A DNA stretch of 64,000 nt from Phytoactinopolyspora alkaliphila (GTDB taxonomy: Bacteria > Actinomycetota > Actinomycetes > Jiangellales > Jiangellaceae), in assembly GCF_010550695.1 (NCBI RefSeq), contig NZ_JAAGOB010000004.1, forward strand, positions 310,001 to 374,000, read 5' to 3'. Below are positions 1 to 64,000 of the stretch, piece after piece. The notes beneath the pieces were generated by a model that saw only the letters and a program-made list of their open reading frames with translations, was not told where the DNA came from and ran no database searches. Every line of letters starts with the position of its first letter. Position 1 is the first letter of the stretch. The position numbers and the translations under genes were made by a program.

Positions 1-168
1 GGAGTGGTCAACGAAGCTAGAACGCTCGGGCCAAGCGAGGGAACGTCGGCCGCTGAGCGCCGCGGCGGAGCGTGGTTCCATCTACAAAACTTAATGTTTC
101 GTAACACGATGTATTGACGATGGCGTCATGTCAAGGCTGGCGGGACAGCGACGGAGTCCGGCGCCGCT
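1..168. other. left-edge intergenic sequence
   Basis: No coding sequence is supported here. The stretch around 85-120 is distinctly A+T-rich against a GC-rich background and contains a TGTTACG/CGTAACA-type motif. It could therefore be a promoter or operator for a gene lying off the left edge, but there is no second copy or adjacent regulator to support that. Confidence 0.3.
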
Positions 169-340
169 TCAGGCGGCGTACTCCACCAGCCGGCACAGCG
201 CGTTGATGCCCTGGAGTTGCGCCACACTGCCTGCCGGAGCGCTCAACAGGGCGGGGCTGCCGACGAGTATGGCGAGCGCCCGGGCTCGTGAGACCGCGAC
301 GTTGAGCCGGTTCCGGTTGGCGACGAAGTCCACGCCGCGA
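169..340 (-). pseudogene. 3' remnant of a DNA2/NAM7-type superfamily I helicase
   Basis: Reading the minus strand towards a TGA at 171-169 gives a peptide containing NRNRLNVAVSRARALAILVG, followed by a short tail ending LVEYAA. This is the hallmark C-terminal motif VI region (N-RLNVA-SRA) of AAA_12/UvrD_C_2 helicases. Homology starts abruptly near 335. The DUF1028 gene begins to occupy the same strand at 388, so the rest of the helicase (several hundred residues) is missing. I see a truncated relic, not an expressed gene. The alternative, a short ORF that only resembles motif VI, is unlikely given the length of the match. Confidence 0.72.
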
Positions 341-387
341 GGCGGCGAAGGAGCGCCGTGCGACGCGTCAACGTGCCGGGAAGCTGG

Positions 388-1281
388 TCAACCGGCGAGG
401 ATGTGGTCCAGCACATCCTGATCGACCAGCCCCGCGGCACTGAACCTCCGCGCCACGCTCGCCATCTGCGGGTGGCGTCGCTGCAGCTCACCGCCGAGCC
501 GGCGGGCGTCGTCCAGGTGACCAGCGGCGGCGTATACGATCGCCCGCCAGAGCATCAGATCGGGATCCAGTTCCGCGGGATCCGGCTCGGGTGGCAACAG
601 ATCCACAGCCGTGTCCGCCGCGCCGTCGAGGGCATGCTCGAAGGCCTCGACGGTCCGGTGATAGCGCCAGTTGTGCTCGGCCATCCGGCCGATCTCGCCG
701 ACCGGGTCTTCGTGGTCGTCTACTCGCAGGTCGGCGATACTGTCCTGCCACGGTCGGCCGCTGCGTCGAGCCCGGACGACGAGTATCGCCGCCGATCGTC
801 GCCCTCTGTCGTCGCCGCCGGCATCCTCGGCGGCCTTCATCGCGGCGACCAGGCGGTTCGGCATCCACTCGGAGGCGCAGCTTTCGTAGGCTTCGACCAT
901 GGCCTCCCAGACCCGCGGGCCACGCACCATGTTCGCGAGCGCGGCGCAGGAGTCGCCGAGGAGGTGGCCTGCCGCGGCGACGCAGGCCTCGCCGGTGTAC
1001 ACCACGATGGCGCCGTCGGCGTCCACCATGCCCACCTGACGGCGCTCTGGATGAGGATCGACGCTGCGTAGTGCGGTCAAGGCCTCGGCCGCTGTGAGCC
1101 CGGCTCGCAGCGCGTCGAGCCCGAGATCCCCGTACATCGGCTCACCCATCGACTGGGTGGCGACGATTCCGAAACCCGGCGCCGCCCACGGAACGCTGCT
1201 TCCGACGGCGAACGCCTGAGACTGAGTGGCCACGCCCATCGAGCCGGTCCGTGGATCGCGAGCGATGATGGAGTACGTCAT
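388..1281 (-). CDS. DUF1028 family (Ntn-hydrolase-like) protein
   Basis: About 297 residues. The N-terminal two thirds match the DUF1028 family: the start MTYSIIARDPRTGSMGVATQ, the GSSVPWA segment and the conserved LLGDSCAALANM region. DUF1028 proteins have an Ntn-hydrolase-like fold; their substrate is unknown. The C-terminal third (ALDGAADTAVDLLPP onward) is helical and resembles the peptidoglycan-binding-like or TPR-like tail seen in longer members. I chose the ATG at 1281 because family homology begins there, although an in-frame codon 12 residues upstream exists; no strong ribosome-binding site is visible for either. The gene is divergent from the neighbouring acetyltransferase. Confidence 0.85.
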   Translation of the reverse strand: MTYSIIARDPRTGSMGVATQSQAFAVGSSVPWAAPGFGIVATQSMGEPMYGDLGLDALRAGLTAAEALTALRSVDPHPERRQVGMVDADGAIVVYTGEACVAAAGHLLGDSCAALANMVRGPRVWEAMVEAYESCASEWMPNRLVAAMKAAEDAGGDDRGRRSAAILVVRARRSGRPWQDSIADLRVDDHEDPVGEIGRMAEHNWRYHRTVEAFEHALDGAADTAVDLLPPEPDPAELDPDLMLWRAIVYAAAGHLDDARRLGGELQRRHPQMASVARRFSAAGLVDQDVLDHILAG

Positions 1282-1357
1282 CGCTCGACCGTAGGCCACG
1301 GCGCCGCCGGCCTCCACCGTTGCGCCGCGCGTCGGGGGTGAAACGGGCAGGCGCCAA

Positions 1358-1966
1358 GTGGTGTGCCAGAACTATCATTCGAGGGTGCTCAAACCTGACT
1401 ATCCCATCGAAACCGTCCGGCTGACCCTCCGCCCGTTCGCCGCCACCGACCTCGACGATTTATACGCCTACCATCGTGACCCGGAGGTGGCGCGCTACCT
1501 GTACTGGGAACCGCGTGACCGCGGCCAGTCACGAGAAGCGCTGGACGCCAGGATCGGGCAATACCTGCTGGAGAAGCAGGGGAACAGTCTGATCCTCGCC
1601 GTCGTCTGGAGGGAGACAGGCCGTGTCGCGGGAGAGGTCAACCTCGAGTGGCTGAGCGAGGAGCACCGGCAAGGAGAGGTCGGTTTCGTTCTCAATCCGG
1701 AGTACCAGGGTCGCGGTGTGGCAACTGAGGCCGGCGAAGCTATGCTGCGGCTGGGTTTCGAGGGCCTTGGCCTGCACCGGATCATCGCCCGTTGCGATGC
1801 CCGCAACCACGCGTCCGCTGCGGTCATGCGTCGGCTCGGCATGCGCCAGGAGGCGCACTTCGTCCACAACGAGATCTTCAAAGGCGAATGGGGCGAGGAG
1901 CTCGTCTTCGCCATGCTCGCCGATGAGTGGGAACGCCGGCGCGGGTCAGCGGCCACGCCGTCCTGA
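1358..1966 (+). CDS. GNAT family N-acetyltransferase (RimJ/RimL-like)
   Basis: This is an Acetyltransf_3-type GNAT protein of about 200 residues, using acetyl-CoA to acetylate an amine or protein N-terminus (family knowledge). The opening TVRLTLRPFAATDLDDLY, the acetyl-CoA loop NPEYQGRGVATEA and the motif B region RCDARNHASAAVMRRLGM are all visible. A GTG at 1385, nearer the start of homology, is an alternative initiation codon and would remove nine residues. Its last 470 bp are overlapped on the opposite strand by the extended reading frame of the kinase gene next door. Substrate cannot be told from sequence. Confidence 0.87.
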   Translation: MVCQNYHSRVLKPDYPIETVRLTLRPFAATDLDDLYAYHRDPEVARYLYWEPRDRGQSREALDARIGQYLLEKQGNSLILAVVWRETGRVAGEVNLEWLSEEHRQGEVGFVLNPEYQGRGVATEAGEAMLRLGFEGLGLHRIIARCDARNHASAAVMRRLGMRQEAHFVHNEIFKGEWGEELVFAMLADEWERRRGSAATPS

Positions 1967-2712
1967 CTCCGCGGCGGCGCGATTCTCGCGGCGGTAAGCC
2001 ACGAGGCGGCCGGGTATCCGGTGTCTCCTACGTGCTCGATCAGCCAGCGCGACGCCACCAGACTGCGCAGTGACCACCAGGCGCGGATCACGTCCCGGTC
2101 CGCGCCGGCGCCGTAGCCGGCAAGCAGGTCGTCCAGACATTCCTCGTGTCCGAGCGTCAAGGTGGCGAGGTCGAACATGGCGTCGCCGGGGGCGGCCTCG
2201 GACCAGTCGATGATGCCGCTGACCTCGTCGCCGTCAACGAACACGTGAGTAATCTGCAGGTCGCCGTGGATGAACGCCGGTTCCCACGGCCGGAGCGCCG
2301 CCTCGGCGATCTCGCGGTTGCGCCGGATCACATCGGCGGGCAAAACGGCGTTGGCGAGCAGCCACGCGCACTCGCTGTCGAGCTCCGCCGCCACGTCTTC
2401 GAGCCTGGGCCCCGGCCACGGCGGCAACGGCGCATCGTGCAGCCTCCGGATGGCGGCACCCGCCGCAGCCCATGCCACCGGCGACGCGGTCGACGGTTCG
2501 CCGAGGAGGCCGAGCGCCTTGCCGGGCACGGCGGCGATCGCGAGCACGGGCGGCTCGCGCCAGAGGATCGCCGGGGTTGGTATCGGCGCCATGGCCATCG
2601 CCTGCACCTCAACGTCGGCGTGCGCCGGGTCGCCGTCGACCTTCAGGAACACGTCACCGACGCGCAGTGTCGCGCGCTGGCTGTGCGCGACGACGACTTC
2701 AACCTCTTCCAT
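1495..2712 (-). CDS. APH-type phosphotransferase with abnormal C-terminal extension
   Basis: Residues from about 15 to 260 form an aminoglycoside/choline kinase-like (PF01636) domain. The catalytic loop reads HGDLQITHVFVDG and the metal-binding segment GIIDWSEAAPGDAMFDLA; the usual Asn of HGDxxxxN is His here, a variant I have seen in this subfamily. Relatives are normally about 250-270 residues, but this frame has no stop near 1990 and continues for roughly 140-170 residues of low-complexity Arg/Ser/Pro sequence, antisense to the acetyltransferase gene, to a stop at 1495. The functional gene probably covers about 1980-2712. The natural stop may have been lost by substitution or frameshift. 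ATG at 2712 or 2721 are both plausible starts. Confidence 0.7.
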   Translation of the reverse strand: MEEVEVVVAHSQRATLRVGDVFLKVDGDPAHADVEVQAMAMAPIPTPAILWREPPVLAIAAVPGKALGLLGEPSTASPVAWAAAGAAIRRLHDAPLPPWPGPRLEDVAAELDSECAWLLANAVLPADVIRRNREIAEAALRPWEPAFIHGDLQITHVFVDGDEVSGIIDWSEAAPGDAMFDLATLTLGHEECLDDLLAGYGAGADRDVIRAWWSLRSLVASRWLIEHVGDTGYPAASWLTAARIAPPRSQDGVAADPRRRSHSSASMAKTSSSPHSPLKISLWTKCASWRMPSRRMTAADAWLRASQRAMIRCRPRPSKPSRSIASPASVATPRPWYSGLRTKPTSPCRCSSLSHSRLTSPATRPVSLQTTARIRLFPCFSSRYCPILASSASRDWPRSRGSQYR

Positions 2713-2799
2713 ACCGGCCATCGTGGCGGGGATGGCCGCCGATGTCGCCGGATTTTGCGGGTTGGGGTTCGCGCAGTCCTCCTGGCACCGGTGGACCAC

Positions 2800-2948
2800 T
2801 CTGGCGATGCTCGACCACGCTCGAACGGGTCCTGGCCTGGTCCCGCTGGCGCAGACGGCACCAGCACCGCGCCCACCAAGCCCACTACCAACGACGCGAA
2901 GGCAACGTCACCGCAGCCGACAGGCCCGATCTACGGCTGTGGTACTAG
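2800..2948 (+). pseudogene. C-terminal remnant of a DDE-type transposase
   Basis: The plus-strand frame ending at the TAG at 2946-2948 reads ...VLAWSRWRRRHQHRAHQAHY followed by a short acidic/aromatic tail. The WSxWRRRHQxxAxxxHY signature is typical of the very end of transposases of the IS701-like group. Nothing upstream in this frame continues the match: it runs antisense through the kinase gene. This is therefore a short relic wedged between the kinase promoter and the 3' end of sbcC. No terminal inverted repeats or target duplications are recognisable. Confidence 0.55.
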
Positions 2949-5900
2949 GCGACGACGGCCAGGGTGCTGGGCCCGCCCACCGATGTCCGCCTGACATCGA
3001 TCCGCTCCGGGATGCGGGTCTTGAGCTCCTCGACGTGACTCACGACGCCGACCACCCGGCCGCCGCTGCGCAGGGCCGAGAGCACGCCCATGACGTGGTC
3101 CAGAGTCTCGGGATCGAGGCTGCCGAAGCCCTCGTCGATGAAGAGCGTGCCCATGCGCAGTCCGCCTGCCTGAGCCGTGACGACGTCGGCGAGGCCGAGG
3201 GCGAGGCTGAGCGAGACATAGAAGGTCTCGCCGCCGGAGAGGGTCTCCGTCTCGCGCCCGTGTCCGGTGTGCGCGTCGATCACCCGCAAGCCCAGCCCGG
3301 TCCGCCGGGTGCCGTGCTGTTTGCCGTCGTGGGCCTCCAGCGTGTAGCGCCCGGCCGACATCTCGACGAGCCGCTCGTTGGCGGCTTCGACGACGCTGTC
3401 GAAGACGCGCTGGAGCACGTACGTGGCCAGCGGTGTACGCGTGGCGTTGTCAGGCGAATCCGCGTTGGCGAGGCCGGCGATCCGGATGGCGGGAGCCGCC
3501 TTGTCATGCTGGGCGCGGCGATGTCTGGTTGTCTTGACTAGTCTGTCCCGGCAGTCGCGGCTGCGGTTCAACCGGTCGTGGCTGGTCGTGGCGCGTTGTC
3601 GCAATGCCGTCAGCTCCGCTTCGTGGGCGGCGAAGGCTGCTCGGGCCGCCTCGACGTCGAGGTGGGCGTCGGGATCGATGCCGACCAGATCTGGTTCGGC
3701 GAGCCTGCCCTCGACCGCGTCCATCCGACGCCGCCATTCGTTCACCAGCCGGTGCAGATCCGCCAGCTCATTGTCCGGCAGGAGAGCGTCCCGGACGGAC
3801 TCGATACTCGCGAATCCGGCCGAGCTGATGGCTTGGCGTAGCTCCGAGGTGCGGCTCGCGTGATCTTCGGTGTACCGGGCGAGTTCGGCGAGCGCCGTCA
3901 TCAGCTGGCTGGCCGCCTCGGCACGACGCTTGAGGTCGCTCACCCGGGAGGCGACACTCGGAAACCCGAGACGAGCCTCGGAGACACGGGCGGCGTCCCG
4001 GTCGACCGCTTCGGTGCGGGAGGCGAGGCGCGCGTCGACGGCGGCGATGTCGGCGATCGCCTTTCCCTGCTGTTCTCGGCAGGTCTGCTGCTCCTGCCTG
4101 CGCCGGATGAGCTCGTGGTTGAGTGTCGTGGTGCTCTGTTCGGCGGCTTCCGCGTCCGCGATGGCGGCGTCGAGTTCGGCCAGCCGCTGCCGCAGTTCCT
4201 GAGCTGTGCGTCCGTCGAGGCGGCCCTCGAGCTCGGCCACCCGGGTGGCGGCCTGGCTGAAGGCCTCGACACAGGCGTCGAGATCTTGCTGACAGGCGAT
4301 CCTGGCCTGTTCGGCAGCGTCGACACTTTCCCGGTCGACGTGATCGAGCATGCGCTGGGCCGGCTTGGGATGCTTCACCGAACCGCAGACCTGGCACGGC
4401 TTGCGGGGGACGAGTTTCTCCGCGAGCTCGGCGGCCACCCCCTCCAGGTAGCGGCGCCGTAAATCGGCCTCCGTCTCGCTGGCCTTGGTGAACATGCGAA
4501 GCGTGGCGCGCCGCCTGCTGTCCGCGGACTCCCGCTCGTGTCGTGCGTCAAGGAGATCCTGATGAACGCCCGCAAGTTCCTCCACCGTGCGGCGCTCGGC
4601 TCGCAGCGAGGGAAGTGCCGCGGCGACCTCACGGGCCGCCGCGGACTGCTCTTCCAGCATCTCGATCTGACGCGGGAGCGCCTCAGACCTGGCCTCGATC
4701 GAGGCCAGGTTCTTCTGCAGCTTGGCGTGTTCGTCGGTGAGACTCGTCAGCTCGTCACGACGGGGGGGAAGATCAGCCTCGAGCTTCAGCATGTCGTTCA
4801 GCCCGACCACGGTGTCGAGCAGCTCGCGGTGAGCTGAGGCGATCGCTGCCTGCTCGGCCGTGGTCACGTCGATTCCGGGCAGCTCGACGGTGGCGCGGAG
4901 AACCTCGACTCGGCTCCGGGCTCGTTCCAGGCGGCCGTTCACCGCGTCGAGCGCGTCGATGGCCGACCGGCAGGTGGCCGCGCGGCGGCCGGCATCGAGG
5001 CGGCGGTCGGCTTCGTCGTGGTGGTCTCGGGCGGCTTCGAGCTGTTCCTTCTCGGCCAACGCCGTACGCAGCCGGTCTCGACGGCTCTGCCGCTGCTCGA
5101 GATCGCTCAGCCGGTCACCGGCTTCGGCGCGCGCTGCTTCGGCCTGGGCGCACTGGGTGGTCAGCGACTCGTAGGACCCGGCCAATCCGGCGATGATCTC
5201 GTCCGCCCAGCCGATCAGCGCGGCCTCGGTCTCATCCTCCTGATCCGTCACCGCGGACAGGACCTGATCGACCAGCTGCGTTCCGGTGTCGGACGCGCCT
5301 TCGATGCCGGAGGCGTAGGCGAACGACTCGACCGCGAACCGGAGCCGCGCGTCGGCGTCGTCGCACTCTTTGCGCATGTCGGCGCGGCGGCGCTTGAGTT
5401 CGGCCTGGATGCTCTCGAAGTGTTCGGTGCCGAAGATGCTCTGCAAGATGTCGCGGCGTTCGTCACTCCTGGACTGCAGGAACCGCGCGAACTCACCCTG
5501 AGGAAGAACCACCGTTTTGACGAACTGCTCCCGGCTGAGGCCCAGAGCGTCGCGGATCTCGTCGTCGGCCTCCCCGGCGCGGGTGGACAACGGGTCGCCG
5601 GCCACGCCCGCGGGACTGGTGCCGCGCCACAGTTTCACGCTCGCCTGCTGGGTCACCGTGCCCTCGCCCCGCTTCTTGGGGCGCTGATACTCCGGTGTCC
5701 GGCGTACCCGGTAGACCCCGCGCCCCGTCTCGAAGACAAGGTCGACGAAGGGCTCGGTGCCGAGGTCGCGGTGGTCGGAGACGAGCCGGTACTTGCTGGA
5801 ATTGCCGCCGGCGACCTGTCCGTACAGGGCGAACACGACGGCGTCGATGATGGTTGACTTGCCGGCACCGGTAGGCCCGTCGAGCAGGAAGAGGCCGCCG

Positions 5901-5980
5901 GCGGTGAGTTCGCCGAAGTCGATGTGCTGCTGGTCACGGAAGGGGCCCAGCGCCGCGAAGGTGAGAGTGTGCAGCTGCAT
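2945..5980 (-). CDS. sbcC: exonuclease SbcC, large ATPase subunit
   Basis: SbcC partners SbcD in an ATP-dependent nuclease that opens DNA hairpins and processes blocked double-strand ends (Rad50/Mre11 homologue). The protein has about 1011 residues, usual for the family. Visible parts in order: N-terminal Walker A DGPTGAGKSTIIDAV near residue 38; long heptad-rich coiled coils; a zinc hook CQVC near residues 527-530; a second coiled coil; the ABC signature LSGGETF near 912; and Walker B TLFIDEGFGSLD near 943. I place the start at ATG 5980, which overlaps the sbcD stop as TGATG, a sign of translational coupling. A GTG one codon upstream is an alternative. Confidence 0.95.
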   Translation of the reverse strand: MQLHTLTFAALGPFRDQQHIDFGELTAGGLFLLDGPTGAGKSTIIDAVVFALYGQVAGGNSSKYRLVSDHRDLGTEPFVDLVFETGRGVYRVRRTPEYQRPKKRGEGTVTQQASVKLWRGTSPAGVAGDPLSTRAGEADDEIRDALGLSREQFVKTVVLPQGEFARFLQSRSDERRDILQSIFGTEHFESIQAELKRRRADMRKECDDADARLRFAVESFAYASGIEGASDTGTQLVDQVLSAVTDQEDETEAALIGWADEIIAGLAGSYESLTTQCAQAEAARAEAGDRLSDLEQRQSRRDRLRTALAEKEQLEAARDHHDEADRRLDAGRRAATCRSAIDALDAVNGRLERARSRVEVLRATVELPGIDVTTAEQAAIASAHRELLDTVVGLNDMLKLEADLPPRRDELTSLTDEHAKLQKNLASIEARSEALPRQIEMLEEQSAAAREVAAALPSLRAERRTVEELAGVHQDLLDARHERESADSRRRATLRMFTKASETEADLRRRYLEGVAAELAEKLVPRKPCQVCGSVKHPKPAQRMLDHVDRESVDAAEQARIACQQDLDACVEAFSQAATRVAELEGRLDGRTAQELRQRLAELDAAIADAEAAEQSTTTLNHELIRRRQEQQTCREQQGKAIADIAAVDARLASRTEAVDRDAARVSEARLGFPSVASRVSDLKRRAEAASQLMTALAELARYTEDHASRTSELRQAISSAGFASIESVRDALLPDNELADLHRLVNEWRRRMDAVEGRLAEPDLVGIDPDAHLDVEAARAAFAAHEAELTALRQRATTSHDRLNRSRDCRDRLVKTTRHRRAQHDKAAPAIRIAGLANADSPDNATRTPLATYVLQRVFDSVVEAANERLVEMSAGRYTLEAHDGKQHGTRRTGLGLRVIDAHTGHGRETETLSGGETFYVSLSLALGLADVVTAQAGGLRMGTLFIDEGFGSLDPETLDHVMGVLSALRSGGRVVGVVSHVEELKTRIPERIDVRRTSVGGPSTLAVVA

Positions 5981-7173
5981 CACTCGCTCCGCTCAGCCGC
6001 GAGGACGGCGTCGTGAGCTTCCTGGAAGCAGGCCAGTTCGGCGTCGGAGATACCAGTGCCGCTCACGTGCTGCACGAAATCACGGGCGACGTCGAGCGGG
6101 TCGATGGCACGCGGATTGGCCAGGCGGTCGGAGTGGGCGGGGGTCTGCCCTTCCGGTGCGTGCCGGATCTCGAGGAGATGCGCGAAGCGCTGGGCGGCAC
6201 GCTCTCGCATCTGTGGTGGCCGGCCGGGATCCGTCACGGTGATCTGGACCCACGAGTCCTCGTCCTGATCGAACCGACGGCTGGTGAGGATCTCGTCGAA
6301 GGAGCCCGAGATCCTGGCCATGGGCCGAGGCTGGGGGACCGGTACGGCGAATAGGTCAGCCACGCCACCGGCACCCATCTCCACCATTGTGACCGACTTC
6401 TCCTGAGTCGCCTCGGAGAAGGAGAACCGCAACGGGGACCCGGAGTACCGCAGCCGGGTGCGCTGATCTTTGGTCCGCGGCTCCTGTGCGCCGTGGAGAT
6501 GCCCGAGGGCCACGTAGTCGATTCCGTTGAACACGGCGCTGGGTACGGAGTCCACCCCGCCGACGCGGATGTCGCGTTCACTCTCCGACGTCTCTAGAGC
6601 TAGGCCACCGACGACGAACGCGTGCGCCATGACGACCGTCCGCGCCGTGACTTCCGGCGTGTGGGAGCGTCGTCGTTCCCGGTCATCGGCCACCCGCCGC
6701 ATCGCGGCGGTACAGACGGACTCATGGGACCGGGCGATCAGCTCATCACCGTCGGAGAGCTCGTGCCGGCACCCGTCGGGGTCGAGATACGGGAACGGAT
6801 AGACCAGCACCGGACCATGCTGGTCGGCGAGCTCGACGGCCGTGCCGACGCCGGCCACGCCGGTGGAGACGAGAAGGTTGTGCGGGAACAGGGTGGAGCC
6901 GTATCCGAGCCGGATGGCGGAGTCGTGATTGCCCGAGGTGACGATGACGGTGGCATGCTCGGTCAGCCGCCTCAGGGTGTCTTCCAGCAGGCGCACCGAT
7001 TCCACCGGAGGGATGGCTCGGTCGAAGATGTCACCGGCGACCAGGACGGCGTCAACCCGCTCTTCGGCCGCGACCTCGACGATGTGATCCAGGGCAGCGG
7101 CTTGATGCTCCAGGAGATCGATGCCGTGCAGGCTGCGGCCGAGATGCCAATCCGACGTGTGGAGCAGACGCAT
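5980..7173 (-). CDS. sbcD: exonuclease SbcD, nuclease subunit
   Basis: This is the Mre11-like metallophosphoesterase that provides the nuclease of the SbcCD complex. The metal-binding motifs are intact: HTSDWHLGR at the N-terminus, AGDIFDR near residue 49, SGNHDS near 82, VMAHAFV and GHLHGAQ further on. About 397 residues fits the family. The ATG at 7173 is preferred over GTG 7179 because an AGGAAGGGG Shine-Dalgarno lies 7-8 bases upstream of it. The gene is first in a two-gene sbcD-sbcC operon. A 135-bp gap without recognisable features separates it from the next gene. Confidence 0.95.
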   Translation of the reverse strand: MRLLHTSDWHLGRSLHGIDLLEHQAAALDHIVEVAAEERVDAVLVAGDIFDRAIPPVESVRLLEDTLRRLTEHATVIVTSGNHDSAIRLGYGSTLFPHNLLVSTGVAGVGTAVELADQHGPVLVYPFPYLDPDGCRHELSDGDELIARSHESVCTAAMRRVADDRERRRSHTPEVTARTVVMAHAFVVGGLALETSESERDIRVGGVDSVPSAVFNGIDYVALGHLHGAQEPRTKDQRTRLRYSGSPLRFSFSEATQEKSVTMVEMGAGGVADLFAVPVPQPRPMARISGSFDEILTSRRFDQDEDSWVQITVTDPGRPPQMRERAAQRFAHLLEIRHAPEGQTPAHSDRLANPRAIDPLDVARDFVQHVSGTGISDAELACFQEAHDAVLAAERSE

Positions 7174-7314
7174 GTGCACCCCTTCCTGGTGGACAGCCCG
7201 ATCGCCTCCGATGACACGAGGATGCCAGCCGCTACCGACAGAACCCGTCAGACGCGCTGGCGGCGGGCACCGTGGTGCGTTGAGCGTTCGTGGAGACGCG
7301 CCGTCGGGGTCGGA

Positions 7315-8304
7315 TCAGCGAGGACTCGCCGCACCACGCGCCGCACCACGCGGAGTGCGGCCTTCGGCGAGACGGCGCAGTGCCCGGTGGAGCATCGCCC
7401 GGACGATGCGTGGGTGCGCTCGTGACACGACGGCCATGTACAGCCTGCCGCGCCGATTGTGGATGCGGACGACCGTGCTCAGCGTGACGGCGTCGTCGTC
7501 AACCAGAACCGAGGCGCGGAAGTCGAGGTGGCCGGCGTCGGTGCCGAGCAGGACCTCGCAGGGGCGGCGACCCACGGTGTCGAACGAGTGGCCGTCCCCT
7601 TTCTCGATCCCCACCAGTCCGACGAGCGCGTTGCGGGCGAGCAGCAGGGCGCCGACCCAGCGTGGCGGGTCCCGGAAGATCGCGTCGGCCCAGACCTGTG
7701 GATCGGACGGCGCACCGGGCAGCAGCGGCACCGACCAGGCGTCGGAGAAGTCGATCCGGGGGAACGCGTCGCGAGCCAGTTCTGCCTGCACGGGCACGGA
7801 CACGGCCACAGGCCGGGGGAGCTCGGTGAAGCGCCGCAGTATGCGGACCCACCGAGACCAGGTGGCCGGGCGCTCGACACCACCCGTGGTGTGGCGCTCG
7901 GCGTTGTCGAGCAGGTCCTCGACCACGGCATCGTGCATTGGCCGAATCGCGACGGGCCACAGAATGCGCGTGACGCCGCGCGGCGCGCCTTCCGCGAAGT
8001 GACGCAGCACGACGTTCCCATCGGGGAGAGGTTCGATCACCAATTCGTGGAAGCCATCGATCCCGGTCTCCGGGTGGAACGTGAAACGCACTCTGCGGCC
8101 GGGCTCGTATTCGCTGACCCAGTAGCGGATCGGTCCGTGGCCTCCGTCGGCGCCGACGGATATGGGTCTGTCAAGGCGCATCGCCAGCCATGCTGGTGAT
8201 GGCCACAGCTTGTCGTCATCGCTGCCGAGCGTGGACATCAGCTCTCCGAGCGCCTCCGCGGATGCGGGGATGACGCGTTCGTGAGTGTTCCGGACGAGTC
8301 CCAT
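7315..8304 (-). CDS. SRPBCC-like/DUF2867 two-domain protein
   Basis: About 329 residues. Residues 1-150 resemble a polyketide cyclase/SRPBCC fold (ERVIPASAEALGELM, then the beta-rich PIRYWVSEYEPGRRVRFTF). Residues 180-320 match DUF2867 (DAFPRIDFSDAWSVPLLPG, FRDPPRWVGALLLARNALVG, RGRLYMAVVSRAHPRIVRAM). Neither domain has an assigned reaction. The start at ATG 8304 is fixed by a GGAGGT ribosome-binding site five bases away. Two near-identical palindromes lie immediately upstream and probably bind the divergently encoded TetR protein, so the gene is likely repressed by it and induced by a small lipophilic ligand (inference). Confidence 0.8.
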   Translation of the reverse strand: MGLVRNTHERVIPASAEALGELMSTLGSDDDKLWPSPAWLAMRLDRPISVGADGGHGPIRYWVSEYEPGRRVRFTFHPETGIDGFHELVIEPLPDGNVVLRHFAEGAPRGVTRILWPVAIRPMHDAVVEDLLDNAERHTTGGVERPATWSRWVRILRRFTELPRPVAVSVPVQAELARDAFPRIDFSDAWSVPLLPGAPSDPQVWADAIFRDPPRWVGALLLARNALVGLVGIEKGDGHSFDTVGRRPCEVLLGTDAGHLDFRASVLVDDDAVTLSTVVRIHNRRGRLYMAVVSRAHPRIVRAMLHRALRRLAEGRTPRGAARGAASPR

Positions 8305-8323
8305 GGCTACCTCCGTCGACGCA

Positions 8324-8366
8324 CCATACGGTGCCGTATGGTCAGATCCCATACGGTACCGTATGG
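8324..8366. promoter_or_regulatory. paired TetR operator palindromes
   Basis: Two 18-bp palindromes lie in the divergent promoter region: an imperfect one at 8324-8341 and a perfect one at 8349-8366 (CCATACGGTACCGTATGG). They are centred 25 bp apart. The second overlaps the start of the TetR reading frame. The arrangement is classic for autoregulation plus control of the divergent SRPBCC/DUF2867 gene. Confidence 0.82.
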
Positions 8367-8368
8367 TG

Positions 8369-8983
8369 ATGGACTCGTCGCCTTCGGATCCCCAGAGTGG
8401 TGCCCCCACCAAGTCCTCCCGGCTGACTGCCGAAGACTGGGCACGGGCAGCCCTGGCTGCGATCAGTGACCGCGGAGTCGCGGCTGTGTCGGTGGAGCCG
8501 CTCGCCGCCGGACTCGGTGCCACGAAGGGCAGCTTCTACTGGCACTTCAGCAACCGGCAGGCATTGATCGACGCGGCGTTGCAGCTCTGGGAGAAGGAAC
8601 ACACCGAAGCTGTCATCACCACGATCGAAGCGGAGGACGGCCCGGAACAGCGGCTCCGTAGGCTGGGTGAGCTGGTGGTCGGGTACAGCCGCGGGGACCG
8701 GATCGAGGTGGCGCTGCTCGCCCATGCCGACGATCCCGCCGTGGGGCCGGTTCTTCGACGCGTGACGAGCCGGCGGATCGACTACGTGGCGGAGCTGTAC
8801 CAAAAGCTGGGTCTCGACGAGGCGGAGGCGAGGCAGCGGGCCGTCCTCGCGGTCAGCGTCTATCTCGGACACGTGCAGCTCGCGCATACCGCGCCGGACA
8901 CGCTGCCGCAGGAGTCCGCGGCGTGGAAGCGGCACGTCGACCACATCGTCAGCGCGCTCATCGTGGGCGCGGCCGCCTCGTAG
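8369..8983 (+). CDS. TetR/AcrR family transcriptional regulator
   Basis: Residues 15-65 form the TetR helix-turn-helix (WARAALAAISDRGVAAVSVE followed by GATKGSFYWHFSNRQALIDA). The remaining 140 residues are an alpha-helical ligand-binding and dimerisation domain. A longer open frame starts at 8285 but would run through both palindromic operators. The ATG at 8369, or 8363 two codons upstream, fits the family length of about 200 residues. No Shine-Dalgarno precedes these ATGs, suggesting a leaderless mRNA starting inside the second palindrome. The likely role is repression of itself and the divergent gene. Confidence 0.88.
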   Translation: MDSSPSDPQSGAPTKSSRLTAEDWARAALAAISDRGVAAVSVEPLAAGLGATKGSFYWHFSNRQALIDAALQLWEKEHTEAVITTIEAEDGPEQRLRRLGELVVGYSRGDRIEVALLAHADDPAVGPVLRRVTSRRIDYVAELYQKLGLDEAEARQRAVLAVSVYLGHVQLAHTAPDTLPQESAAWKRHVDHIVSALIVGAAAS

Positions 8984-9103
8984 GAACGATGGAAGAATCC
9001 GTACGCAGCGATGGAAAGCTTGTGTGTGCCCTGGCGCGTGCGATCTTCCACTGCTGACCACAAGGTCGTCCACCGAGAGGCGGTGGGTAGTTTGTGCAGG
9101 TGG

Positions 9104-9177
9104 AGCCCGAAGTCGGATTCGAACCGACGACCTACCGCTTACAAGGCGGTTGCTCTGACCAGCTGAGCTATTCGGGC
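9104..9177 (-). tRNA. tRNA-Thr (anticodon TGT)
   Basis: The reverse complement folds as a canonical tRNA. It has a 7-bp acceptor stem GCCCGAA/TTCGGGC, a D-arm GCTC...GAGC, an anticodon stem ACCGC/GCGGT with loop CTTGTAA, a five-base variable loop, and a T-arm with GGTTCGAATCC. The anticodon TGT reads ACA threonine codons. CCA is not encoded. It stands alone between the TetR gene and the secDF operon. Confidence 0.95.
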
Positions 9178-9248
9178 GGGCGCAAGAAGAAAGTTACCCG
9201 AGGGAGCCGGGGGATCTCCAATCCGTTCCCCGCTTGCGGTGGTGCACC

Positions 9249-9296
9249 GGTCTACCGACATTGTCAGGGTCATGACCCTGACAATGTCGGTAGACC
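9249..9296. repeat. 48-bp perfect palindrome 3' of secDF
   Basis: The 24-bp arm starting GGTCTACCGACATTGTCA is followed immediately by its exact reverse complement; symmetry is perfect about 9272/9273 with no loop. It lies 20 bp past the secDF stop and 70 bp from the tRNA. It lacks a T-tract, so it may act as a bidirectional transcription end or a REP-like element. Confidence 0.9.
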
Positions 9297-9316
9297 CGGC
9301 ACTTCGCCACCCGGCC

Positions 9317-11851
9317 TTAGACCACCGCGCCGTAGTTGGGGTCCTCGCGGTTGCCCGCTCCGGTCTTCACCTTCTCTTCGGGCTCCGGCGCCGGGTACTT
9401 GCGCTCGAGCTCCACGGCCAGCGGCGTGGCGGTGAAGTTCGACGAGTAGGTCCCGATCAGGATGCCGATGATCAGTGCGAACGCGAAGTCCGACAGTGAG
9501 TCCCCGCCCAGGAAGTAGAGCGCGAACAGCGGGAACAGCGTGCTCATGCCGGTGTTGACGGAGCGGGGCAGCGTGTTGAGCACGGCCGTGTTCGCCACCT
9601 GGCGGAAGTCCTCGCCGGCCCGGCGGGTCCACGTCTCCCGGATCCGGTCGAAGACCACCACCGAGTCGTTGACCGTGTAACCGATGATCGTGAGGATGGC
9701 GGCCAGGAAGATGCCGTCGATGGGCTTGCCCAGCCAGGCGAAGATGCCGACGGTGACGATCACGTTCTGGAACAGCGCCACGACGGCGCCGCCGCTGAGC
9801 GTCCATCGGAACCGGATCGCCAGATACGTGAGCTGTGCGGCGAGCGCCACCGCCAGGGCGATCAGTGCGTTGCGCTGCAGCTCGTCGCCGAGACTCGGCC
9901 CGATCAGCTCGTCGCGGACCATTTGCCCGCCGCCGCCCAGTTCGCTGATGGCGTCGATGATCTCCCGGGCCTCCGTGTCGGACATCTCCACGGTGCGTAC
10001 CGAGATCGCGTCCTCCCCGGCCGCCCCGGACTCGTTCACGATGGCGGTCGGGAAGCCGAGGTCGGCCACTGCCTCGCGGGCGTCGTCGATGTCGACCATC
10101 TCGGTGGGGGCCACCTCGACCAGCCGGCCGCCGGTGAACTCGATGCCGAAGTTCAGGCCCCGGATCGCGATTCCGGCACCGGCCAGGATGATGGCGATCA
10201 GTGATCCCGCGAGCAGGCGACGCGAGTGACGCATCAGGTCGGGGCTGCGTTCACGCAGCCAGAGCCGGACCCGGCCGTGCTTGGCCAGGCCGCTCGCGGC
10301 CGGGTGGGTCCGGACGAATCGCCGGTCGATCACCCACTCGGTGAGCGCCCGGCTGAGGACGAGCGCGGACAGCAGCGACGCGAGGACACCGATGGTCAGC
10401 GTCACACCGAAGCCACGCACCGGTCCGGAGGCCAGGAAGAACAGCAGGATAGCCGCGAGCAGCGTGGTGACGTTCGAGTCCGCGATGGCCGAGATCGCCT
10501 TCTTGAACCCACTGGGAACCGCGTTGCGCATGCTCTTCATCGCGCCGTCGACGTAGTCCTCCCGTGCCCGTTCGAAGATCAGCACGTTGGCGTCGACGGC
10601 CATACCGATGGCCAGGACGAAGCCGGCCAGGCCTGGGAGCGTCAGGGTGGCGCCGAGCGCACTGAGCACCGCGTAGGCGATGACGCCGTAGCCGATCAGG
10701 GCGCCCACGGCCATCAGGCCTACGAGCCGGTACGCGACGACGATGAATATCGTGGTCAGGGCAAGGCCGATGGCGGCAGCCCAGGCGCTGGCCTGGATAG
10801 CGGACTCGCCGAGTGTCGGGCCGACGACGCGCTGTTCGATGACCTCGACCGGCAGCGGAAGGGCTCCGCCCTCGATCAGTGCGGACAGTTCCTCCGACGA
10901 CTCCTGGGTGAAGTTGCCGGTGATCCGGGTGTTGCCGCCGCGCTGACCGATGTCACAGGTGGCGTCCTGCACTGTGGGCGAGGTGATGACCTCGTCGTCG
11001 AGGATGATGGCCACCCGGCGCTGCGGGTCGCCCTGCTGGAAGCAGGCCGCCTGCCCGGTGAGGGAAGCCCAGTCAGTGGCGCCCTGCCCGGAGAAGTCGA
11101 TGGTGACGAACCAGCCGCCGGCCGTCTGGATGTCGAACTGGGCGCTCGCGGCCGAGACTTCCTCACCGGTCATAGTGGCGGGACCGACGACGATCGGCTG
11201 ACCGCGCTCGTCGGTGATGACCGACTCTTCCGCCGTCGGATCGAACTCCTCGTCGGTGGCGCCGTCTTCCGCCGTGTCTTCTTCAGCGGGCGCATCCTCG
11301 GTGGCCTCGTCCTCGGTGGCCTCGTCCTCGGTGGCCTCTTCGTCCGTGCCCTCGTCGTCGGTGGTGGCTTCCTCCTCACCCTCGACCGGTCCGTATCCGA
11401 GCACGGGGTGGAAGGTGAGCTGTGCTGTCCGGCCCAGAGCCTCGGAGGCTTCGGTGGGGTCCTCCAGACCGGGAAGCTCGACGATGATCCGGTTCTCACC
11501 GGAGCGCGACAGCGACGGCTCGGATACGCCGAGTGCGTCGACCCGCCGGCGCAGTACCTCGACGGCTCGGTCGGTGTTCTCCGAGTTCGCCTCGACAGTG
11601 GGTCCGTCCTGCGCCTCAAGGGTGATCTGAGCCCCGCCCTCGAGATCGAGCCCGAGGTTCGGGCTCGCCGTCATGGTGACCCACGCGGACGCACCGAGCA
11701 GGAGAAAGGCAAGGGCGACGCGGAACACCCGCGCCGGCTGGGTGACCGCGCGATTGCCCCTCTTCGCCGCGCGCTGGCGGAAGAGGGCATACGTCGCCGC
11801 ACATATGCCGACGACGGCTAGGACAAGGTAAAAGGCGTTGGTACGGTCCAC
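9317..11851 (-). CDS. secDF: fused protein translocase subunit SecDF
   Basis: SecD and SecF use the proton gradient to pull preproteins through SecYEG. Here both are in one 844-residue chain. The SecD half shows GLDLEGGAQITLEAQ, LRRRVDALGVSEPSL and a transmembrane block with GMAVDANVLIFERAREDY. The SecF half starts near 9.6-10.2 kb with GLNFGIEFTGGRLVEV and holds GYTVNDSVVVFDRIRETW. GTG 11851 is chosen because a GGAG lies seven bases upstream; the open frame extends further but is unrelated. Odd features are an extra N-terminal membrane segment with a basic flank before SecD helix 1, and a Glu/Asp/Thr-rich insert with ATEDE repeats (about residues 152-205) in the first periplasmic domain. The small exported protein gene upstream is probably co-transcribed. 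Confidence 0.93.
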   Translation of the reverse strand: MDRTNAFYLVLAVVGICAATYALFRQRAAKRGNRAVTQPARVFRVALAFLLLGASAWVTMTASPNLGLDLEGGAQITLEAQDGPTVEANSENTDRAVEVLRRRVDALGVSEPSLSRSGENRIIVELPGLEDPTEASEALGRTAQLTFHPVLGYGPVEGEEEATTDDEGTDEEATEDEATEDEATEDAPAEEDTAEDGATDEEFDPTAEESVITDERGQPIVVGPATMTGEEVSAASAQFDIQTAGGWFVTIDFSGQGATDWASLTGQAACFQQGDPQRRVAIILDDEVITSPTVQDATCDIGQRGGNTRITGNFTQESSEELSALIEGGALPLPVEVIEQRVVGPTLGESAIQASAWAAAIGLALTTIFIVVAYRLVGLMAVGALIGYGVIAYAVLSALGATLTLPGLAGFVLAIGMAVDANVLIFERAREDYVDGAMKSMRNAVPSGFKKAISAIADSNVTTLLAAILLFFLASGPVRGFGVTLTIGVLASLLSALVLSRALTEWVIDRRFVRTHPAASGLAKHGRVRLWLRERSPDLMRHSRRLLAGSLIAIILAGAGIAIRGLNFGIEFTGGRLVEVAPTEMVDIDDAREAVADLGFPTAIVNESGAAGEDAISVRTVEMSDTEAREIIDAISELGGGGQMVRDELIGPSLGDELQRNALIALAVALAAQLTYLAIRFRWTLSGGAVVALFQNVIVTVGIFAWLGKPIDGIFLAAILTIIGYTVNDSVVVFDRIRETWTRRAGEDFRQVANTAVLNTLPRSVNTGMSTLFPLFALYFLGGDSLSDFAFALIIGILIGTYSSNFTATPLAVELERKYPAPEPEEKVKTGAGNREDPNYGAVV

Positions 11852-11939
11852 AGGAGATCTCCGGAAGGCATCGCCCAGGCAGGCGGTTCGCATGACGCGA
11901 GCCGGCGCTGGAACGGGCGGTGGGCGAACGAGGGGACGT

Positions 11940-12329
11940 CTACTGCTGGTTCCCCGGTGGTGCGCGGTCGGGATGCGCGGAGTTCTGGGACCCGCGCGGC
12001 TCCAGGTGACCGTCTCTTTCGAGCCACATGGGCAGCCGGTAGAGGTCGAGCGGATCGACCGTGGTCTCACCTGCCGGCGGCGGCAGCAGGCCGGCTTCCG
12101 GCGCGGGTGTGGTCGGGGCCGCGATGGCCTCGGGCAGCTCCTGGGCGGCGGCGAGGGTCACCACGCCGACAGACGACGGCTTCGTCTCGACAGAGAGCTC
12201 GCGGGACTGAGCCGTACTCGCCAGCGCGGGGAGTCCGGCTGACACCACCATGAACAGACCGGAGAGGACGACGGCGGGGAGCCGCCGGGCGATGCCATGC
12301 CAACGGCTTCTGGCATGCCGTTGATGCAC
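11940..12329 (-). CDS. small proline-rich exported protein of unknown function
   Basis: 129 residues with no recognised domain. An N-terminal basic region (HQRHARSRWHGIARR) precedes a hydrophobic stretch ending SAGLPALAS, a plausible Sec signal peptide. The mature part is rich in Pro, Ala and Glu, with no cysteine. The GTG at 12329 is chosen because GGGAGGTGGGG lies just upstream; an ATG in the same frame at 12350 would place that ribosome-binding site inside the gene. It precedes secDF by 88 bp on the same strand, so a shared transcript is likely. A role with SecDF is only inference. Confidence 0.55.
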   Translation of the reverse strand: MHQRHARSRWHGIARRLPAVVLSGLFMVVSAGLPALASTAQSRELSVETKPSSVGVVTLAAAQELPEAIAAPTTPAPEAGLLPPPAGETTVDPLDLYRLPMWLERDGHLEPRGSQNSAHPDRAPPGNQQ

Positions 12330-12422
12330 GTCCCCACCTCCCTCAGCCATCCTGGGCGCCACTCACCCTACACCTGCCGCCCAGGTCGATGACGTGTGCA
12401 CATAGGGCGGGCGAAACACGAC

Positions 12423-12471
12423 GGTGGTGCCGGAGCGCGTCCCGCGTCGGCGGGACGGCCCCGGCACCACC
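12423..12471 (-). terminator. hairpin terminator after the GH10-like gene
   Basis: The arms GGTGGTGCCGG (12423-12433) and CCGGCACCACC (12461-12471) are perfectly complementary. They enclose a second stem, GTCCCGC/GCGGGAC. It lies 53 bp past the hydrolase stop. There is no T-run, as is common in actinobacteria. Confidence 0.65.
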
Positions 12472-12523
12472 GGTGCCGATCTTGTTGACAGAGTTGTCGG
12501 GCTTGCCAGATCTGTCCTCGGAC

Positions 12524-14113
12524 TTACCGGATCTGAATCAGCGGTGACAGATCCGCCGAGGTGATGTCGCCGGCAGTGACGCGGACCGAGGCCACCGGCT
12601 TGCCGACCACGCCGTTGGGCAGGTCGGCCTGAACCAGGTACCGGCCGGGCGGCACGTGGGCGAAGCCGAACCACCCCGAACCGTCACTGGAGCGAGTAAG
12701 GGTCTCGCCGCCGCCAGTCAGCGGCCGGAGAGTCACCTCGACATGATCGAGCGCGTCACCGCTCCGGGTGACGAGCTGGCCCGTGACGTGGCCCTCGGTG
12801 GGTGTGTCCTTCCAGTCCATCGCGGGCACGGCTGCCGAATCCTCGAAGGGGGCGCCGTCGGCGGTGAATGTCTCCGCCAGGGCGTCGCGCTCGGCATTCT
12901 TGACCGCCGGGTCGGAGCTCGCGGTGGCAGTCTGGCTGACATTGGCGTAGGAGTAGCCGCTCCATCCCACGACGGTGTTGCCGGCGTCGGTAGGTATGAG
13001 CAGGTCGTTCAGCTGCTCCAGGCTGTGTTCGACGTCATTGAGGTAGAGGGCCGGGCCGGAGACGGACTGCCGGTCGCCCTGCCAGTCCGCCAGAACCTCG
13101 TTCCACTCGTCATACATCCGGGCCTGGTCGGGATTCCATTCCCGCTTGTAGTTCATGGCCACGACGGTGTCCATGATCCCTTCGTCCTGCCAGCCCCTCC
13201 AGTCCTGAAGGACCTCCGCGTACGTGCGGGTCTTCTCCCAGCCACCGACGCTTTGCGGACCGAAACCGTAGGTGATGGCATCCATGGAGAGCCTCACGGC
13301 CGGGTCGACTTCCCACATGCCGAGGTAGATCTTGCGGACCAGGTTGGTGACCTGCGCACGACGCCAGTCGTTCCATTCCGGGTCCGATGCCGCCGGCACC
13401 TCGGTGCGGCCGGTGGCCTCCTGGAAGCGCGCCACGGCGACGTCGTTGTAACCCCAGTCGCTGTGCGTCGTAGTGGAGCTGCCGTCCGGGTACCGCACGT
13501 AGTCGAGGTTGATGCCGTCGACGTCGTACTCCGTCACGATGCTCTGGATAGCATCGACGATGTATTCGACGGCGTCCGGGTGACCGGGATCGATGTAGGC
13601 GTTGGCGCCCACGAATTCCGTGCCGTCGGCCTTCTTGTTCAGCCAGCGGTCCGTACCGGTGGCGGCGGGCCCGTGCTGATTGAACACGTGGTCCGCCGAG
13701 CTGGGCGGGTTGACGTTGTTCCACATCGTGTTGACGTTGACCCACGCATGCACCTCGAGGCCGGCTTCGTGCGCCTTCTCGATGATCTTGTCCAGGGGGT
13801 CGTAGGGTGCGGGAGCGATAGCGGCGTCGGTGCGGGGGTACAGGGCGCGGTTGCAGAAGCAGTCGTAGCGGCGCGCCGTCTGGACGATGAGCGCGTTGGC
13901 GTTGATGGCCAGCGCATCGTCCACGAGCTTCTCGACCTGGGCCGGGTTGTAGATCCCTGGGTTGAAGGCGTCAACCCAGTAGCTGCGCCACTGTTCAGGC
14001 AGCTCGTCGTCGGCGGCCGCGGCCGAGGGCAGCGCGAGCGAGGCGGTGAGCGCCCCGGTGAGTGCCAAGCCGAGAGCGGCGCGGAATCCGCGGGTGCGGG
14101 GTGATCGTGCCAT
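12524..14113 (-). CDS. secreted family 10-like glycosyl hydrolase (GHL10)
   Basis: 529 residues. A signal peptide (RGFRAALGLALTGALTASLA, cleavage near SAAAA) precedes a GHL10/DUF187 TIM-barrel: WRSYWVDAFNPGIYNPAQVE, EVHAWVNVNTMW, then DGINLDYVRYPDG, the region carrying likely active-site acids. The last 100 residues form a carboxypeptidase-regulatory-like beta domain (VTGQLVTRSGDALDHVEVTL). Such enzymes are presumed to cut cell-wall or exopolysaccharide glycans outside the cell; the substrate is not known. The ATG follows GAGGGAGGA. A DasR-like operator lies 15 bp upstream and a UTRA-GntR gene is divergent, suggesting sugar-responsive repression. Confidence 0.88.
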   Translation of the reverse strand: MARSPRTRGFRAALGLALTGALTASLALPSAAAADDELPEQWRSYWVDAFNPGIYNPAQVEKLVDDALAINANALIVQTARRYDCFCNRALYPRTDAAIAPAPYDPLDKIIEKAHEAGLEVHAWVNVNTMWNNVNPPSSADHVFNQHGPAATGTDRWLNKKADGTEFVGANAYIDPGHPDAVEYIVDAIQSIVTEYDVDGINLDYVRYPDGSSTTTHSDWGYNDVAVARFQEATGRTEVPAASDPEWNDWRRAQVTNLVRKIYLGMWEVDPAVRLSMDAITYGFGPQSVGGWEKTRTYAEVLQDWRGWQDEGIMDTVVAMNYKREWNPDQARMYDEWNEVLADWQGDRQSVSGPALYLNDVEHSLEQLNDLLIPTDAGNTVVGWSGYSYANVSQTATASSDPAVKNAERDALAETFTADGAPFEDSAAVPAMDWKDTPTEGHVTGQLVTRSGDALDHVEVTLRPLTGGGETLTRSSDGSGWFGFAHVPPGRYLVQADLPNGVVGKPVASVRVTAGDITSADLSPLIQIR

Positions 14114-14127
14114 GAAGGTCCTCCCTC

Positions 14128-14143
14128 ACTGGACTAGACCAAT
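14128..14143. promoter_or_regulatory. DasR-like (dre-type) operator
   Basis: ACTGGACTAGACCAAT is close to the dre consensus of HutC/DasR-type GntR regulators, A(C/G)TGGTCTAGACCA(C/G)T, differing at about two positions. It lies between the hydrolase start and the divergent GntR gene, close to the hydrolase, so repression of the hydrolase is the natural reading. Confidence 0.7.
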
Positions 14144-14341
14144 AGGGTCCACAGTGTGGATGATTCTGGGGTGCGGCGTCTAGCCCCAAATGAAACGAGT
14201 TGGACAACATCTGGTGGCATATCCCGCCCGACCTGCGAGACTTGAACACTCACGTGGTCATGCCAGCGAGCCGCCGAAGACGCGCCCCAGCTGGTGTGGG
14301 TTCGTCGGGATGAAGAAGAAGCGGTGACTTCGGAGGGCAAC

Positions 14342-15070
14342 GTGGCGGCGAAATATCTCTCGATCCGGGACCAGATCCTCGACCTGGTCGCCGAGATGGA
14401 AGTGGGTGAGGCCCTGCCTCCGGAACGCACCCTTGCGCCTCAGTTCGGCGTGGCGCGGATGACGCTGCGCAGGGCTATCGAAGAAGTGGTCCGCGAAGGA
14501 CGCCTCAAGCGCAAGCACGGCGCGGGCACCTTCGTGGCCGGCCCGAAGATCGCCCAGGGGCTGGCTGTCACGTCCTTCTCGGAGGACATGCGCCAGCGTG
14601 GCTCGGTGCCGTCCAGCCGCACGCTCGACGCCGGGGAACTACTGGCCGGGCCGAGGCTGGCGAAGCGGCTGGAGATCTCGTCCGGGGAGCCTGTACTGCG
14701 GATCGTCCGGCTGCGGCTGGCCGACGACGCACCGATGGCCGTCGAGACGCTGCACGTGCCCGGGCGGGTCGCGCCGGGCCTGGACGGGCGCGCGCTCGAC
14801 GACGCGTCGTTCTACGAGCTCCTGCATGAGCGGCACGGAATCGTCCTGGCCGGCGGCGTCCAGACCATCGAGGCCACGGTCACCGACGAACCCGAGTCGG
14901 AGATCCTCGAAGTTGCCCTGAACTCACCCGCGTTCCTGTTCGAGCGGGTCTCGCGCGCGCGGGACGGCCAGGTGGTCGAGTTCGTGCGCTCGGTCTACCG
15001 GGGAGACCGGTATCAGTTCCGGGTCGAGTTGCGGCCGGCCCGCCACAGCACGGCAAGCGAAACCGGCTGA
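14342..15070 (+). CDS. GntR family regulator, HutC/UTRA type (DasR-like)
   Basis: The N-terminal winged helix includes KYLSIRDQILDLVAEM, LPPERTLAPQFGVARMTLRR and RKHGAGTFVAG. The UTRA ligand domain follows (MRQRGSVPSSRTLDAGELLA ... VYRGDRYQFRVEL). About 242 residues. I place the start at GTG 14342, preceded by GGAGGG at a five-base spacing, rather than the upstream ATG of the longer frame. UTRA domains bind small effectors such as phosphosugars in DasR/NagR. The dre-like site beside it supports a sugar-responsive repressor of the divergent secreted hydrolase. Confidence 0.9.
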   Translation: MAAKYLSIRDQILDLVAEMEVGEALPPERTLAPQFGVARMTLRRAIEEVVREGRLKRKHGAGTFVAGPKIAQGLAVTSFSEDMRQRGSVPSSRTLDAGELLAGPRLAKRLEISSGEPVLRIVRLRLADDAPMAVETLHVPGRVAPGLDGRALDDASFYELLHERHGIVLAGGVQTIEATVTDEPESEILEVALNSPAFLFERVSRARDGQVVEFVRSVYRGDRYQFRVELRPARHSTASETG

Positions 15071-15083
15071 ACTCCGGGGTCGC

Positions 15084-15686
15084 TCATCGGTGTCCGGCTG
15101 ATTCCTCCGACGGTTCGACGATCTTGCGGTGCCGGCCACCGGACCTGCGCTGCGGCGGCACCATCGGCACCTCGTGTGCGGGCGGCTGATCCACGGCGGA
15201 CGGGACGGCTCCGGTGTCGGCTGACGGGTCGTCGTCCGCGCTGGGCCACGGCGGCAACTCGTCCTCCTCCGGCGGTGGTGGTGGCGGCGGTGTCGGTGAC
15301 GCGGCCGGCGCGTCCTGTGCCTCGTGCGGTTCCATGGCCGGCGACGTCGTAGCGGCGGGCTGTGGAGCAGGGGTACGGCCCGGCTGCGTCGCCGCCCGGC
15401 GGGCCCGCCGGCCACGGGGAGCGCGCGAGGAGTCGATGGCGCTCTGTAATCGGTCTCCGAGGTCGTCGATCCACTGCACGCTGGTGGCGTCACCGTGCCC
15501 GTGCACTGCAAGAAGATCGTCGATGGAGTTCCACAAGCTGGTCGCGGGGTATTCCGAGCACCACCGCAGCGCCACGTGCCCGTCGAAGAACACCACGCCG
15601 TAGGCCACCACTCCTACGCCGGAGACTCCGGTGTAGTCGATGTGGCGAACGAGGGCGAACCTGCGAGGGTACAAGCGACCACCCAT
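15084..15686 (-). CDS. hypothetical protein with proline-rich tail
   Basis: 200 residues, unassigned. The first 90 residues look globular (RFALVRHIDYTGVSGVGVVA ... FFDGHVALRWCSEYPATSLW ... WIDDLGDRLQSAI). They resemble a small actinobacterial domain often seen alone and of unknown role. The rest is low-complexity Pro/Ala/Glu with a PPPPPPP run and a basic end. It ends 14 bp from the convergent GntR gene. No clear ribosome-binding site precedes ATG 15686. Confidence 0.6.
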   Translation of the reverse strand: MGGRLYPRRFALVRHIDYTGVSGVGVVAYGVVFFDGHVALRWCSEYPATSLWNSIDDLLAVHGHGDATSVQWIDDLGDRLQSAIDSSRAPRGRRARRAATQPGRTPAPQPAATTSPAMEPHEAQDAPAASPTPPPPPPPEEDELPPWPSADDDPSADTGAVPSAVDQPPAHEVPMVPPQRRSGGRHRKIVEPSEESAGHR

Positions 15687-15873
15687 CGGCGTGAGTTGTA
15701 GGAGCGTTGCCGGGACCAGCCGCCTTGCACCCCCGTACCAGTCGGCCGTGTGAAGTCCCGCTTACGCTTGCTCATCTTGCTCGATAGCCGCTCGGCATGT
15801 CACGGCGGGTGCAGCGGATGGGACAGTGAATCTCGAGATAATGGGGTATTCATACCATTCGAATCATTTATCG

Positions 15874-15893
15874 GATGTGAGCGGACTCACATC
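15874..15893. promoter_or_regulatory. inverted repeat in A+T-rich upstream region
   Basis: GATGTGAG and CTCACATC are separated by four bases. They sit in an unusually A+T-rich patch (about 15830-15875) in the 298-bp gap before the small gene at 15985. A plausible operator or promoter region; the regulator is unknown. Confidence 0.4.
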
Positions 15894-15984
15894 AGGGGCT
15901 CGAGTGTCAACTACCGCGGTCGTGGACCGGTGAAGCCGACGGGATACGGTAATGCGGCGAGTCATACAGGATGAGAGGTACGCC

Positions 15985-16248
15985 ATGATGCAGGGCACCG
16001 AGCCGGCAAACCCGAATACCGACCCGATGGTGAGTGACGCAGTGAAAGCCGTGCGCGACCGATTCGGAGCGGTTGGCCTGCGAGGATTGATCGCGCTCGC
16101 CACCTCGGAACTCGCCCGGGTGGAGAAGGCGGAGGCCCAGCTGGCCACCATCGAGAACGCCGGGCATGTTGCGGAGCCGGCGCAGCAGCCGATCGATGCG
16201 GCGGACACTCAGGCATGGCTGGCGTATACCGAGGCCGACCCCGAGTAA
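15985..16248 (+). CDS. small hypothetical protein
   Basis: 87 residues. The central part, [20 protein letters not shown] followed by [20 protein letters not shown], is predicted amphipathic helix; the tail is acidic. Soluble, no cysteines and no known domain that I recognise. The ATG at 15985 is supported by GAGAGG seven bases upstream; a second ATG follows directly. Convergent with otsA, 21 bp away. Confidence 0.6.
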
Positions 16249-16269
16249 AGTCAGCCCGGGCCGTGGTTG

Positions 16270-17670
16270 TCAGTCGCCGATGAGGGCGGCCAGAAAGTCG
16301 TCGGCCCACCTGGTGATGTCGTGCGTGAGCACGTGCTCGCGGAGTTGCTTCATCCGCTGCTCCGCCTCGGCGTCTTCGATCCGCATGGCGGCCAGAAGAG
16401 TCCGTTTGAGTCCGTCGATATCGTGTGGATTCACCAGGAATGCGCCGTCGCCCAGCTCGTCGGCGGCGCCGGCGAACTCGGACAGCACGAGTGCGCCGCG
16501 CAGGTCGGTCCGAGCGGCGACATACTCCTTGGCGACCAGGTTCATGCCGTCCCGCAGCGGCGTCACGACCATGACGTCGGCAGTGCGCAGCAGTGAGACC
16601 AGCTCGGCGCGCTCATACGAGGAATGCAGGTAGTGGACGGCCGGCTGGCCAATCCTGCCGTACTCGCCGTTCATCCGGCCGACCTGAAGCTCGATCTCGT
16701 CGCGGAGCGTCTGGTATGCCTCGACCCGTTCCCTGCTGGGAGTGGCGACCTGGACCATCACGGCCTCGTCGGGAGTGATGTCCTCGCCGGCGAGAAGCTC
16801 GCCGAAGGCTTTGAGCCGGTGGCCGATGCCCTTCGTGTAGTCCAGCCGGTCGACACCGAGCAACACGTGCTTGGGGGAGCCGATCTCGTCGCGGATGTGC
16901 GCGGAGCGCATCACCACATCCGGCTCGGACACGAGGTCGGTGATCTCGCTGACGTCGATGGAGATGGGGAATTGGCGCGCCCGTACCGTACGCCCGTCGG
17001 CGGTGCGGACTCGCCGGTCCTCCGCGGTGGCGTCGGTATAGCGCTCGGTCAGGCTGACGAAGTTGTCAGCCGCACCCTCACGCTGGAAGCCGACGAGGTC
17101 GGCACCCAGAAGCCCTTCAAGGATCTGCCTTCGCCACGGCAACTGGGCGAACAGTTCGGTGGGCGGGAACGGGATATGCAGAAAGAAGCCGATCTTGAGA
17201 TCGGGTCGCAGCTGACGGAGGAGGGCAGGCACGAGCTGAAGCTGGTAGTCCTGCACGAACACGACCGCGCCCTCATCGGCCACCTCCGCAGCGGCCCGGG
17301 CGAAACGCTCATTGACCCGCCGGTAGGCGTCCCACCACTCGCGGTGATACTCCGGCGCGACGATCACATCGTGGTACAGCGGCCACAGCGTGGCGTTGGA
17401 GAACCCCTCGTAATACCGGTTGATCTCTTCAGGCGACAGCGGGACGGCGACGAGGTCCATGTCGTCCGTCGAGAACGGTGCTGGCGCGTCGTCGGCCGAT
17501 CCGGTCCATCCCACCCATGCGCCGTCGTAGGCTCGCATCACGGGCGCCAGGGCCGTGACAAGACCGCCCGGGCTGCGCCGCCAGGTGGTTGAGCCGTCGG
17601 CCGCGGTGACTCGATCCACCGGCAGCCGGTTGGCGACAACGACGAAGGTGCTCTTTCCAGTGCTTTCCAC
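16270..17670 (-). CDS. otsA: alpha,alpha-trehalose-phosphate synthase
   Basis: OtsA joins a nucleotide-activated glucose to glucose 6-phosphate to form trehalose 6-phosphate. The 466-residue GT20 protein shows [11 protein letters not shown] and the [13 protein letters not shown] nucleotide-sugar loop, [46 protein letters not shown] and the C-terminal [15 protein letters not shown]. Start is GTG 17670 with GAGGAGG upstream. The matching phosphatase otsB is 1.2 kb away on the other strand, separated by two small genes. The pathway gives the compatible solute trehalose. Confidence 0.96.
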
Positions 17671-17817
17671 GTAGCCTCCTCGTCTGTTCTACGGTACCTG
17701 CTCGGGATTTCGCCCAGCGCACGGGCGTAGCCAATGATGATCTCCACCGTGCTGCGGCGCCGGAAATCGCCTGCCGAACTGTGTCGCGATGCGTACCCGC
17801 CGGCCGGTGTGCTTACC

Positions 17818-18120
17818 ATGGCGAGCATGGAAGCTGTTGCCGATACCGCCTCGACCGCCGCGCCGTCCGGTGCGCTCGACGACCGGGAGCGTGAGCTTCT
17901 CGATTTCGAACGGCAGTGGTGGAAGTACGCGGGGTCGAAGGAGCAGGTCATCCGTGACCGCTTCGACATGACGGCTACCCGGTACTACCAGGTGCTGAAC
18001 GCGCTCATTGACCGCCCCGAGGCACTCGCCCACGACCCGATGCTGGTCAAACGGCTGCGGCGGCTTCGATCCTCGCGCACCCGCGCCCGATCGGCCCGGC
18101 GTCTCACGGCCGAGGGCTAG
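17818..18120 (+). CDS. DUF3263 domain protein
   Basis: 100 residues. The DUF3263 core is clear: LDDRERELLDFERQWWKYAG, SKEQVIRDRFDMTATRYYQV and LNALIDRPEALAHDPMLVKR, ending in a basic tail RRLRSSRTRARSARR. The family is actinobacterial, small and helix-turn-helix-like, with a basic tail that suggests nucleic acid binding; its function is not established. The ATG at 17818 or 17827 fits better than the longer frame, which would overlap the otsA promoter. Confidence 0.82.
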   Translation: MASMEAVADTASTAAPSGALDDRERELLDFERQWWKYAGSKEQVIRDRFDMTATRYYQVLNALIDRPEALAHDPMLVKRLRRLRSSRTRARSARRLTAEG

Positions 18121-18176
18121 CTCGTGCGATCGGCCTATCCACAGCCGATGGCAACGTCGCGTACCCTACGTATTTT

Positions 18177-18782
18177 GTGACGATGCGCGAGCGGCTCGAT
18201 CGGGTATGGCCGTCGCTTGTCGCGTTGGTCGGCACCGTGGGTGTCGTCCTCGCCCTGCTGGTGGTTTTCGGCGACAACACCGGAGACGGTGCCGGTGAGG
18301 ACGTCGTCGCCAGCGACGACAACGGCGCTCCGGAGGACGACACGGGCGAGGAGTCCGGGACCGACGAACCCGGCGCGGACGAGACCGAGCCCACCGACGA
18401 GGCCACCGGCGAACCCGACGGCGATGCCGACGAGGACGGCGAAGACGGCGGGACGGACGAGCCCGGAACCGAGCCGACCCCCGCGCCGCCGGAGCTGCGC
18501 ACGCCGCTGGGTATCGCGAATCAGACGTCGGTCGAAGGCCTGGAGCTTCAGGCTCGAGACCGGATCGAAGCCGGAGGCTGGGAAGTCGAGGCGACGAGCG
18601 GCTTCAACGGCTCCGTTCCCGAGACGACCGTCTACTACCCGCCAGGACTGGAGGAGTCCGCGCAGGCGCTGGCTCGTCAGTTCCCGGAGATCGGGAGGGT
18701 CGAGGAGACGTTCGACGGTCTCAATCCAACCCGGCTCGTCGTCGTGCTCGTCGAGGACTACATCGATGAGGTCGAGAGCTGA
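18177..18782 (+). CDS. membrane-anchored LytR C-terminal-domain protein
   Basis: 201 residues. A short basic start (MRERLDRVWP) and one membrane segment (LVALVGTVGVVLALLVVFG) are followed by about 75 residues of Asp/Glu/Gly/Thr linker. A LytR_C-type domain of about 85 residues comes last (LRTPLGIANQTSVEGLELQA ... TTVYYPPGLEESAQALARQF). LytR_C domains accompany cell-wall ligases in other proteins; alone they are of unknown role, probably extracellular. GTG 18177 and ATG 18183 are both possible, and no Shine-Dalgarno is visible, so the mRNA may be leaderless. It lies 56 bp downstream of DUF3263. Confidence 0.8.
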   Translation: MTMRERLDRVWPSLVALVGTVGVVLALLVVFGDNTGDGAGEDVVASDDNGAPEDDTGEESGTDEPGADETEPTDEATGEPDGDADEDGEDGGTDEPGTEPTPAPPELRTPLGIANQTSVEGLELQARDRIEAGGWEVEATSGFNGSVPETTVYYPPGLEESAQALARQFPEIGRVEETFDGLNPTRLVVVLVEDYIDEVES

Positions 18783-18829
18783 CACCCACCCGGTGACGAG
18801 CCGGAACCCATGATGGGGGAACTGACACC

Positions 18830-19624
18830 TTGGCTGCATACGAGGATGAGCTGGAGTTGACCAGGCCCGGCCTGAGGCCCTTGCTGCCGCGGACCGTCGT
18901 GGCGCTCGACTTCGACGGCACGCTGGCGCCCATCGTCGAACGCCCGGAGGATGCCCGGGCTCTGCCCGCGGCGGTCGAGGTGCTCTCGGCGGTGGCCGAA
19001 CGCGTGGCGCAGGTGGCGATAGTCACTGGCCGTCCAGCTGCCGATGCCGTTCGCCTGGGCGGTCTCGATGACGTGCCAGGCCTTGTGGTCTTCGGTCACT
19101 ACGGGCTGGAGCGCTGGTCATCCGGTGAGCTCCACAGTCCCGGTGAGACGTCCGGCGTCGCGCTGGCGCGAGAACGCGTGATCCAGCTGGCGGCCAGCCG
19201 CCACGGGGTCACGGTGGAGGACAAGGGGCACTCCGTGGCGGTGCACACCCGCCAGGCCGAGGACCCGGAGGGTGCGCTCGATGAGCTGCGTCTGCGGGTA
19301 TCCGCCATCGCTGACGATGCCGGCCTCCAGGTCACTCCCGGACGATTCGTGCTGGAGCTGCGGCCCCGGGGTGCGGACAAGGGCGTGGCGATCCGGTCGC
19401 TGGTCAGCGAGGCGTCGGCCGAGGCGATCATCTATGCCGGGGACGACCTCGGTGACATTCCCGCCGCGGATGCTGTCCGGGAGCTGGGCGCGACCGGTGT
19501 CGTCGGCGTGGTGATCTGCAGCGAGTCCGGTGAGGCTGTGCCCGAGTTCCGCGCCCGTGCGGACGTCGTCGTTCCCGGACCTGAGGGTGTGCTGCGCGCT
19601 CTGGCGATTCTCACCGCCGAGTGA
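18830..19624 (+). CDS. otsB: trehalose-phosphatase
   Basis: This HAD-superfamily phosphatase removes phosphate from trehalose 6-phosphate. Motif I is VVALDFDGTLAPI near the N-terminus; motif II lies in AIVTGRPAADA; ELRPRGADKGVAIRSLVSE carries the motif III lysine; and YAGDDLGDIPAAD is motif IV. 264 residues, usual for OtsB. The start is TTG 18830, with GGGGGA nine bases upstream, since no ATG or GTG falls in a good position. It completes the two-step pathway with otsA. Confidence 0.92.
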   Translation: MAAYEDELELTRPGLRPLLPRTVVALDFDGTLAPIVERPEDARALPAAVEVLSAVAERVAQVAIVTGRPAADAVRLGGLDDVPGLVVFGHYGLERWSSGELHSPGETSGVALARERVIQLAASRHGVTVEDKGHSVAVHTRQAEDPEGALDELRLRVSAIADDAGLQVTPGRFVLELRPRGADKGVAIRSLVSEASAEAIIYAGDDLGDIPAADAVRELGATGVVGVVICSESGEAVPEFRARADVVVPGPEGVLRALAILTAE

Positions 19625-19746
19625 CGTGATCGGGCGGCGGGCGAGACGCGTTTGAGCCTGATGCCTGACATGTGAGACGATTCTGTCTCGCATAACGGAC
19701 GTTACGCGCGTCGTTGCCTTGGCTCGGCGTACTGTTGCGGCACGTT

Positions 19747-19855
19747 TTACTCATCCAGAGGGGCAGAGGGACCGGCCCGGTGAAGCCCCGGCAACCACCC
19801 GCAACACGGCGGGTTTGGTGCCAAGTCCGGCCCGTTCGCGGGGAAGATGAGGAGG
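19747..19855 (+). promoter_or_regulatory. SAM riboswitch (SAM-I/S-box type)
   Basis: The leader contains the S-box core in order: AGAGGGACCGGCCCGGTGAA, then GCCCCGGCAACC, then a variable hairpin (CCGC..GCGG), GGTGCCAAGTCCGG and a closing P1 strand. P1 pairs CTCATC (19750-19755) with GATGAG (19846-19851). The P1 strand overlaps the region holding the thrC ribosome-binding site GAGGAGGG, so ligand binding likely blocks translation start directly. The set of conserved segments is specific for S-adenosylmethionine aptamers. Confidence 0.93.
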
Positions 19856-19867
19856 GATCTCGTCGCC

Positions 19868-21145
19868 ATGACCATCACCCAGGAACCCGAAACCACGAGT
19901 GCCGGCAAGAACCGCCCCGATCTGGGGCGTGCCACGCACCTGTCATGTCGTGAGTGCGCGGCCACCGTCGAACTCGGACCCCACTACGCGTGCATGGAGT
20001 GTTTCGGTCCGCTCGAGGTCGCGTACGCCTATGGCACAGTGACACGCGAGTCCATCGAGGCCGGCCCCGCGTCGATCTGGCGGTACAAGGATCTGCTGCC
20101 GGTACCGTCCAACGTCGCCGACATCCCCAACACCGAGCCGGGCTTCACGCCGCTGCTGCGTGCCGACAATCTCGCCCGCGAGCTTGGTATGAAGACTCTG
20201 TGGGTCAAGAATGACGCCGCCAACCCCACGCACTCCTTCAAGGACCGCGTCGTGGCCGTGGCGCTGGCCGCCGCCCGAGAGCTCGGGTTCACCGTGCTGG
20301 CCTGCCCTTCCACGGGGAATCTCGCCAATGCCGTCGCGGCCGCCGCCGCGCGGGCCGGCATCCGCAGCTTTGTGTTCATCCCGAGCGACCTCGAGCAGCA
20401 GAAGATCGTCACCAGTGCCGTGTACGGCACCACGCTCGTCGCGGTGGAAGGCAATTACGACGACGTCAACCGGCTCGCCTCCGAGCTTGCCGGGCAGCAT
20501 GAGGACTGGGCTTTCGTGAACGTCAACGTCCGGCCCTACTACGCGGAGGGCTCGAAGACACTGGGCTACGAGACCGCCGAGCAGCTCGGCTGGCGGCTGC
20601 CACGCCAGGTGGTCATCCCGGTGGCCAGCGGCGCCCAGCTCGTCAAGGTGGACAAGGCGTTCGGGGAACTGGTCTCGCTCGGCCTGGTCGAGGGCGAGCA
20701 ACCGGCCATCTTCGGCGCTCAGGCCGAGGGGTGCTCGCCGGTGTCCACGGCTTTCAAGGAGGGCCGCAACGTGGTCAAGCCGGTCCGGCCGTCCACCATC
20801 GCGAAGTCGCTGGCCATCGGCAACCCCGCCGACGGTCCGTACGTTCTCGACATCACCCGCCGCACCGGGGGCGCTGTCGAGGACGTCACCGACGACGAGG
20901 TGGTGGAGGGGATCCGGCTGCTGGCCCGCACCGAAGGCGTCTTCGCTGAGACCGCGGGTGGGGTTACGGTCGCCGTGCTGGCCAAGCTGCTGCGTGAGGG
21001 GCAGCTCGACCCCGGCGCCGAGACCGTCATCTTCAACACCGGCGAGGGCTTGAAGACCCTCGACGCCGTCGCGCCCGTCGTCGGGCCGGCAGGAACCATC
21101 GAACCGACCACCGAGGCATTCCGCGCCCTCGTCCCGGAGGCATAG
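19868..21145 (+). CDS. thrC: threonine synthase-like PLP enzyme
   Basis: Threonine synthase converts O-phosphohomoserine to threonine using PLP. The 425-residue protein opens with a zinc-ribbon-like motif, cysteines at about 27, 30, 42 and 45 (CREC...CMEC). The fold type II core follows: NPTHSFKDRVVAVAL with the PLP lysine near 125, CPSTGNLANAVAAAAARAG, and NTGEGLKTLDAVAPV near the end. ATG 19868 is chosen because GGAGGG lies just upstream and the in-frame ATG at 19847 is inside the riboswitch. Control by SAM is unusual for threonine supply. Together with the sulfur carrier two bases downstream it suggests a link to sulfur amino acid synthesis. Confidence 0.92.
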   Translation: MTITQEPETTSAGKNRPDLGRATHLSCRECAATVELGPHYACMECFGPLEVAYAYGTVTRESIEAGPASIWRYKDLLPVPSNVADIPNTEPGFTPLLRADNLARELGMKTLWVKNDAANPTHSFKDRVVAVALAAARELGFTVLACPSTGNLANAVAAAAARAGIRSFVFIPSDLEQQKIVTSAVYGTTLVAVEGNYDDVNRLASELAGQHEDWAFVNVNVRPYYAEGSKTLGYETAEQLGWRLPRQVVIPVASGAQLVKVDKAFGELVSLGLVEGEQPAIFGAQAEGCSPVSTAFKEGRNVVKPVRPSTIAKSLAIGNPADGPYVLDITRRTGGAVEDVTDDEVVEGIRLLARTEGVFAETAGGVTVAVLAKLLREGQLDPGAETVIFNTGEGLKTLDAVAPVVGPAGTIEPTTEAFRALVPEA

Positions 21146-21147
21146 AC

Positions 21148-21435
21148 ATGAGCGTTGCTGTACGAGTCCCCACCATCCTGCGCACCTACACGAAGGGCGA
21201 GTCGGACGTGAGCGTGGACGTCGACGAGGGAGCCACCCTCGGGGACGTGGTGAAGGCGCTGGACGCCGCCTACCCCGGCATCGGTGCGCGGATCCTCGAC
21301 GACACCGGGGAGATCCGCCGATTCGTGAACGTCTACGTCAACGACGACGACGTCCGGTTCGACTCCGGCCTGCAGACCCCGACGCCCTCCGGCGCCAAGA
21401 TCTCGATCATCCCCGCGGTCGCCGGCGGCTGCTAG
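21148..21435 (+). CDS. ubiquitin-like sulfur carrier (CysO/MoaD/ThiS family)
   Basis: 95 residues with a beta-grasp fold: VAVRVPTILRTYTKGESDVS, then GATLGDVVKALDAAYPGIGA, FVNVYVNDDDVRF and the C-terminal IIPAVAGGC. Carriers of this family receive sulfur as a thiocarboxylate on a terminal Gly-Gly. Here one extra cysteine follows the di-glycine, so a Mec+/JAMM-type protease would be needed to expose it, as known for QbsE- or HcyS-like carriers. The stop of thrC lies two bases upstream, so the two genes are co-translated under the SAM riboswitch. No protease or activating enzyme lies in the window. Confidence 0.9.
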   Translation: MSVAVRVPTILRTYTKGESDVSVDVDEGATLGDVVKALDAAYPGIGARILDDTGEIRRFVNVYVNDDDVRFDSGLQTPTPSGAKISIIPAVAGGC

Positions 21436-22066
21436 CCGAACCACCACCTCCGTTCGCCACCACCGCAGTTCGTCACCTGATCGTCGATGTGTCGCCTGAT
21501 CGCTTGGCGAAAGACGATCAGGTGACCTTGTTGCGATGGGCGTAGCCGGTACGACACCTGATCGCCTCCACGATGTGGATACGAAGTGATCAGGTGGCAA
21601 AGGACGCGAAGGAATGGGCGTTGGGTCATCTGATCCAAAGGGCCGCCGGGTGTGAAACATCGATCGATGTTCCCGTGGATGACTGTGAGCGTTGACTACG
21701 GCACGTGTGCTGGTGGCGCACTCGTGGTGATCACCGTGCGAGTCTGACCGGTGGGGACGTGGTCGTGGTTATCCTTGTGTGAATATCAGCCGGTGGTTTG
21801 GCTGGCAGGGTGGCCGTGGGATGGGCCGTGTGAGGAATGCAGGCTCGAGGCGGTCGGAATTCACTCGGCTGGTCCCACGTCGTCGGCATCCGATCCTCAC
21901 CGGCAGTCGGTCGATTCCTAGACGGAGCGGCCACCGTTGTCAGCTTCCGTCTCGTTGGTGCGGCTCTGCGCTAGCACACCACCGCACACGATCTGTGAGC
22001 GTGTCAGGTGACCAACCACGTCGAAGCACCGTGACTACGTCATCTGATCCAAGGGCGTGAGCCGGG
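21436..22066. other. 630-bp repeat-rich intergenic region
   Basis: No convincing gene is present: the frames are short and compositionally unlike their neighbours. It holds a cluster of CACCTGATC/GATCAGGTG hairpins at 21472-21596. GTCATCTGATCCAA(A)GGG also occurs as a near-exact direct repeat at about 21625 and 22038. The rest shows nothing I can name. Confidence 0.6.
21472..21596. repeat. CACCTGATC hairpin cluster
   Basis: GTCACCTGATCGTC (21472-21485) pairs exactly with GACGATCAGGTGAC (21513-21526), and a further CCTGATCG copy lies between them. CACCTGATC (21555-21563) pairs with GATCAGGTG (21588-21596). These are two tandem hairpins of one motif family. The first, 36 bp past the carrier stop, may also end the thrC transcript. 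Confidence 0.75.
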
Positions 22067-22222
22067 TCAGCCGACCGTTACACGGTTGATGTCGAACGTC
22101 TCCTCTACCCAAGGGAAGGCCCAGAAGAACAGCCCGGCCACGATCGCCGTAACCACGATCAGATAGATCGCCAGGCGAGCCGGCCAGGGGCCGGGCAGGC
22201 GTCGCCATACCCACGCGTACAT
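22067..22222 (-). CDS. small membrane protein next to sortase
   Basis: 51 residues: MYAWVWRRLPGPWPARL, one transmembrane helix (AIYLIVVTAIVAGLFFWAFP) and an acidic tail ending INRVTVG. This pattern, WRRLPGPWP then a helix then a FPW..E tail, is typical of a tiny gene that follows class E sortases in actinobacteria. Its function is unknown. ATG 22222 is preferred over the longer frame, which would overlap the sortase gene; the two genes are seven bases apart and surely co-transcribed. Confidence 0.72.
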   Translation of the reverse strand: MYAWVWRRLPGPWPARLAIYLIVVTAIVAGLFFWAFPWVEETFDINRVTVG

Positions 22223-22229
22223 CGTCCGC

Positions 22230-22937
22230 CTACCGCTCCTCGGCGCTGACCAGGACGCCGGACGCATACATGCGATGGCTGGAGCCCCAGCGCGGCCAGC
22301 AGGTGGTGAGCGTCAGCCGAGCCTCGGTCGGCTCCGCATCGCGCGGACCGTCCTTGTCAGGCACCGGCTTGACCACCCAGCTGTCGCGGATGTCGATCCG
22401 GTTGCCGTCCGGATCACCGTTCGGGGCGTTGTCGAGGCGGTATCGGTAGATGCCCTTCGCTGTCTCGATCTCGACGATGTCGCCCTCACGGAGTTCAGGG
22501 AACTTGGCGAACGGCTCGCCATGTCCGGAGCGGTGCGCCGCGATGGAGAAGTTGCCGAGCTCGCCCGGGTTGGCGCTGTCCGGGTAGTGGCCCGGTCCGT
22601 TCTTCAGGTCGGCGTCCTCGACACCTTCGACGACGATCTTCTCCCAGTTCTCACCGAATCGCTCGATTCGCAGGATTCCGTAGGCGTCACCGAGTTCCAG
22701 GCCCTCGTACACGGCTTCGGGCTCGTCGACCTCCGTCTCGATCTGCAGCTCGAACTGGCTGCGCAGATCGTTCTGCGCAGCCGCGGTCTGCAGGCCGGTA
22801 CCCCAGAGGGTGTAGACGACGAACAGAAGGACCACGGCGCCGGCCGTGAGCATCAGCTCACCCAGTGCGCCGGCCACCGCAGCCAGTGGACTGCGTTTTG
22901 GAGCCCTGCGGCGACCCCGCCGCGCCTTGCGATGCAT
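22230..22937 (-). CDS. class E sortase
   Basis: A membrane-bound transpeptidase that cleaves an LPXTG/LAXTG-type signal and attaches the protein to the cell envelope. 235 residues: a basic N-terminus, one membrane segment (LMLTAGAVVLLFVVYTLWG), and the sortase core AYGILRIERFGENWEKIVVE. Catalytic His near 135 (SIAAHRSGHG), Cys near 213 (RLTLTTCWPRWG) and an Arg shortly before (EARLTL) or after it complete the site. It is divergent from a gene for an LPDTG-bearing secreted metalloprotease, a likely substrate. Confidence 0.93.
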   Translation of the reverse strand: MHRKARRGRRRAPKRSPLAAVAGALGELMLTAGAVVLLFVVYTLWGTGLQTAAAQNDLRSQFELQIETEVDEPEAVYEGLELGDAYGILRIERFGENWEKIVVEGVEDADLKNGPGHYPDSANPGELGNFSIAAHRSGHGEPFAKFPELREGDIVEIETAKGIYRYRLDNAPNGDPDGNRIDIRDSWVVKPVPDKDGPRDAEPTEARLTLTTCWPRWGSSHRMYASGVLVSAEER

Positions 22938-23160
22938 GGCTCGAGCTTAACGTGCGCGAGCCGGTGCCCGCGTCGGCAGAGTCATAACTGTCCGTGAACA
23001 TGTGTGACGTTGAGTGTCGAAAGGCGTGAAGATCACAAAATGATGACGTGATTCTCCGAACGGGGGATGGACCATGCGGAAAAATCTGCTAGCGTCCCCT
23101 CGGCGACTAGTAGCAAGATTCGCTGGTCCTTCCTTACGAAGTACACCCGGGAGATAACAC

Positions 23161-25578
23161 GTGAGACACACTCACCGCAGACGGCTGGCAGCCGCTGTGG
23201 CCGCGACAGGTGCCGGTGCGCTGGCCCTGTCCACGGTCGCCTTGCCTGCCGTCGCACTCGAAACCAAACCTGACTCGACCGAGCTCGAGGGCTCGGAGTT
23301 CAACCTCCTGTCCACGCTGGTGGAGCCGCTGTCCAGCGGTGTCGAGGCGCTGGGTCAGCTGACCGATACCGACAGCCTCGACGTGGTGGCCCAGCGGGCC
23401 GGCATGACGGTGAACCGCCTGACGTCGCTTCTGCAGAACAACGAGGCGACCGTCTCGCCGGGCGGCTTTGTCGCCTTGCTTGACGAGTGGGACCCCGCCG
23501 ACGCCGCCGATGCCCCTGAGCTTGGTGCCGCGGACGTGCCTGGCGATCCCGTCGCCGGTTCTCGCCCAGGCGCCTCGCACACCATCTTCATCGACTTCGA
23601 CGGGCACACCATCTCCGGCACGGAGTGGAACGCCAGGTACGACGTCGCGAGCATCGAGATCGACGCGTACAACGTCAACGACGAGTTCAAGCAGGCCGTG
23701 TGGGAGCGGATCGCGCAGGATTACGCTCCGTTCGACGTCAACGTCACCATCACCGACCCCGGTGCCGACGCGTTGTGGAAGACCTCGAACGACGACAACC
23801 AGTACGGCTCGCACCTGTTGGTCATCCCTGACAGCAGTGACCTGCCGGCTGGCATGCAGGGCTACGGTGGCCTGGCCTGGGTCGGCGGGTTCGGCTCGCA
23901 GCACCTCAGCCCAGCGCTGGTGATGGCGGACAACCTCGCCAACAACCCCGCCTACATCGCCGACGCCGGCTCGCACGAGGTCGGCCACAACCTGGGCCTC
24001 GAGCACCACGGCATCGCCGGCGACGAGTACTACTACGACACCCCGGCTGACCCGAGCGCGCTGTGGGGGCCGATCATGGGCGCCCCCTATGACGTCCCGC
24101 TGAGCCAGTGGTCCGACGGCGGTTACGCCAACGCGACCAACCCGGACCAGGACGACCTCGCCGTCATGACCGACGGTGGCGCGGCCGACTTCTTCCTCTT
24201 CCTGTACGACCAGAACGGCGACCGGTTCACCGGTGGGGTCTGCTACTACCGCGACGGTCGGATCGCCACCGACGGTGACCCGCAGCAGGGTGACACGTTC
24301 TACGAGCCGGTGAACAACCGGTGCGCCGAGGACGAGTCCGCCCACACCGGCGCTCAGCTGGACGCGCAATGGGAGTTCGTCGACCGCACGTCGTACGCTT
24401 CCGACCCGCACGGTGACGACACCGGCGACGCGACGTCGCTGGACAACTCGACCGGTGAGTTCACCGCCGAGGGTGCCATCGTGAACTCAAACGACGCGGA
24501 CGTTTTCGCTCTGGTCACCAACGGTGGACCCTTCACCGCCGAGGTGGCCCCGGCCGGCAACGGCTCCAACCTGGACCTCAAGATCTCGCTGCTCGACGCT
24601 GACGGCAACGTCATCGCCGAGGGCGAGGAGGAGACCAGCTCGCCGCTGCTCGGCCCGGAGGCCGACGGCCTGGAGGCCTCGCTGTCCGAGGACCTCGAGG
24701 CTGGCGCGTACTACATCAGTGTCGAGGGCCGCGGCCAGGGTGACCCGGCGAACAACACGCCCTCCAACGGTTCTGGCTACACCGCTTACGGCAGCCTCGG
24801 GTTCTACGAGCTGACCGGAACGGCCGAGCCGTTCGAGGCCGCGCCTGTGGTCATCACGGCGCCGGAGGACGGTGCTGAGGTCGAGGCCGCCAACCTGGTG
24901 GTCACCGGTACCGCCGAGCCGGAGGCCGAGGTGGCGCTGAGCATCGATGGCGACACCGTCGGTTCGGCCACGGTCGACGCCGAGGGCGCCTGGACCACCA
25001 CGCTGGAGAACGACCTGCCGTACGGCGAGTCGACCATCACGGCACAGCAGGCGGTGGGCACCATCACGGTTCCCGAGACCGACGAGGTGACCGTCGTCGT
25101 TCCGCTCGGCGCTCCGGTCATCGAGCGGCCGGCCGAGGGCGACACCGCCACCACGGCTATGCCGACCTTCTCCGGTACCGGTGTTGCCGGTGCCACGGTC
25201 ACCGTGACGATCACGTGCGGCGACGCCGCGCAGACCGTCGAGACCGAGGTGGACGAGGACGGCAACTGGTCGGTCAAGCCCGAGGAGGGCCTGCCCAACG
25301 GTGACTGCTCCGTCGAGGCCGTCCAGGAGATCAACGGTGCGACCTCCCCGGCTGCCGGACCCGTCAACTTCTCCGTGAACGTCGAGGAAGACGGCGACGA
25401 CAACGGCGACGAGGGCGGCGACGAGAACGGTGACGAGGGCGGCACCGAGGAAGGCGACGAGGACGGTGACGACCTTCCGGACACCGGTTCGTCCAGCCTG
25501 GTCGGCCTGACCGCCGGCGTCGTGCTGCTGGCTCTCGGTGGTCTCCTGTACGCCAGGACCCGCCGGGCCACCGTGTGA
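23161..25578 (+). CDS. cell-wall-anchored zinc metalloprotease (LPXTG)
   Basis: 805 residues. In order: signal peptide (LAAAVAATGAGALALSTVAL); a propeptide-like segment with VSPGGFVALLDEWD; a metzincin-type protease with HEVGHNLGLEHH (His 272, Glu 273, His 276, His 282) and a Met-turn GPIMGAPY; a PPC-like beta domain around residues 440-560; two bacterial Ig-like domains; and an Asp/Glu/Gly linker. The sorting signal is LPDTG near residues 772-776, followed by a hydrophobic helix and basic end. It resembles peptidases of the reprolysin-like group; the target protein is unknown. Start is GTG 23161. Confidence 0.92.
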   Translation: MRHTHRRRLAAAVAATGAGALALSTVALPAVALETKPDSTELEGSEFNLLSTLVEPLSSGVEALGQLTDTDSLDVVAQRAGMTVNRLTSLLQNNEATVSPGGFVALLDEWDPADAADAPELGAADVPGDPVAGSRPGASHTIFIDFDGHTISGTEWNARYDVASIEIDAYNVNDEFKQAVWERIAQDYAPFDVNVTITDPGADALWKTSNDDNQYGSHLLVIPDSSDLPAGMQGYGGLAWVGGFGSQHLSPALVMADNLANNPAYIADAGSHEVGHNLGLEHHGIAGDEYYYDTPADPSALWGPIMGAPYDVPLSQWSDGGYANATNPDQDDLAVMTDGGAADFFLFLYDQNGDRFTGGVCYYRDGRIATDGDPQQGDTFYEPVNNRCAEDESAHTGAQLDAQWEFVDRTSYASDPHGDDTGDATSLDNSTGEFTAEGAIVNSNDADVFALVTNGGPFTAEVAPAGNGSNLDLKISLLDADGNVIAEGEEETSSPLLGPEADGLEASLSEDLEAGAYYISVEGRGQGDPANNTPSNGSGYTAYGSLGFYELTGTAEPFEAAPVVITAPEDGAEVEAANLVVTGTAEPEAEVALSIDGDTVGSATVDAEGAWTTTLENDLPYGESTITAQQAVGTITVPETDEVTVVVPLGAPVIERPAEGDTATTAMPTFSGTGVAGATVTVTITCGDAAQTVETEVDEDGNWSVKPEEGLPNGDCSVEAVQEINGATSPAAGPVNFSVNVEEDGDDNGDEGGDENGDEGGTEEGDEDGDDLPDTGSSSLVGLTAGVVLLALGGLLYARTRRATV

Positions 25579-25620
25579 CACGATGAGGTGCTGAACCTCT
25601 AGGTCATTAGTGTTGACCTA

Positions 25621-25667
25621 CCGGGGCGTGGAGATGAGCGATCATCTCTACGCCCCGGTTTCGTTTT
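25621..25667 (+). terminator. intrinsic terminator after the metalloprotease gene
   Basis: CCGGGGCGTGGAGATGA pairs with TCATCTCTACGCCCCGG (one G-T wobble) around a four-base loop. TTTCGTTTT follows. A strong rho-independent terminator 43 bp past the stop. Confidence 0.9.
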
Positions 25668-25752
25668 GCTGCCTCGGCCCGCCCGGATGGAACCGAATGG
25701 CCGTCCGCGACGTCCGATTAGTGTCGATAAGCTGAGCGTGCCAGGGAGGTTG

Positions 25753-26232
25753 ATGGTGTCGTCCATGACGGAACGTCGGAGACTGATCGTCGTCGTCGCG
25801 GTGTGCGCGGCGGCCGTCGTGATCGCGGCGGTCGGCGCGGCAGCGATCGGCTGGATGGCGGATCGCGGCGAGACCGTGGTGACGCAGACTCCTGCCGGCG
25901 AACCGGACGACTCCGGTGAGGCGAGCGACTCGTCGGAAGAGCCGCGGTCCGACGACGACGCGGAGACAGAGGCGGACGACCCTGACGGCGACACCGGCCA
26001 AGAGGAGGCCACCGAGCTGTCCCAGGTCGGTGACGTCTTGCCGGAGTCGATGGGCGGGCAGGAAGCGATCGACTCGCTGGGTGACAAGCTTGAGCGGGTC
26101 GCCAAGATGAACAACCGGACCCCGGAGGAGTTGCGTGAGCTCCTGCTCCGGGACAAGACCGTCAAGGTGAGCCCCAACGGCTTCCTCCTGTACGAGGACA
26201 CCGCCACCCCGCATCAGTCCCCTTCCGAATGA
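25753..26232 (+). CDS. membrane-anchored protein sharing a motif with the metalloprotease propeptide
   Basis: About 159 residues: short basic N-terminus (MTERRR), one membrane helix (LIVVVAVCAAAVVIAAVGAA) and about 60 acidic, Ser/Asp/Glu-rich residues. The C-terminal segment, DKLERVAKMNNRTPEELREL then DKTVKVSPNGFLLYED, closely resembles the segment of the preceding metalloprotease that contains VAQRAGMTVNRLTSLL and TVSPGGFVALLDE. GGGAGG at 25744 supports ATG 25753 or GTG 25756; ATG 25765 is also possible. Unknown function; extracytoplasmic. Confidence 0.65.
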   Translation: MVSSMTERRRLIVVVAVCAAAVVIAAVGAAAIGWMADRGETVVTQTPAGEPDDSGEASDSSEEPRSDDDAETEADDPDGDTGQEEATELSQVGDVLPESMGGQEAIDSLGDKLERVAKMNNRTPEELRELLLRDKTVKVSPNGFLLYEDTATPHQSPSE

Positions 26233-26240
26233 TCATGTAA

Positions 26241-26300
26241 ACCATGCCTTCCCGTGGTTCACCACCTCTACAGGCATGGTGGAGCACGGGAAGGCATGGT
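26241..26300. repeat. palindromic repeat, family 1 copy A
   Basis: The arms ACCATGCCTTCCCGTG (26241-26256) and CACGGGAAGGCATGGT (26285-26300) are exact complements. A partly paired centre (TTCACCACC/GGTGGAG) lies between them. Immediately left is ATGATCATGTAA, also present in the second copy at 54710-54797. It lies directly after the preceding gene's stop. No T-tract. Confidence 0.88.
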
Positions 26301-26380
26301 GATGTTCGGAACAGTCGGTCTCGCGGTGACCCTCCAGCGCCTACGATGGCCGTGGTCGAGAACATGACGGAGGGCGAGAC

Positions 26381-27850
26381 GTGAGCCAGTCGGATCAGTG
26401 CGACGTCGTGGTCGTGGGATCAGGCCCGAACGGCCTGGCCGCCGCCGTCACGATGGCTCGAGCCGGCCTCGACGTGCGAGTCTTCGAAGCACAGGCCACA
26501 CTGGGCGGTGGTGCTCGGACGCTCGATCTCGGCATGGCGCCGGGGTTGATCCACGATGTCTGTTCCGCCATCCACCCGCTCGCTGCCGCGTCGCCGTTCT
26601 TCCGCTCCTTCGATCTCCGCGCCCGCGGCGTCGATCTGCGGTTCCCGGAGGTGTCATACGCGCAGCCGCTCGACGGCGGGCGGGCCGGGATCGCCTACCG
26701 GAACCTCGACCGGACCGTGGAGGAGCTCGGGGCGGATGGCGGTGCCTGGCGGCGGCTACTCGGCCCGCTCGTCCGGCACGTTGCCGGTGTGGTCGACGCA
26801 GCCTTGTCTGACCGCCGCAGTATTCCGAAGGATCCGCTGTCCGCCGCTCAGCTCGGGCTGGCGGTGCTCGAACAGGGCACTCGGCTGTGGAACCGCCGGT
26901 GGTCCGAGGAGCGGGCACCGGCGTTGCTCACGGGAGTCGGCACCCACGCCATCGGGCGGCAGCCGAGCCTCCCGGTCGCGGGGACAGCTGTGATGCTCGC
27001 GGCGCTGGCGCACACCCCTGGCTGGGCGATGCCGGTGGGAGGCAGCCAGGCGATCGTCGACGCGATGGTGGACGATCTGAAGGCGCACGGTGTGATGGTC
27101 ACTGCCGGTGTCCCGATCACATCCATGGACGACCTTCCGCGGGCGCGAACTTATCTGTTCGACACCACGCCGCGGAATCTCGTGCAAGTCCTGGGCGACC
27201 GGCTACCTGCTCGATACCGCCAGGCGATGGAGCGCTACCGTTACGGCGACGGCGTCGCCAAGGTCGACTTCGTCATCTCCGAGCCGGTGCCGTGGGAGCA
27301 CCCGTCGGTCGGACAGGCGAGCACCATTCACGTCGGCGGGACCCGGGCGGAGATGGCCCATGCGGAGGCCGAGATCGCGTCCGGCAGGCATGCCGAGCGC
27401 CCCCTGGTGCTCGTGTCCGATCCGGCTTTGACCGATCCGCGCCGCGAGGTAGGCGGGCTCCGCCCGTTGTGGACCTATACCCACGTGCCGTCGGGCTCCA
27501 CGGTCGACGTCGGGCACATCGTCCAGGCGCAGATCGAGCGGTTCGCGCCCGGCTTCGGCGATGTCGTCGTCGCCCGGCGCACCATTACCGCCGCCCGGAT
27601 GCCGCACCACAACGCGAACTACATCGGCGGAGATTTCGCAGCCGGTGCTCTCACCACGTGGCAGTTGCTCGCCCGGCCGGCGTTGCGTTGGGATCCATGG
27701 GCGACGCCCGTGCCCGGTGTGTACCTGTGCTCGTCGGCGACGCCACCGGCACCCGGGGTGCACGGCATGTGCGGCCTGCACGCGGCGCGCCGGGCGTTGC
27801 GCGCCCGATTCGGCATCAAGCGGATCCCGGAGCTCTCTCCGGCCTCCTGA
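26381..27850 (+). CDS. FAD-dependent oxidoreductase, phytoene dehydrogenase-like
   Basis: 489 residues of the NAD(P)/FAD amine oxidase-CrtI superfamily. The dinucleotide-binding motif VVVGSGPNGLAAAVTMARAG is near the N-terminus, with LGGGARTLDLG after it. The C-terminal FAD site reads PVPGVYLCSSATPPAPGVHG. GWAMPVGGSQAIVDAMVDDL sits in the middle. It lacks carotenoid partner genes nearby and resembles the PYROXD2-like branch of unknown substrate more than true carotenoid desaturases. Start is GTG 26381, with GAGGG upstream. Confidence 0.85.
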   Translation: MSQSDQCDVVVVGSGPNGLAAAVTMARAGLDVRVFEAQATLGGGARTLDLGMAPGLIHDVCSAIHPLAAASPFFRSFDLRARGVDLRFPEVSYAQPLDGGRAGIAYRNLDRTVEELGADGGAWRRLLGPLVRHVAGVVDAALSDRRSIPKDPLSAAQLGLAVLEQGTRLWNRRWSEERAPALLTGVGTHAIGRQPSLPVAGTAVMLAALAHTPGWAMPVGGSQAIVDAMVDDLKAHGVMVTAGVPITSMDDLPRARTYLFDTTPRNLVQVLGDRLPARYRQAMERYRYGDGVAKVDFVISEPVPWEHPSVGQASTIHVGGTRAEMAHAEAEIASGRHAERPLVLVSDPALTDPRREVGGLRPLWTYTHVPSGSTVDVGHIVQAQIERFAPGFGDVVVARRTITAARMPHHNANYIGGDFAAGALTTWQLLARPALRWDPWATPVPGVYLCSSATPPAPGVHGMCGLHAARRALRARFGIKRIPELSPAS

Positions 27851-27868
27851 CGGCGCCCGTCAACGACG

Positions 27869-27916
27869 TTGCGTCCTGCAGAGCGAGGCCTGGGGCGCTC
27901 GTTCTGCAGGACGCAA
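27869..27916. repeat. palindromic repeat, family 2 copy C
   Basis: TTGCGTCCTGCAG (27869-27881) and CTGCAGGACGCAA (27904-27916) form perfect 13-bp arms. The inner GAGCGAG/GCGCTCG pairs as well. It lies between the convergent oxidoreductase and the sigma-partner gene, so it probably ends both transcripts. A second copy lies at 29862-29909. Confidence 0.88.
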
Positions 27917-27929
27917 GGATAGGGCCGGG

Positions 27930-29207
27930 TCAGATGTCGAGGAACGGCACCAGCCCTGAGAGCTCGCTGTACGCCGAGCTGACCTTCTGATCGAGCTCTT
28001 CAAGTTCCTTGTCGCCGGGATCATCCGGATCAGGCGTGTCACCCGTCCCGACCATGATGTACATTCCGGCGCGATCCCCAAGCTGTCCCATCGCCCCCGG
28101 CCCCACGAGGCCATCCGGTGCGCCCTCGCCGCGTGCGACGCTCAGCCCGGGCACCAGTTGGCAGCTGTCGATCCGGTCGTGGCAGAACGTGTCGTACAGG
28201 CGGTCCTTCTGCCAGACGATGAGGTCAACCTCAACGCCGTCTTCGGTAACGTAGCGAGCTGCGATGCTTCCGCTCTGTCCCTGGCTGTCGATATTGGCGA
28301 CGATGCCGCTCTCCTCATCGACGGCCTCCCCGCCGGTCGCGTCGTCAGCTGTGACCGGCGTGAGCTCGCCCATGCCGAGCTGGTCCTCGAGCGCAGTATG
28401 CAACTGCGGCCACGTCTCGTGGGTGCCGCTCAGGTCAATGCCTTTGACTAGGTCACGCTCATTCTGCTCGGAACCGACGGTCCATACGGCGTCGGCGATC
28501 GCGTCGGTCTCTTCGACCGTGAGGCTCCAGTCCGTTGACTGGTCCGAAGCCTCTGCGTCCGGCTGGTTGAGTTGGACCATGGCGGCCGCCTCCGGGTCTT
28601 CCAGCACGGTCACTCGGCCGATGGATGGTGCTTCCTCGGCTATCACTCGCCAGCGCCCCTCGTCGTCGTAGCCCTCGTCACACGACTCCGTGTAGGTCCA
28701 GCCGGAGATCTTGGGGTCCGGCTCACTGCAGGGGCGGAACTCATCCAGGTCAGGGCGGGCATTCTGCAAGGAGACGGTCAGCGTGAACCACCGCTCGTCT
28801 CGCTCGAGCGAGAGATAGATGCCGGTGCCCCCGTAGCGGGATCCGTACACGTACGAGTCCTCCACGAGCTCGACATCGTCCGGCAGTTCCGCCTGGACGG
28901 CGTCCCAGACGCCCCGCAACAACGGATCGTCCGCCACCTCCGGAGCGAGCGGCGCTCCGTCGGCCATCGTCGCGGCCTGGCTCGGGTCGGGACCATCACC
29001 ATCGATGAGCGACAGTGGCGACGCGGGGACCACCAGGGCACCCGCCACCAGTGCGGCCGCACCGACACCGACGCCGCCCACTCGTTGCCGCAGTTTCCGG
29101 GCGCGCAGGGCCCGCCCGCGCGCCACGTCCTCATGGACAGGGCGCATGTGGTCGGGCTCGCCTCTCAAGGCGTCCTCGAACAGGCCGCGCAGGTCCTTCT
29201 CGTTCAC
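27930..29207 (-). CDS. membrane protein encoded with SigE-family sigma factor
   Basis: 425 residues. A cytoplasmic N-terminus (EKDLRGLFEDALRGEPDHMR, HEDVARGRALRARK), one membrane helix (VGVGAAALVAGALVVPASPL) and a large extracytoplasmic part with no domain I recognise; it has several paired cysteines (PCSEPDP, YTESCDEG, FCHDRIDSCQLV). The layout, directly downstream of an ECF sigma gene with a four-base GTGA overlap, is that of a membrane-anchored anti-sigma-like or sensor protein. It lacks the ZAS zinc motif HxxxCxxC, so control of the sigma factor is inferred from position only. Confidence 0.75.
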   Translation of the reverse strand: MNEKDLRGLFEDALRGEPDHMRPVHEDVARGRALRARKLRQRVGGVGVGAAALVAGALVVPASPLSLIDGDGPDPSQAATMADGAPLAPEVADDPLLRGVWDAVQAELPDDVELVEDSYVYGSRYGGTGIYLSLERDERWFTLTVSLQNARPDLDEFRPCSEPDPKISGWTYTESCDEGYDDEGRWRVIAEEAPSIGRVTVLEDPEAAAMVQLNQPDAEASDQSTDWSLTVEETDAIADAVWTVGSEQNERDLVKGIDLSGTHETWPQLHTALEDQLGMGELTPVTADDATGGEAVDEESGIVANIDSQGQSGSIAARYVTEDGVEVDLIVWQKDRLYDTFCHDRIDSCQLVPGLSVARGEGAPDGLVGPGAMGQLGDRAGMYIMVGTGDTPDPDDPGDKELEELDQKVSSAYSELSGLVPFLDI

Positions 29208-29779
29208 AGCTGCTCCTTCATCTCGGCGAGCTCATCGGTGCCAAGGAGGTCACGGAGGCGTTCCAGGCCACGCGCGGTCTGGCTTTTGACGGTCCCCTCA
29301 CTGCAGTTCATGAGGCCGGCGACCTGCTCGACGGAGAGGTCTTCCCAGAACCGCAGCACCAGGGCCGCTCGCTGCCGGGGAGGCACGTCGGCGAGCACGT
29401 CAACGAGGCGTTGCCGCAGACTTGGATCCCCCATATGGGCGGGATCCCCGGCCGGACCGGAGTGTGCCCGGCTGGAACGGTCGTGATGCTCGTCGTCCCG
29501 ATCTCCGGAACCGATGAGCGAACCGTCCGTGACCTGCTCGCGCCGCCACGGTCGTCGCCGGTTGTCGATGTAGGTGTTGACGAGCGCTTTGCGCACGTAG
29601 CCGTCCATCTCGTCCCGTCGCTGCACCCGTCGCCAGGACACGTACAGCTTGGCGAGCGTCTCCTGAACCAGATCCTCGGCGAGGTGCCAGTCTCCGCATA
29701 GCAGGAAGGCGGTGCGCAGCAGCGCTCGACGACGGGCGACGACGAACTCCCGATACGACGCCTCATCGATCTTCAGCAC
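29204..29779 (-). CDS. SigE-family ECF RNA polymerase sigma factor
   Basis: 191 residues. Region 2 is clear: YREFVVARRRALLRTAFLLC, GDWHLAEDLVQETLAKLYVS, WRRVQRRDEMDGYVRKALVN. Region 4 follows after a His/Asp-rich linker: LADVPPRQRAALVLRFWEDL and SVEQVAGLMNCSEGTVKSQT. This matches the actinobacterial SigE-family group (TIGR02983-like). Start is GTG 29779 with GGAGG five bases upstream. It overlaps the downstream membrane protein gene. The linker is longer and more His/Asp-rich than usual. Confidence 0.93.
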   Translation of the reverse strand: MLKIDEASYREFVVARRRALLRTAFLLCGDWHLAEDLVQETLAKLYVSWRRVQRRDEMDGYVRKALVNTYIDNRRRPWRREQVTDGSLIGSGDRDDEHHDRSSRAHSGPAGDPAHMGDPSLRQRLVDVLADVPPRQRAALVLRFWEDLSVEQVAGLMNCSEGTVKSQTARGLERLRDLLGTDELAEMKEQL

Positions 29780-29861
29780 AACTGCCTCCGCGTCCCAGTG
29801 GTTGACACTCTCACTCGGTTACACGAAGACCGCCGCGAATCAGGTTGCAACGACGCGCTCG

Positions 29862-29909
29862 TTGCGTCCTGCAGACCGAGGCCCCTGGCGCTCGGGTTGC
29901 AGGACGCAA
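29862..29909. repeat. palindromic repeat, family 2 copy D
   Basis: TTGCGTCCTGCA (29862-29873) pairs with TGCAGGACGCAA (29898-29909). The outer CAACGACG and the inner GACCGAGGCC/GGCGCTCGG segments also match copy C at 27869. It lies 10 bp past the stop of the HTTM-like gene. Confidence 0.88.
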
Positions 29910-29919
29910 ACGCGGAGCC

Positions 29920-30813
29920 CTAAACAGCCGGTGCGTGGAGGCGCTTCGGAAGCAGCTTTTCGGTGGGGAAGAACGCCAGCCAGCAGATCACCGTCGGCAG
30001 GAAGTGGATGCCGAGCGTCAGGTACGTGACGAGGTGGAAGCCGAGGAAGAACGCCGCTGCCAGGTAGAGCCACCGGCCGCGCAGGAAGAGCACGACAGGC
30101 GAGAGATACTCGGCGATCAGCATGACCCATTGGCCGATGCGCAACATCCACGGATAGTCCAGCGACCAGCGTGCGATGTCGGTGCCACGCCGGATGAACG
30201 CCCACGTCAGCACCGCGCTGTTGCCCCACATGAACGGTGACCCGTTACGGACCCACTTGGCCAGCGCCGCGCCGAAATAGGTGAAGATGACCGCCACCTG
30301 GATGCAGCGGAACGCCCATCCGCCGGCTCTGCTGGCGCCTGAATCGGAGAACCGGGCCCGGCCGATGGTGGGCAGTACGAAAGCCGCGATGACCAGCGCA
30401 AGGTGATCATGGTCGACCTTGCCAAACGACATGCTCAGGATCAGCCACTCGAAATAGCAGAGTGCCACGGTCCAGCCGGCCAGCCGAGGAAGCCGGCCGG
30501 TCGCGGCGATCAGTGCTCCGACGACGATCACGATCTGCAACGTCTGCGCGAGGCCGACCGACGGCTCCGGCAGGGGAAGCGCGCGGCCGATCCACAGCGG
30601 CTGGTACAGCTCGGGCGAGTAGCCGTGCGGGATGACGTCGTTTCTGAAGAAGAAGATGTCGTAGATCAGGAACAGATAGATGACCGCCCGCATGATCGCG
30701 ACCCGGGCGAAGGGGATCTCGGGTAACCACCAGCGGGCGACGTGCGCCAGTCCGCGGCGCCAGCGTCGCGTCGGCGACTGCCGGTTCGCCGAGGTCTCGA
30801 CGGAGGCAGTCAT
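29920..30813 (-). CDS. HTTM-like polytopic membrane protein
   Basis: About 297 residues with roughly seven to eight membrane helices, including VAIMRAVIYLFLIYDIFFF, VALCYFEWLILSMSFGKVDH and YLAAAFFLGFHLVTYLTLGI. The pattern fits the HTTM family, distant relatives of vitamin K-dependent gamma-carboxylase; no reaction is established for the bacterial members. The conserved FGKVDHDHLALVIAAFVLPT segment carries possible catalytic or metal-binding His/Asp residues. The ATG at 30813 overlaps the stop of the upstream gene as ATGA, so the two are translationally coupled. Confidence 0.75.
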   Translation of the reverse strand: MTASVETSANRQSPTRRWRRGLAHVARWWLPEIPFARVAIMRAVIYLFLIYDIFFFRNDVIPHGYSPELYQPLWIGRALPLPEPSVGLAQTLQIVIVVGALIAATGRLPRLAGWTVALCYFEWLILSMSFGKVDHDHLALVIAAFVLPTIGRARFSDSGASRAGGWAFRCIQVAVIFTYFGAALAKWVRNGSPFMWGNSAVLTWAFIRRGTDIARWSLDYPWMLRIGQWVMLIAEYLSPVVLFLRGRWLYLAAAFFLGFHLVTYLTLGIHFLPTVICWLAFFPTEKLLPKRLHAPAV

Positions 30814-31292
30814 CGCACGACCTTCCATTCGCCAAGCTTCACGCGCTCGGGTTCACCCACGACGTAGCCGTTCTCGAGTTGGTAGATGTCGCGCATCAGG
30901 TACATATGGGTGTACTGGTCACGCTCCGGATGGATCGCGCGGTAGGCGTCGGCGATGACCTGCATCAGGGATGGGTCCTCGATGAATCTGCCGAGCTGGC
31001 CCTCGACCTCGGCCCGGCCGATGCCCGTCCCGGTGGCGTTCAGTGGAACCCGCACCTTCTCCTGGCCGCTTTCGGTGTCGGCCAGGATGTAGGTCGAGCG
31101 GGTCTGGCCGTTGAGATCATGCCCGGTGGCGTACTGGGCCATCGAACCAAACGGGAAAAAATCGTCGGAATCGCGCAGGGTGCCGTGCAGGAGCGCGACG
31201 AGCCCGAGTGCCGCAACGGCAAGTCGCCAGGCCATGCCCAACCGGGATAGCCGCGATCGCGGAGGGGTAGATCTCAGTGTGCGAAAGCTCAC
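30810..31292 (-). CDS. membrane-anchored protein paired with the HTTM-like protein
   Basis: 160 residues. One N-terminal membrane helix (LAVAALGLVALLHGTL) is followed by an extracytoplasmic domain beginning DDFFPFGSMAQYATGHDLNG and including AIHPERDQYTHMYLMRDIYQ. I recognise no family. The GTG at 31292 gives the full frame; ATG 31235 would remove 19 residues and still keep the helix. Coupling to the HTTM gene by a four-base overlap suggests a two-protein membrane complex (inference). Confidence 0.65.
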   Translation of the reverse strand: MSFRTLRSTPPRSRLSRLGMAWRLAVAALGLVALLHGTLRDSDDFFPFGSMAQYATGHDLNGQTRSTYILADTESGQEKVRVPLNATGTGIGRAEVEGQLGRFIEDPSLMQVIADAYRAIHPERDQYTHMYLMRDIYQLENGYVVGEPERVKLGEWKVVR

Positions 31293-31424
31293 CAGAAGAG
31301 GGTACGCAGATCGAGCTCGCAGGCAAGCTTTAGCCCCTGGGAGTTCCAGCGAGCATCAGGAGGGTATTCAGCGGGAGATCGTGCGAGCGGTCGATGTGTG
31401 CTGAGCGGTGACGGCACTACGCGG

Positions 31425-31451
31425 CTTGCACTCTCAGGGCCAGAGTGCTAA
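31425..31451. promoter_or_regulatory. CIRCE element 1 (HrcA site) with embedded promoter
   Basis: CTTGCACTC, nine bases, then GAGTGCTAA. This is the CIRCE inverted repeat with one arm slightly degenerate. TTGCAC in the left arm and GCTAAAA at the right edge give the sigma-70-type promoter layout usual for actinobacterial groE genes. HrcA binding would repress in the absence of heat stress. Confidence 0.88.
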
Positions 31452-31459
31452 AAACAGGA

Positions 31460-33230
<1,771 letters not shown>

Positions 33231-33260
33231 GTCCAGCTCGCTTCACGTACCACCGCAACA

Positions 33261-33303
33261 CCAGGGCGGGGTTCCGGCATCAGCTGGCACCCCGCCCTTT
33301 TCG
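33261..33303 (+). terminator. intrinsic terminator after groEL
   Basis: AGGGCGGGG (33263-33271) pairs with CCCCGCCCT (33290-33298). TTTTCG follows at 33299. A good rho-independent terminator 30 bp past the stop. Confidence 0.88.
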
Positions 33304-33360
33304 TTCGTCAGGACTCAGCCCCTTTGTCCGGCACCTTTCGCGTGTTGACGCCCGCCCGTT

Positions 33361-33442
33361 CCCGTTGATCACGGAAGTCCCGTTGATCACGGGCAAGTGA
33401 CCTATTCGGCCCGCTATGAGGGACATCCGCCCGTGATCAACG
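33361..33442. repeat. CCCGTTGATCACGGG repeats
   Basis: Two direct copies of CCCGTTGATCACGG(G) lie at 33361-33374 and 33379-33393. One inverted copy, CCCGTGATCAACG, is at 33430-33442. Each copy is itself partly palindromic around TGATCA. They fill the gap between the groEL terminator and the 3' end of the NmrA-type gene. Confidence 0.8.
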
Positions 33443-33462
33443 CGAAGGGCGGAGGTGGCAAC

Positions 33463-34329
33463 TTACCGGCTGGATATCCCGTGTGCGAACTCTTCAACCG
33501 ACGTCGCTGGGCGGCCGAGGATACGCTGCACAGTATCGGTGACCGGGATCAACAACTGGCCGGACTCGACCTGGCCGAGCGCGTCGATCAAGAACTGCGA
33601 GTAGTCACCTGAGAAGCCTCGAGTAGCCATGAGTTCCACGAACTCTTCAGGAGTCGCGTCGGTGAATGTTATCGAGGTACCCAGGGCGTCGGTCAACGCG
33701 TGACAGACTTCGGCGTGCGTGAGCGCGACGGGGCCAGTCAATGGCAGCCGGCCACGGGGTCCGTGCGGAGAAAGAGCCGCGATTCCTACGTCTGCGATGT
33801 CTCGAATCGAGATGAACGGGATCTTTCCCTCGCCGGCTGGTAGGCGGAGATTTCCTTCTCGCACCATGGCACCGAAAGACCCCACCGAGAAGTTCTCCAG
33901 GAACCAGGTGGGCCGCAGGATGGCCCACTCGACGTCTAGGTCGGTAAGGGCAGATTCCGCGACGGCGAGCGGATCGTCGCTGGCGGCTCCTTCAGCATCA
34001 AGGGAGCTGAGCAGGACGATCCGTCGCGCGCCCGCCTCGGCGGCTGCTTTGAGCACATCGGGGGTACGTTCGGCTGCGCCGGGATGGTTGAACGGGATGA
34101 TGACATAGACCGCGTCACATCCGCGCAGTGCCGGGTCCCAGCCTTCGGGCTCATCCCAGTCGAAGCGGTGCCATGCCCCGACGTCCGCGGGTCGCCTCGT
34201 CAGACTGCGTACCTGCCAGCCTCGCCGCAGGGCACCCTCAGCGACAAGCCGGCCGGTCTTGCCGGTCACACCCGTGACGCCGACGTTCCAATCGTCTTCC
34301 TGATCAGCACCAAGGGATGTGGTCATCAT
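33463..34329 (-). CDS. NmrA-like NAD(P)-binding protein
   Basis: About 288 residues, atypical short-chain dehydrogenase fold. The N-terminal nucleotide motif VGVTGVTGKTGRLVAEGALR, a DAVYVIIPFNHPG strand and RRIVLLSSLDAEG are visible. Downstream WAILRPTWFLENFSVG and the substrate-side FISIRDIADVGIAAL follow. Family members act as redox sensors, NAD(P)H-dependent quinone reductases or sugar epimerase-like enzymes. The start at ATG 34329 overlaps the GntR stop as ATGA, so the two are co-translated. As part of the regulator arm of the catabolic locus it may supply a redox step or sense cofactor status (inference). Confidence 0.82.
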   Translation of the reverse strand: MMTTSLGADQEDDWNVGVTGVTGKTGRLVAEGALRRGWQVRSLTRRPADVGAWHRFDWDEPEGWDPALRGCDAVYVIIPFNHPGAAERTPDVLKAAAEAGARRIVLLSSLDAEGAASDDPLAVAESALTDLDVEWAILRPTWFLENFSVGSFGAMVREGNLRLPAGEGKIPFISIRDIADVGIAALSPHGPRGRLPLTGPVALTHAEVCHALTDALGTSITFTDATPEEFVELMATRGFSGDYSQFLIDALGQVESGQLLIPVTDTVQRILGRPATSVEEFAHGISSR

Positions 34330-35054
34330 GCGTTCCTTTCGTGAGTGTGCAGGCCATCGCCGTGACTGCGTCGCTGTTGTGCGCGCTCGATACTCCCCGA
34401 CCAGTTGGCTTCGAGAGCGGCCCTGGCTGTCGATAGGTCGTGGCGCTCCAGCGCCTCGATCATCTCGGCGTGCTGGCGACAAGACTCGCCGCTCGTAATA
34501 GTTCCGCCGAAGTAGCCGACTTCTACGCGGTGGACCCGCATCTTCATGTCGACGACGATTGCCTTGAGCTCACGGTTGGCAGCGGCGTCGAGAATGACCT
34601 GATGAAAGCGGTCGTCGGCTGCGGAGGCGGCGAGTGGATCCCCGCCCGACAACGCTTGCTCCAGCTCTGCGTTCGCTTCCTTCAAGGTGGCGATGTGTGC
34701 GGGGCCGATTGATGACGACGAGAGATCCAGTGCCAGGCACTCCAAGGACTGGATGATCGGGTAGATGCGCGACGCCGCATCGAAGTCGATCGGCGCCACC
34801 TTGGTCCAGCGGCTGGCTTCGGCTACCACCAGTCCCTCGTCGGACAGTCTGCGCACTGCTTCCCGCACCGGCATTCGGCTGACGTCCAGCTGCTCTGCGA
34901 TGTCCTGGTCGCGTAGCCGCGTTCCAGGAGGAAGAGTGCCATCGATCATGGCCCGACGCAGCGTCGTGTAAACCGCCTCTCGCAGCAGCTGGCCGCTCCC
35001 TGATTCCGGAAGCCGCAGATTCGTTAACAGACCTTTGGCTGAAGTGATTGACAT
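34326..35054 (-). CDS. GntR family regulator, FadR/FCD type
   Basis: 242 residues. Winged helix: LREAVYTTLRRAMIDGTLPP, GTRLRDQDIAEQLDVSRMPV, REAVRRLSDEGLV. The FCD domain follows, with candidate metal and ligand residues in SAADDRFHQVILDAAANREL and the late histidine in CRQHAEMIEALERHD. Such regulators usually sense a carboxylate or amino-acid-like inducer. It is divergent from the transporter-hydrolase operon; a palindrome overlaps its start codon and the facing promoter. Repression of both arms, relieved by the imported substrate, is the likely circuit. Confidence 0.9.
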   Translation of the reverse strand: MSITSAKGLLTNLRLPESGSGQLLREAVYTTLRRAMIDGTLPPGTRLRDQDIAEQLDVSRMPVREAVRRLSDEGLVVAEASRWTKVAPIDFDAASRIYPIIQSLECLALDLSSSSIGPAHIATLKEANAELEQALSGGDPLAASAADDRFHQVILDAAANRELKAIVVDMKMRVHRVEVGYFGGTITSGESCRQHAEMIEALERHDLSTARAALEANWSGSIERAQQRRSHGDGLHTHERNA

Positions 35055-35078
35055 ACCGATATATTAGTATAGTGTTAT
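35048..35078 (+). promoter_or_regulatory. promoter and GntR operator of the uptake-catabolism operon
   Basis: TTGACA (35048-35053) is a good -35. TATAGT (35068) or TGTTAT (35073) could be the -10, though neither has ideal spacing. The imperfect palindrome ATACCGATATATTAGTAT (35053-35070) lies between them and covers the divergent GntR start codon. It stands out as A+T-rich. Confidence 0.6.
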
Positions 35079-35134
35079 CCCACTTGCAAGAAGGCGACCA
35101 CTATTGCCACGACACGTGGAGGGGTGCACTGGAC

Positions 35135-36184
35135 ATGCAAATGCGCACATCGATCGCAACTGCGGGGCTCAGCATCGGCTCGCTCGCTCTTGCCGCTTGT
35201 GGCTCTTCTGCCAGCGAGGACGCAATTACGTTCATGTCCGGTGGGGGAACATACGGTGACGCCCTGAACGAGGTGTTCCTCACTCCGTACTCGGAGGAGA
35301 GTGGCGTCACCGTGGTCGAGGATCCGACCATGAGCTACGCGAAGGTACGGACGCAGGTTGACGCCGGGCGGGTCGAAACCGACATGATTCCGGCTGAGGG
35401 CTATTGGTCTGTCCAGCAGTGTGGGATCTTGTTGCAGCCCCTTGACCTGGAGATCGTGGATCTGTCCGGCATCAAGGAGGAGCTCATCCAAGATGAGTGC
35501 GGCGCGCCGCTGCTCACCTACTCGACGGCTATCTACTACAACACCGAGACGTACGGTGAGGACGGTCCCGATACGTGCGAGGAGTTCTTCGACACGACGA
35601 CCTTTCCAGGCAGCCGGTCAGTCAGATCCGCAGCGGTTCCGAACCCGCTTATTGAATGCGCCTTGATCGCCGACGGTGTCGCGCCGGAGGAACTTTACCC
35701 GCTTGATGTCGAGCGTGCTTTCGCCAAGATCGAGACGATCGAGGATGACCTTCTCTTCTGGGAGGCGGGTTCGGACTCGGAAACCCAGATGGCCACTGGC
35801 GAGGTTGACATCATCATGGCCTGGAACGGCCGGGCGTATGCGGGAGTCTCGCAACAGGACGCATCGTTCGCGGGCGGGGAAGGCGACTCCTTCCTGATCT
35901 ACGACGCTCTGGTGGTGCCGGTAGGAGTTGAGAATCCCGAGGTGCGGATGGAGCTCGTCGCCTTCATGATGCAAGCGCAGCGTCAGGCCGAGCTGACCAA
36001 AGTGATCCCATACTCGCCGGCTGCGGCACACGCCGAGCTTTCCGATCTGCCTGCGGACCTTGAACCGTTCCTCCCGGAAACGAACCCGGCGATGGTCGCA
36101 GGCAACCACGTCCAGGACCAGCGATGGTGGGCGGAGAACGCAGACTCAGTGGCCAACACGTGGCAGTCGCAGTTCGGGGGATGA
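35135..36184 (+). CDS. ABC transporter substrate-binding lipoprotein (spermidine/putrescine-like)
   Basis: About 349 residues. The lipobox SLALAACGSS gives a lipid-modified cysteine about 23 residues in. The fold is that of PotD/PotF-type binding proteins: ITFMSGGGTYGDALNEVFLT near the N-terminus, YSTAIYYNTETYG, VDIIMAWNGRAYAGV and IYDALVVPVGVENPEVRMEL. GGAGGGG supports ATG 35135; the upstream part of the longer frame is promoter DNA. It delivers substrate to the permease pair encoded next. The shape suggests a cationic or amino-acid-like ligand, not identified. Confidence 0.9.
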   Translation: MQMRTSIATAGLSIGSLALAACGSSASEDAITFMSGGGTYGDALNEVFLTPYSEESGVTVVEDPTMSYAKVRTQVDAGRVETDMIPAEGYWSVQQCGILLQPLDLEIVDLSGIKEELIQDECGAPLLTYSTAIYYNTETYGEDGPDTCEEFFDTTTFPGSRSVRSAAVPNPLIECALIADGVAPEELYPLDVERAFAKIETIEDDLLFWEAGSDSETQMATGEVDIIMAWNGRAYAGVSQQDASFAGGEGDSFLIYDALVVPVGVENPEVRMELVAFMMQAQRQAELTKVIPYSPAAAHAELSDLPADLEPFLPETNPAMVAGNHVQDQRWWAENADSVANTWQSQFGG

Positions 36185-37068
36185 CAGACGTGCTGGATGC
36201 CACGGTCGGGTCAGGTTCGCGCTGGCTGACGCCCCTTCGCGGCAGGCACGGCCCGACGGGCCTGCTGCTAGCGGCTCCATTGGTGCTGCTGTTGCTCGTG
36301 GTGGGTTACCCGATGTGGGTGCTGCTGCAGCAGAGCGTGAGCGGACCATTGGGTTGGAATATCTTCCTCGAACTACTCGCATCGGATGTCACGCGAGCGG
36401 TGTTGTTGCGAACGCTCCTCACGGCAGCCTTGGTCACGTTCGTCTGCCTTGTCCTTGGTTACCCCTATGCCTATTTGCTGACCGTCGCCTCGCCTTTGCT
36501 GCGTGCCGTCCTGATCGTCCTTGTCGTGTTGCCCTTCTGGACCAGCTTCACGATCCGTACTCTGGCCTGGGTGGTCCTGCTGCAGGACCAAGGCATGATC
36601 AACAACACGCTATCCACGCTGGGTCTGCCGTCCCTGTCTCTCATCCGCAATGTCACCGGCGTCGTCATAGGGATGGCACATGTCATGCTTCCCTTTGCTG
36701 TCCTGCCTCTTTATGCAGCAATGCGACGGATCGACCGGCGCCTGGTCGACGCCGCGGTAGCATGCGGCGCCTCGCGCCGCGCCGCATGGCGGCAGGTGTA
36801 CTTGCCTCTATCTCTTCCCGGCATTGTCGCTGCATCCGTGCTGGTGTTCATCCTCTCCCTGGGATTCTTCATCACTCCGCAGCTCCTGGGCTCACCGCGC
36901 AACGCGTTGCTCTCACAGCTGATCTACATGAATGTCACCCAGGTCGGCGATAACACCACGGCATCGGCGCTGGGCGTTCTCTTGGTCGCTGTGACGCTGC
37001 TTTTGCTCGTGGCATTGACAGTGATCGTGCGAATTCTGCCCGGCAGGACCCCCAAGGGGGCGCGATGA
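36181..37068 (+). CDS. ABC transporter permease (PotB-like)
   Basis: 295 residues with about six membrane helices, for example LLLAAPLVLLLLVVGYPMWV, LLRAVLIVLVVLPFWTSFTI and IVAASVLVFILSLGFFITPQ. The permease EAA loop is seen as DAAVACGASRRAAWRQVYLP. ATG 36181 overlaps the binding-protein stop as ATGA. It forms the membrane channel with the next gene product. The overlap chain continues through the rest of the operon. Confidence 0.92.
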   Translation: MTDVLDATVGSGSRWLTPLRGRHGPTGLLLAAPLVLLLLVVGYPMWVLLQQSVSGPLGWNIFLELLASDVTRAVLLRTLLTAALVTFVCLVLGYPYAYLLTVASPLLRAVLIVLVVLPFWTSFTIRTLAWVVLLQDQGMINNTLSTLGLPSLSLIRNVTGVVIGMAHVMLPFAVLPLYAAMRRIDRRLVDAAVACGASRRAAWRQVYLPLSLPGIVAASVLVFILSLGFFITPQLLGSPRNALLSQLIYMNVTQVGDNTTASALGVLLVAVTLLLLVALTVIVRILPGRTPKGAR

Positions 37069-37847
37069 CTGACCGGGCCTTTCTGAAACTGACGGGTCTG
37101 CTCATTGGGCTCTGGCTAGTGCTGCCTACACTTGTCATCGTTCCAGTCAGTCTTAACCCACGGCGGAGCTTGGCCGTGAGCTGGTCGGACTGGTCGCTGC
37201 AATGGTTCCAGCGCTTCTTCGACGATCCGCGTTGGCTCGATGCTCTGACTACATCAGTGGTAGTGGCAGTGCAGGCCTCCGTCCTTGCCACCGTTCTCGG
37301 GACAATGGCCGCCTTTGCTCTCGAGCGAGTGACGGGAAAGTTCCGGCGGGTGCTCGACGCGAGCATTGCTACTCCGATTGTGATCCCCGTGATCCTCCTG
37401 GGAATTGGCATTTATTTCGCGTTCCTTAGATGGGGGCTGGCGGGCACGACGCAGGGCCTGGTTCTCGCTCACGCAGTCACCGCGCTGCCGTTGGTCGTGC
37501 ACCCGGTGTCAGCTGCCTTGAGCAGGTATGACCGCAGCCTGGATCGAGCTGCGTCCAGCCTGGGAGCAGGCGCGGTGGCGAGGTTCTATCAAGTGACTCT
37601 GCCGATGATCGCCCCCGGCGTACTGGCGGGTGCCCTTTTCGCCTTCATCTGGTCCTTCGACGAGGTCGTCATGGCGATCTTCCTGTCGTCTCCACGGCAA
37701 CCCACGCTTCCGGTGCTGATGTTCAACTCCGTCACGCAAAGCGTCGACCCCACGGTCGCGGCGGCGTCCGTTCTCGTCCTCGCCAGCAGCACCGTCGTGG
37801 TTCTGCTCGCGATGGCCCTATCGAGAAAGGGAGCAAGAAGTGGCTGA
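37065..37847 (+). CDS. ABC transporter permease (PotC-like)
   Basis: 260 residues, six membrane helices, with PVSLNPRRSLAVSWSDWSLQ near the N-terminus as in PotC-type subunits. The EAA loop is RAASSLGAGAVARFYQVTLP. Start ATG 37065 overlaps the preceding stop by four bases. The gene end overlaps the ATPase start by eight bases. Confidence 0.92.
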   Translation: MTDRAFLKLTGLLIGLWLVLPTLVIVPVSLNPRRSLAVSWSDWSLQWFQRFFDDPRWLDALTTSVVVAVQASVLATVLGTMAAFALERVTGKFRRVLDASIATPIVIPVILLGIGIYFAFLRWGLAGTTQGLVLAHAVTALPLVVHPVSAALSRYDRSLDRAASSLGAGAVARFYQVTLPMIAPGVLAGALFAFIWSFDEVVMAIFLSSPRQPTLPVLMFNSVTQSVDPTVAAASVLVLASSTVVVLLAMALSRKGARSG

Positions 37848-39018
37848 CCAAACTTCGCTCAAGTCGCGAACGAGGTGGCGCACTGCCACGCGACCACAAA
37901 CGTCGCACGGCGGAGTCGAACTCCGATTGACCGGGCTGACCCGATCCTTCGGCTCGGCCATCGCGGTCGACAACGTCGATCTCACCGTCAAGCCCGGTGA
38001 GTTCATGACCCTGCTCGGACCATCCGGATCTGGCAAGACCACCACCTTGAACATGATTGCCGGATTCCTTGCACCCGACAGCGGCCGAATCATGTTCGAC
38101 GGGCGAGATGTCAGCAGCTTGCCGGCGAACCGCCGCAACATCGGCATGGTTTTCCAGAACTATGCCCTGTTTCCGACCATGTCGGTTCGCGACAACGTCG
38201 GCTACCCGCTGCGACAGCGACGCGTCAAGGCCAGCCAACGGCGATCCCAGGTAGATGCAGCACTGGAGATGGTGGAATTAGGCCACCTTTGGGACCGTCG
38301 TCCGGCGGAACTCAGCGGAGGCCAGCAGCAGCGAGTGGCGTTGGCTCGAGCTATCGTGCACCGACCCCCGTTGCTGCTCATGGACGAGCCGCTCGGTGCT
38401 TTGGACCGGCGGTTGCGGGACTCCCTGCAATCGGAGATCGCCGCGATCCATCGGCATGTCGGTTCCACCGTGATCTATGTCACGCATGACCAAGACGAGG
38501 CGCTTTGTCTCTCGGACCGTATCGCGGTGTTTCGAGACGGACGCATCGAGCAGCTCAGCAGTCCAAGCGATATGTATGAGCAGCCGGAGACGTCGTTCGT
38601 CGCCAGCTTCCTGGGGGACTCGAACATCCTCGTCGGCACCTTCACCCGCGACGGCAATCTACGACTCCCCGATGGAACAGAGGTTCGATGCGGACCAGCT
38701 GATGCTGGTCGCGGTGACGCGGCAGTTGCCGGACCGGCAACAGTGGTAGTCCGGCCCGAGCGGATGCGCCTGACGGAACTGGAGGCCACACCGCGTAGCG
38801 GCACGAACTGCTTAGTTGGCGTGGTCATCGAGGAGCGATACCTCGGAGCCACCCGGATGGTGGCTTTGGACGTCGGTGGCGATAGACGAATCGTCGTTCG
38901 GGAGAACTCCGGTGCTGGCCAGACAAGGCCTATCGGTTCTCGGTTACGCGTGTGCTGGGAACCAGCCGACGGCGTCTGGATCGACCGCGGCGCTGATCGA
39001 CATGGGGAAAGTTCATGA
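37840..39018 (+). CDS. ABC transporter ATP-binding protein (PotA-like)
   Basis: 392 residues. Walker A LLGPSGSGKTTTLNMIAGF, Q-loop VFQNYALFPTMSVRDNV, signature LSGGQQQRVALARAIV, Walker B LLLMDEPLGALD and the H-loop IYVTHDQDEAL are intact. The C-terminal TOBE domain (VVVRPERMRLTELE onward) marks it as an importer ATPase of the polyamine/sulfate/iron group. GTG start within the end of the previous gene. It energises the importer. Confidence 0.95.
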   Translation: MADQTSLKSRTRWRTATRPQTSHGGVELRLTGLTRSFGSAIAVDNVDLTVKPGEFMTLLGPSGSGKTTTLNMIAGFLAPDSGRIMFDGRDVSSLPANRRNIGMVFQNYALFPTMSVRDNVGYPLRQRRVKASQRRSQVDAALEMVELGHLWDRRPAELSGGQQQRVALARAIVHRPPLLLMDEPLGALDRRLRDSLQSEIAAIHRHVGSTVIYVTHDQDEALCLSDRIAVFRDGRIEQLSSPSDMYEQPETSFVASFLGDSNILVGTFTRDGNLRLPDGTEVRCGPADAGRGDAAVAGPATVVVRPERMRLTELEATPRSGTNCLVGVVIEERYLGATRMVALDVGGDRRIVVRENSGAGQTRPIGSRLRVCWEPADGVWIDRGADRHGESS

Positions 39019-40145
39019 GGCTGCTTGTCGCGCCGCGCACGCGACGGTGGGAGCCAGCGCCACTACCGAACGGCGTGGCTGAACTGCACCAGTCGCTGCC
39101 CGGCTACCGGCCAACTCTCCTGCGCACAGACTTTCCCGGACTGGTCCAGCGATGGTGCGCCCGCCAGGTAGCGGTGAAAATCGAGAACGACCGCTGGGGA
39201 CTCCCGTCGTTCAAAGTTGTCGGTGCGTCGTGGGCCCTGGTAAGGGCGCTTCGCGACCATCTACCCGCCGACTGGGCACCCGATGCCGGCTTACCGGCTC
39301 TGAAAGGCCGGCTGACGGGCGTGTCACTGCTAGCCGCCAGCGAGGGCAACCACGGTGAAGCGCTGGCCTACCTAGCCCGCTTGTTGGAGCTTGACTGCCG
39401 AGTCTTCGTCTCCAACGAGGTTCCAGACCATGTCCGGAGCCGGATCTGCGCGCAGGGCGCTGAGGTGATTGTGGTTCCAGGCACATACGACGACGCCGTT
39501 GCGGCGTCAGCGGCCGCTGTGACTGAGGACCGAGTTCTCGTCTCGGACACGTCCTGGTCAGGTTATGAAGACGTGCCACAGGCCGTGGCGGTGGGCTACA
39601 GCACAATCCTGCGCGAGTGCTCTGAGCAACTGACGTCGACCAGCGCTCCCGTGCCGGATCTAGTGGTCGTTCCGCTCGGCGTTGGTGCTTTGGCGTCGGC
39701 GGTGATCGACCACTTCGCTAGGATCGGGAGCGATCCTGTCGTGGTCGGCGTCGAGCCGTCCGCCGCCGCGTGCGTCATGGCAGCCATCTCCGCGGACCGC
39801 ATCGTCTCGCTGACCGGGCCACTCGAATCCCGGCTCTCCGGCCTCAACTGTGGCACGACGTCGATGGTTGCTTGGCCGTCACTACGGGCCGGCCTTGACG
39901 CAGTCGTCGCTCTCGACGACGACGAGGGTGTGGCTGGGAGCGTATTGGCGGAACAGATGAAATTGCACGTAGGCCCATGTTCCGGGGCGGCGCTGGCCGC
40001 AGCAGATGCACTGCTGAAACACCCAGCACGCCGGGCTGTGCTCGGGCTGCCAGAGCAACCTTCAGTCCTCATTCTGGCCACCGATGGCCGACCCGCACCG
40101 GCGACGGACGCGCCGACCTACCCGCAGGAGGCCCAGAATGTCTGA
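39015..40145 (+). CDS. diaminopropionate ammonia-lyase-like PLP enzyme
   Basis: 376 residues, fold type II. The PLP-lysine region DRWGLPSFKVVGASWALVRA matches diaminopropionate ammonia-lyase (family ExFGLPSFKxLG). SLLAASEGNHGEALAYLARL and the phosphate loop VVPLGVGALASAVIDHFARI follow, then GLNCGTTSMVAWP. Known members eliminate ammonia from 2,3-diaminopropionate or related amino acids, giving pyruvate. ATG 39015 overlaps the ATPase stop (ATGA). Position after the importer and before two hydrolases suggests it works on a product released by them. Confidence 0.85.
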   Translation: MRLLVAPRTRRWEPAPLPNGVAELHQSLPGYRPTLLRTDFPGLVQRWCARQVAVKIENDRWGLPSFKVVGASWALVRALRDHLPADWAPDAGLPALKGRLTGVSLLAASEGNHGEALAYLARLLELDCRVFVSNEVPDHVRSRICAQGAEVIVVPGTYDDAVAASAAAVTEDRVLVSDTSWSGYEDVPQAVAVGYSTILRECSEQLTSTSAPVPDLVVVPLGVGALASAVIDHFARIGSDPVVVGVEPSAAACVMAAISADRIVSLTGPLESRLSGLNCGTTSMVAWPSLRAGLDAVVALDDDEGVAGSVLAEQMKLHVGPCSGAALAAADALLKHPARRAVLGLPEQPSVLILATDGRPAPATDAPTYPQEAQNV

Positions 40146-41355
40146 GAATCGACACGAACCTGGGCCGGGTAGCCTGGCCCCCGCAGGGCTGGCCGAGGAC
40201 TTGCCCACGCGCTGGAGCCGTTTGCGTGGGCAGATGGACAGCCGGGAATTGACGTGGCTCCTCGCAGTCCGCGACGAGTCAGTCACCTACCTGTCCGGCT
40301 ATGTGAGCACTACTTTTCGAATGCACAGCCGGCCGATCGTCGCACTTCTCGGTCACGACGACCTGCATGTGGTCGCAGCCGAAACGGAGGTCGACTCGGT
40401 CAGGCTTCGCGCGCCGGGCGCGATCGTGCACTCCTACGTGGAGATGGATCCTCCGGGACCCGGCCTCCCCGACGGGTACCTCCAGTTCGCTCCACACGCC
40501 GCGCGCGTACTCGATGCGATCATTTCGGATTCTCCGGGCTCGGTTGGGGTGGATGGATTTCGGGCGTCGTGGCCCCCCGTCGGCCAGCTGACCGACCTCA
40601 TGCCTGCCTTGTCAGATCGGCGTGCGTCCAACAACACCGCCACCGTCGACGCTTCGGCCCTCGTGTGGGCATGTCGGAGCGTCAAATCCGCGTGGGAGCA
40701 AGCACGGATGCGGCATACCGCCGGGGTACTGAGCCGGGTCTTCGACGTCATGCCCGACCGAATTCGCCCAGGGATGACCGAGCGGGAAATCTCACGAGAG
40801 TTCAGCATCGCCCAACTTGAGCTGGGGGCGCACGAGGTCGGGCCGCACGGATCCGTGGCTCGGGTCCATCACGGCCTCTTCGGCGGCCCAACGGACGCGG
40901 TGTGGCACCCCGGCGACTTGCTGTACCTCGACGGGGCACCCATCATCGATGGCTACTGGGCGGACTTCTGCCGGATCTACGCAGCTCGTCGGCCCAGCCC
41001 AAGCGAGCGCGAAGGCTACGCCCGGGCGGTCGCGGGACTTGACGCGGCACGGGAGCTCGTCGCTGCGGGGGAATCGGCTGCTGTTGTCGGCGAAGCAATG
41101 CGACGAGCGATGAGGGTGGAACCAACTGAGGTCGGTTTCGGTCGCTTCGGACACGGTATCGGGCTGCACGTTCCGGAACCGCCTTCCTTGCACCCGGACG
41201 ACCCAACCACGTTCCAGCCGGACAACACTGTGTGCCTCGAGCCATGTGTCAGGCATGACGGCTTGAACTTCGTGGTCGAAGAGACATGCGTGATCACCGA
41301 CAGCGGCCTTGACCTGATCTCGCCAGCTGCCGTCCGCAGCATCATCGAGCTGTGA
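40138..41355 (+). CDS. M24 family hydrolase (Xaa-Pro peptidase/creatinase/ectoine hydrolase-like)
   Basis: 405 residues. A creatinase N-domain (ESVTYLSGYVSTTFRMHSRP) precedes the pita-bread domain. Candidate metal ligands are the Asp pair in GDLLYLDGAPIIDGYWADFC, His in FGHGIGLHVPEPPS, and Glu in VCLEPCV and FVVEETCVI. M24 proteins cleave Xaa-Pro bonds, creatine or, in DoeA/EutD, the ectoine ring. ATG 40138 is supported by GCAGGAGG and overlaps the previous gene by eight bases. The longer frame would lie wholly inside the previous gene. Confidence 0.88.
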   Translation: MSENRHEPGPGSLAPAGLAEDLPTRWSRLRGQMDSRELTWLLAVRDESVTYLSGYVSTTFRMHSRPIVALLGHDDLHVVAAETEVDSVRLRAPGAIVHSYVEMDPPGPGLPDGYLQFAPHAARVLDAIISDSPGSVGVDGFRASWPPVGQLTDLMPALSDRRASNNTATVDASALVWACRSVKSAWEQARMRHTAGVLSRVFDVMPDRIRPGMTEREISREFSIAQLELGAHEVGPHGSVARVHHGLFGGPTDAVWHPGDLLYLDGAPIIDGYWADFCRIYAARRPSPSEREGYARAVAGLDAARELVAAGESAAVVGEAMRRAMRVEPTEVGFGRFGHGIGLHVPEPPSLHPDDPTTFQPDNTVCLEPCVRHDGLNFVVEETCVITDSGLDLISPAAVRSIIEL

Positions 41356-41363
41356 GAGAGGCC

Positions 41364-42533
41364 ATGCACAACGTCACACGCCTGGTAGAAGCTGTGGTCG
41401 ATCGGACCGTAGCGCTACGTCGCCAGCTCCATGCCCGCCCTGAACTCGCCTTCCGCGAGTATGAGACGGCAGCGCTCGTCTCGGCCGAACTCGACGATAT
41501 CGGCGTTCCCTACCAGATGGGTGTCGCGGGCACCGGCGTGGTGGCGCGGCTGGCAGGGCGGGCGGGGCCCGGTCCCGGTCCCCGGCTGTTGTTACGCGCT
41601 GATATGGACGCGTTGCCGATTACCGAGGTTGACGACGGCCGGCCACATCGTTCGGTGATTCCAGGTGTGATGCACGCGTGTGGGCACGACGGTCATGTGG
41701 CCGTGTTGCTCGGTGTGCTGCGGTTGCTTTCTCATACGGCTCCGAGCTGGCACGGAGAGGTGGTCGCCATCTTCCAGCCCGCGGAAGAGACCGACGAGGG
41801 AGCCGCAGCCGTGATCGCCACGGGGGTGAGCGACGGCGCCGATATCGCCCTGGGGCTGCATCTGGACTCCACGATCCCGGTCGGTTTTCTTGCCGTAGGA
41901 GACGGCGTTCAGTTTGCCTCGTGTCACCAGTTCACTATCGAGATGATGGGGGACGCGGGGCACGCCGGGTTTGGGACGGCGGTCGACGCGGTCGCTTCGG
42001 CTTCCGAGTGCGTGCTTGCGATCGAGCAGCTGTCCGCGACGTGGGATGGCCAGCGAGCATCGGTCGCCGTCCTTCGCGCGGCTGACATGCCGAATATCGT
42101 CCCGGAGGCAGTCACCATCAGCGGCACGTTGCGCTCCTTGCGGCCCGACGGTGAAGCCCACAGCAGGCACCAGCTCGAACAGATCGTGAAGTGGGTTGGC
42201 AACCGGCGGCGTGCCCGTGCGTCGGTTATATGGGGACCGGACTGTCCGGCACTCGTCTGCGATCCTGGAGTAACAAACATGGTGCGTGCAGCCGCTGAGA
42301 GCTCGACATTTGTGCGCCAGGTGGTCCCCGGAACCCCGACAACCGGGTGCGACGATTTCGCAAGGTATGCCGAACGTGCTCCTGCGTGCTATTTCCGTGT
42401 CGGTTCGGCTCCGCGTACCGGCGCGATAGATCACCACCATCCGGCGTTCGACCTGAACGAAGATGCACTTGCGCCCGCGTTGGAGGTGTTGGCACGTGCC
42501 AGCCACGCCGTCCTGGCGGAAACGCACTCATGA
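41364..42533 (+). CDS. M20D amidohydrolase (N-acyl amino acid deacylase-like)
   Basis: 389 residues. Metal site of the M20D group: HACGHDGHVAVLLGV near residue 98, the Glu pair QPAEETDEGAAAV, GLHLDSTIPVGFL, and the C-terminal IDHHHPAFD. These dinuclear enzymes split N-acyl, indole-acetyl or similar amides from amino acids. GAGAGG just before ATG 41364 supports that start. GTG 41352, overlapping the preceding stop as GTGA, is the alternative and would give continuous coupling. It likely removes an acyl group from the imported compound or its M24 product. Confidence 0.9.
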   Translation: MHNVTRLVEAVVDRTVALRRQLHARPELAFREYETAALVSAELDDIGVPYQMGVAGTGVVARLAGRAGPGPGPRLLLRADMDALPITEVDDGRPHRSVIPGVMHACGHDGHVAVLLGVLRLLSHTAPSWHGEVVAIFQPAEETDEGAAAVIATGVSDGADIALGLHLDSTIPVGFLAVGDGVQFASCHQFTIEMMGDAGHAGFGTAVDAVASASECVLAIEQLSATWDGQRASVAVLRAADMPNIVPEAVTISGTLRSLRPDGEAHSRHQLEQIVKWVGNRRRARASVIWGPDCPALVCDPGVTNMVRAAAESSTFVRQVVPGTPTTGCDDFARYAERAPACYFRVGSAPRTGAIDHHHPAFDLNEDALAPALEVLARASHAVLAETHS

Positions 42534-43555
42534 GACGAGTAGTGCTCTTGACGACGGGCGGCACCATTGCTTCTCGGCTGCTGCCTCAAGGTGGCTATGG
42601 CGTTGCCACCAGTTCCAGCCTTGCTGCGCCGGTTGTTGACGACATCGGTCACGTCGACGTCCGATCAGTGACGCACCGCAACTCCTTCGATATGACGCAT
42701 CGCGACATACGGCAGATCACCGAGTCAGCCGCCGATGCCCTTTCCTCCCCAGACGTTGCCGGCGTAGTGGTGGCTCACGGAACGGATACTCTCGCCGAGA
42801 CAGCGGCGCTGCAGGCCCTCATTCATGCAGACCGAAGGCCGGTAGTTGTGACCGGCGCACAACGGCCACCCGATCATGCAGAGCCGGACGGCCCGCGCAA
42901 CCTTGCCGATGCCATCCGGGTGGCCGCGCACCCGTCCGCCCAGGGACTCGGGCCACTGGTGGTGTTCGGGAAACGGGTGCTTCCTGCTTGGGGGACGACA
43001 AAGGCTCACACCGCGTCACTGTCGGCCTTTCTGAGGGTGCTCGACGAGCCCGCTGCCTCGCATGGCGGGGGACGTGACCTATCGGTTCCCGGACTCGTGT
43101 CGCTTGGCTTTCCGATCCGTCGTCCGGATCCGCTGCCAGCGCCCACTCCGGTGTTCGACCACATGTCGGTGCCGGTCGTCACCAGCCACGTGGGAGCGGA
43201 TGGGCAACTGTTGGATCTTGTCGTGGCGGCTGGGGCGGACGCCGTCCTGATAGTCGGCACCGGATTGGGCAACGTGACAACGCCGCTGGCCCGTGCGGTG
43301 GAGAGAGCTGTGGCCCGAGGGTTGCCGATCGGGGTGTCGAGCCGAACTTTGCAGGGGCCACTGGCTCCCATCTACCGAAACGGCGGCGGACGTGACCTCG
43401 TCGACGCGGGTGCGGTGCTGCTCACAGGCGTCGATCCTGGCCAGGCACGAATATTCCTGGCACTCGTGGCGTCCCTTAATGATCACGACTCCCGGCTGAG
43501 CGAGTTACGTCGATACGCGAGCCGCTGGTGTGCACAAGACCCCGGCTCTCCCTAG
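42530..43555 (+). CDS. L-asparaginase family amidohydrolase
   Basis: 341 residues. Both catalytic threonine motifs are present: LLTTGGTIAS at residue 7-16 and VVVAHGTDTLAETA in the middle, with the partner lysine in WGTTKAHTAS. The C-terminal domain reads GADAVLIVGTGLGNVTTPLA. The fold hydrolyses asparagine or a related side-chain amide to ammonia. Only the part from ATG 42530 is real; it overlaps the M20D stop as ATGA. The last gene of the operon; its stop overlaps the stop of the convergent WYL gene by four bases. Confidence 0.92.
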   Translation: MRRVVLLTTGGTIASRLLPQGGYGVATSSSLAAPVVDDIGHVDVRSVTHRNSFDMTHRDIRQITESAADALSSPDVAGVVVAHGTDTLAETAALQALIHADRRPVVVTGAQRPPDHAEPDGPRNLADAIRVAAHPSAQGLGPLVVFGKRVLPAWGTTKAHTASLSAFLRVLDEPAASHGGGRDLSVPGLVSLGFPIRRPDPLPAPTPVFDHMSVPVVTSHVGADGQLLDLVVAAGADAVLIVGTGLGNVTTPLARAVERAVARGLPIGVSSRTLQGPLAPIYRNGGGRDLVDAGAVLLTGVDPGQARIFLALVASLNDHDSRLSELRRYASRWCAQDPGSP

Positions 43556-44505
43556 CCGCCAGCGGCACGGAGATAGCGATCGGCTTGCCGCCGCAGGTGG
43601 TCGGCGAACTCGGGCGGCTCGATCACGTCGAAGTCGACGTCGAGCATCGACACGTAGACGGCGAGCATGGTGAAGGAGTCGGACCCGGCGCTGATGATGC
43701 AGCTGTTCTCGTCCACTGCCTCGACCTTCACCACCGAGGGCAGCCGTCGGGACGCGTCGTCAGCCGGCATGTGCAGCCGTACCTGGGCACGCGCCTGCCA
43801 GGTGGCCGTGTCCACGCCGCTCGCCACGAAGGCAGCCACGTCGCCGCCGGGCAATTCACGCGGGGTGAAACGAGGGCCGGTGGGGATGCGCGGCGTCATC
43901 CGGTCGGCCCGGAACGTCCGCCAATCCATCCGCTCAACGTCCCACGCCACCAGGTACCAACGACGTCCCCGATGCACCAGGCGGTGTGGCTCCACCTTGC
44001 GCACACTCTCGGTGCCGTCGTGCCCGCGGTAATCGAACCGCAACTGCTCGTGGTCGCGACAAGCCACGGCGATGGCCATGAGCACGTCTGTGTCGACGGT
44101 AGGACCCGACTCCAGCGCAGGGACCGTGGACGACAGGAGCGTGGAGACCCGGTGACGCAGCCGGCTCGGCAGGACCTGCTGGAGTTTGGCGAGGGCACGG
44201 ACGGACGTCTCCTCGATGCCGGTGATGCTGCCGCCCGCGGCAGTGCGTAGCCCCACGGCTACGGCCACCACCTCGTCGTCGTCGAGCAAGAGCGGCGGCA
44301 TCTCGGCGCCGGCACCGAGCCGGTACCCGCCGGTGACACCGGGCGTCGAGTCCACCGGATAACCGAGGCTGCGTAGGCGTTCCACGTCCCGGCGTACAGT
44401 CCGGACTGCTACACCCATCCGTTCCGCTAGATCCGCGCTGGCCCATTCCCGGCGCGCTTGGAGGAGGGACAGCAAGCGGAGGAGTCGGGCGGAGGTTTCC
44501 AGCAT
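43552..44505 (-). CDS. WYL-domain transcriptional regulator
   Basis: 317 residues. N-terminal [55 protein letters not shown]. The WYL domain comes next with [50 protein letters not shown]; a WCX-type extension ends the protein. ATG 44505 begins homology; the open frame extends into the facing gene. It is divergent from the epoxide hydrolase with a long inverted repeat between them, so it probably controls that gene. WYL domains sense ligands such as nucleic acid species or small molecules. Confidence 0.9.
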
Positions 44506-44516
44506 GAATTCAAGTC

Positions 44517-44557
44517 TGCCACCAATCGCGGCCTTAACCTGGCCGCAATTGGCGGCA
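44517..44557. promoter_or_regulatory. long inverted repeat, likely WYL operator
   Basis: TGCCACCAATCGCGGCC (44517-44533) faces GGCCGCAATTGGCGGCA (44541-44557). 15 of 17 positions are complementary with a 7-base spacer. It occupies most of the 63-bp divergent gap between the WYL regulator and epoxide hydrolase genes. Confidence 0.75.
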
Positions 44558-44568
44558 ATGTTGTCCTC

Positions 44569-45774
44569 ATGACACACACAACAGACATCCGCCCGTACCG
44601 CATCGACATCCCGCAGGCCGACCTTGACGACCTGCGCGACCGCCTGGCCCGCACACGGTGGCCCGCGGTCATCAAGGGCACCGGCTGGGAGCGTGGCGTC
44701 CCGGTCGACTACCTCAAGGAGCTGGCCGAATACTGGCGCACCGAGTTCGACTGGCGCGCACAGGAGGCCAAGCTCAACGAGTTTCCGCAGTTCGTCACCA
44801 CCGTCGACGGCCAGGACATCCACTTTCTGCACGTGCGCTCACCGGAGCCGAACGCGCTGCCGCTCATCCTGACCCACGGCTGGCCGAGTTCGATCGTCGA
44901 GTTCACCGCGATGATCGGCCCGCTCACCGACCCTGCGGCGTATGGCGGCGATCCCGCCGACGCATTCCACGTGGTCGTGCCATCTATTCCCGGATACGGC
45001 TTCTCAACGCCCGTCCGCGAGGCAGGCTGGGGGAACCTGTTCCGGGTGGCGCAGGCGTTCGCCGAGATGATGCGCCGTCTGGGATACGAGCGTTACGCGG
45101 CTCAGGGTGGCGACGTCGGCGCCGGCGTGGCGGGGATGTTGGCCATGCTGGAGCCCGAGCGTGTCGTCGCCACCCATGTCAACGGGCCGACGCCGTATCC
45201 GTTCGGTCCTCCGCTGGAACTCGACGGGCTCTCCGACGACGAGCGGGCGCGGGCCGAGCGGTTCAACGAGTTCAAGGACGACGGCCTCGGCTACTTGCAT
45301 CTTCAATCAACCCGCCCGCAGACCGTCGGCTACGGCCTGACCGACTCGCCCGTCCAGCAGCTCGCGTGGATCGTGGAGAAGTTCAAGGAGTGGACCGACC
45401 CGGCGGCGGAGCTTCCCGACGATGCCGTGGATCGCGACCGGCTGCTGACCAACGTGAGCATCTATTGGTTCACCGGAACCGGTGTTACGGCCGCCCATTC
45501 GACATACGAGGGCATGCAGGCATTCCGTCAGTTCATCGAGGAGTCTGCCGGATTGGGGAACGACGACGACCCGTCGGCCCACGAGGATGCACCTGCCCTG
45601 CCGCCTGGCGGTGTCGCCGTGTTCGCCGCCGACAACAGCATTCGTCATCTGGTCGACCCAATGGGCAGCGTCGTTCATTGGTCCGAGTTCGACCGCGGCG
45701 GCCACTTCGCCGGCATGGAGACGCCTGACCTGCTCACCGGTGACGTGCGCCAGTTCTTCCGGGCCTACCGCTAG
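44569..45774 (+). CDS. epoxide hydrolase (EHN/alpha-beta hydrolase)
   Basis: 401 residues. An N-terminal EHN domain ([40 protein letters not shown]) is followed by the hydrolase core. The oxyanion motif is [18 protein letters not shown]. The nucleophile Asp is near 182 in [14 protein letters not shown], and the His lies in [15 protein letters not shown] at the end. Such enzymes open epoxides to diols; the substrate is unknown. ATG 44569 is chosen since upstream sequence is operator DNA. Confidence 0.92.
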
Positions 45775-45784
45775 CGCTCTGCAC

Positions 45785-46474
45785 CTAACGGTGACAGAGG
45801 CGGGTGAGGAGCTCGGCGGCGCGGGCCGAGGCCTCGGTGATGATGCGGTCTGCCGTCGCGGGGTCGAGCTCGGGTGCGGCGTTCGTGGAATCCGGCGACG
45901 ACGGGTGGGCGTTGCGGCGCTGGAGCTCGGCCAGCACGTCGTCCTCGGCTCGGCCGCGCATCAGCAGGAGTAGGAACGGGTCGGCGTCGAGCAGCCACGA
46001 CGCCTGGTAGCACAGGGCCGCGGCGTGGGTGCAGGGATGTCCCCAGTCGTCACAGGTGCAGCGCGGTTCTAGGTCGTCGATGCCGGGCAGAAGGGACACA
46101 CCTGCGTCATCGGCGGTCTCGGCCAGCTCGTACGGCATGTCGCGGTCCAGAAGGGCCGCGACGTGACCGGCCTTGGACGCGATTGCGTCCAGTAGGCGCT
46201 CCCAGTCCGCCTCGGAGAGCTCGTCGAGCGCCACCACGGTGTCGTGTGGCGTGTGGTCGTCTCCGAACACGGTCGCGGAGATACGGCCCGGGCTCACGGT
46301 GATGGTGCCGACATGCCCGCCGTGGGCGAAGACGCGGCCACGGCGGAGTGCGTCGGAATCCAGAGACGTGTCCTCCAGCGCGTCGATCCAGGCGTTGCCC
46401 CACCAGGTCTGCGCACGGCGGGTGCGGCGCTTGCGGGCTGGGAACGCCGGGAAGCCTTTGGCCAGCTCACTCAT
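45785..46474 (-). CDS. SWIM zinc-finger protein
   Basis: 229 residues. The SWIM motif CxC...CxH is seen as PRCTCDDWGHPCTHAAALCY near residue 140. The N-terminus has RRTRRAQTWWGNAWIDALED, the usual start of this family. It is encoded eight bases into the end of the SNF2 helicase gene (translational coupling), a pairing seen widely in actinobacteria. Function is unknown; a role with the helicase in DNA or RNA handling is inferred. ATG 46480, two codons upstream, is also possible. Confidence 0.88.
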   Translation of the reverse strand: MSELAKGFPAFPARKRRTRRAQTWWGNAWIDALEDTSLDSDALRRGRVFAHGGHVGTITVSPGRISATVFGDDHTPHDTVVALDELSEADWERLLDAIASKAGHVAALLDRDMPYELAETADDAGVSLLPGIDDLEPRCTCDDWGHPCTHAAALCYQASWLLDADPFLLLLMRGRAEDDVLAELQRRNAHPSSPDSTNAAPELDPATADRIITEASARAAELLTRLCHR

Positions 46475-49103
46475 GGGCACCTCGAAGTTCGACGAGTTCA
46501 GCGAGCTCGGCGTCGGAAAGCTCGCTGAGGGCGGTTTCGCCGGAGCCGAGCACGGCGTCGGCGAGGTCGCGTTTGGTTTCCAGCATGGCGGCGATGCGAT
46601 CCTCCACGGTGCCCTCGGCGATCAGCCGATGTACCTGGACCGGGCGGGTCTGCCCGATCCGGTAGGCGCGGTCCGTCGCCTGCTCCTCGACGGCGGGGTT
46701 CCACCAGCGGTCGTAATGGATCACGTGGCCGGCGCGGGTCAGGTTCAGCCCGGTGCCGGCGGCCTTCAGTGACAGGATGAACACCGGCGCCGCTCCGTCC
46801 GGGCTTTCCTGGAACCGGCGCACCATCTGCTCGCGCTGATCCACCGGCGTCCCGCCGTGGAGCACTTGCACCGGCACACCCTGGGCGCCCAGATGCTCAT
46901 CCAGCAGGCGCGCCATGCTGACGTACTGGGTGAAGACGAGCACGGCATCGCCTTCGGATGTGATGGTGCCGACCAGCTCGTCGAGCAGGTCGAGCTTGCC
47001 CGAGCGGCCTGGTGCTCCGAGCGGCTCCTTCAGGTACTGAGCCGGGTGGTTGCAGATCTGCTTTAGTGCGGTCAGCAAGGCGAGCACCAGGCCCCGTCGG
47101 GCCATACCCTCACTCGTCGCGATCCTGGCCATGGTGTCCCGCACGGCGGTCTCATACAGCCGCACCTGCTCAGCGGTGAGCGACACCGGCCGGTCGGTCA
47201 CCGTCTTCGGCGGCAGCTCCGGCGCGATCCCGGGATCGGACTTGCGGCGGCGCAGCAGGAAGGGACCGACCAGGCGGGTGAGACGGCGCGCCGCCTCGGT
47301 GGCGTGCGGCGCCCGGCCTGATTCGATCGGATCGGCCCAGCGAGATTGGAACTGGTGGCGCGAACCCAGGAGGCCCGGCGTGGTCCAGTCCAGGATCGCC
47401 CACAGCTCGGCCAGGTTGTTCTCCACCGGGGTACCGGTCAACGCGATCCGGGCGCTCGCCGGTATGGCCCGCAGCGCTTGCGCCGTCTTCGACCGGGCGT
47501 TCTTGATGTGCTGGGCCTCGTCGGAGACGAGCATCCCCCAGGGCGCAATGGAGAGGGCGTCGTCGTTGTCACCGGCGTCGAGGCGCATCGTGCCGTAGGT
47601 GGTGATGACGAAGCCGCGGTCGGTGTGGTCGAGCACCGCCTCGATGTCCCGGGACGAGCCGTGGAACCGCCGCACTGGCGTTCCCGGAGCGAAGCGGGCG
47701 ATCTCGCGCTCCCAATTGCCCATGAGCGACGCCGGACAGACGACGAGGGTCCGCCCGGCGGTGGACGGATCGGACTGACGGTGCAGATGCAGCGCGATGA
47801 CGGTGATCGTCTTGCCCAGACCCATGTCGTCCGCGAGACATGCGCCGAGTCCCAATGAGGTCATCCGGTGCAGCCAGCGCAACCCGCGCAGCTGGTAGTC
47901 CCGAAGCGTCGCCCTGAGCTGGGCGGGTGCTTCGACCGGCTCATCTCCCGACTCGGGCGCCGCGATCCGGTCGCGCAGCTTCTCCAGCCAGCCCGTCGGC
48001 TCCACGGTGAACCGCTCGCCGCCGATCTCCGCCGTTCCGGTCAACGCCGCGCCAAGCGCATCGAGGGCATTCACCGTCTTGGGCTCGGTCTCGCTCGCCT
48101 TCTCCGCGAGCCTCGGATCCACCAGGACCCACTGGCCGCGAACCTTGGCGAACGGCCCTCGGCTGGCGGCGATCACATCGAGCTCAGTCTGGGTGAGCTC
48201 GGCGCCGCCCAGAGTGAAACGCCAGCTCAGATGCAACGGCTCGATACCGTCGAACGCGAATATGTCATCCACGCGCCGACCATGGCTAGAGGGGTGCGAG
48301 AGCGGGCCCGACGTTGGTATCACCGCGGTGACGCCGAGCTCGGTGGCGATCTCGGGCGGCCACGCCAGACCGATGCCAGCCGCGGCCAGGCGTTCCGCGC
48401 CGCCACCCAGTAGGTCGCTCACCTCGTCGTCGTCCAGGGCCAACCGGTCCGGAACCTGCTGCCTCAGCAGCCGTTCCAGAGGTGCCCAGACGCCCGCCGC
48501 CCGGCGCAGACCCAGCATCGTGGCGGCGCGGGCTCCGGGGCCGAACCGCTCCCCATCTGTCCACAGTTCGGTGAGGTCCTCGATGTTCGCCGTTTCGGCC
48601 AGAGCGTGGATCTGGACGACGGCGAGAAGGCGTTCCCCCGGCGTGCTGGCCTCCAGCGCGTCAACGCCTCCAGGCAGCTCCAAGCGCAGCGCGATACCCA
48701 CGCCGGCGTTGACATCCGGTGTCGCGAGATAGTCGGCGACGGCGTCGAGGTATTCCCGGGCATTGCGGACACCGTCCGGTGCGCGTGACTCCAGATCCTC
48801 GAGGAGCTCGTCGTCGCCGGAGCGGTCCAGACGCCAGACAACCGAGCCGGTCACGGTGTGGACGTCCGGGACTATCCGGCGCTCCTTGACCTGCTCTACG
48901 GCGACGAGCGTGGCGGCACGCCAGAATTCCACCGTGGGATGCGCGCCGGAGTGCCGAGCCCGGCAGAGCGCCGGAACCGCCTCGGCCAGGGACCACTCCA
49001 CGGTGGACCCCGGATCGTCCGGGCTCCGGAAGATCAGCCGGCCGCTTCGGGGTGGAGTGTTCGGCTCGAAGGTGGTGATGCTTCGTCGGAGCTCGGAATC
49101 CAC
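46467..49103 (-). CDS. SNF2/RapA-type helicase-like ATPase
   Basis: 878 residues. The N-terminal half holds a DUF3670/SNF2_N-associated region. The ATPase core has motif I ACLADDMGLGKTITVIALHL, motif II LVSDEAQHIKNARSKT, LTGTPVENNLAELW and then the C-terminal lobe AVLVFTQYVSMARLLDEHL and DRWWNPAVEEQATDRAYRIG. SNF2 proteins use ATP to move along or remodel nucleic acid-protein complexes. Start is GTG 49103. It forms an operon with the SWIM protein gene. Confidence 0.93.
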   Translation of the reverse strand: MDSELRRSITTFEPNTPPRSGRLIFRSPDDPGSTVEWSLAEAVPALCRARHSGAHPTVEFWRAATLVAVEQVKERRIVPDVHTVTGSVVWRLDRSGDDELLEDLESRAPDGVRNAREYLDAVADYLATPDVNAGVGIALRLELPGGVDALEASTPGERLLAVVQIHALAETANIEDLTELWTDGERFGPGARAATMLGLRRAAGVWAPLERLLRQQVPDRLALDDDEVSDLLGGGAERLAAAGIGLAWPPEIATELGVTAVIPTSGPLSHPSSHGRRVDDIFAFDGIEPLHLSWRFTLGGAELTQTELDVIAASRGPFAKVRGQWVLVDPRLAEKASETEPKTVNALDALGAALTGTAEIGGERFTVEPTGWLEKLRDRIAAPESGDEPVEAPAQLRATLRDYQLRGLRWLHRMTSLGLGACLADDMGLGKTITVIALHLHRQSDPSTAGRTLVVCPASLMGNWEREIARFAPGTPVRRFHGSSRDIEAVLDHTDRGFVITTYGTMRLDAGDNDDALSIAPWGMLVSDEAQHIKNARSKTAQALRAIPASARIALTGTPVENNLAELWAILDWTTPGLLGSRHQFQSRWADPIESGRAPHATEAARRLTRLVGPFLLRRRKSDPGIAPELPPKTVTDRPVSLTAEQVRLYETAVRDTMARIATSEGMARRGLVLALLTALKQICNHPAQYLKEPLGAPGRSGKLDLLDELVGTITSEGDAVLVFTQYVSMARLLDEHLGAQGVPVQVLHGGTPVDQREQMVRRFQESPDGAAPVFILSLKAAGTGLNLTRAGHVIHYDRWWNPAVEEQATDRAYRIGQTRPVQVHRLIAEGTVEDRIAAMLETKRDLADAVLGSGETALSELSDAELAELVELRGAHE

Positions 49104-49288
49104 GCACTACCTCTTCTGCCGGTCCGTCTGGGCGGGATGCCCAACGCCGCCGTCACGCCGCATATTCCGCGAGCTCCGGATCGGAGGGCTGGGGGAGGCT
49201 TCTGCGGGCACTTTAAGAGCTGTCCGTGCGATGCTTTTCCCGCACGGGCCGCGACGCCCGCAGGGCCTTCCCAGCCCGCCCATTGGGG

Positions 49289-49633
49289 CTACCGAAGCGC
49301 ACCGAGCGGGGCGACGACGATTCCGCCCTTCTCGCAGACCCAGTGCGGGTCGGGGCCGAGTTCCGGCTCGATCCGCATCTCATGCGGGGAGGTCTCGTCG
49401 CAGGCCTTGCACAGGGGCCAGCGTCCTAGTCCCTGGTCGAGAAGCCGGTCCTGTACATCCTGAGCGATCTGCCCGGCGACGAACGCGGCGCCATCGGGCC
49501 ACTGCTCTACCCACCAGCGGCGCTCGGTGACGGCCTCGTCCAGAACGTCGACCGCGGCGGCCGCGTCGGCGCCGCGGGCATTGAGGTCACGGAGCACCAC
49601 GGCGCGCGCCGAGAAGAGGACATCGTCGTTCAC
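49289..49633 (-). CDS. conserved hypothetical protein with C-terminal cysteines
   Basis: 114 residues. LFSARAVVLRDLNARGADAA, DEAVTERRWWVEQWPDGAAF and, near the end, WPLCKACDETSPHEMRI then HWVCEKGG are visible. The Cys pattern (CxxC and a later Cys) suggests a small metal site, but I know no function. The GTG at 49633 is chosen so as not to overlap the cutC promoter; an ATG in the same frame at 49723 exists. A hairpin-bearing gap (49104-49288) separates it from the helicase gene start. Confidence 0.6.
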   Translation of the reverse strand: MNDDVLFSARAVVLRDLNARGADAAAAVDVLDEAVTERRWWVEQWPDGAAFVAGQIAQDVQDRLLDQGLGRWPLCKACDETSPHEMRIEPELGPDPHWVCEKGGIVVAPLGALR

Positions 49634-49725
49634 ACCATCGATGGTGCCAGGTGCCGGGCGCAGCGCGAAACGGGCTGGAACGGGCCTGACCGCCTGAGGC
49701 GGCGGAGGTGGCACACTGTGCACCT

Positions 49726-50430
49726 ATGCAGCCCCTGCTCGAAGTCATCGTCCTCGGTGCGGCTGATGCCGCCGGGGCGGTGGAGGGTGGCGCGGACCGC
49801 CTCGAAGTGGTGACCGACATGGGCGCCGGTGGCCTGACGCCGTCCGTCCAGACTGTGCGCGACCTCAAGCGCGCCTGTGACCTTCCGTTGCGGGTCATGC
49901 TCCGAGCCAACGACGGCTTCGCCACCAGCGGTTCCGAGCTGTCCCGGCTGATGGGTGCCGCGCATCAGCTCTATGCCGCGGGCGCGGACGGCTTCGTTCT
50001 CGGCTTTCTCAACCCGGCCGTGGAGATCGACGTCGACGCGACCCTTGCGCTGGTCGAGGAGCTCAGCGGGGCGCCGTGGACGTTCCACCGGGCCATCGAC
50101 CAGACCCTCGACGACGACCGTGCCTGGGAGACCGTGTCGGGCCTTCCGGGGCTGGATACGGTGCTGACCGCAGGCTCCCCGCGGGGGGTAGGGGCCGGGC
50201 TGGACGAGCTGTGCCGCCGTGCGGTCGACTCGCCGGTGGCGGCGAAGCTGATGATGGCCGGCGGCGGACTGGCGCCGGACCATGTTCCGTGGCTGGCTCG
50301 TGCGGGCGTGCGCCAGTTCCACATCGGCGCGGCGGCTCGCCCTGGCCGGTCGTGGAAGGCGTACACCGACGCCGCCTTGATCCGGTCCTGGCGCAGGCTC
50401 ATCGACGATGCGGTGGCGTCGGCTCTGTGA
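49726..50430 (+). CDS. cutC: CutC family protein
   Basis: 234 residues, TIM-barrel. LLEVIVLGAADAAGAVEGGA, DRLEVVTDMGAGGLTPSV, LRVMLRANDGFATSG, WTFHRAIDQTLDDDRAWETV and GVRQFHIGAAAR are characteristic. CutC was linked to copper handling in E. coli but its role is disputed; it may be an enzyme. ATG 49726 follows GGAGGTGG. The next gene starts inside its stop codon. Confidence 0.9.
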   Translation: MQPLLEVIVLGAADAAGAVEGGADRLEVVTDMGAGGLTPSVQTVRDLKRACDLPLRVMLRANDGFATSGSELSRLMGAAHQLYAAGADGFVLGFLNPAVEIDVDATLALVEELSGAPWTFHRAIDQTLDDDRAWETVSGLPGLDTVLTAGSPRGVGAGLDELCRRAVDSPVAAKLMMAGGGLAPDHVPWLARAGVRQFHIGAAARPGRSWKAYTDAALIRSWRRLIDDAVASAL

Positions 50431-50684
50431 TCCTCGTCGACCCGCCAGCCTGGGCCCGCTACGGACAGCTGTGGTCCCATCTCACCTCGGACCACTCGTT
50501 CGAGGAGCTGCACATGTTCGCCGCTGAACTGGGCCTGCCCGCACGGAGCTTCGACGGTGACCACTACGACCTGCCGGAATCGATGTATCAGGCCGCCGTG
50601 GCGGCAGGAGCCGTCCCGGTCAGCGGGAAAGAGCTGGTGGCCCGGTTGGTGGCGGCGGGCCTGCGTCGCCGCAAGCGCCACTGA
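50427..50684 (+). CDS. DUF4031 protein
   Basis: 85 residues: ILVDPPAWARYGQLWSHLTS, DHSFEELHMFAAELGLPARS and DGDHYDLPESMYQAAVAAGA, then a basic end RRRKRH. This is the DUF4031 family, small soluble proteins of unknown function. GTG 50427 overlaps the cutC stop (GTGA), so translation is coupled. Confidence 0.85.
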   Translation: MILVDPPAWARYGQLWSHLTSDHSFEELHMFAAELGLPARSFDGDHYDLPESMYQAAVAAGAVPVSGKELVARLVAAGLRRRKRH

Positions 50685-50728
50685 TCGCGGTTTGGGGTGA
50701 CTGGCGGGGTGGCCAGGGGTGGCCGGGG

Positions 50729-50776
50729 GCGGTACGGGCGGCCGGGTGCGGTACGGGCGGCCGGTGCGGTAGGGGT
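50729..50776. repeat. short G-rich tandem repeats
   Basis: GGTACGGGCGGCCGGGTGC is followed by GGTACGGGCGGCCGGTGC and a decayed third unit. Upstream GGGGTGGCCAGGGG also repeats. It sits in the 235-bp gap after DUF4031. Simple-sequence expansion without further signal. Confidence 0.65.
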
Positions 50777-50782
50777 TCTGGT

Positions 50783-50897
50783 GCCTTTGCAATGCACACC
50801 TATACGCACATGGGCCGGCGGGCTGCGTGGAGGCTCGTGGTGGTGCCCTGTGCTCTGAGCTAGATCAATGATGCGTATCTGTGCGCATTGCAAAGGC
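50783..50897. repeat. long imperfect inverted repeat before the acyltransferase gene
   Basis: GCCTTTGCAATGCACACC (50783-50800) and the segment after it face TGTGCGCATTGCAAAGGC (50880-50897). The arms are about 28 bp with a few mismatches and enclose about 59 bp. The ends are best conserved (GCCTTTGCAATGC). This could be a very small mobile element remnant or an operator pair for the downstream gene. Confidence 0.65.
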
Positions 50898-50919
50898 TGG
50901 GGGAGGGAAACCACAAGAG

Positions 50920-52071
50920 ATGGGATCATGCGGCCCGATCGGCCGGGCGCTCGCCAGCGTCGACGAGCGTGTCGATAGCACGCCCGAAACACGCAACCGG
51001 GCGATCGACTTCCTGCGGGTCGCCGCCATCTGCGTGGTGGTGATCTGGCACTGGGCGTTGTCCATCAATCACCGCCGAGACGGACAGCTGGTCAACCCGA
51101 ACCCGGTCGAGCAAGTTCCCGGTGGATGGCTGCTTACGTGGGTGCTCCAGGTCATGCCGATCTTCTTCATCATCGGTGGATACGCGAACCTCACCGGCTG
51201 GGACTCGGTCACGAGGCAAGGCGGCGCGGCCTACGCATTTCTCCGCAGACGCATGAGCCGCCTGCTTCTGCCAGCAGCGGTGTTCGCAGCCGTCTGGGTG
51301 CTCGTCGAGCTCACGCTGCGGCTGACGCTGACCGACTACGCCGGTGCCCTGGATCTCATGCCGATCATCTTCACCCCGTTGTGGTTCCTCGGGGCATACG
51401 TCCTGGTGACCATGCTGGTCCCACTTACCGCGCGTCTGCATCGCCGGTTCGGTGCCGGCGCCACGATCGCGTGGGGCGTGCTCGTCGTCGTGGTGGATCT
51501 CGCCAGGTTCGGCGTGGGTGAGGAGTGGCTGGGACTGGCCAACTCGGCATTGGTATGGATCTTTGTTCACCAGCTCGGTTATCTGTGGCGCGACGGTTCC
51601 CTCGATCCGATCGGCCGGCGCTGGGTACTCGTAATCGGCGGCTACGCCGCCGTCGCCGCAGCGACGACGTTGGACTCGTACCCGAGATCGATGGTCGCCG
51701 TCGCGGGTGAAGACGTGAGCCACATGTGGCCGACGACGGCGGTGATCGGCGCTTTGGCGCTCGGCCAGACCGGTCTGGCCTCCCTCGCGGCGCCCGCGCT
51801 GCGCCGCTGGATGCGGCATAGAGCCGCATACCGGCTCGTCGTCCTCCTGGGCGGCGTGCTCCTGACGATCTTCCTTTGGCATATGACCGCGCTGTTGATC
51901 GTCTTCCTCATGGTCGAGGCGCTCGGGTTCACGCCTGGCGCCGAGCCGACGCTCGAGTGGTGGTTGCTGCGGCCGTTCTGGGTGGTCGCGCCCGCGCTTG
52001 TCCTGGTGGTGTTCGTCGCCCTGTTCGCGCCGATCGAGCAGCGGATCCGCCGTGCTCTGTCGCTGACGTGA
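50920..52071 (+). CDS. acyltransferase family 3 membrane protein
   Basis: 383 residues and about ten membrane helices. The start of the domain reads RAIDFLRVAAICVVVIWHWA, with the conserved basic and aromatic residues of this family, then VMPIFFIIGGYANLTGW and FLRRRMSRLLLPAAVFA. These proteins O-acylate extracellular sugars, peptidoglycan or antibiotics. Here the domain lacks an SGNH tail. Substrate unknown. The ATG at 50920 is preferred; a GTG at 50881 lies inside the inverted repeat. Confidence 0.85.
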   Translation: MGSCGPIGRALASVDERVDSTPETRNRAIDFLRVAAICVVVIWHWALSINHRRDGQLVNPNPVEQVPGGWLLTWVLQVMPIFFIIGGYANLTGWDSVTRQGGAAYAFLRRRMSRLLLPAAVFAAVWVLVELTLRLTLTDYAGALDLMPIIFTPLWFLGAYVLVTMLVPLTARLHRRFGAGATIAWGVLVVVVDLARFGVGEEWLGLANSALVWIFVHQLGYLWRDGSLDPIGRRWVLVIGGYAAVAAATTLDSYPRSMVAVAGEDVSHMWPTTAVIGALALGQTGLASLAAPALRRWMRHRAAYRLVVLLGGVLLTIFLWHMTALLIVFLMVEALGFTPGAEPTLEWWLLRPFWVVAPALVLVVFVALFAPIEQRIRRALSLT

Positions 52072-52133
52072 GTGGGCGGTGGGGGCGCGGGCGTGCCTCC
52101 CAAACCGGGAGTGCGGGACCGGTCCCAGCCGCT

Positions 52134-52775
52134 TCAGCCAGAGCGCAGCTCGGCGAGTTCGGCCGTGAGGTTGTGGCGGGCCGCGCTCTCCCACAGTGCC
52201 CGCCCGGTCACGGTCCGGAAGATGGGATCCCTGGCGACGAGGCTCTCCAGGACGGCGGTCCGGCCGGTGCGGAATGCGTCGTCGGGCACGTGCCTGTATT
52301 CCTCTCGCACCGCCTCGGTATAGGTGCGATAACCGTCCGGATCCCGGCCGAGCACCGACAAGTCGGCGTCGCACATGACGGCGCCGTTCGCATCGTCCGA
52401 CGCGGGTTCGTGGTTGATGGTGGTCAGGACCAACCTGATCACCTCGCCGACGCGGGCGGCGGCCAGGCCGAGATCGCGTAGGCACTGTGCGGCCAGTTCG
52501 GCGCTGGCTCGCTCGTCGTCGCCGGGTCGTCCGTCGTACACGGCATCGTGGAACCACACGGCAAGCCGCACGGCGTCGGAGTCGGCAGCCTCAGCGGCCA
52601 GTGTGTCGACGGCGTTCAGAACGTCTCGCAGATGCGTGATGTCGTGGTAGCGCCGGTGCGGCTGCGACCATCGGTCCAGCAGGTCGCGACCGCACCGGAT
52701 GGCGTCGTCGCCACGGCCGGTCAGGCTGGCCCACCGGGCGGCAAGGCGAGCCTTCTCCGCCACCGCCGGCTGCAT
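52134..52775 (-). CDS. HD-domain phosphohydrolase-like protein
   Basis: 213 residues. SQPHRRYHDITHLRDVLNAV and RLAVWFHDAVYDGRPGDDER carry the HD metal ligands; LVLTTINHEPASDDANGAVM and CDADLSVLGRDPDGYRTYTE provide the later His and Asp. It fits the predicted metal-dependent HD-superfamily phosphohydrolases seen in actinobacteria. The substrate is unknown. It starts five bases after the ideR stop, in the same operon. Confidence 0.85.
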   Translation of the reverse strand: MQPAVAEKARLAARWASLTGRGDDAIRCGRDLLDRWSQPHRRYHDITHLRDVLNAVDTLAAEAADSDAVRLAVWFHDAVYDGRPGDDERASAELAAQCLRDLGLAAARVGEVIRLVLTTINHEPASDDANGAVMCDADLSVLGRDPDGYRTYTEAVREEYRHVPDDAFRTGRTAVLESLVARDPIFRTVTGRALWESAARHNLTAELAELRSG

Positions 52776-52780
52776 TGGGA

Positions 52781-53464
52781 TCAGGCGGCGCTGACGAACA
52801 CGTGGCTGGCGTCGCTCTGGGTGAGTTCCACGGCCTCCGTGCCCAGCAACTCGATACCGGAGTCGGTGGTGGTAGCGCGCACGGTGCGCCCGGGGGTGAC
52901 CTCCGCCCGGCGCAGTGTGGCCAGAAGCTTCTCGTCGACCTGCAACGGCTCGCCGATGTGCTGGATGGTGACGTTCACGCCGGAGGAGTTGCTCGCATGG
53001 CGAAGAGTCAGAACCCCGGCCCGGAACTCCTTCACCTCGACGTCGCTGTCCAGTTCCGCCATTCCGGGAATCGGGTTGCCGTAGGGGTCCGACGACGGCT
53101 CGTGCAGGAGGTCGACCAGGCGCCGCTCGACAGCCTCGGACACGACGTGTTCCCACCGGCAGGCTTCGTTGTGAACGAGTTCCCAGTCCAGCCCGATGAC
53201 GTCTACGAGCAGCCGCTCTACCAGGCGGTGCTTGCGCATGACGCGCGTGGCCAGGACGCGGCCCTTGTCAGAGAGTTCCAGATGCCGGTCCTCGTCGACG
53301 TGGAGCAGTCCGTCGCGCTCCATGCGGGCCACCGTTTGACTCACCGTAGGGCCGGACTGGTGCAAGCGCTCGGCGATCCGGGCGCGGAGGGGCACGATGC
53401 CCTCCTCCTCAAGCTCAAAGATGGTCTTGAGGTACATCTCTGTGGTGTCGATCAGGTCGCTCAC
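52781..53464 (-). CDS. ideR: iron-dependent repressor, DtxR/IdeR family
   Basis: 227 residues. HTH domain: DTTEMYLKTIFELEEEGIVP, RIAERLHQSGPTVSQTVARM. Metal-site residues of DtxR/IdeR appear in TTEMYL (Met-10 type), HRLVERLLVDVIG and NEACRWEHVVSEAVE (Cys-Glu-His). A C-terminal SH3-like domain is present (VTPGRTVRATTTDSGIELLG). With Fe2+ it would repress iron uptake and siderophore genes and activate storage. GTG 53464 follows GAGGAGAG. Confidence 0.93.
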   Translation of the reverse strand: MSDLIDTTEMYLKTIFELEEEGIVPLRARIAERLHQSGPTVSQTVARMERDGLLHVDEDRHLELSDKGRVLATRVMRKHRLVERLLVDVIGLDWELVHNEACRWEHVVSEAVERRLVDLLHEPSSDPYGNPIPGMAELDSDVEVKEFRAGVLTLRHASNSSGVNVTIQHIGEPLQVDEKLLATLRRAEVTPGRTVRATTTDSGIELLGTEAVELTQSDASHVFVSAA

Positions 53465-53601
53465 CGAAACGCTCTCCTCGCTTATGCCAACCCGGACCCG
53501 CCAGTGCAGGCCCCGTTACCCGCTCGTGCCTCTCCACGCTCAACCATATCTCTCGGCGAGGCCTGACGCCGGTGTGTTCATTCGTGGCAGACTCCACAGT
53601 T

Positions 53602-54405
53602 GTGCCGATTGTCAGCGTTGTCAGCCTCAAGGGAGGCGTGGGGAAGACGTCGGTCGTTCTCGGACTGGCCGGGGCGGCGCTGACACAGGGTCTGTCCACG
53701 GTCGTTGTCGATCTCGACCCTCAGGGCAACGCCACCACCGCTCTCGACCCCGACGAGATCAAGCTCACGGCCAATGATCTTCTGTCCGACGGTTATCGTG
53801 GGCGTCTCTCCGACGCGTTGGTGGCGAGCGGGTGGGGGGATGAGGTCCGGCTGCTGGCAAGTGAGCCCGCACTGGAGCGGCGCAATACTCCGGCGGACGG
53901 CTCCGGTGGCGAACATCGTTTGCGGGTGGGGCTGTCCGGGCTCCCGGACAGCGATCTTGTGCTCATTGACTGCCCGCCGAGCCTGGCGCAGCTCAGTACC
54001 AATGCGCTTGTGGCCAGCGACTTGGTGCTTGCTGTCACCGAACCCACGATGTTCGCGGTCACCGGCGTCCACCAGGCGCTGGCCGCGGCCGACGTGGTGC
54101 GGCGAGGTTACAACATGCGGCTGCGTCCCGTCGGCATCGTCGTCAACCGCTACCGTTCTCGGTCGGCGGAACATCGTTACCGGCTCGACGAGCTCATCGC
54201 CGCCTACCGGGACCTCGTGCTCGACCCCGTGCTCCCGGAACGGTCCGCGATCATGCAGGCCCAGGGAAGCTGCGTGCCCGTGCAACGATGGCCTTCGCCG
54301 GGGGCACGGGAGGCGGCCAGGGTGTTCGCCGCTTACCTGCGTGAGATCCTGAGTGCGGTACGGAACGCGGACCGGACCACGTTCCCGGGAGGAGGATCGT
54401 CGTGA
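53602..54405 (+). CDS. ParA/MinD-like P-loop ATPase
   Basis: 267 residues. The deviant Walker A is VVSLKGGVGKTSVVLGLAGA with the ParA signature lysine. TVVVDLDPQGNATTALDPDE and LVLIDCPPSLAQLSTNALVA give motifs 2 and 3. It is chromosomally placed but without parB, parS or rRNA/oriC context. It is followed at a four-base overlap by a small basic protein gene, so it is probably an orphan positioning system. Start is uncertain: GTG 53572, 53584 or 53602, none with a clear ribosome-binding site. Confidence 0.88.
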   Translation: MPIVSVVSLKGGVGKTSVVLGLAGAALTQGLSTVVVDLDPQGNATTALDPDEIKLTANDLLSDGYRGRLSDALVASGWGDEVRLLASEPALERRNTPADGSGGEHRLRVGLSGLPDSDLVLIDCPPSLAQLSTNALVASDLVLAVTEPTMFAVTGVHQALAAADVVRRGYNMRLRPVGIVVNRYRSRSAEHRYRLDELIAAYRDLVLDPVLPERSAIMQAQGSCVPVQRWPSPGAREAARVFAAYLREILSAVRNADRTTFPGGGSS

Positions 54406-54692
54406 CTACCTCGACACCATCCCCGCGGCCAGCTTTGACCCGGCACGGCGACGGTTCGGTGATTCCGGCTGCGCCGCACCTGTCGTCGCTCGCTGTCGAC
54501 GCGGCCGCCGTCGTCAAGTCCGCCAAGAAGGCCCGCAAGCGGGCCAAGAACAAGCCGGCTGACGACACGGTGAACCTGACGGTGGTCCTCAGCAAACGGG
54601 ACCGCAAGCGGCTTCGCCGGCGAGCCGAGGACTACGGCTGGACTGCGGAGGAAGCCGCCGCGCATGTGTTGCGTGCGTGGGCGGACGATTAG
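54402..54692 (+). CDS. small basic protein, possible ParA partner
   Basis: 96 residues. The N-terminal 35 residues are disordered; AAAVVKSAKKARKRAKNKPA is strongly basic. The C-terminal DTVNLTVVLSKRDRKRLRRR then AEDYGWTAEEAAAHVLRAWA has a strand-helix-helix pattern like ribbon-helix-helix proteins. GTG 54402 overlaps the ParA-like stop as GTGA. The pair resembles ParA with a non-ParB DNA-binding partner (inference). Confidence 0.65.
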   Translation: MTTSTPSPRPALTRHGDGSVIPAAPHLSSLAVDAAAVVKSAKKARKRAKNKPADDTVNLTVVLSKRDRKRLRRRAEDYGWTAEEAAAHVLRAWADD

Positions 54693-54709
54693 CCGCTCCG
54701 GGCCGCTCC

Positions 54710-54797
54710 AAATGATCATGTAAACCATGTTTTCCCGTGCTTCGCCATGCCTGCAGGCCTGGTGCCGCACGGGAAAACATGGTTTACATGATCATTT
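54710..54797. repeat. palindromic repeat, family 1 copy B
   Basis: Perfect 31-bp arms at 54710-54740 and 54767-54797 (left arm starts AAATGATCATGTAAACCATG) surround a 26-base centre containing CCTGCAGGCC. The same ATGATCATGTAAACCATG and TTCCCGTG blocks occur in copy A at 26230-26300. The right arm overlaps the nagA stop codon. Confidence 0.92.
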
Positions 54798-55929
54798 AGG
54801 GGGTGCTCGTCCAGGTGCCGCGGGACATGACGGCCTGGACATTGAGGTCGGCGTCGAGCAGCACGATGTCGGCGTCGTAGCCCTCGGCCAGTGCGCCCGT
54901 CCGGTGCCCGATGCCCAGCAGCCGTGCCGGATTGGTGGAAGCGGCTTGGACGGCGTCGGTCATCGTGAAGCCGGCCTCCGTCACGGCGAATCGGAACGCC
55001 GCGTCCATGGTGAGGGTGCTGCCGGCGATGGAACCGCCGTCGACGAGCCTGGCCACGCCATCGCTTACGGTGACGGCCAGTCCTCCGAGGACGTACTCGC
55101 CGTCGCCCACGTCGGTTGCCGCCATCGCGTCGGTGACCAGCGCCACCCGTCCGGCGCCGGCGGAACGGTAGGCGTGCGCGGCGACCGCCGGATGCAGATG
55201 CACGCCGTCGAGGATGAGCTCCACAGTGACCCGCTGGTCTTCCAGCAGCGCCAGGATCGGGCCGGGCTGCCGATGATGGATCGGAGTCATGGCGTTGAAC
55301 AGATGCGTCGCGACGGTCGCCCCGGCGTCGATCGCCTTGCGAACCTGCGCGTACGTGGCATCGGTGTGGCCCACAGCGGCGATCGCGCCCGCGTCCACGA
55401 TGCTCCGGATGGCGTCCAGCGCCCCGTCGAGCTCCGGGGCCAGCGTCACCATGCTCACCCGGCCACGACCCGCGTCGAGCAGCCGGTGAACCACGCGCTG
55501 CTCCGGAGCAGCGAGGGCATTGGGGTCATGGGCGCCCTTGCGTTGCGGCGAGATCCAGGGTCCTTCTAGGTGCACGCCGGCGATCAGTCCGTCATCCGCC
55601 AGATCGGCGAGGGCTCGCACGTCGCGCTCCAGGGCGTCCGGAAACCCGGAGACGAGGCTGGCGACGATCGTGGTGGTGCCATGCCGGCGATGCGTCTCGG
55701 CGAACGTCCGCACCTGCTCCGGATCGGCGCCGACGACGGTCGCTCCGCCACCGCCGTGGGTATGCAGGTCGACGAAGCCGGGGACCAGCCAACCGGAGAC
55801 CTGGCGATCGGCCGGCCGTGGTGGTGTACCGGCGCCGATACTGGCGATGCGCTCGTCGGTCACTTCGAGCCAGCCGTCGTCAACGACGCCGTCGAGGGTC
55901 ACGATCGACGCGCCAGCGATAAGTGTCAT
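54796..55929 (-). CDS. nagA: N-acetylglucosamine-6-phosphate deacetylase
   Basis: This amidohydrolase converts GlcNAc-6-phosphate to glucosamine-6-phosphate. The 377-residue protein shows LVPGFVDLHTHGGGGATVVG, GVHLEGPWISPQRKGAHDPN with the metal-binding Glu, AVGHTDATYAQVRKAIDAGA, THLFNAMTPIHHRQPG and VALVTDAMAA with the catalytic Asp. It is alone: nagB and the GlcNAc phosphotransferase genes are not in the window. No dre-like site is visible upstream. The TAA lies inside the right arm of the palindromic repeat. Confidence 0.95.
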   Translation of the reverse strand: MTLIAGASIVTLDGVVDDGWLEVTDERIASIGAGTPPRPADRQVSGWLVPGFVDLHTHGGGGATVVGADPEQVRTFAETHRRHGTTTIVASLVSGFPDALERDVRALADLADDGLIAGVHLEGPWISPQRKGAHDPNALAAPEQRVVHRLLDAGRGRVSMVTLAPELDGALDAIRSIVDAGAIAAVGHTDATYAQVRKAIDAGATVATHLFNAMTPIHHRQPGPILALLEDQRVTVELILDGVHLHPAVAAHAYRSAGAGRVALVTDAMAATDVGDGEYVLGGLAVTVSDGVARLVDGGSIAGSTLTMDAAFRFAVTEAGFTMTDAVQAASTNPARLLGIGHRTGALAEGYDADIVLLDADLNVQAVMSRGTWTSTP

Positions 55930-55960
55930 GCACTAGAAGGTAGCCGGTACCGTCGAACCC

Positions 55961-56713
55961 ATGACGCTGACCATCGACCGGCGCTTCCGCGGCCCGGCCT
56001 CGTCGGGCAACGGCGGCTACGTGGCGGGCCGGCTAGCCGGGTACCTGGACGCCGACGCGGTGACGGTGACGTTGCGCCGTCCGCCTCCCCTGGAGGTGCC
56101 CCTCGATGTGCGTGTGGACGCCGGTGGCGTCGTACTCCTCCTAGACCCCGCAGGCGAGGGCGAGACGGACGACGCGACCGCCGCGAGCATGCCGGCGGCG
56201 TCGGCCCCGGGCCACGTCACGGTCGCGGAGGCTGCCCCGGCGGATGAGAGCGCTCTGGTGGCTGTGCCGGCCGTCGGTGAGCACGACGCCCGGGAGATAT
56301 CGCGCGCCTATCCGGGGCTGCGTGAGCATCCCTTCCCGGAGTGCTTCGTCTGCGGTACTCGACGCCGGGCCGGTGACGGCATGCGGCTCTTCCCCGGCAG
56401 GCTCGGCGACGGAAGGACAGCGTGCGTATGGACGGTCGACGAGGATCTCGCGGCAGACCCGTGCTTCGTCTGGTCGGCGCTGGACTGCCCCGGCGGCTGG
56501 AGCGCGCCCATCGAAGGGCGCCCGATGGTGCTGGGGCGAGTGACGGCTCAGGTCGACGACGTCCCGGCCGCAGGCGAATCGTGCGTGGTCATGGGCAGGT
56601 TGCTCGGCACGGAGGGACGCAAGACGTGGACCGCGACCACCGTGTACGGCGCGGACGGTCGGCGGCTGGGAAGTGCCCACGCCACCTGGATAACCATCGG
56701 CTCTGCTCGCTGA
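55961..56713 (+). CDS. hotdog/thioesterase-like hypothetical protein
   Basis: 250 residues. SGNGGYVAGRLAGYLDADAV, RPPPLEVPLDVRV and later HPFPECFVCGTRRRAGDGMR fit a group of actinobacterial thioesterase-superfamily-like proteins. Two short cysteine motifs (CFVCG and ALDCPGGW) are conserved in that group. An exact substrate is not known. It is divergent from nagA with only 31 bp between the start codons. Confidence 0.75.
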   Translation: MTLTIDRRFRGPASSGNGGYVAGRLAGYLDADAVTVTLRRPPPLEVPLDVRVDAGGVVLLLDPAGEGETDDATAASMPAASAPGHVTVAEAAPADESALVAVPAVGEHDAREISRAYPGLREHPFPECFVCGTRRRAGDGMRLFPGRLGDGRTACVWTVDEDLAADPCFVWSALDCPGGWSAPIEGRPMVLGRVTAQVDDVPAAGESCVVMGRLLGTEGRKTWTATTVYGADGRRLGSAHATWITIGSAR

Positions 56714-56724
56714 GAGAAAAACCA

Positions 56725-56754
56725 TTGCCTCGCGCCCCGTGTCCCGTCTAGCGT
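56725..56754 (+). promoter_or_regulatory. promoter of the short leader/RNA gene
   Basis: TTGCCT (56725-56730) and TAGCGT (56749-56754) are separated by 18 bp. The transcript would begin about 20 bases before the Shine-Dalgarno of the 12-codon ORF. Confidence 0.6.
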
Positions 56755-56787
56755 ATTGAGTACACGGGAAAGGAGGTGGTCTCAGGA

Positions 56788-56826
56788 ATGCATAGTTCTT
56801 GGACTCGTGAGGTGGCTGCTCGTTAG
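56788..56826 (+). CDS. 12-residue ORF (possible leader peptide)
   Basis: ATG to TAG encodes MHSSWTREVAAR. AAAGGAGGTG, one of the strongest anti-rRNA matches in the window, lies ten bases upstream. A structured RNA and an intrinsic terminator follow. No other gene lies on this strand for the next 1.1 kb, so it is not a conventional attenuator for a nearby operon; pdxH runs against it. It may encode a functional micropeptide or recruit ribosomes to control termination. Confidence 0.6.
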   Translation: MHSSWTREVAAR

Positions 56827-56831
56827 CCGCC

Positions 56832-56977
56832 CTGCTCGACGCAGGACCTGGTGACACCTGGTTCGCCGGCCGGACGGCTGGCAATCTCGAGCAGTCACCC
56901 GGCCCGTGGGCTCCCGGGGCTTAGTCCTCCTGGGCCGTGTCATCCGACACGGAAGCAGCCCACGGGCCGCTTTTTTG
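56832..56977 (+). ncRNA. structured RNA ending in intrinsic terminator
   Basis: CTGCTCGA (56832-56839) pairs with TCGAGCAG (56887-56894), closing a branched segment with GC-rich inner helices (CCGGCCGG). The terminator follows. A promoter and a 12-codon ORF precede it. I do not recognise a known Rfam class. The compact promoter-sORF-structure-terminator layout argues for an independent transcript of about 200 nt. Confidence 0.5.
56901..56977 (+). terminator. intrinsic terminator of the short RNA
   Basis: GGCCCGTGGGCT (56901-56912) pairs exactly with AGCCCACGGGCC (56957-56968). An inner CCGTGTC/GACACGG hairpin sits in the loop. Six T residues follow at 56971. The strongest T-tract terminator in the window. 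Confidence 0.9.
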
Positions 56978-57098
56978 TTCAGTCGAAAGGACTTCCAGCG
57001 TCGTGGTGCCGGTGTGCGCCCGGTGCGCACATGCTCGGACGCTCCGCCGTCACAGCGCCTGCGAATACCGGCGCCGTGGCCGCTCCGTGGTTTTCACA

Positions 57099-57740
57099 TC
57101 AGGGCGCCAGCCGCTGGATCGCCCAGCCGTCGTCGCCGTCACGTCGGTAGACCAGGCGGTCGTGGAGCCGCCCGGGACCGCCTTGCCAGAACTCGACCGT
57201 CTCCGGCAGGACCCGGTAGCCGCCCCAGAACTCCGGCAGGGGGATGGTGTCAGGGAACCTCTCGGCCACCTGGGCAGCCTGTGCTTCGAGCTCGTGCCGC
57301 GATGTCAGTGGAGAGGACTGCGCGCTGGCCCACGCCCCGAGTTGCGACTCTCGGGGTCGGGTGAGCCAGTACGCCTGGCTTTCCTCCCGCGAGATGGCCT
57401 CGGCCACTCCGCAGACGCTCACCTGCCGCTCCATCGGAAACCAGGGAAAGCAGAGGGCGACGTGCGGATTCTGCGCGATTTCGACCGCCTTGCGAGAGCC
57501 ATGATTCGTGAAGAACACGAAGCCCTCGGCATCCAGCTCCTTCAGCAGCACGTGGCGGCTGCTCGGTATGCCCGACGATGTGGCGGTGGATAACACCATC
57601 GCGTTCGGCTCGGCGAGCCCTGCGGTAAGCGCGTCGTGCAGCCAGTTCCGGAACTGGGTGAAGGGGTCCGGCGGCGCATCCTGTTCCAAGAGCCGCGCCG
57701 CGGTGTAGCGTCTGCGCATCCGGCCCAGATTGTTCTTCAC
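57099..57740 (-). CDS. pdxH: pyridoxamine/pyridoxine 5'-phosphate oxidase
   Basis: An FMN enzyme that makes pyridoxal 5'-phosphate from pyridoxine- or pyridoxamine-phosphate. The 213-residue protein has EPNAMVLSTATSSGIPSSRH, VLLKELDAEGFVFFTNHGSR, then RQVSVCGVAEAISREES and the C-terminal signature EFWQGGPGRLHDRLVYRR, all typical. Start is GTG 57740. It is divergent from citrate synthase; serC, a PLP-dependent enzyme, follows nearby. Confidence 0.96.
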   Translation of the reverse strand: MKNNLGRMRRRYTAARLLEQDAPPDPFTQFRNWLHDALTAGLAEPNAMVLSTATSSGIPSSRHVLLKELDAEGFVFFTNHGSRKAVEIAQNPHVALCFPWFPMERQVSVCGVAEAISREESQAYWLTRPRESQLGAWASAQSSPLTSRHELEAQAAQVAERFPDTIPLPEFWGGYRVLPETVEFWQGGPGRLHDRLVYRRDGDDGWAIQRLAP

Positions 57741-57857
57741 ACGCCAAGCCTTTCATTCGTGGAGCCTCCGCGCCTACCGACTCTCCGGTGCAAGATCTTC
57801 GGACGGAGAGCCGTTGCGCACGAGAAATGTGGGAAACAGCACATTAGGTGCGTCTGA

Positions 57858-57870
57858 ACTTGTAACAAGT
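57858..57870. promoter_or_regulatory. palindrome upstream of citrate synthase
   Basis: ACTTGTAACAAGT is a 13-bp perfect palindrome around a central base, 90 bp before the citrate synthase start. ATGCCGTGGGCAT, a small hairpin, follows at 57874. Possible operator in the pdxH/citrate synthase divergent region. Confidence 0.45.
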
Positions 57871-57960
57871 CACCATGCCGTGGGCATGATGGACACTCTG
57901 CCTTGATGGCTATCGTCCCGTGTGCGCTGTGTTACATGGGCCTGACACGAAGGAGTGTGC

Positions 57961-59067
57961 ATGTCGGAGGTCCAGCATGGCCTGGAGGGCGTTATCGCAT
58001 TCGAGACGCACATCGCCGAGCCGGACAAGGAAGGCAGTGCGCTTCGCTACCGCGGCGTCGACATCGACGACCTGGTAGGGCGTGTGCCGTTCGAACGGGT
58101 ATGGGGCCTGCTGGTCGACGGGAGTTTCGATCCGGGTCTGCCGGCCGACGAGCCGTTCCCGATCCCGGTGCACACCGGTGACGTTCGTGTCGACGTGCAG
58201 AGCAGCGTCGCGATGCTGGCTCCGTTGTGGGGCTTCCAACCGTTGCTGGACACCACCGACGACGAAGCCCGCGCCCAGCTGGCCCGAGCCACCGCGATGG
58301 CGCTGTCCTTCGTCGCCCAGTCGGCTCGCGGCACCGGGCTGCCCATGGTCCCGGAGAGCCAGGTCGACGAAGCTAGCAGCGTGGTGGAACGGTTCATGAC
58401 GCGCTGGCGCGGCGAGCCCGACCCGCGGCACGTCAAGGCCGTCGACGCCTACTTCACCTCTGCCGCCGAGCATGGGATGAACGCCTCTACTTTCACCGGC
58501 CGGGTGGTCGCGTCGACCGGCGCCGATGCCGCGGCGTCGCTGTCCGCGGCTATCGGCGCCATGAGCGGGCCTCTGCACGGCGGTGCCCCCTCGCGTGTCC
58601 TTGCGATGGTCGAGGAGATCGAGCGCAGCGGCGACGCCGTGGGCTATGTCAAGGGCATCCTCGACCGTGGTGAGCGGCTGATGGGCTTCGGCCACCGCGT
58701 CTACCGTGCCGAAGACCCACGGGCGCGCACCCTCCGCCGGGTTGCCAAGGAGGTCGGTGCTCCCCGCTACGAGGTCGCGGAGGCCTTCGAGAAGGCCGCG
58801 CTGGCGGAGCTCGCCGAGCGCAAGCCGGACCGTGTGCTGGCCACCAACGTCGAGTTCTGGGCCGCGATCATTCTGGACTTCGCCGAGGTGCCGGCCTCCA
58901 TGTTCACGTCGATGTTCACCTGCGCCCGGACCGCCGGTTGGAGCGCCCACATCCTCGAGCAGAAGAAGACCGGACGCCTGGTCCGGCCGTCGGCCATCTA
59001 CACAGGCCCGGGCGGTCGCTCCCCTGACACGATCGAGGGCTGGAATCCTGACTGGTCGACCGCCTGA
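57961..59067 (+). CDS. citrate synthase 2
   Basis: This enzyme condenses acetyl-CoA and oxaloacetate to citrate. 368 residues, the shorter actinobacterial citrate synthase type. It shows LEGVIAFETHIAEPDKEG, RYRGVDIDDLVGRVPFERVW, AAIGAMSGPLHGGAPSRVL, RGERLMGFGHRVYRAEDPRA with the catalytic His, and ASMFTSMFTCARTAGWSAHI. The ATG at 57961 follows GAAGGAG. It lies beside pdxH and serC, an order common in actinobacteria. Methylcitrate activity cannot be excluded. Confidence 0.94.
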   Translation: MSEVQHGLEGVIAFETHIAEPDKEGSALRYRGVDIDDLVGRVPFERVWGLLVDGSFDPGLPADEPFPIPVHTGDVRVDVQSSVAMLAPLWGFQPLLDTTDDEARAQLARATAMALSFVAQSARGTGLPMVPESQVDEASSVVERFMTRWRGEPDPRHVKAVDAYFTSAAEHGMNASTFTGRVVASTGADAAASLSAAIGAMSGPLHGGAPSRVLAMVEEIERSGDAVGYVKGILDRGERLMGFGHRVYRAEDPRARTLRRVAKEVGAPRYEVAEAFEKAALAELAERKPDRVLATNVEFWAAIILDFAEVPASMFTSMFTCARTAGWSAHILEQKKTGRLVRPSAIYTGPGGRSPDTIEGWNPDWSTA

Positions 59068-59071
59068 GTAG

Positions 59072-60591
<1,520 letters not shown>

Positions 60592-60647
60592 GGCTCCGGG
60601 CGGGACCGTCGAGAGTCGTGGCTGGTTCCGCTGGGCGACTCACGACG

Positions 60648-60687
60648 AGGAAGGGCCCGGAACCGTTGGGGGTTCCGGGCCCATCCT
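60648..60687 (+). terminator. hairpin terminator after the serC repeat array
   Basis: GGGCCCGGAACC (60653-60664) pairs exactly with GGTTCCGGGCCC (60671-60682) around GTTGGG. AGGA/TCCT extends the stem after a short mismatch. ATCCTTAT follows; there is no long T-run. Confidence 0.8.
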
Positions 60688-61072
60688 TATGTGGGTGTCT
60701 CCCGCTTCACCAGAGTGATAGGTCGTAGCGCAGCGGGAGAAGTGTGGCGGACGGACACGTCGGGAGAGGCACCTGGCTGTGCGGGCGGCAACAGCCAGGC
60801 GCTACCCCGGATACCTCCGCGTGGAGGCTTTGCGCTCCCCCGCCGTGTTCGTTCGTGTCGATCGTAGACTCCGGCCTCGTGCCGACGCGATCATCCTTTC
60901 GGACACCTTCGCGTGGCCAGGTGGTGTATGAATGTCGACGTTCGCCCGGTGAAACGCGGAACGGGACGGCGAAGCCGTCACCCGGTATTCGGAACTCAAT
61001 CCCCGGCGTGGGATCCTCAAGTAGAGCGGCGACGGGGCCGAATCCCCGGTAAGGTCGCAGCTTGGAGGCGGT

Positions 61073-61156
61073 GTGAGGCCCAAGGAGACGCGACGTATCG
61101 TCGCGACGGTGCTGGTGGTGATGATCGCTGTGGTGGTCATCGCTGCGATCGTGTGA
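61073..61156 (+). CDS. 27-residue single-helix membrane microprotein
   Basis: GTG 61073 to TGA 61156. The peptide begins MRPKETRRIVATV and continues as an unbroken hydrophobic helix of Val/Ile/Ala to the end. GGAGG lies four bases upstream. A basic head plus one helix is typical of tiny inner-membrane proteins. There is no homology to support it; the composition and ribosome-binding site are the only evidence. Confidence 0.42.
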   Translation: MRPKETRRIVATVLVVMIAVVVIAAIV

Positions 61157-61496
61157 CGTCGAACGCACCCGAGAGGGGCCGTTCCGCGTCGGAGTTGGCG
61201 CGGTGACTTCGTCTCGGCTGGATGGCCACGCGGCTCTCCCGTCATAGTGGGAGTTCGGGCTGCGTTGCCGGGCGTGAGCCGGCGTGTACCTGAGCCGGCG
61301 TGTCCCCAGTCCTGGGTCGCGGGTAGGGGATGCCCACGATATGCGCCGTTGGCGTGTGTGAAGCGTCGTTGGAAGGGCGTGTGAAGGGCCGTGGAAGTTC
61401 CGGCCGGTGCTCGTGGGTTTAGGACGGTCGTGCCTCGTGCCGTGTGATTTCCGCCCGGTTGTGGCGGCGGGGCGCTACACGACTGACCGCACACCT

Positions 61497-61582
61497 GTTG
61501 TGAAGATCGTCGTGGGCGTTATGACTGGAGCAAAATCCGTGGTCAAAAGGTTGTGAAGATCGTCGTGGGCGCTATGGCCGGG
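61497..61582. repeat. direct repeat pair GTTGTGAAGATCGTCG
   Basis: GTTGTGAAGATCGTCGTGGG starts at 61497 and again at 61550. Both are followed by CG(T/C)TATG(A/G)C(T/C)GG. About 32 bp with three differences, 53 bp apart. Likely an intergenic repeat family member; no clear palindrome. Confidence 0.75.
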
Positions 61583-61621
61583 TAAGAGCCCGGCGGGGGA
61601 GGCGCGCGGGTCTGTGGCCTG

Positions 61622-62176
61622 TCAAGGCTTGCCGAAGGGAAGTTCCGCGACGGTCTCGTAGCGGGCGCGCCCGTCGCTCCCGGCTCGCAGATGTGACTGG
61701 ATCAGGCTGAGGTGAGTGGCCCGCCAGGGTGGCCCGTTGTATTCCGACAGGGCATCGGCATACGGCCGGAGATCGGTGTCCGGAGTACGTGTCCGGGCAA
61801 CGGTGACATGCGGGCGGAACGGGCGCGCAGGCGCCTTCTGGGACGATCCGGCTCGCCGCCCAGCGGCTTCGGAGGAGGCGGCGAGGCGGCGCAAGAGGTC
61901 GGTGTCGCCGTCGACTCCCGCCCAGAGCACGGCCCGCCCGAACCGGCCGGAGCCCACGACGCGGAGATTCATCGGCACGTGCCGACGTGCGGCCCGGGTC
62001 AGCCGTTCGATCAGCTCGCTCAGGCGTTCCGGTGGCATCGACCCGTAGAAAGCCAGGGTGACGTGCAGTGATTCCGGCCTGACCCAGCGTAGATGGTCGT
62101 CCCGGACGGCATCCACGGCCGCGGCGAGGTGGTCGCGGACGGAGCCGGGCGGATCGATCGCCGCGAACAGTCTCAC
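61622..62176 (-). CDS. thpR: RNA 2',3'-cyclic phosphodiesterase
   Basis: 184 residues of the 2H phosphoesterase superfamily. It has two HxT motifs, ESLHVTLAFYGSM near 40 and FRPHVTVARTRTP near 125, and the N-terminal RLFAAIDPPGSVRDHL. It opens cyclic phosphates on RNA ends (known for LigT/ThpR). GTG 62176 is preceded by AGGAGG at eight bases; the longer frame is not needed. It lies 20 bp after the MFS gene. Confidence 0.92.
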   Translation of the reverse strand: MRLFAAIDPPGSVRDHLAAAVDAVRDDHLRWVRPESLHVTLAFYGSMPPERLSELIERLTRAARRHVPMNLRVVGSGRFGRAVLWAGVDGDTDLLRRLAASSEAAGRRAGSSQKAPARPFRPHVTVARTRTPDTDLRPYADALSEYNGPPWRATHLSLIQSHLRAGSDGRARYETVAELPFGKP

Positions 62177-62195
62177 CGGCAGCCTCCTGCTGGGA

Positions 62196-63518
62196 TTACG
62201 CGGCCTGAGGGCCCGCATCCCTACCGGGCCCGGTATTCAGCCGGCCGCGCTCGTGGGGCAAGTTGACGATGACAGCGAGGCCGGGTCGAGGGCGGATCCT
62301 CGGCCGCACGACGATACCGCTTCGCGGAGCGATGAACACCAGCGCGACGATGGCGATGATGATCGTCAGGATTCCGCCGCCGATGAACGACCATGGTGCG
62401 CCGAAGACGTCGGCGACCCAGCCCACCACGGGCGCACCGATGGGCTTGCCGCCCATGAGGATCATCATGTAGAGCGCGAGCACCCGTCCGCGCACTTCGT
62501 GGGGAACGGTGGTCTGGACGTATGTGTTCGACGCGATCAGCACGGTCATGGTGATCAGGCCCAGCGGAGCCAGCGCCAGGGCGAATAGTGCGTAGGTGGG
62601 CATCAGCGCGGCGATGATCTCGACGATCCCGAAGACGACCGCGCCGCCTACGATCAGCCTGCGGCGGGGGTACTTCCTGCGCGCGGCGAGGAGCGCTCCG
62701 GTGAGCGTCCCGACGGCCAGGATGGAGCCGAGGATCCCGTACTCGCCGGCACCTTTCTCGTAGACCTCGGTGGCCATCAGGGCCATCGTCAGTTCGAAGT
62801 TCATGCCGAACGTGCCGAGGCCGAACGCGACGAGCATGACCATTACGAGATCCGGCCTGGACCGCACATAAGTGACGCCCTCGAACAGGCGGCTGATGGC
62901 GCCGCCGGCGTCGGACCGATCCGCCTTGGCCGCGGGCCTGGCGCGCAGGAGGATCAGCGCGATGATGGGCGAGATGAAGGTGGCGCCGTTGATGAGGAAG
63001 ACCCACCCGGTGCCGATCGCGTGAATGAGCAGCCCTGCCACGGCGGGTCCGATGAGCCGGGCGGCGTTGAACGACGTGCTGTTCAGAGCAATGGCGTTGG
63101 GCAGTTCATCGGGCGAGACCAGTTCGGAGACGAAAGACTGGCGGGCGGGATTGTCGAGTGCCTTGCCCACTCCGAGAAGGAACGCCAGGACGTAGACGTG
63201 CCAGATCTGCGCCACGTCGGTGAGCGTGAGGGCACCGAGAACGAGGCCGATGGTGCCCATGAAGGCGTTGGTGCCGATCAGCAACGGACGCTTCGGCAAC
63301 CTGTCCGCCAGGAGTCCGCCGAACGGCGCGACGAGCAAGAACGGCACGAACTGCAGCCCGAGCGTGACACCGCTGGCCCGGGCGCCGCCCTCGAGGACGA
63401 TCAGGACGAGCCACAGCTGGGCGATCTGCTGCATCCACGTCCCGATGTTCGAGACGAACATGCTCGACCAGTAGAGCCGGTAATCGCGATGTCGGAGCGA
63501 GCGGAAGGTATTTTTCAC
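62196..63518 (-). CDS. MFS transporter, EntS/MFS_3-like exporter
   Basis: 440 residues, twelve membrane helices. FRSLRHRDYRLYWSSMFVSN, GTWMQQIAQLWLVLIV, then GLLADRLPKRPLLIGTN (motif A type) and DNPARQSFVSELVSPDELPN are typical of this exporter group. The end is cytoplasmic and arginine-rich. The substrate is unknown; relatives pump siderophores or drugs. GTG 63518 overlaps the MarR stop (GTGA), so the pair is co-translated and the MarR protein likely represses both. Confidence 0.9.
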   Translation of the reverse strand: MKNTFRSLRHRDYRLYWSSMFVSNIGTWMQQIAQLWLVLIVLEGGARASGVTLGLQFVPFLLVAPFGGLLADRLPKRPLLIGTNAFMGTIGLVLGALTLTDVAQIWHVYVLAFLLGVGKALDNPARQSFVSELVSPDELPNAIALNSTSFNAARLIGPAVAGLLIHAIGTGWVFLINGATFISPIIALILLRARPAAKADRSDAGGAISRLFEGVTYVRSRPDLVMVMLVAFGLGTFGMNFELTMALMATEVYEKGAGEYGILGSILAVGTLTGALLAARRKYPRRRLIVGGAVVFGIVEIIAALMPTYALFALALAPLGLITMTVLIASNTYVQTTVPHEVRGRVLALYMMILMGGKPIGAPVVGWVADVFGAPWSFIGGGILTIIIAIVALVFIAPRSGIVVRPRIRPRPGLAVIVNLPHERGRLNTGPGRDAGPQAA

Positions 63519-63994
63519 GAGCGCGTCAACTTCTCCAAGATGGGTAGTACGTCCCGCAGCTGTCTTCGTTCCTCCCTGGTGAGCTCGCGCAGCCGGTGAG
63601 CGAGCCAGGCGTCGCGGCGCTTGCGGTCCGCCGCTGTGCGGCCGAGCCCCGCCTCCGTGATGCGGACCACCGCGAGCCGGCGGTCCACCGCGTGCGGTTC
63701 CCGGACCACGAGCCCGAGTTCTTCCAGGCTGGAGACGGTGCGGGTCATCGACGGGGGGCGGACCCGCTCATGTGCGGCGAGCTCGCCGACGGGTGTGGGC
63801 CCCAGGCGTTCCAGGGCACCGAGGGTGGCGAGCTGGTTGAGCGTGAGGGAGTCATCCTCCCGCTCATTGCGCAGCCGGCGACTCAGCCGCCCGATAGCGA
63901 TCCGAAGCGAACTCGCCAGCCCTGCTTGAGTGCGCGGCGGCACCGCCGGGGATGTACCTGGGGCGGTGCTGGAGGAGGGATTCACTGTCGGCAC
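63515..63994 (-). CDS. MarR family transcriptional regulator
   Basis: 159 residues. The winged helix is seen in LTLNQLATLGALERLGPTPV, GELAAHERVRPPSMTRTVSS and LEELGLVVREPHAVDRRLAV, followed by a helical dimerisation tail. It probably represses its own operon with the MFS exporter, being released by a phenolic or drug-like ligand (family knowledge). The start ATG 63994 lies at the window edge, so its promoter is not visible. Confidence 0.9.
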   Translation of the reverse strand: MPTVNPSSSTAPGTSPAVPPRTQAGLASSLRIAIGRLSRRLRNEREDDSLTLNQLATLGALERLGPTPVGELAAHERVRPPSMTRTVSSLEELGLVVREPHAVDRRLAVVRITEAGLGRTAADRKRRDAWLAHRLRELTREERRQLRDVLPILEKLTRS

Positions 63995-64000
63995 TTTGGT

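Follow-up and report, generated by a model that had tools for sequence, protein, structure and literature searches.

A SAM riboswitch upstream of a threonine synthase-like gene and a sulfur carrier gene in Phytoactinopolyspora alkaliphila: a probable homocysteine synthesis unit

Why would an actinobacterium place a gene that resembles threonine synthase behind a SAM riboswitch, and follow it at a distance of two bases with a sulfur carrier? The locus that raises this question lies in a stretch of 64,000 nucleotides from Phytoactinopolyspora alkaliphila (the window; positions 310001-374000 of contig C28), in a genome of 5.5 Mb that is 99.98% complete. The initial annotation had described a SAM aptamer, a thrC-like gene with a CxxC/CxxC N-terminus and, two bases on, a carrier ending in AVAGGC, all of which were confirmed by Rfam model RF00162, the reading frames and Pfam. 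It had also proposed a role in homocysteine supply, and here the core of the idea fits the published MetM/MetO route and is very probably right, whereas the weight it gave to the Gly-Gly-Cys ending did not hold. In our judgement it is highly probable that the unit is metM-metO, a SAM-switched system for homocysteine synthesis from O-phosphohomoserine and carrier-borne sulfur, and the pair is best read as another member of the route described in Streptomyces in 2024. The features of the locus are as follows.

19748..19853, + strand: SAM-I (S-box) riboswitch aptamer (RF00162, 89 bits)
19850..19855, + strand: Shine-Dalgarno sequence AGGAGG (sequence read against the Rfam alignment; arrangement counted in relatives)
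19868..21145, + strand: metM, a PLP enzyme resembling ThrC, proposed to act as O-phosphohomoserine:carrier-thiocarboxylate homocysteine synthase (reading frame, profile and family comparison)
19946..20002, + strand: N-terminal CxxC...CxxC (C27, C30, C42, C45), zinc-ribbon-like (conserved in members)
20240..20242, + strand: codon of Lys125 in SFKDR, expected PLP lysine (130 of 130 members)
21148..21435, + strand: metO, beta-grasp sulfur carrier ending AVAGGC (reading frame, Pfam ThiS, match to a solved sequence)
21424..21432, + strand: C-terminal Gly-Gly plus one residue, Cys (sequence, compared across carriers)

The probable metM-metO unit and its riboswitch

Hasebe et al. reportedly showed in 2024 that MetM of Streptomyces albulus, together with thiocarboxylated MetO, turns O-phosphohomoserine into homocysteine. 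According to the available portions of PMC12172450, the only paper that our literature search for MetM/MetO or a SAM-switched threonine synthase returned on the subject, S. albulus MetM is a homocysteine synthase that has a SAM riboswitch upstream and relieves methionine auxotrophy, and its carrier gene is named metO. The P. alkaliphila locus likewise combines a ThrC-like enzyme, a carrier gene and an upstream SAM riboswitch, and by analogy this precedent would favour the metM-metO reading; it differs in that P. alkaliphila also possesses MetX-MetY and an extra Cys after the Gly-Gly of its carrier. The MetM of S. apocyni (L158), the one named Streptomyces member among the loci compared, shares 67% identity with the window protein and is accompanied by both aptamer and carrier. 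The available parts of PMC3766115 and PMC12452182 make no mention of the pair.

The aptamer is complete, spanning positions 1-108 of the 108 in the RF00162 model, and scores well above the gathering threshold of 44.4 bits (E 8e-20). It was the sole RF00162 match found in the 5.5 Mb genome on scoring 150 of 335 first-look candidates, and that no other SAM-I match turned up in this search speaks for the metM-metO reading. The metX-metY locus (L024) returned no Rfam match, and hence there is no sign of riboswitch control there. Elsewhere in the window Rfam also recognized the actinobacterial sRNA Ms_IGR-5 (56762-56975; RF02471, 99.9 bits). Among relatives of the locus, Rfam placed a SAM aptamer at 23 of the 29 best-scoring loci of the phylum (17/20 + 6/9), and a model derived from 18 of these sequences, that of the window included, recovered one at all of 100 further loci, three of which are duplicates.

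The metM reading frame begins at ATG 19868 and stops at 21145; an alternative in-frame ATG at 19847 falls inside the P1 strand of the aptamer and is the less likely start. The first four bases of AGGAGG lie within the 3' strand of helix P1, which ends at 19853. This tight spacing recurs in 99 of 100 relatives, where an in-frame start codon follows the aptamer at 7-19 nt (median 15), L081 being the single locus that yielded none. In 76 of the 99 a Shine-Dalgarno-type purine motif starts within the last eight aptamer bases. GAGGA and GAGGG were accepted as such motifs, and the conserved P1 strand often contains them in any case, so that in some of these relatives the functional Shine-Dalgarno may instead be another purine run lying a few bases 3' of the motif counted. 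A simple scan found no transcription terminator between aptamer and gene, where there is little room for one. The short distance points to translational control, as judged from sequence, and since the Shine-Dalgarno overlaps P1, little space is left for a terminator and none was found, SAM binding should occlude the Shine-Dalgarno directly. As regards a competing hairpin between the 3' strand of P1 and the start codon, at least four P1 bases pair downstream in 46 of 58 folded leaders (that of the window and 57 taken from the 100 aptamer hits), but with a mean z of only -0.57 relative to mononucleotide shuffles we make no claim for such a structure.

The metO gene opens at ATG 21148, two bases past the metM stop, and encodes 95 amino acids (Pfam ThiS, 56 bits). 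Of the solved sequences, chain 3dwg_C comes closest (E 6.6e-23); its deposited name is '9.5 kDa culture filtrate antigen cfp10A', and we take it to be mycobacterial CysO. No convincing + strand gene follows metO for some 600 bases, and the genes upstream of the aptamer are, from their translations, presumably trehalose genes, such that the unit looks like metM and metO alone. A cluster of short palindromic repeats based on CACCTGATCG/CGATCAGGTG lies 3' of metO: the three exact copies in the window, against 0.31 expected, all lie at 21468-22055, and the same-genus locus L064 likewise carries three copies behind its metO.

We infer the chemistry of the pair, its response to SAM and its partnership with MoeZ and Mec+ along the following lines. 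When SAM is low, P1 would open and leave the Shine-Dalgarno free, and both MetM and MetO would be made; when SAM is high, P1 would close over the Shine-Dalgarno and translation would drop. The MoeZ-type protein of the genome (ThiF + rhodanese) would adenylate the Gly-Gly end of MetO and convert it to the thiocarboxylate. Before this step the extra Cys would have to be cut away, most probably by the single JAMM protease of the genome, Mec+ from the cysO locus. MetM would bring O-phosphohomoserine to a PLP-vinylglycine intermediate, as in threonine synthase, which would be attacked by the thiocarboxylate sulfur of MetO rather than by water, yielding homocysteine that is either released at once or initially bound to MetO as an adduct.

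Two other carrier-based systems resemble this scheme. In HcyS/HcyD of Wolinella succinogenes a protein thiocarboxylate likewise leads to homocysteine and a residue after Gly-Gly is trimmed by a JAMM protein, but the enzyme uses O-acetylhomoserine and is not ThrC-like. The CysO-CysM-Mec+ system of Mycobacterium tuberculosis shares a Gly-Gly thiocarboxylate carrier, a PLP enzyme whose substrate is an O-phospho amino acid and MoeZ-type activation, as set out in the available portions of PMC3227635, but converts O-phosphoserine to cysteine, and its counterparts in P. alkaliphila lie at a separate locus.

The carrier, its C-terminus and loci lacking metO

MetM-type proteins, called at E <= 1e-100, were found in 74 of 198 genomes of the phylum, a set from which the host's own canonical ThrC is excluded because it scores E = 5.8e-47. 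Within the family they occur in 21 of 22 genomes, the lone miss being a genome that is 81% complete. The nearest named relatives, among the best 80 of 585, are those of Jiangella ureilytica (87%) and Phytoactinopolyspora halophila (85%). Conservation was counted over 130 loci (the window and 129 relatives). From the phylum these comprise the 29 highest-scoring of 73 relatives, and from the named genomes the best 80 of 585, and the counts consequently lean towards close relatives. Three pairs among the 130 are identical in sequence (L065/L084, L066/L082 and L070/L083).

A carrier adjoins MetM at 117 of the 130 loci. In 92 of these the protein stops exactly at Gly-Gly, in 12 it ends in GGC, and the remaining 13 bear different tails such as R, A, CA, SR or longer ones; without the repeated sequences these figures become 114 carriers at 127 loci, with 90 GG, 11 GGC and 13 other. 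The initial annotation had made much of the terminal Cys, and had expected it in close relatives and a JAMM protease to trim it. Its retention is contradicted by close relatives, including one of the four in the same genus (three end in GGC and one in GG), while only 1 of 16 other family members has it; and with 92 of 117 carriers ending in Gly-Gly, a need for trimming is not a general feature of the pair. On a quick tree of MetM, in which 40 of 127 inner branches are poorly supported, Gly-Gly and Gly-Gly-plus-tail interchange at least 18 times. At the DNA level the ends read GGC TGA versus GGC TGC TGA/TAG, which suggests why the Cys comes and goes: repeatedly gained and lost in a manner that resembles stop-codon drift, it is ruled out as a functional feature, and from these sequences it is apparently an incidental one-codon extension. 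In P. alkaliphila itself the Cys would have to go before activation, and Mec+ is the sole JAMM candidate found. A few MetO proteins carry long tails after Gly-Gly (15 residues in L137, 10 in L115 and 9 in L150) and should make good substrates for JAMM trimming.

The 13 MetM loci that lack an adjacent carrier count against the metM-metO reading and deserve a closer look. Among their hosts are Pseudonocardia (for example Pseudonocardia xinjiangensis), Lentzea, Actinokineospora, Actinomycetospora and two Nocardioides; at three of these loci (L089, L091 and L129) MetM is followed by what we take, from its translation, to be a groEL-type gene. A tblastn search with MetO at E 0.1 gave no match in any of the 13 loci, while two positive controls matched, and adjacency of MetM and carrier changes at least six times on the quick MetM tree. 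Each of the 13 genomes gave as its top carrier match a CysO with a CysM-type gene next to it, and in 11 of them a JAMM gene is within the same CysO locus. In G154 the carrier and the JAMM gene share a contig at a distance of about 1.3 kb, whereas G227 has its cluster distributed over two contigs, with the JAMM gene on L182 and the CysM-type gene on L176. An additional, more distant carrier is present in four of the 13 genomes (L177, L180, L181 and L183). Because a CysO sits beside CysM in every one of these genomes, MetM may share it, and one carrier common to cysteine and homocysteine synthesis is the simplest reading of these loci.

A JAMM protein accompanies MetM in the wider phylum as well. 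At E <= 1e-3 Prok-JAB was matched in 74 of 74 MetM genomes versus 70 of 124 others, and at E < 1e-9 in 72 of 74 versus 49 of 124, kinship being ignored in both comparisons. As most of the MetO proteins examined need no trimming, this association would fit a need for Mec+ that goes beyond trimming. Taken a step further, MetM could be carrier-flexible and MetO a dispensable duplicate of CysO, the lineages lacking metO would draw on CysO, and Mec+ would be obligatory, releasing homocysteine from its carrier adduct. We put this forward tentatively, as a possibility somewhat on the doubtful side; an obligatory Mec+ would explain why Prok-JAB is found in all 74 MetM genomes even though most MetO proteins end in Gly-Gly.

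The same 13 loci could be taken as proof of principle that MetM simply uses free sulfide, with MetO a helper or the partner of another enzyme, and PLP enzymes related to MetM do accept sulfide. Yet each of the 13 genomes has a CysO, next to a CysM-type gene, that might take the place of MetO; together with the strong Prok-JAB excess in MetM genomes, this makes the sulfide account unlikely.

Threonine synthase likeness and the remainder of the host genome

MetM matches Pfam PALP (239 bits) and also the NCBIfam thrC model TIGR00260, at 282.1 bits against a cut-off of 167.1, which counts against the metM-metO reading. The canonical ThrC of the same genome scores 284.8 bits, so nearly the same that TIGR00260 does not separate the two. 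The homologs from Microcystis aeruginosa, 51.6% (MetM) and 47.25% (MetO) identical to those of S. albulus, also have an adjacent carrier but no SAM riboswitch; in vitro, as reported in the available portions of PMC12172450, the enzyme makes and deaminates threonine, while homocysteine formation was not clearly demonstrated; according to that paper, it does not appear fully functional as a MetM in the cell. This activity, too, weighs against homocysteine synthesis, and raises the alternative that the window protein is a second threonine synthase or a bifunctional synthase/deaminase, with the carrier a mere neighbour serving another client.

The residues of MetM point the other way. Its four N-terminal cysteines, which presumably bind zinc, are conserved (C27, C30 and C42 in 129 of 130 members, C45 in 128), and Lys125, whose role as the PLP lysine we take from the fold family, is present in 130 of 130 by construction, as members were located via SFKDR. 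All 130 members have L152, R222, Y225 and A253-S254-G255. At the corresponding positions of five solved threonine synthases, an HMM alignment read by eye shows T, N, R and G-N-A (in one enzyme G-N-L). The Thr of the solved enzymes follows STGN or STGD and the Arg comes from SVNPxR (SLNSLR in one), a stretch one residue shorter; the Thr after STGN/STGD, the SVNPxR Arg and the GNAGN/GNLGN loop are all absent from MetM. The differing positions, we assume, line the active site. The comparison with true threonine synthases that the initial annotation had called for thus separates MetM from all five, and these conserved residues and the spread of MetM through the family both favour the metM-metO reading.

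Seven MetM relatives were detected in the genome at E <= 1e-5, none closer than 36%. The closest sits in a hom-thrC-thrB operon on contig C8 and is the canonical threonine synthase, from which MetM is distinct, so that the suggestion that the window might hold the only thrC falls away. Five more threonine synthase-like paralogs (31-34% identity; contigs C12, C31 and C6; L007-L011) were seen, two of which (L007 and L009) also possess the four N-terminal cysteines. With a canonical thrC already in place, control by SAM that would fit methionine, the residues of the solved enzymes replaced in every member and a carrier adjacent in 117 of 130 loci, we regard a second threonine synthase as quite improbable.

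The separate hom-thrC-thrB operon, Mec+-CysO-CysM cluster, other carriers and MoeZ-like protein likewise support the metM-metO reading. The single Prok-JAB match in the genome is Mec+, which precedes CysO and CysM on contig C30, and this CysO ends in AVAGGA; MetO is not beside Mec+/CysM, its place there being taken by that carrier. Altogether the genome holds four ThiS-family carriers, namely MetO, CysO and two elsewhere; of these two, one has a TPP riboswitch at a distance of about 1.2 kb, and the other ends in PPFAGG and may be MoaD. The possibility raised in the initial annotation, that the window carrier supplies cysteine synthesis beside a separate cysM, fails on this gene content: that MetO is a spare CysO is highly improbable, for although the two are 50% identical, share the same Gly-Gly stretch and could both use the MoeZ-type protein, CysO has its own Mec+/CysM cluster, and MetO stands behind MetM in 117 of 130 loci, most with a SAM aptamer on MetM.

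The genome check that had been suggested for a second thrC, metB/metY/metZ-type genes and a JAMM gene thus returned a canonical thrC, one JAMM gene and a metY-type gene together with MetX. MetX and MetY are side by side on contig C10, contig C23 encodes a cystathionine beta-synthase and a cystathionine gamma-synthase-type protein, and a third PF01053 protein is on contig C2. That the host already possesses MetX-MetY and a cystathionine gamma-synthase-type protein counts against the metM-metO reading, and with MetX-MetY present metM-metO would be a second homocysteine route in this organism. Across the phylum MetX is rarer where MetM occurs (17 of 74 MetM genomes versus 55 of 124 others; Fisher p 0.0035, kinship ignored), which favours the reading; MetX was called at E <= 1e-20, at which no match reaches the model's own cut-off, and the host MetX passes two sister models.

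Implications for sulfur amino acid synthesis

To the route known from Streptomyces this locus and its relatives add coexistence with MetX-MetY, the tight spacing of aptamer and start codon, a dispensable terminal Cys and MetM lineages lacking metO. Neither the aptamer-to-start spacing in relatives nor the metO-less MetM loci were found in print in literature searches that covered sources other than the text of Hasebe et al. 2024.

A protein that the standard model names threonine synthase is thus probably a methionine enzyme. The same likely holds for its relatives in 74 of 198 genomes of the phylum, where annotations and metabolic models may err at this step. With this pair methionine synthesis would depend on sulfur carried by a protein, as cysteine synthesis does, and if MetM does prove carrier-flexible, one carrier, one MoeZ and one Mec+ would feed both cysteine and homocysteine. 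The loci lacking metO make it a testable question whether a single carrier serves both amino acids.
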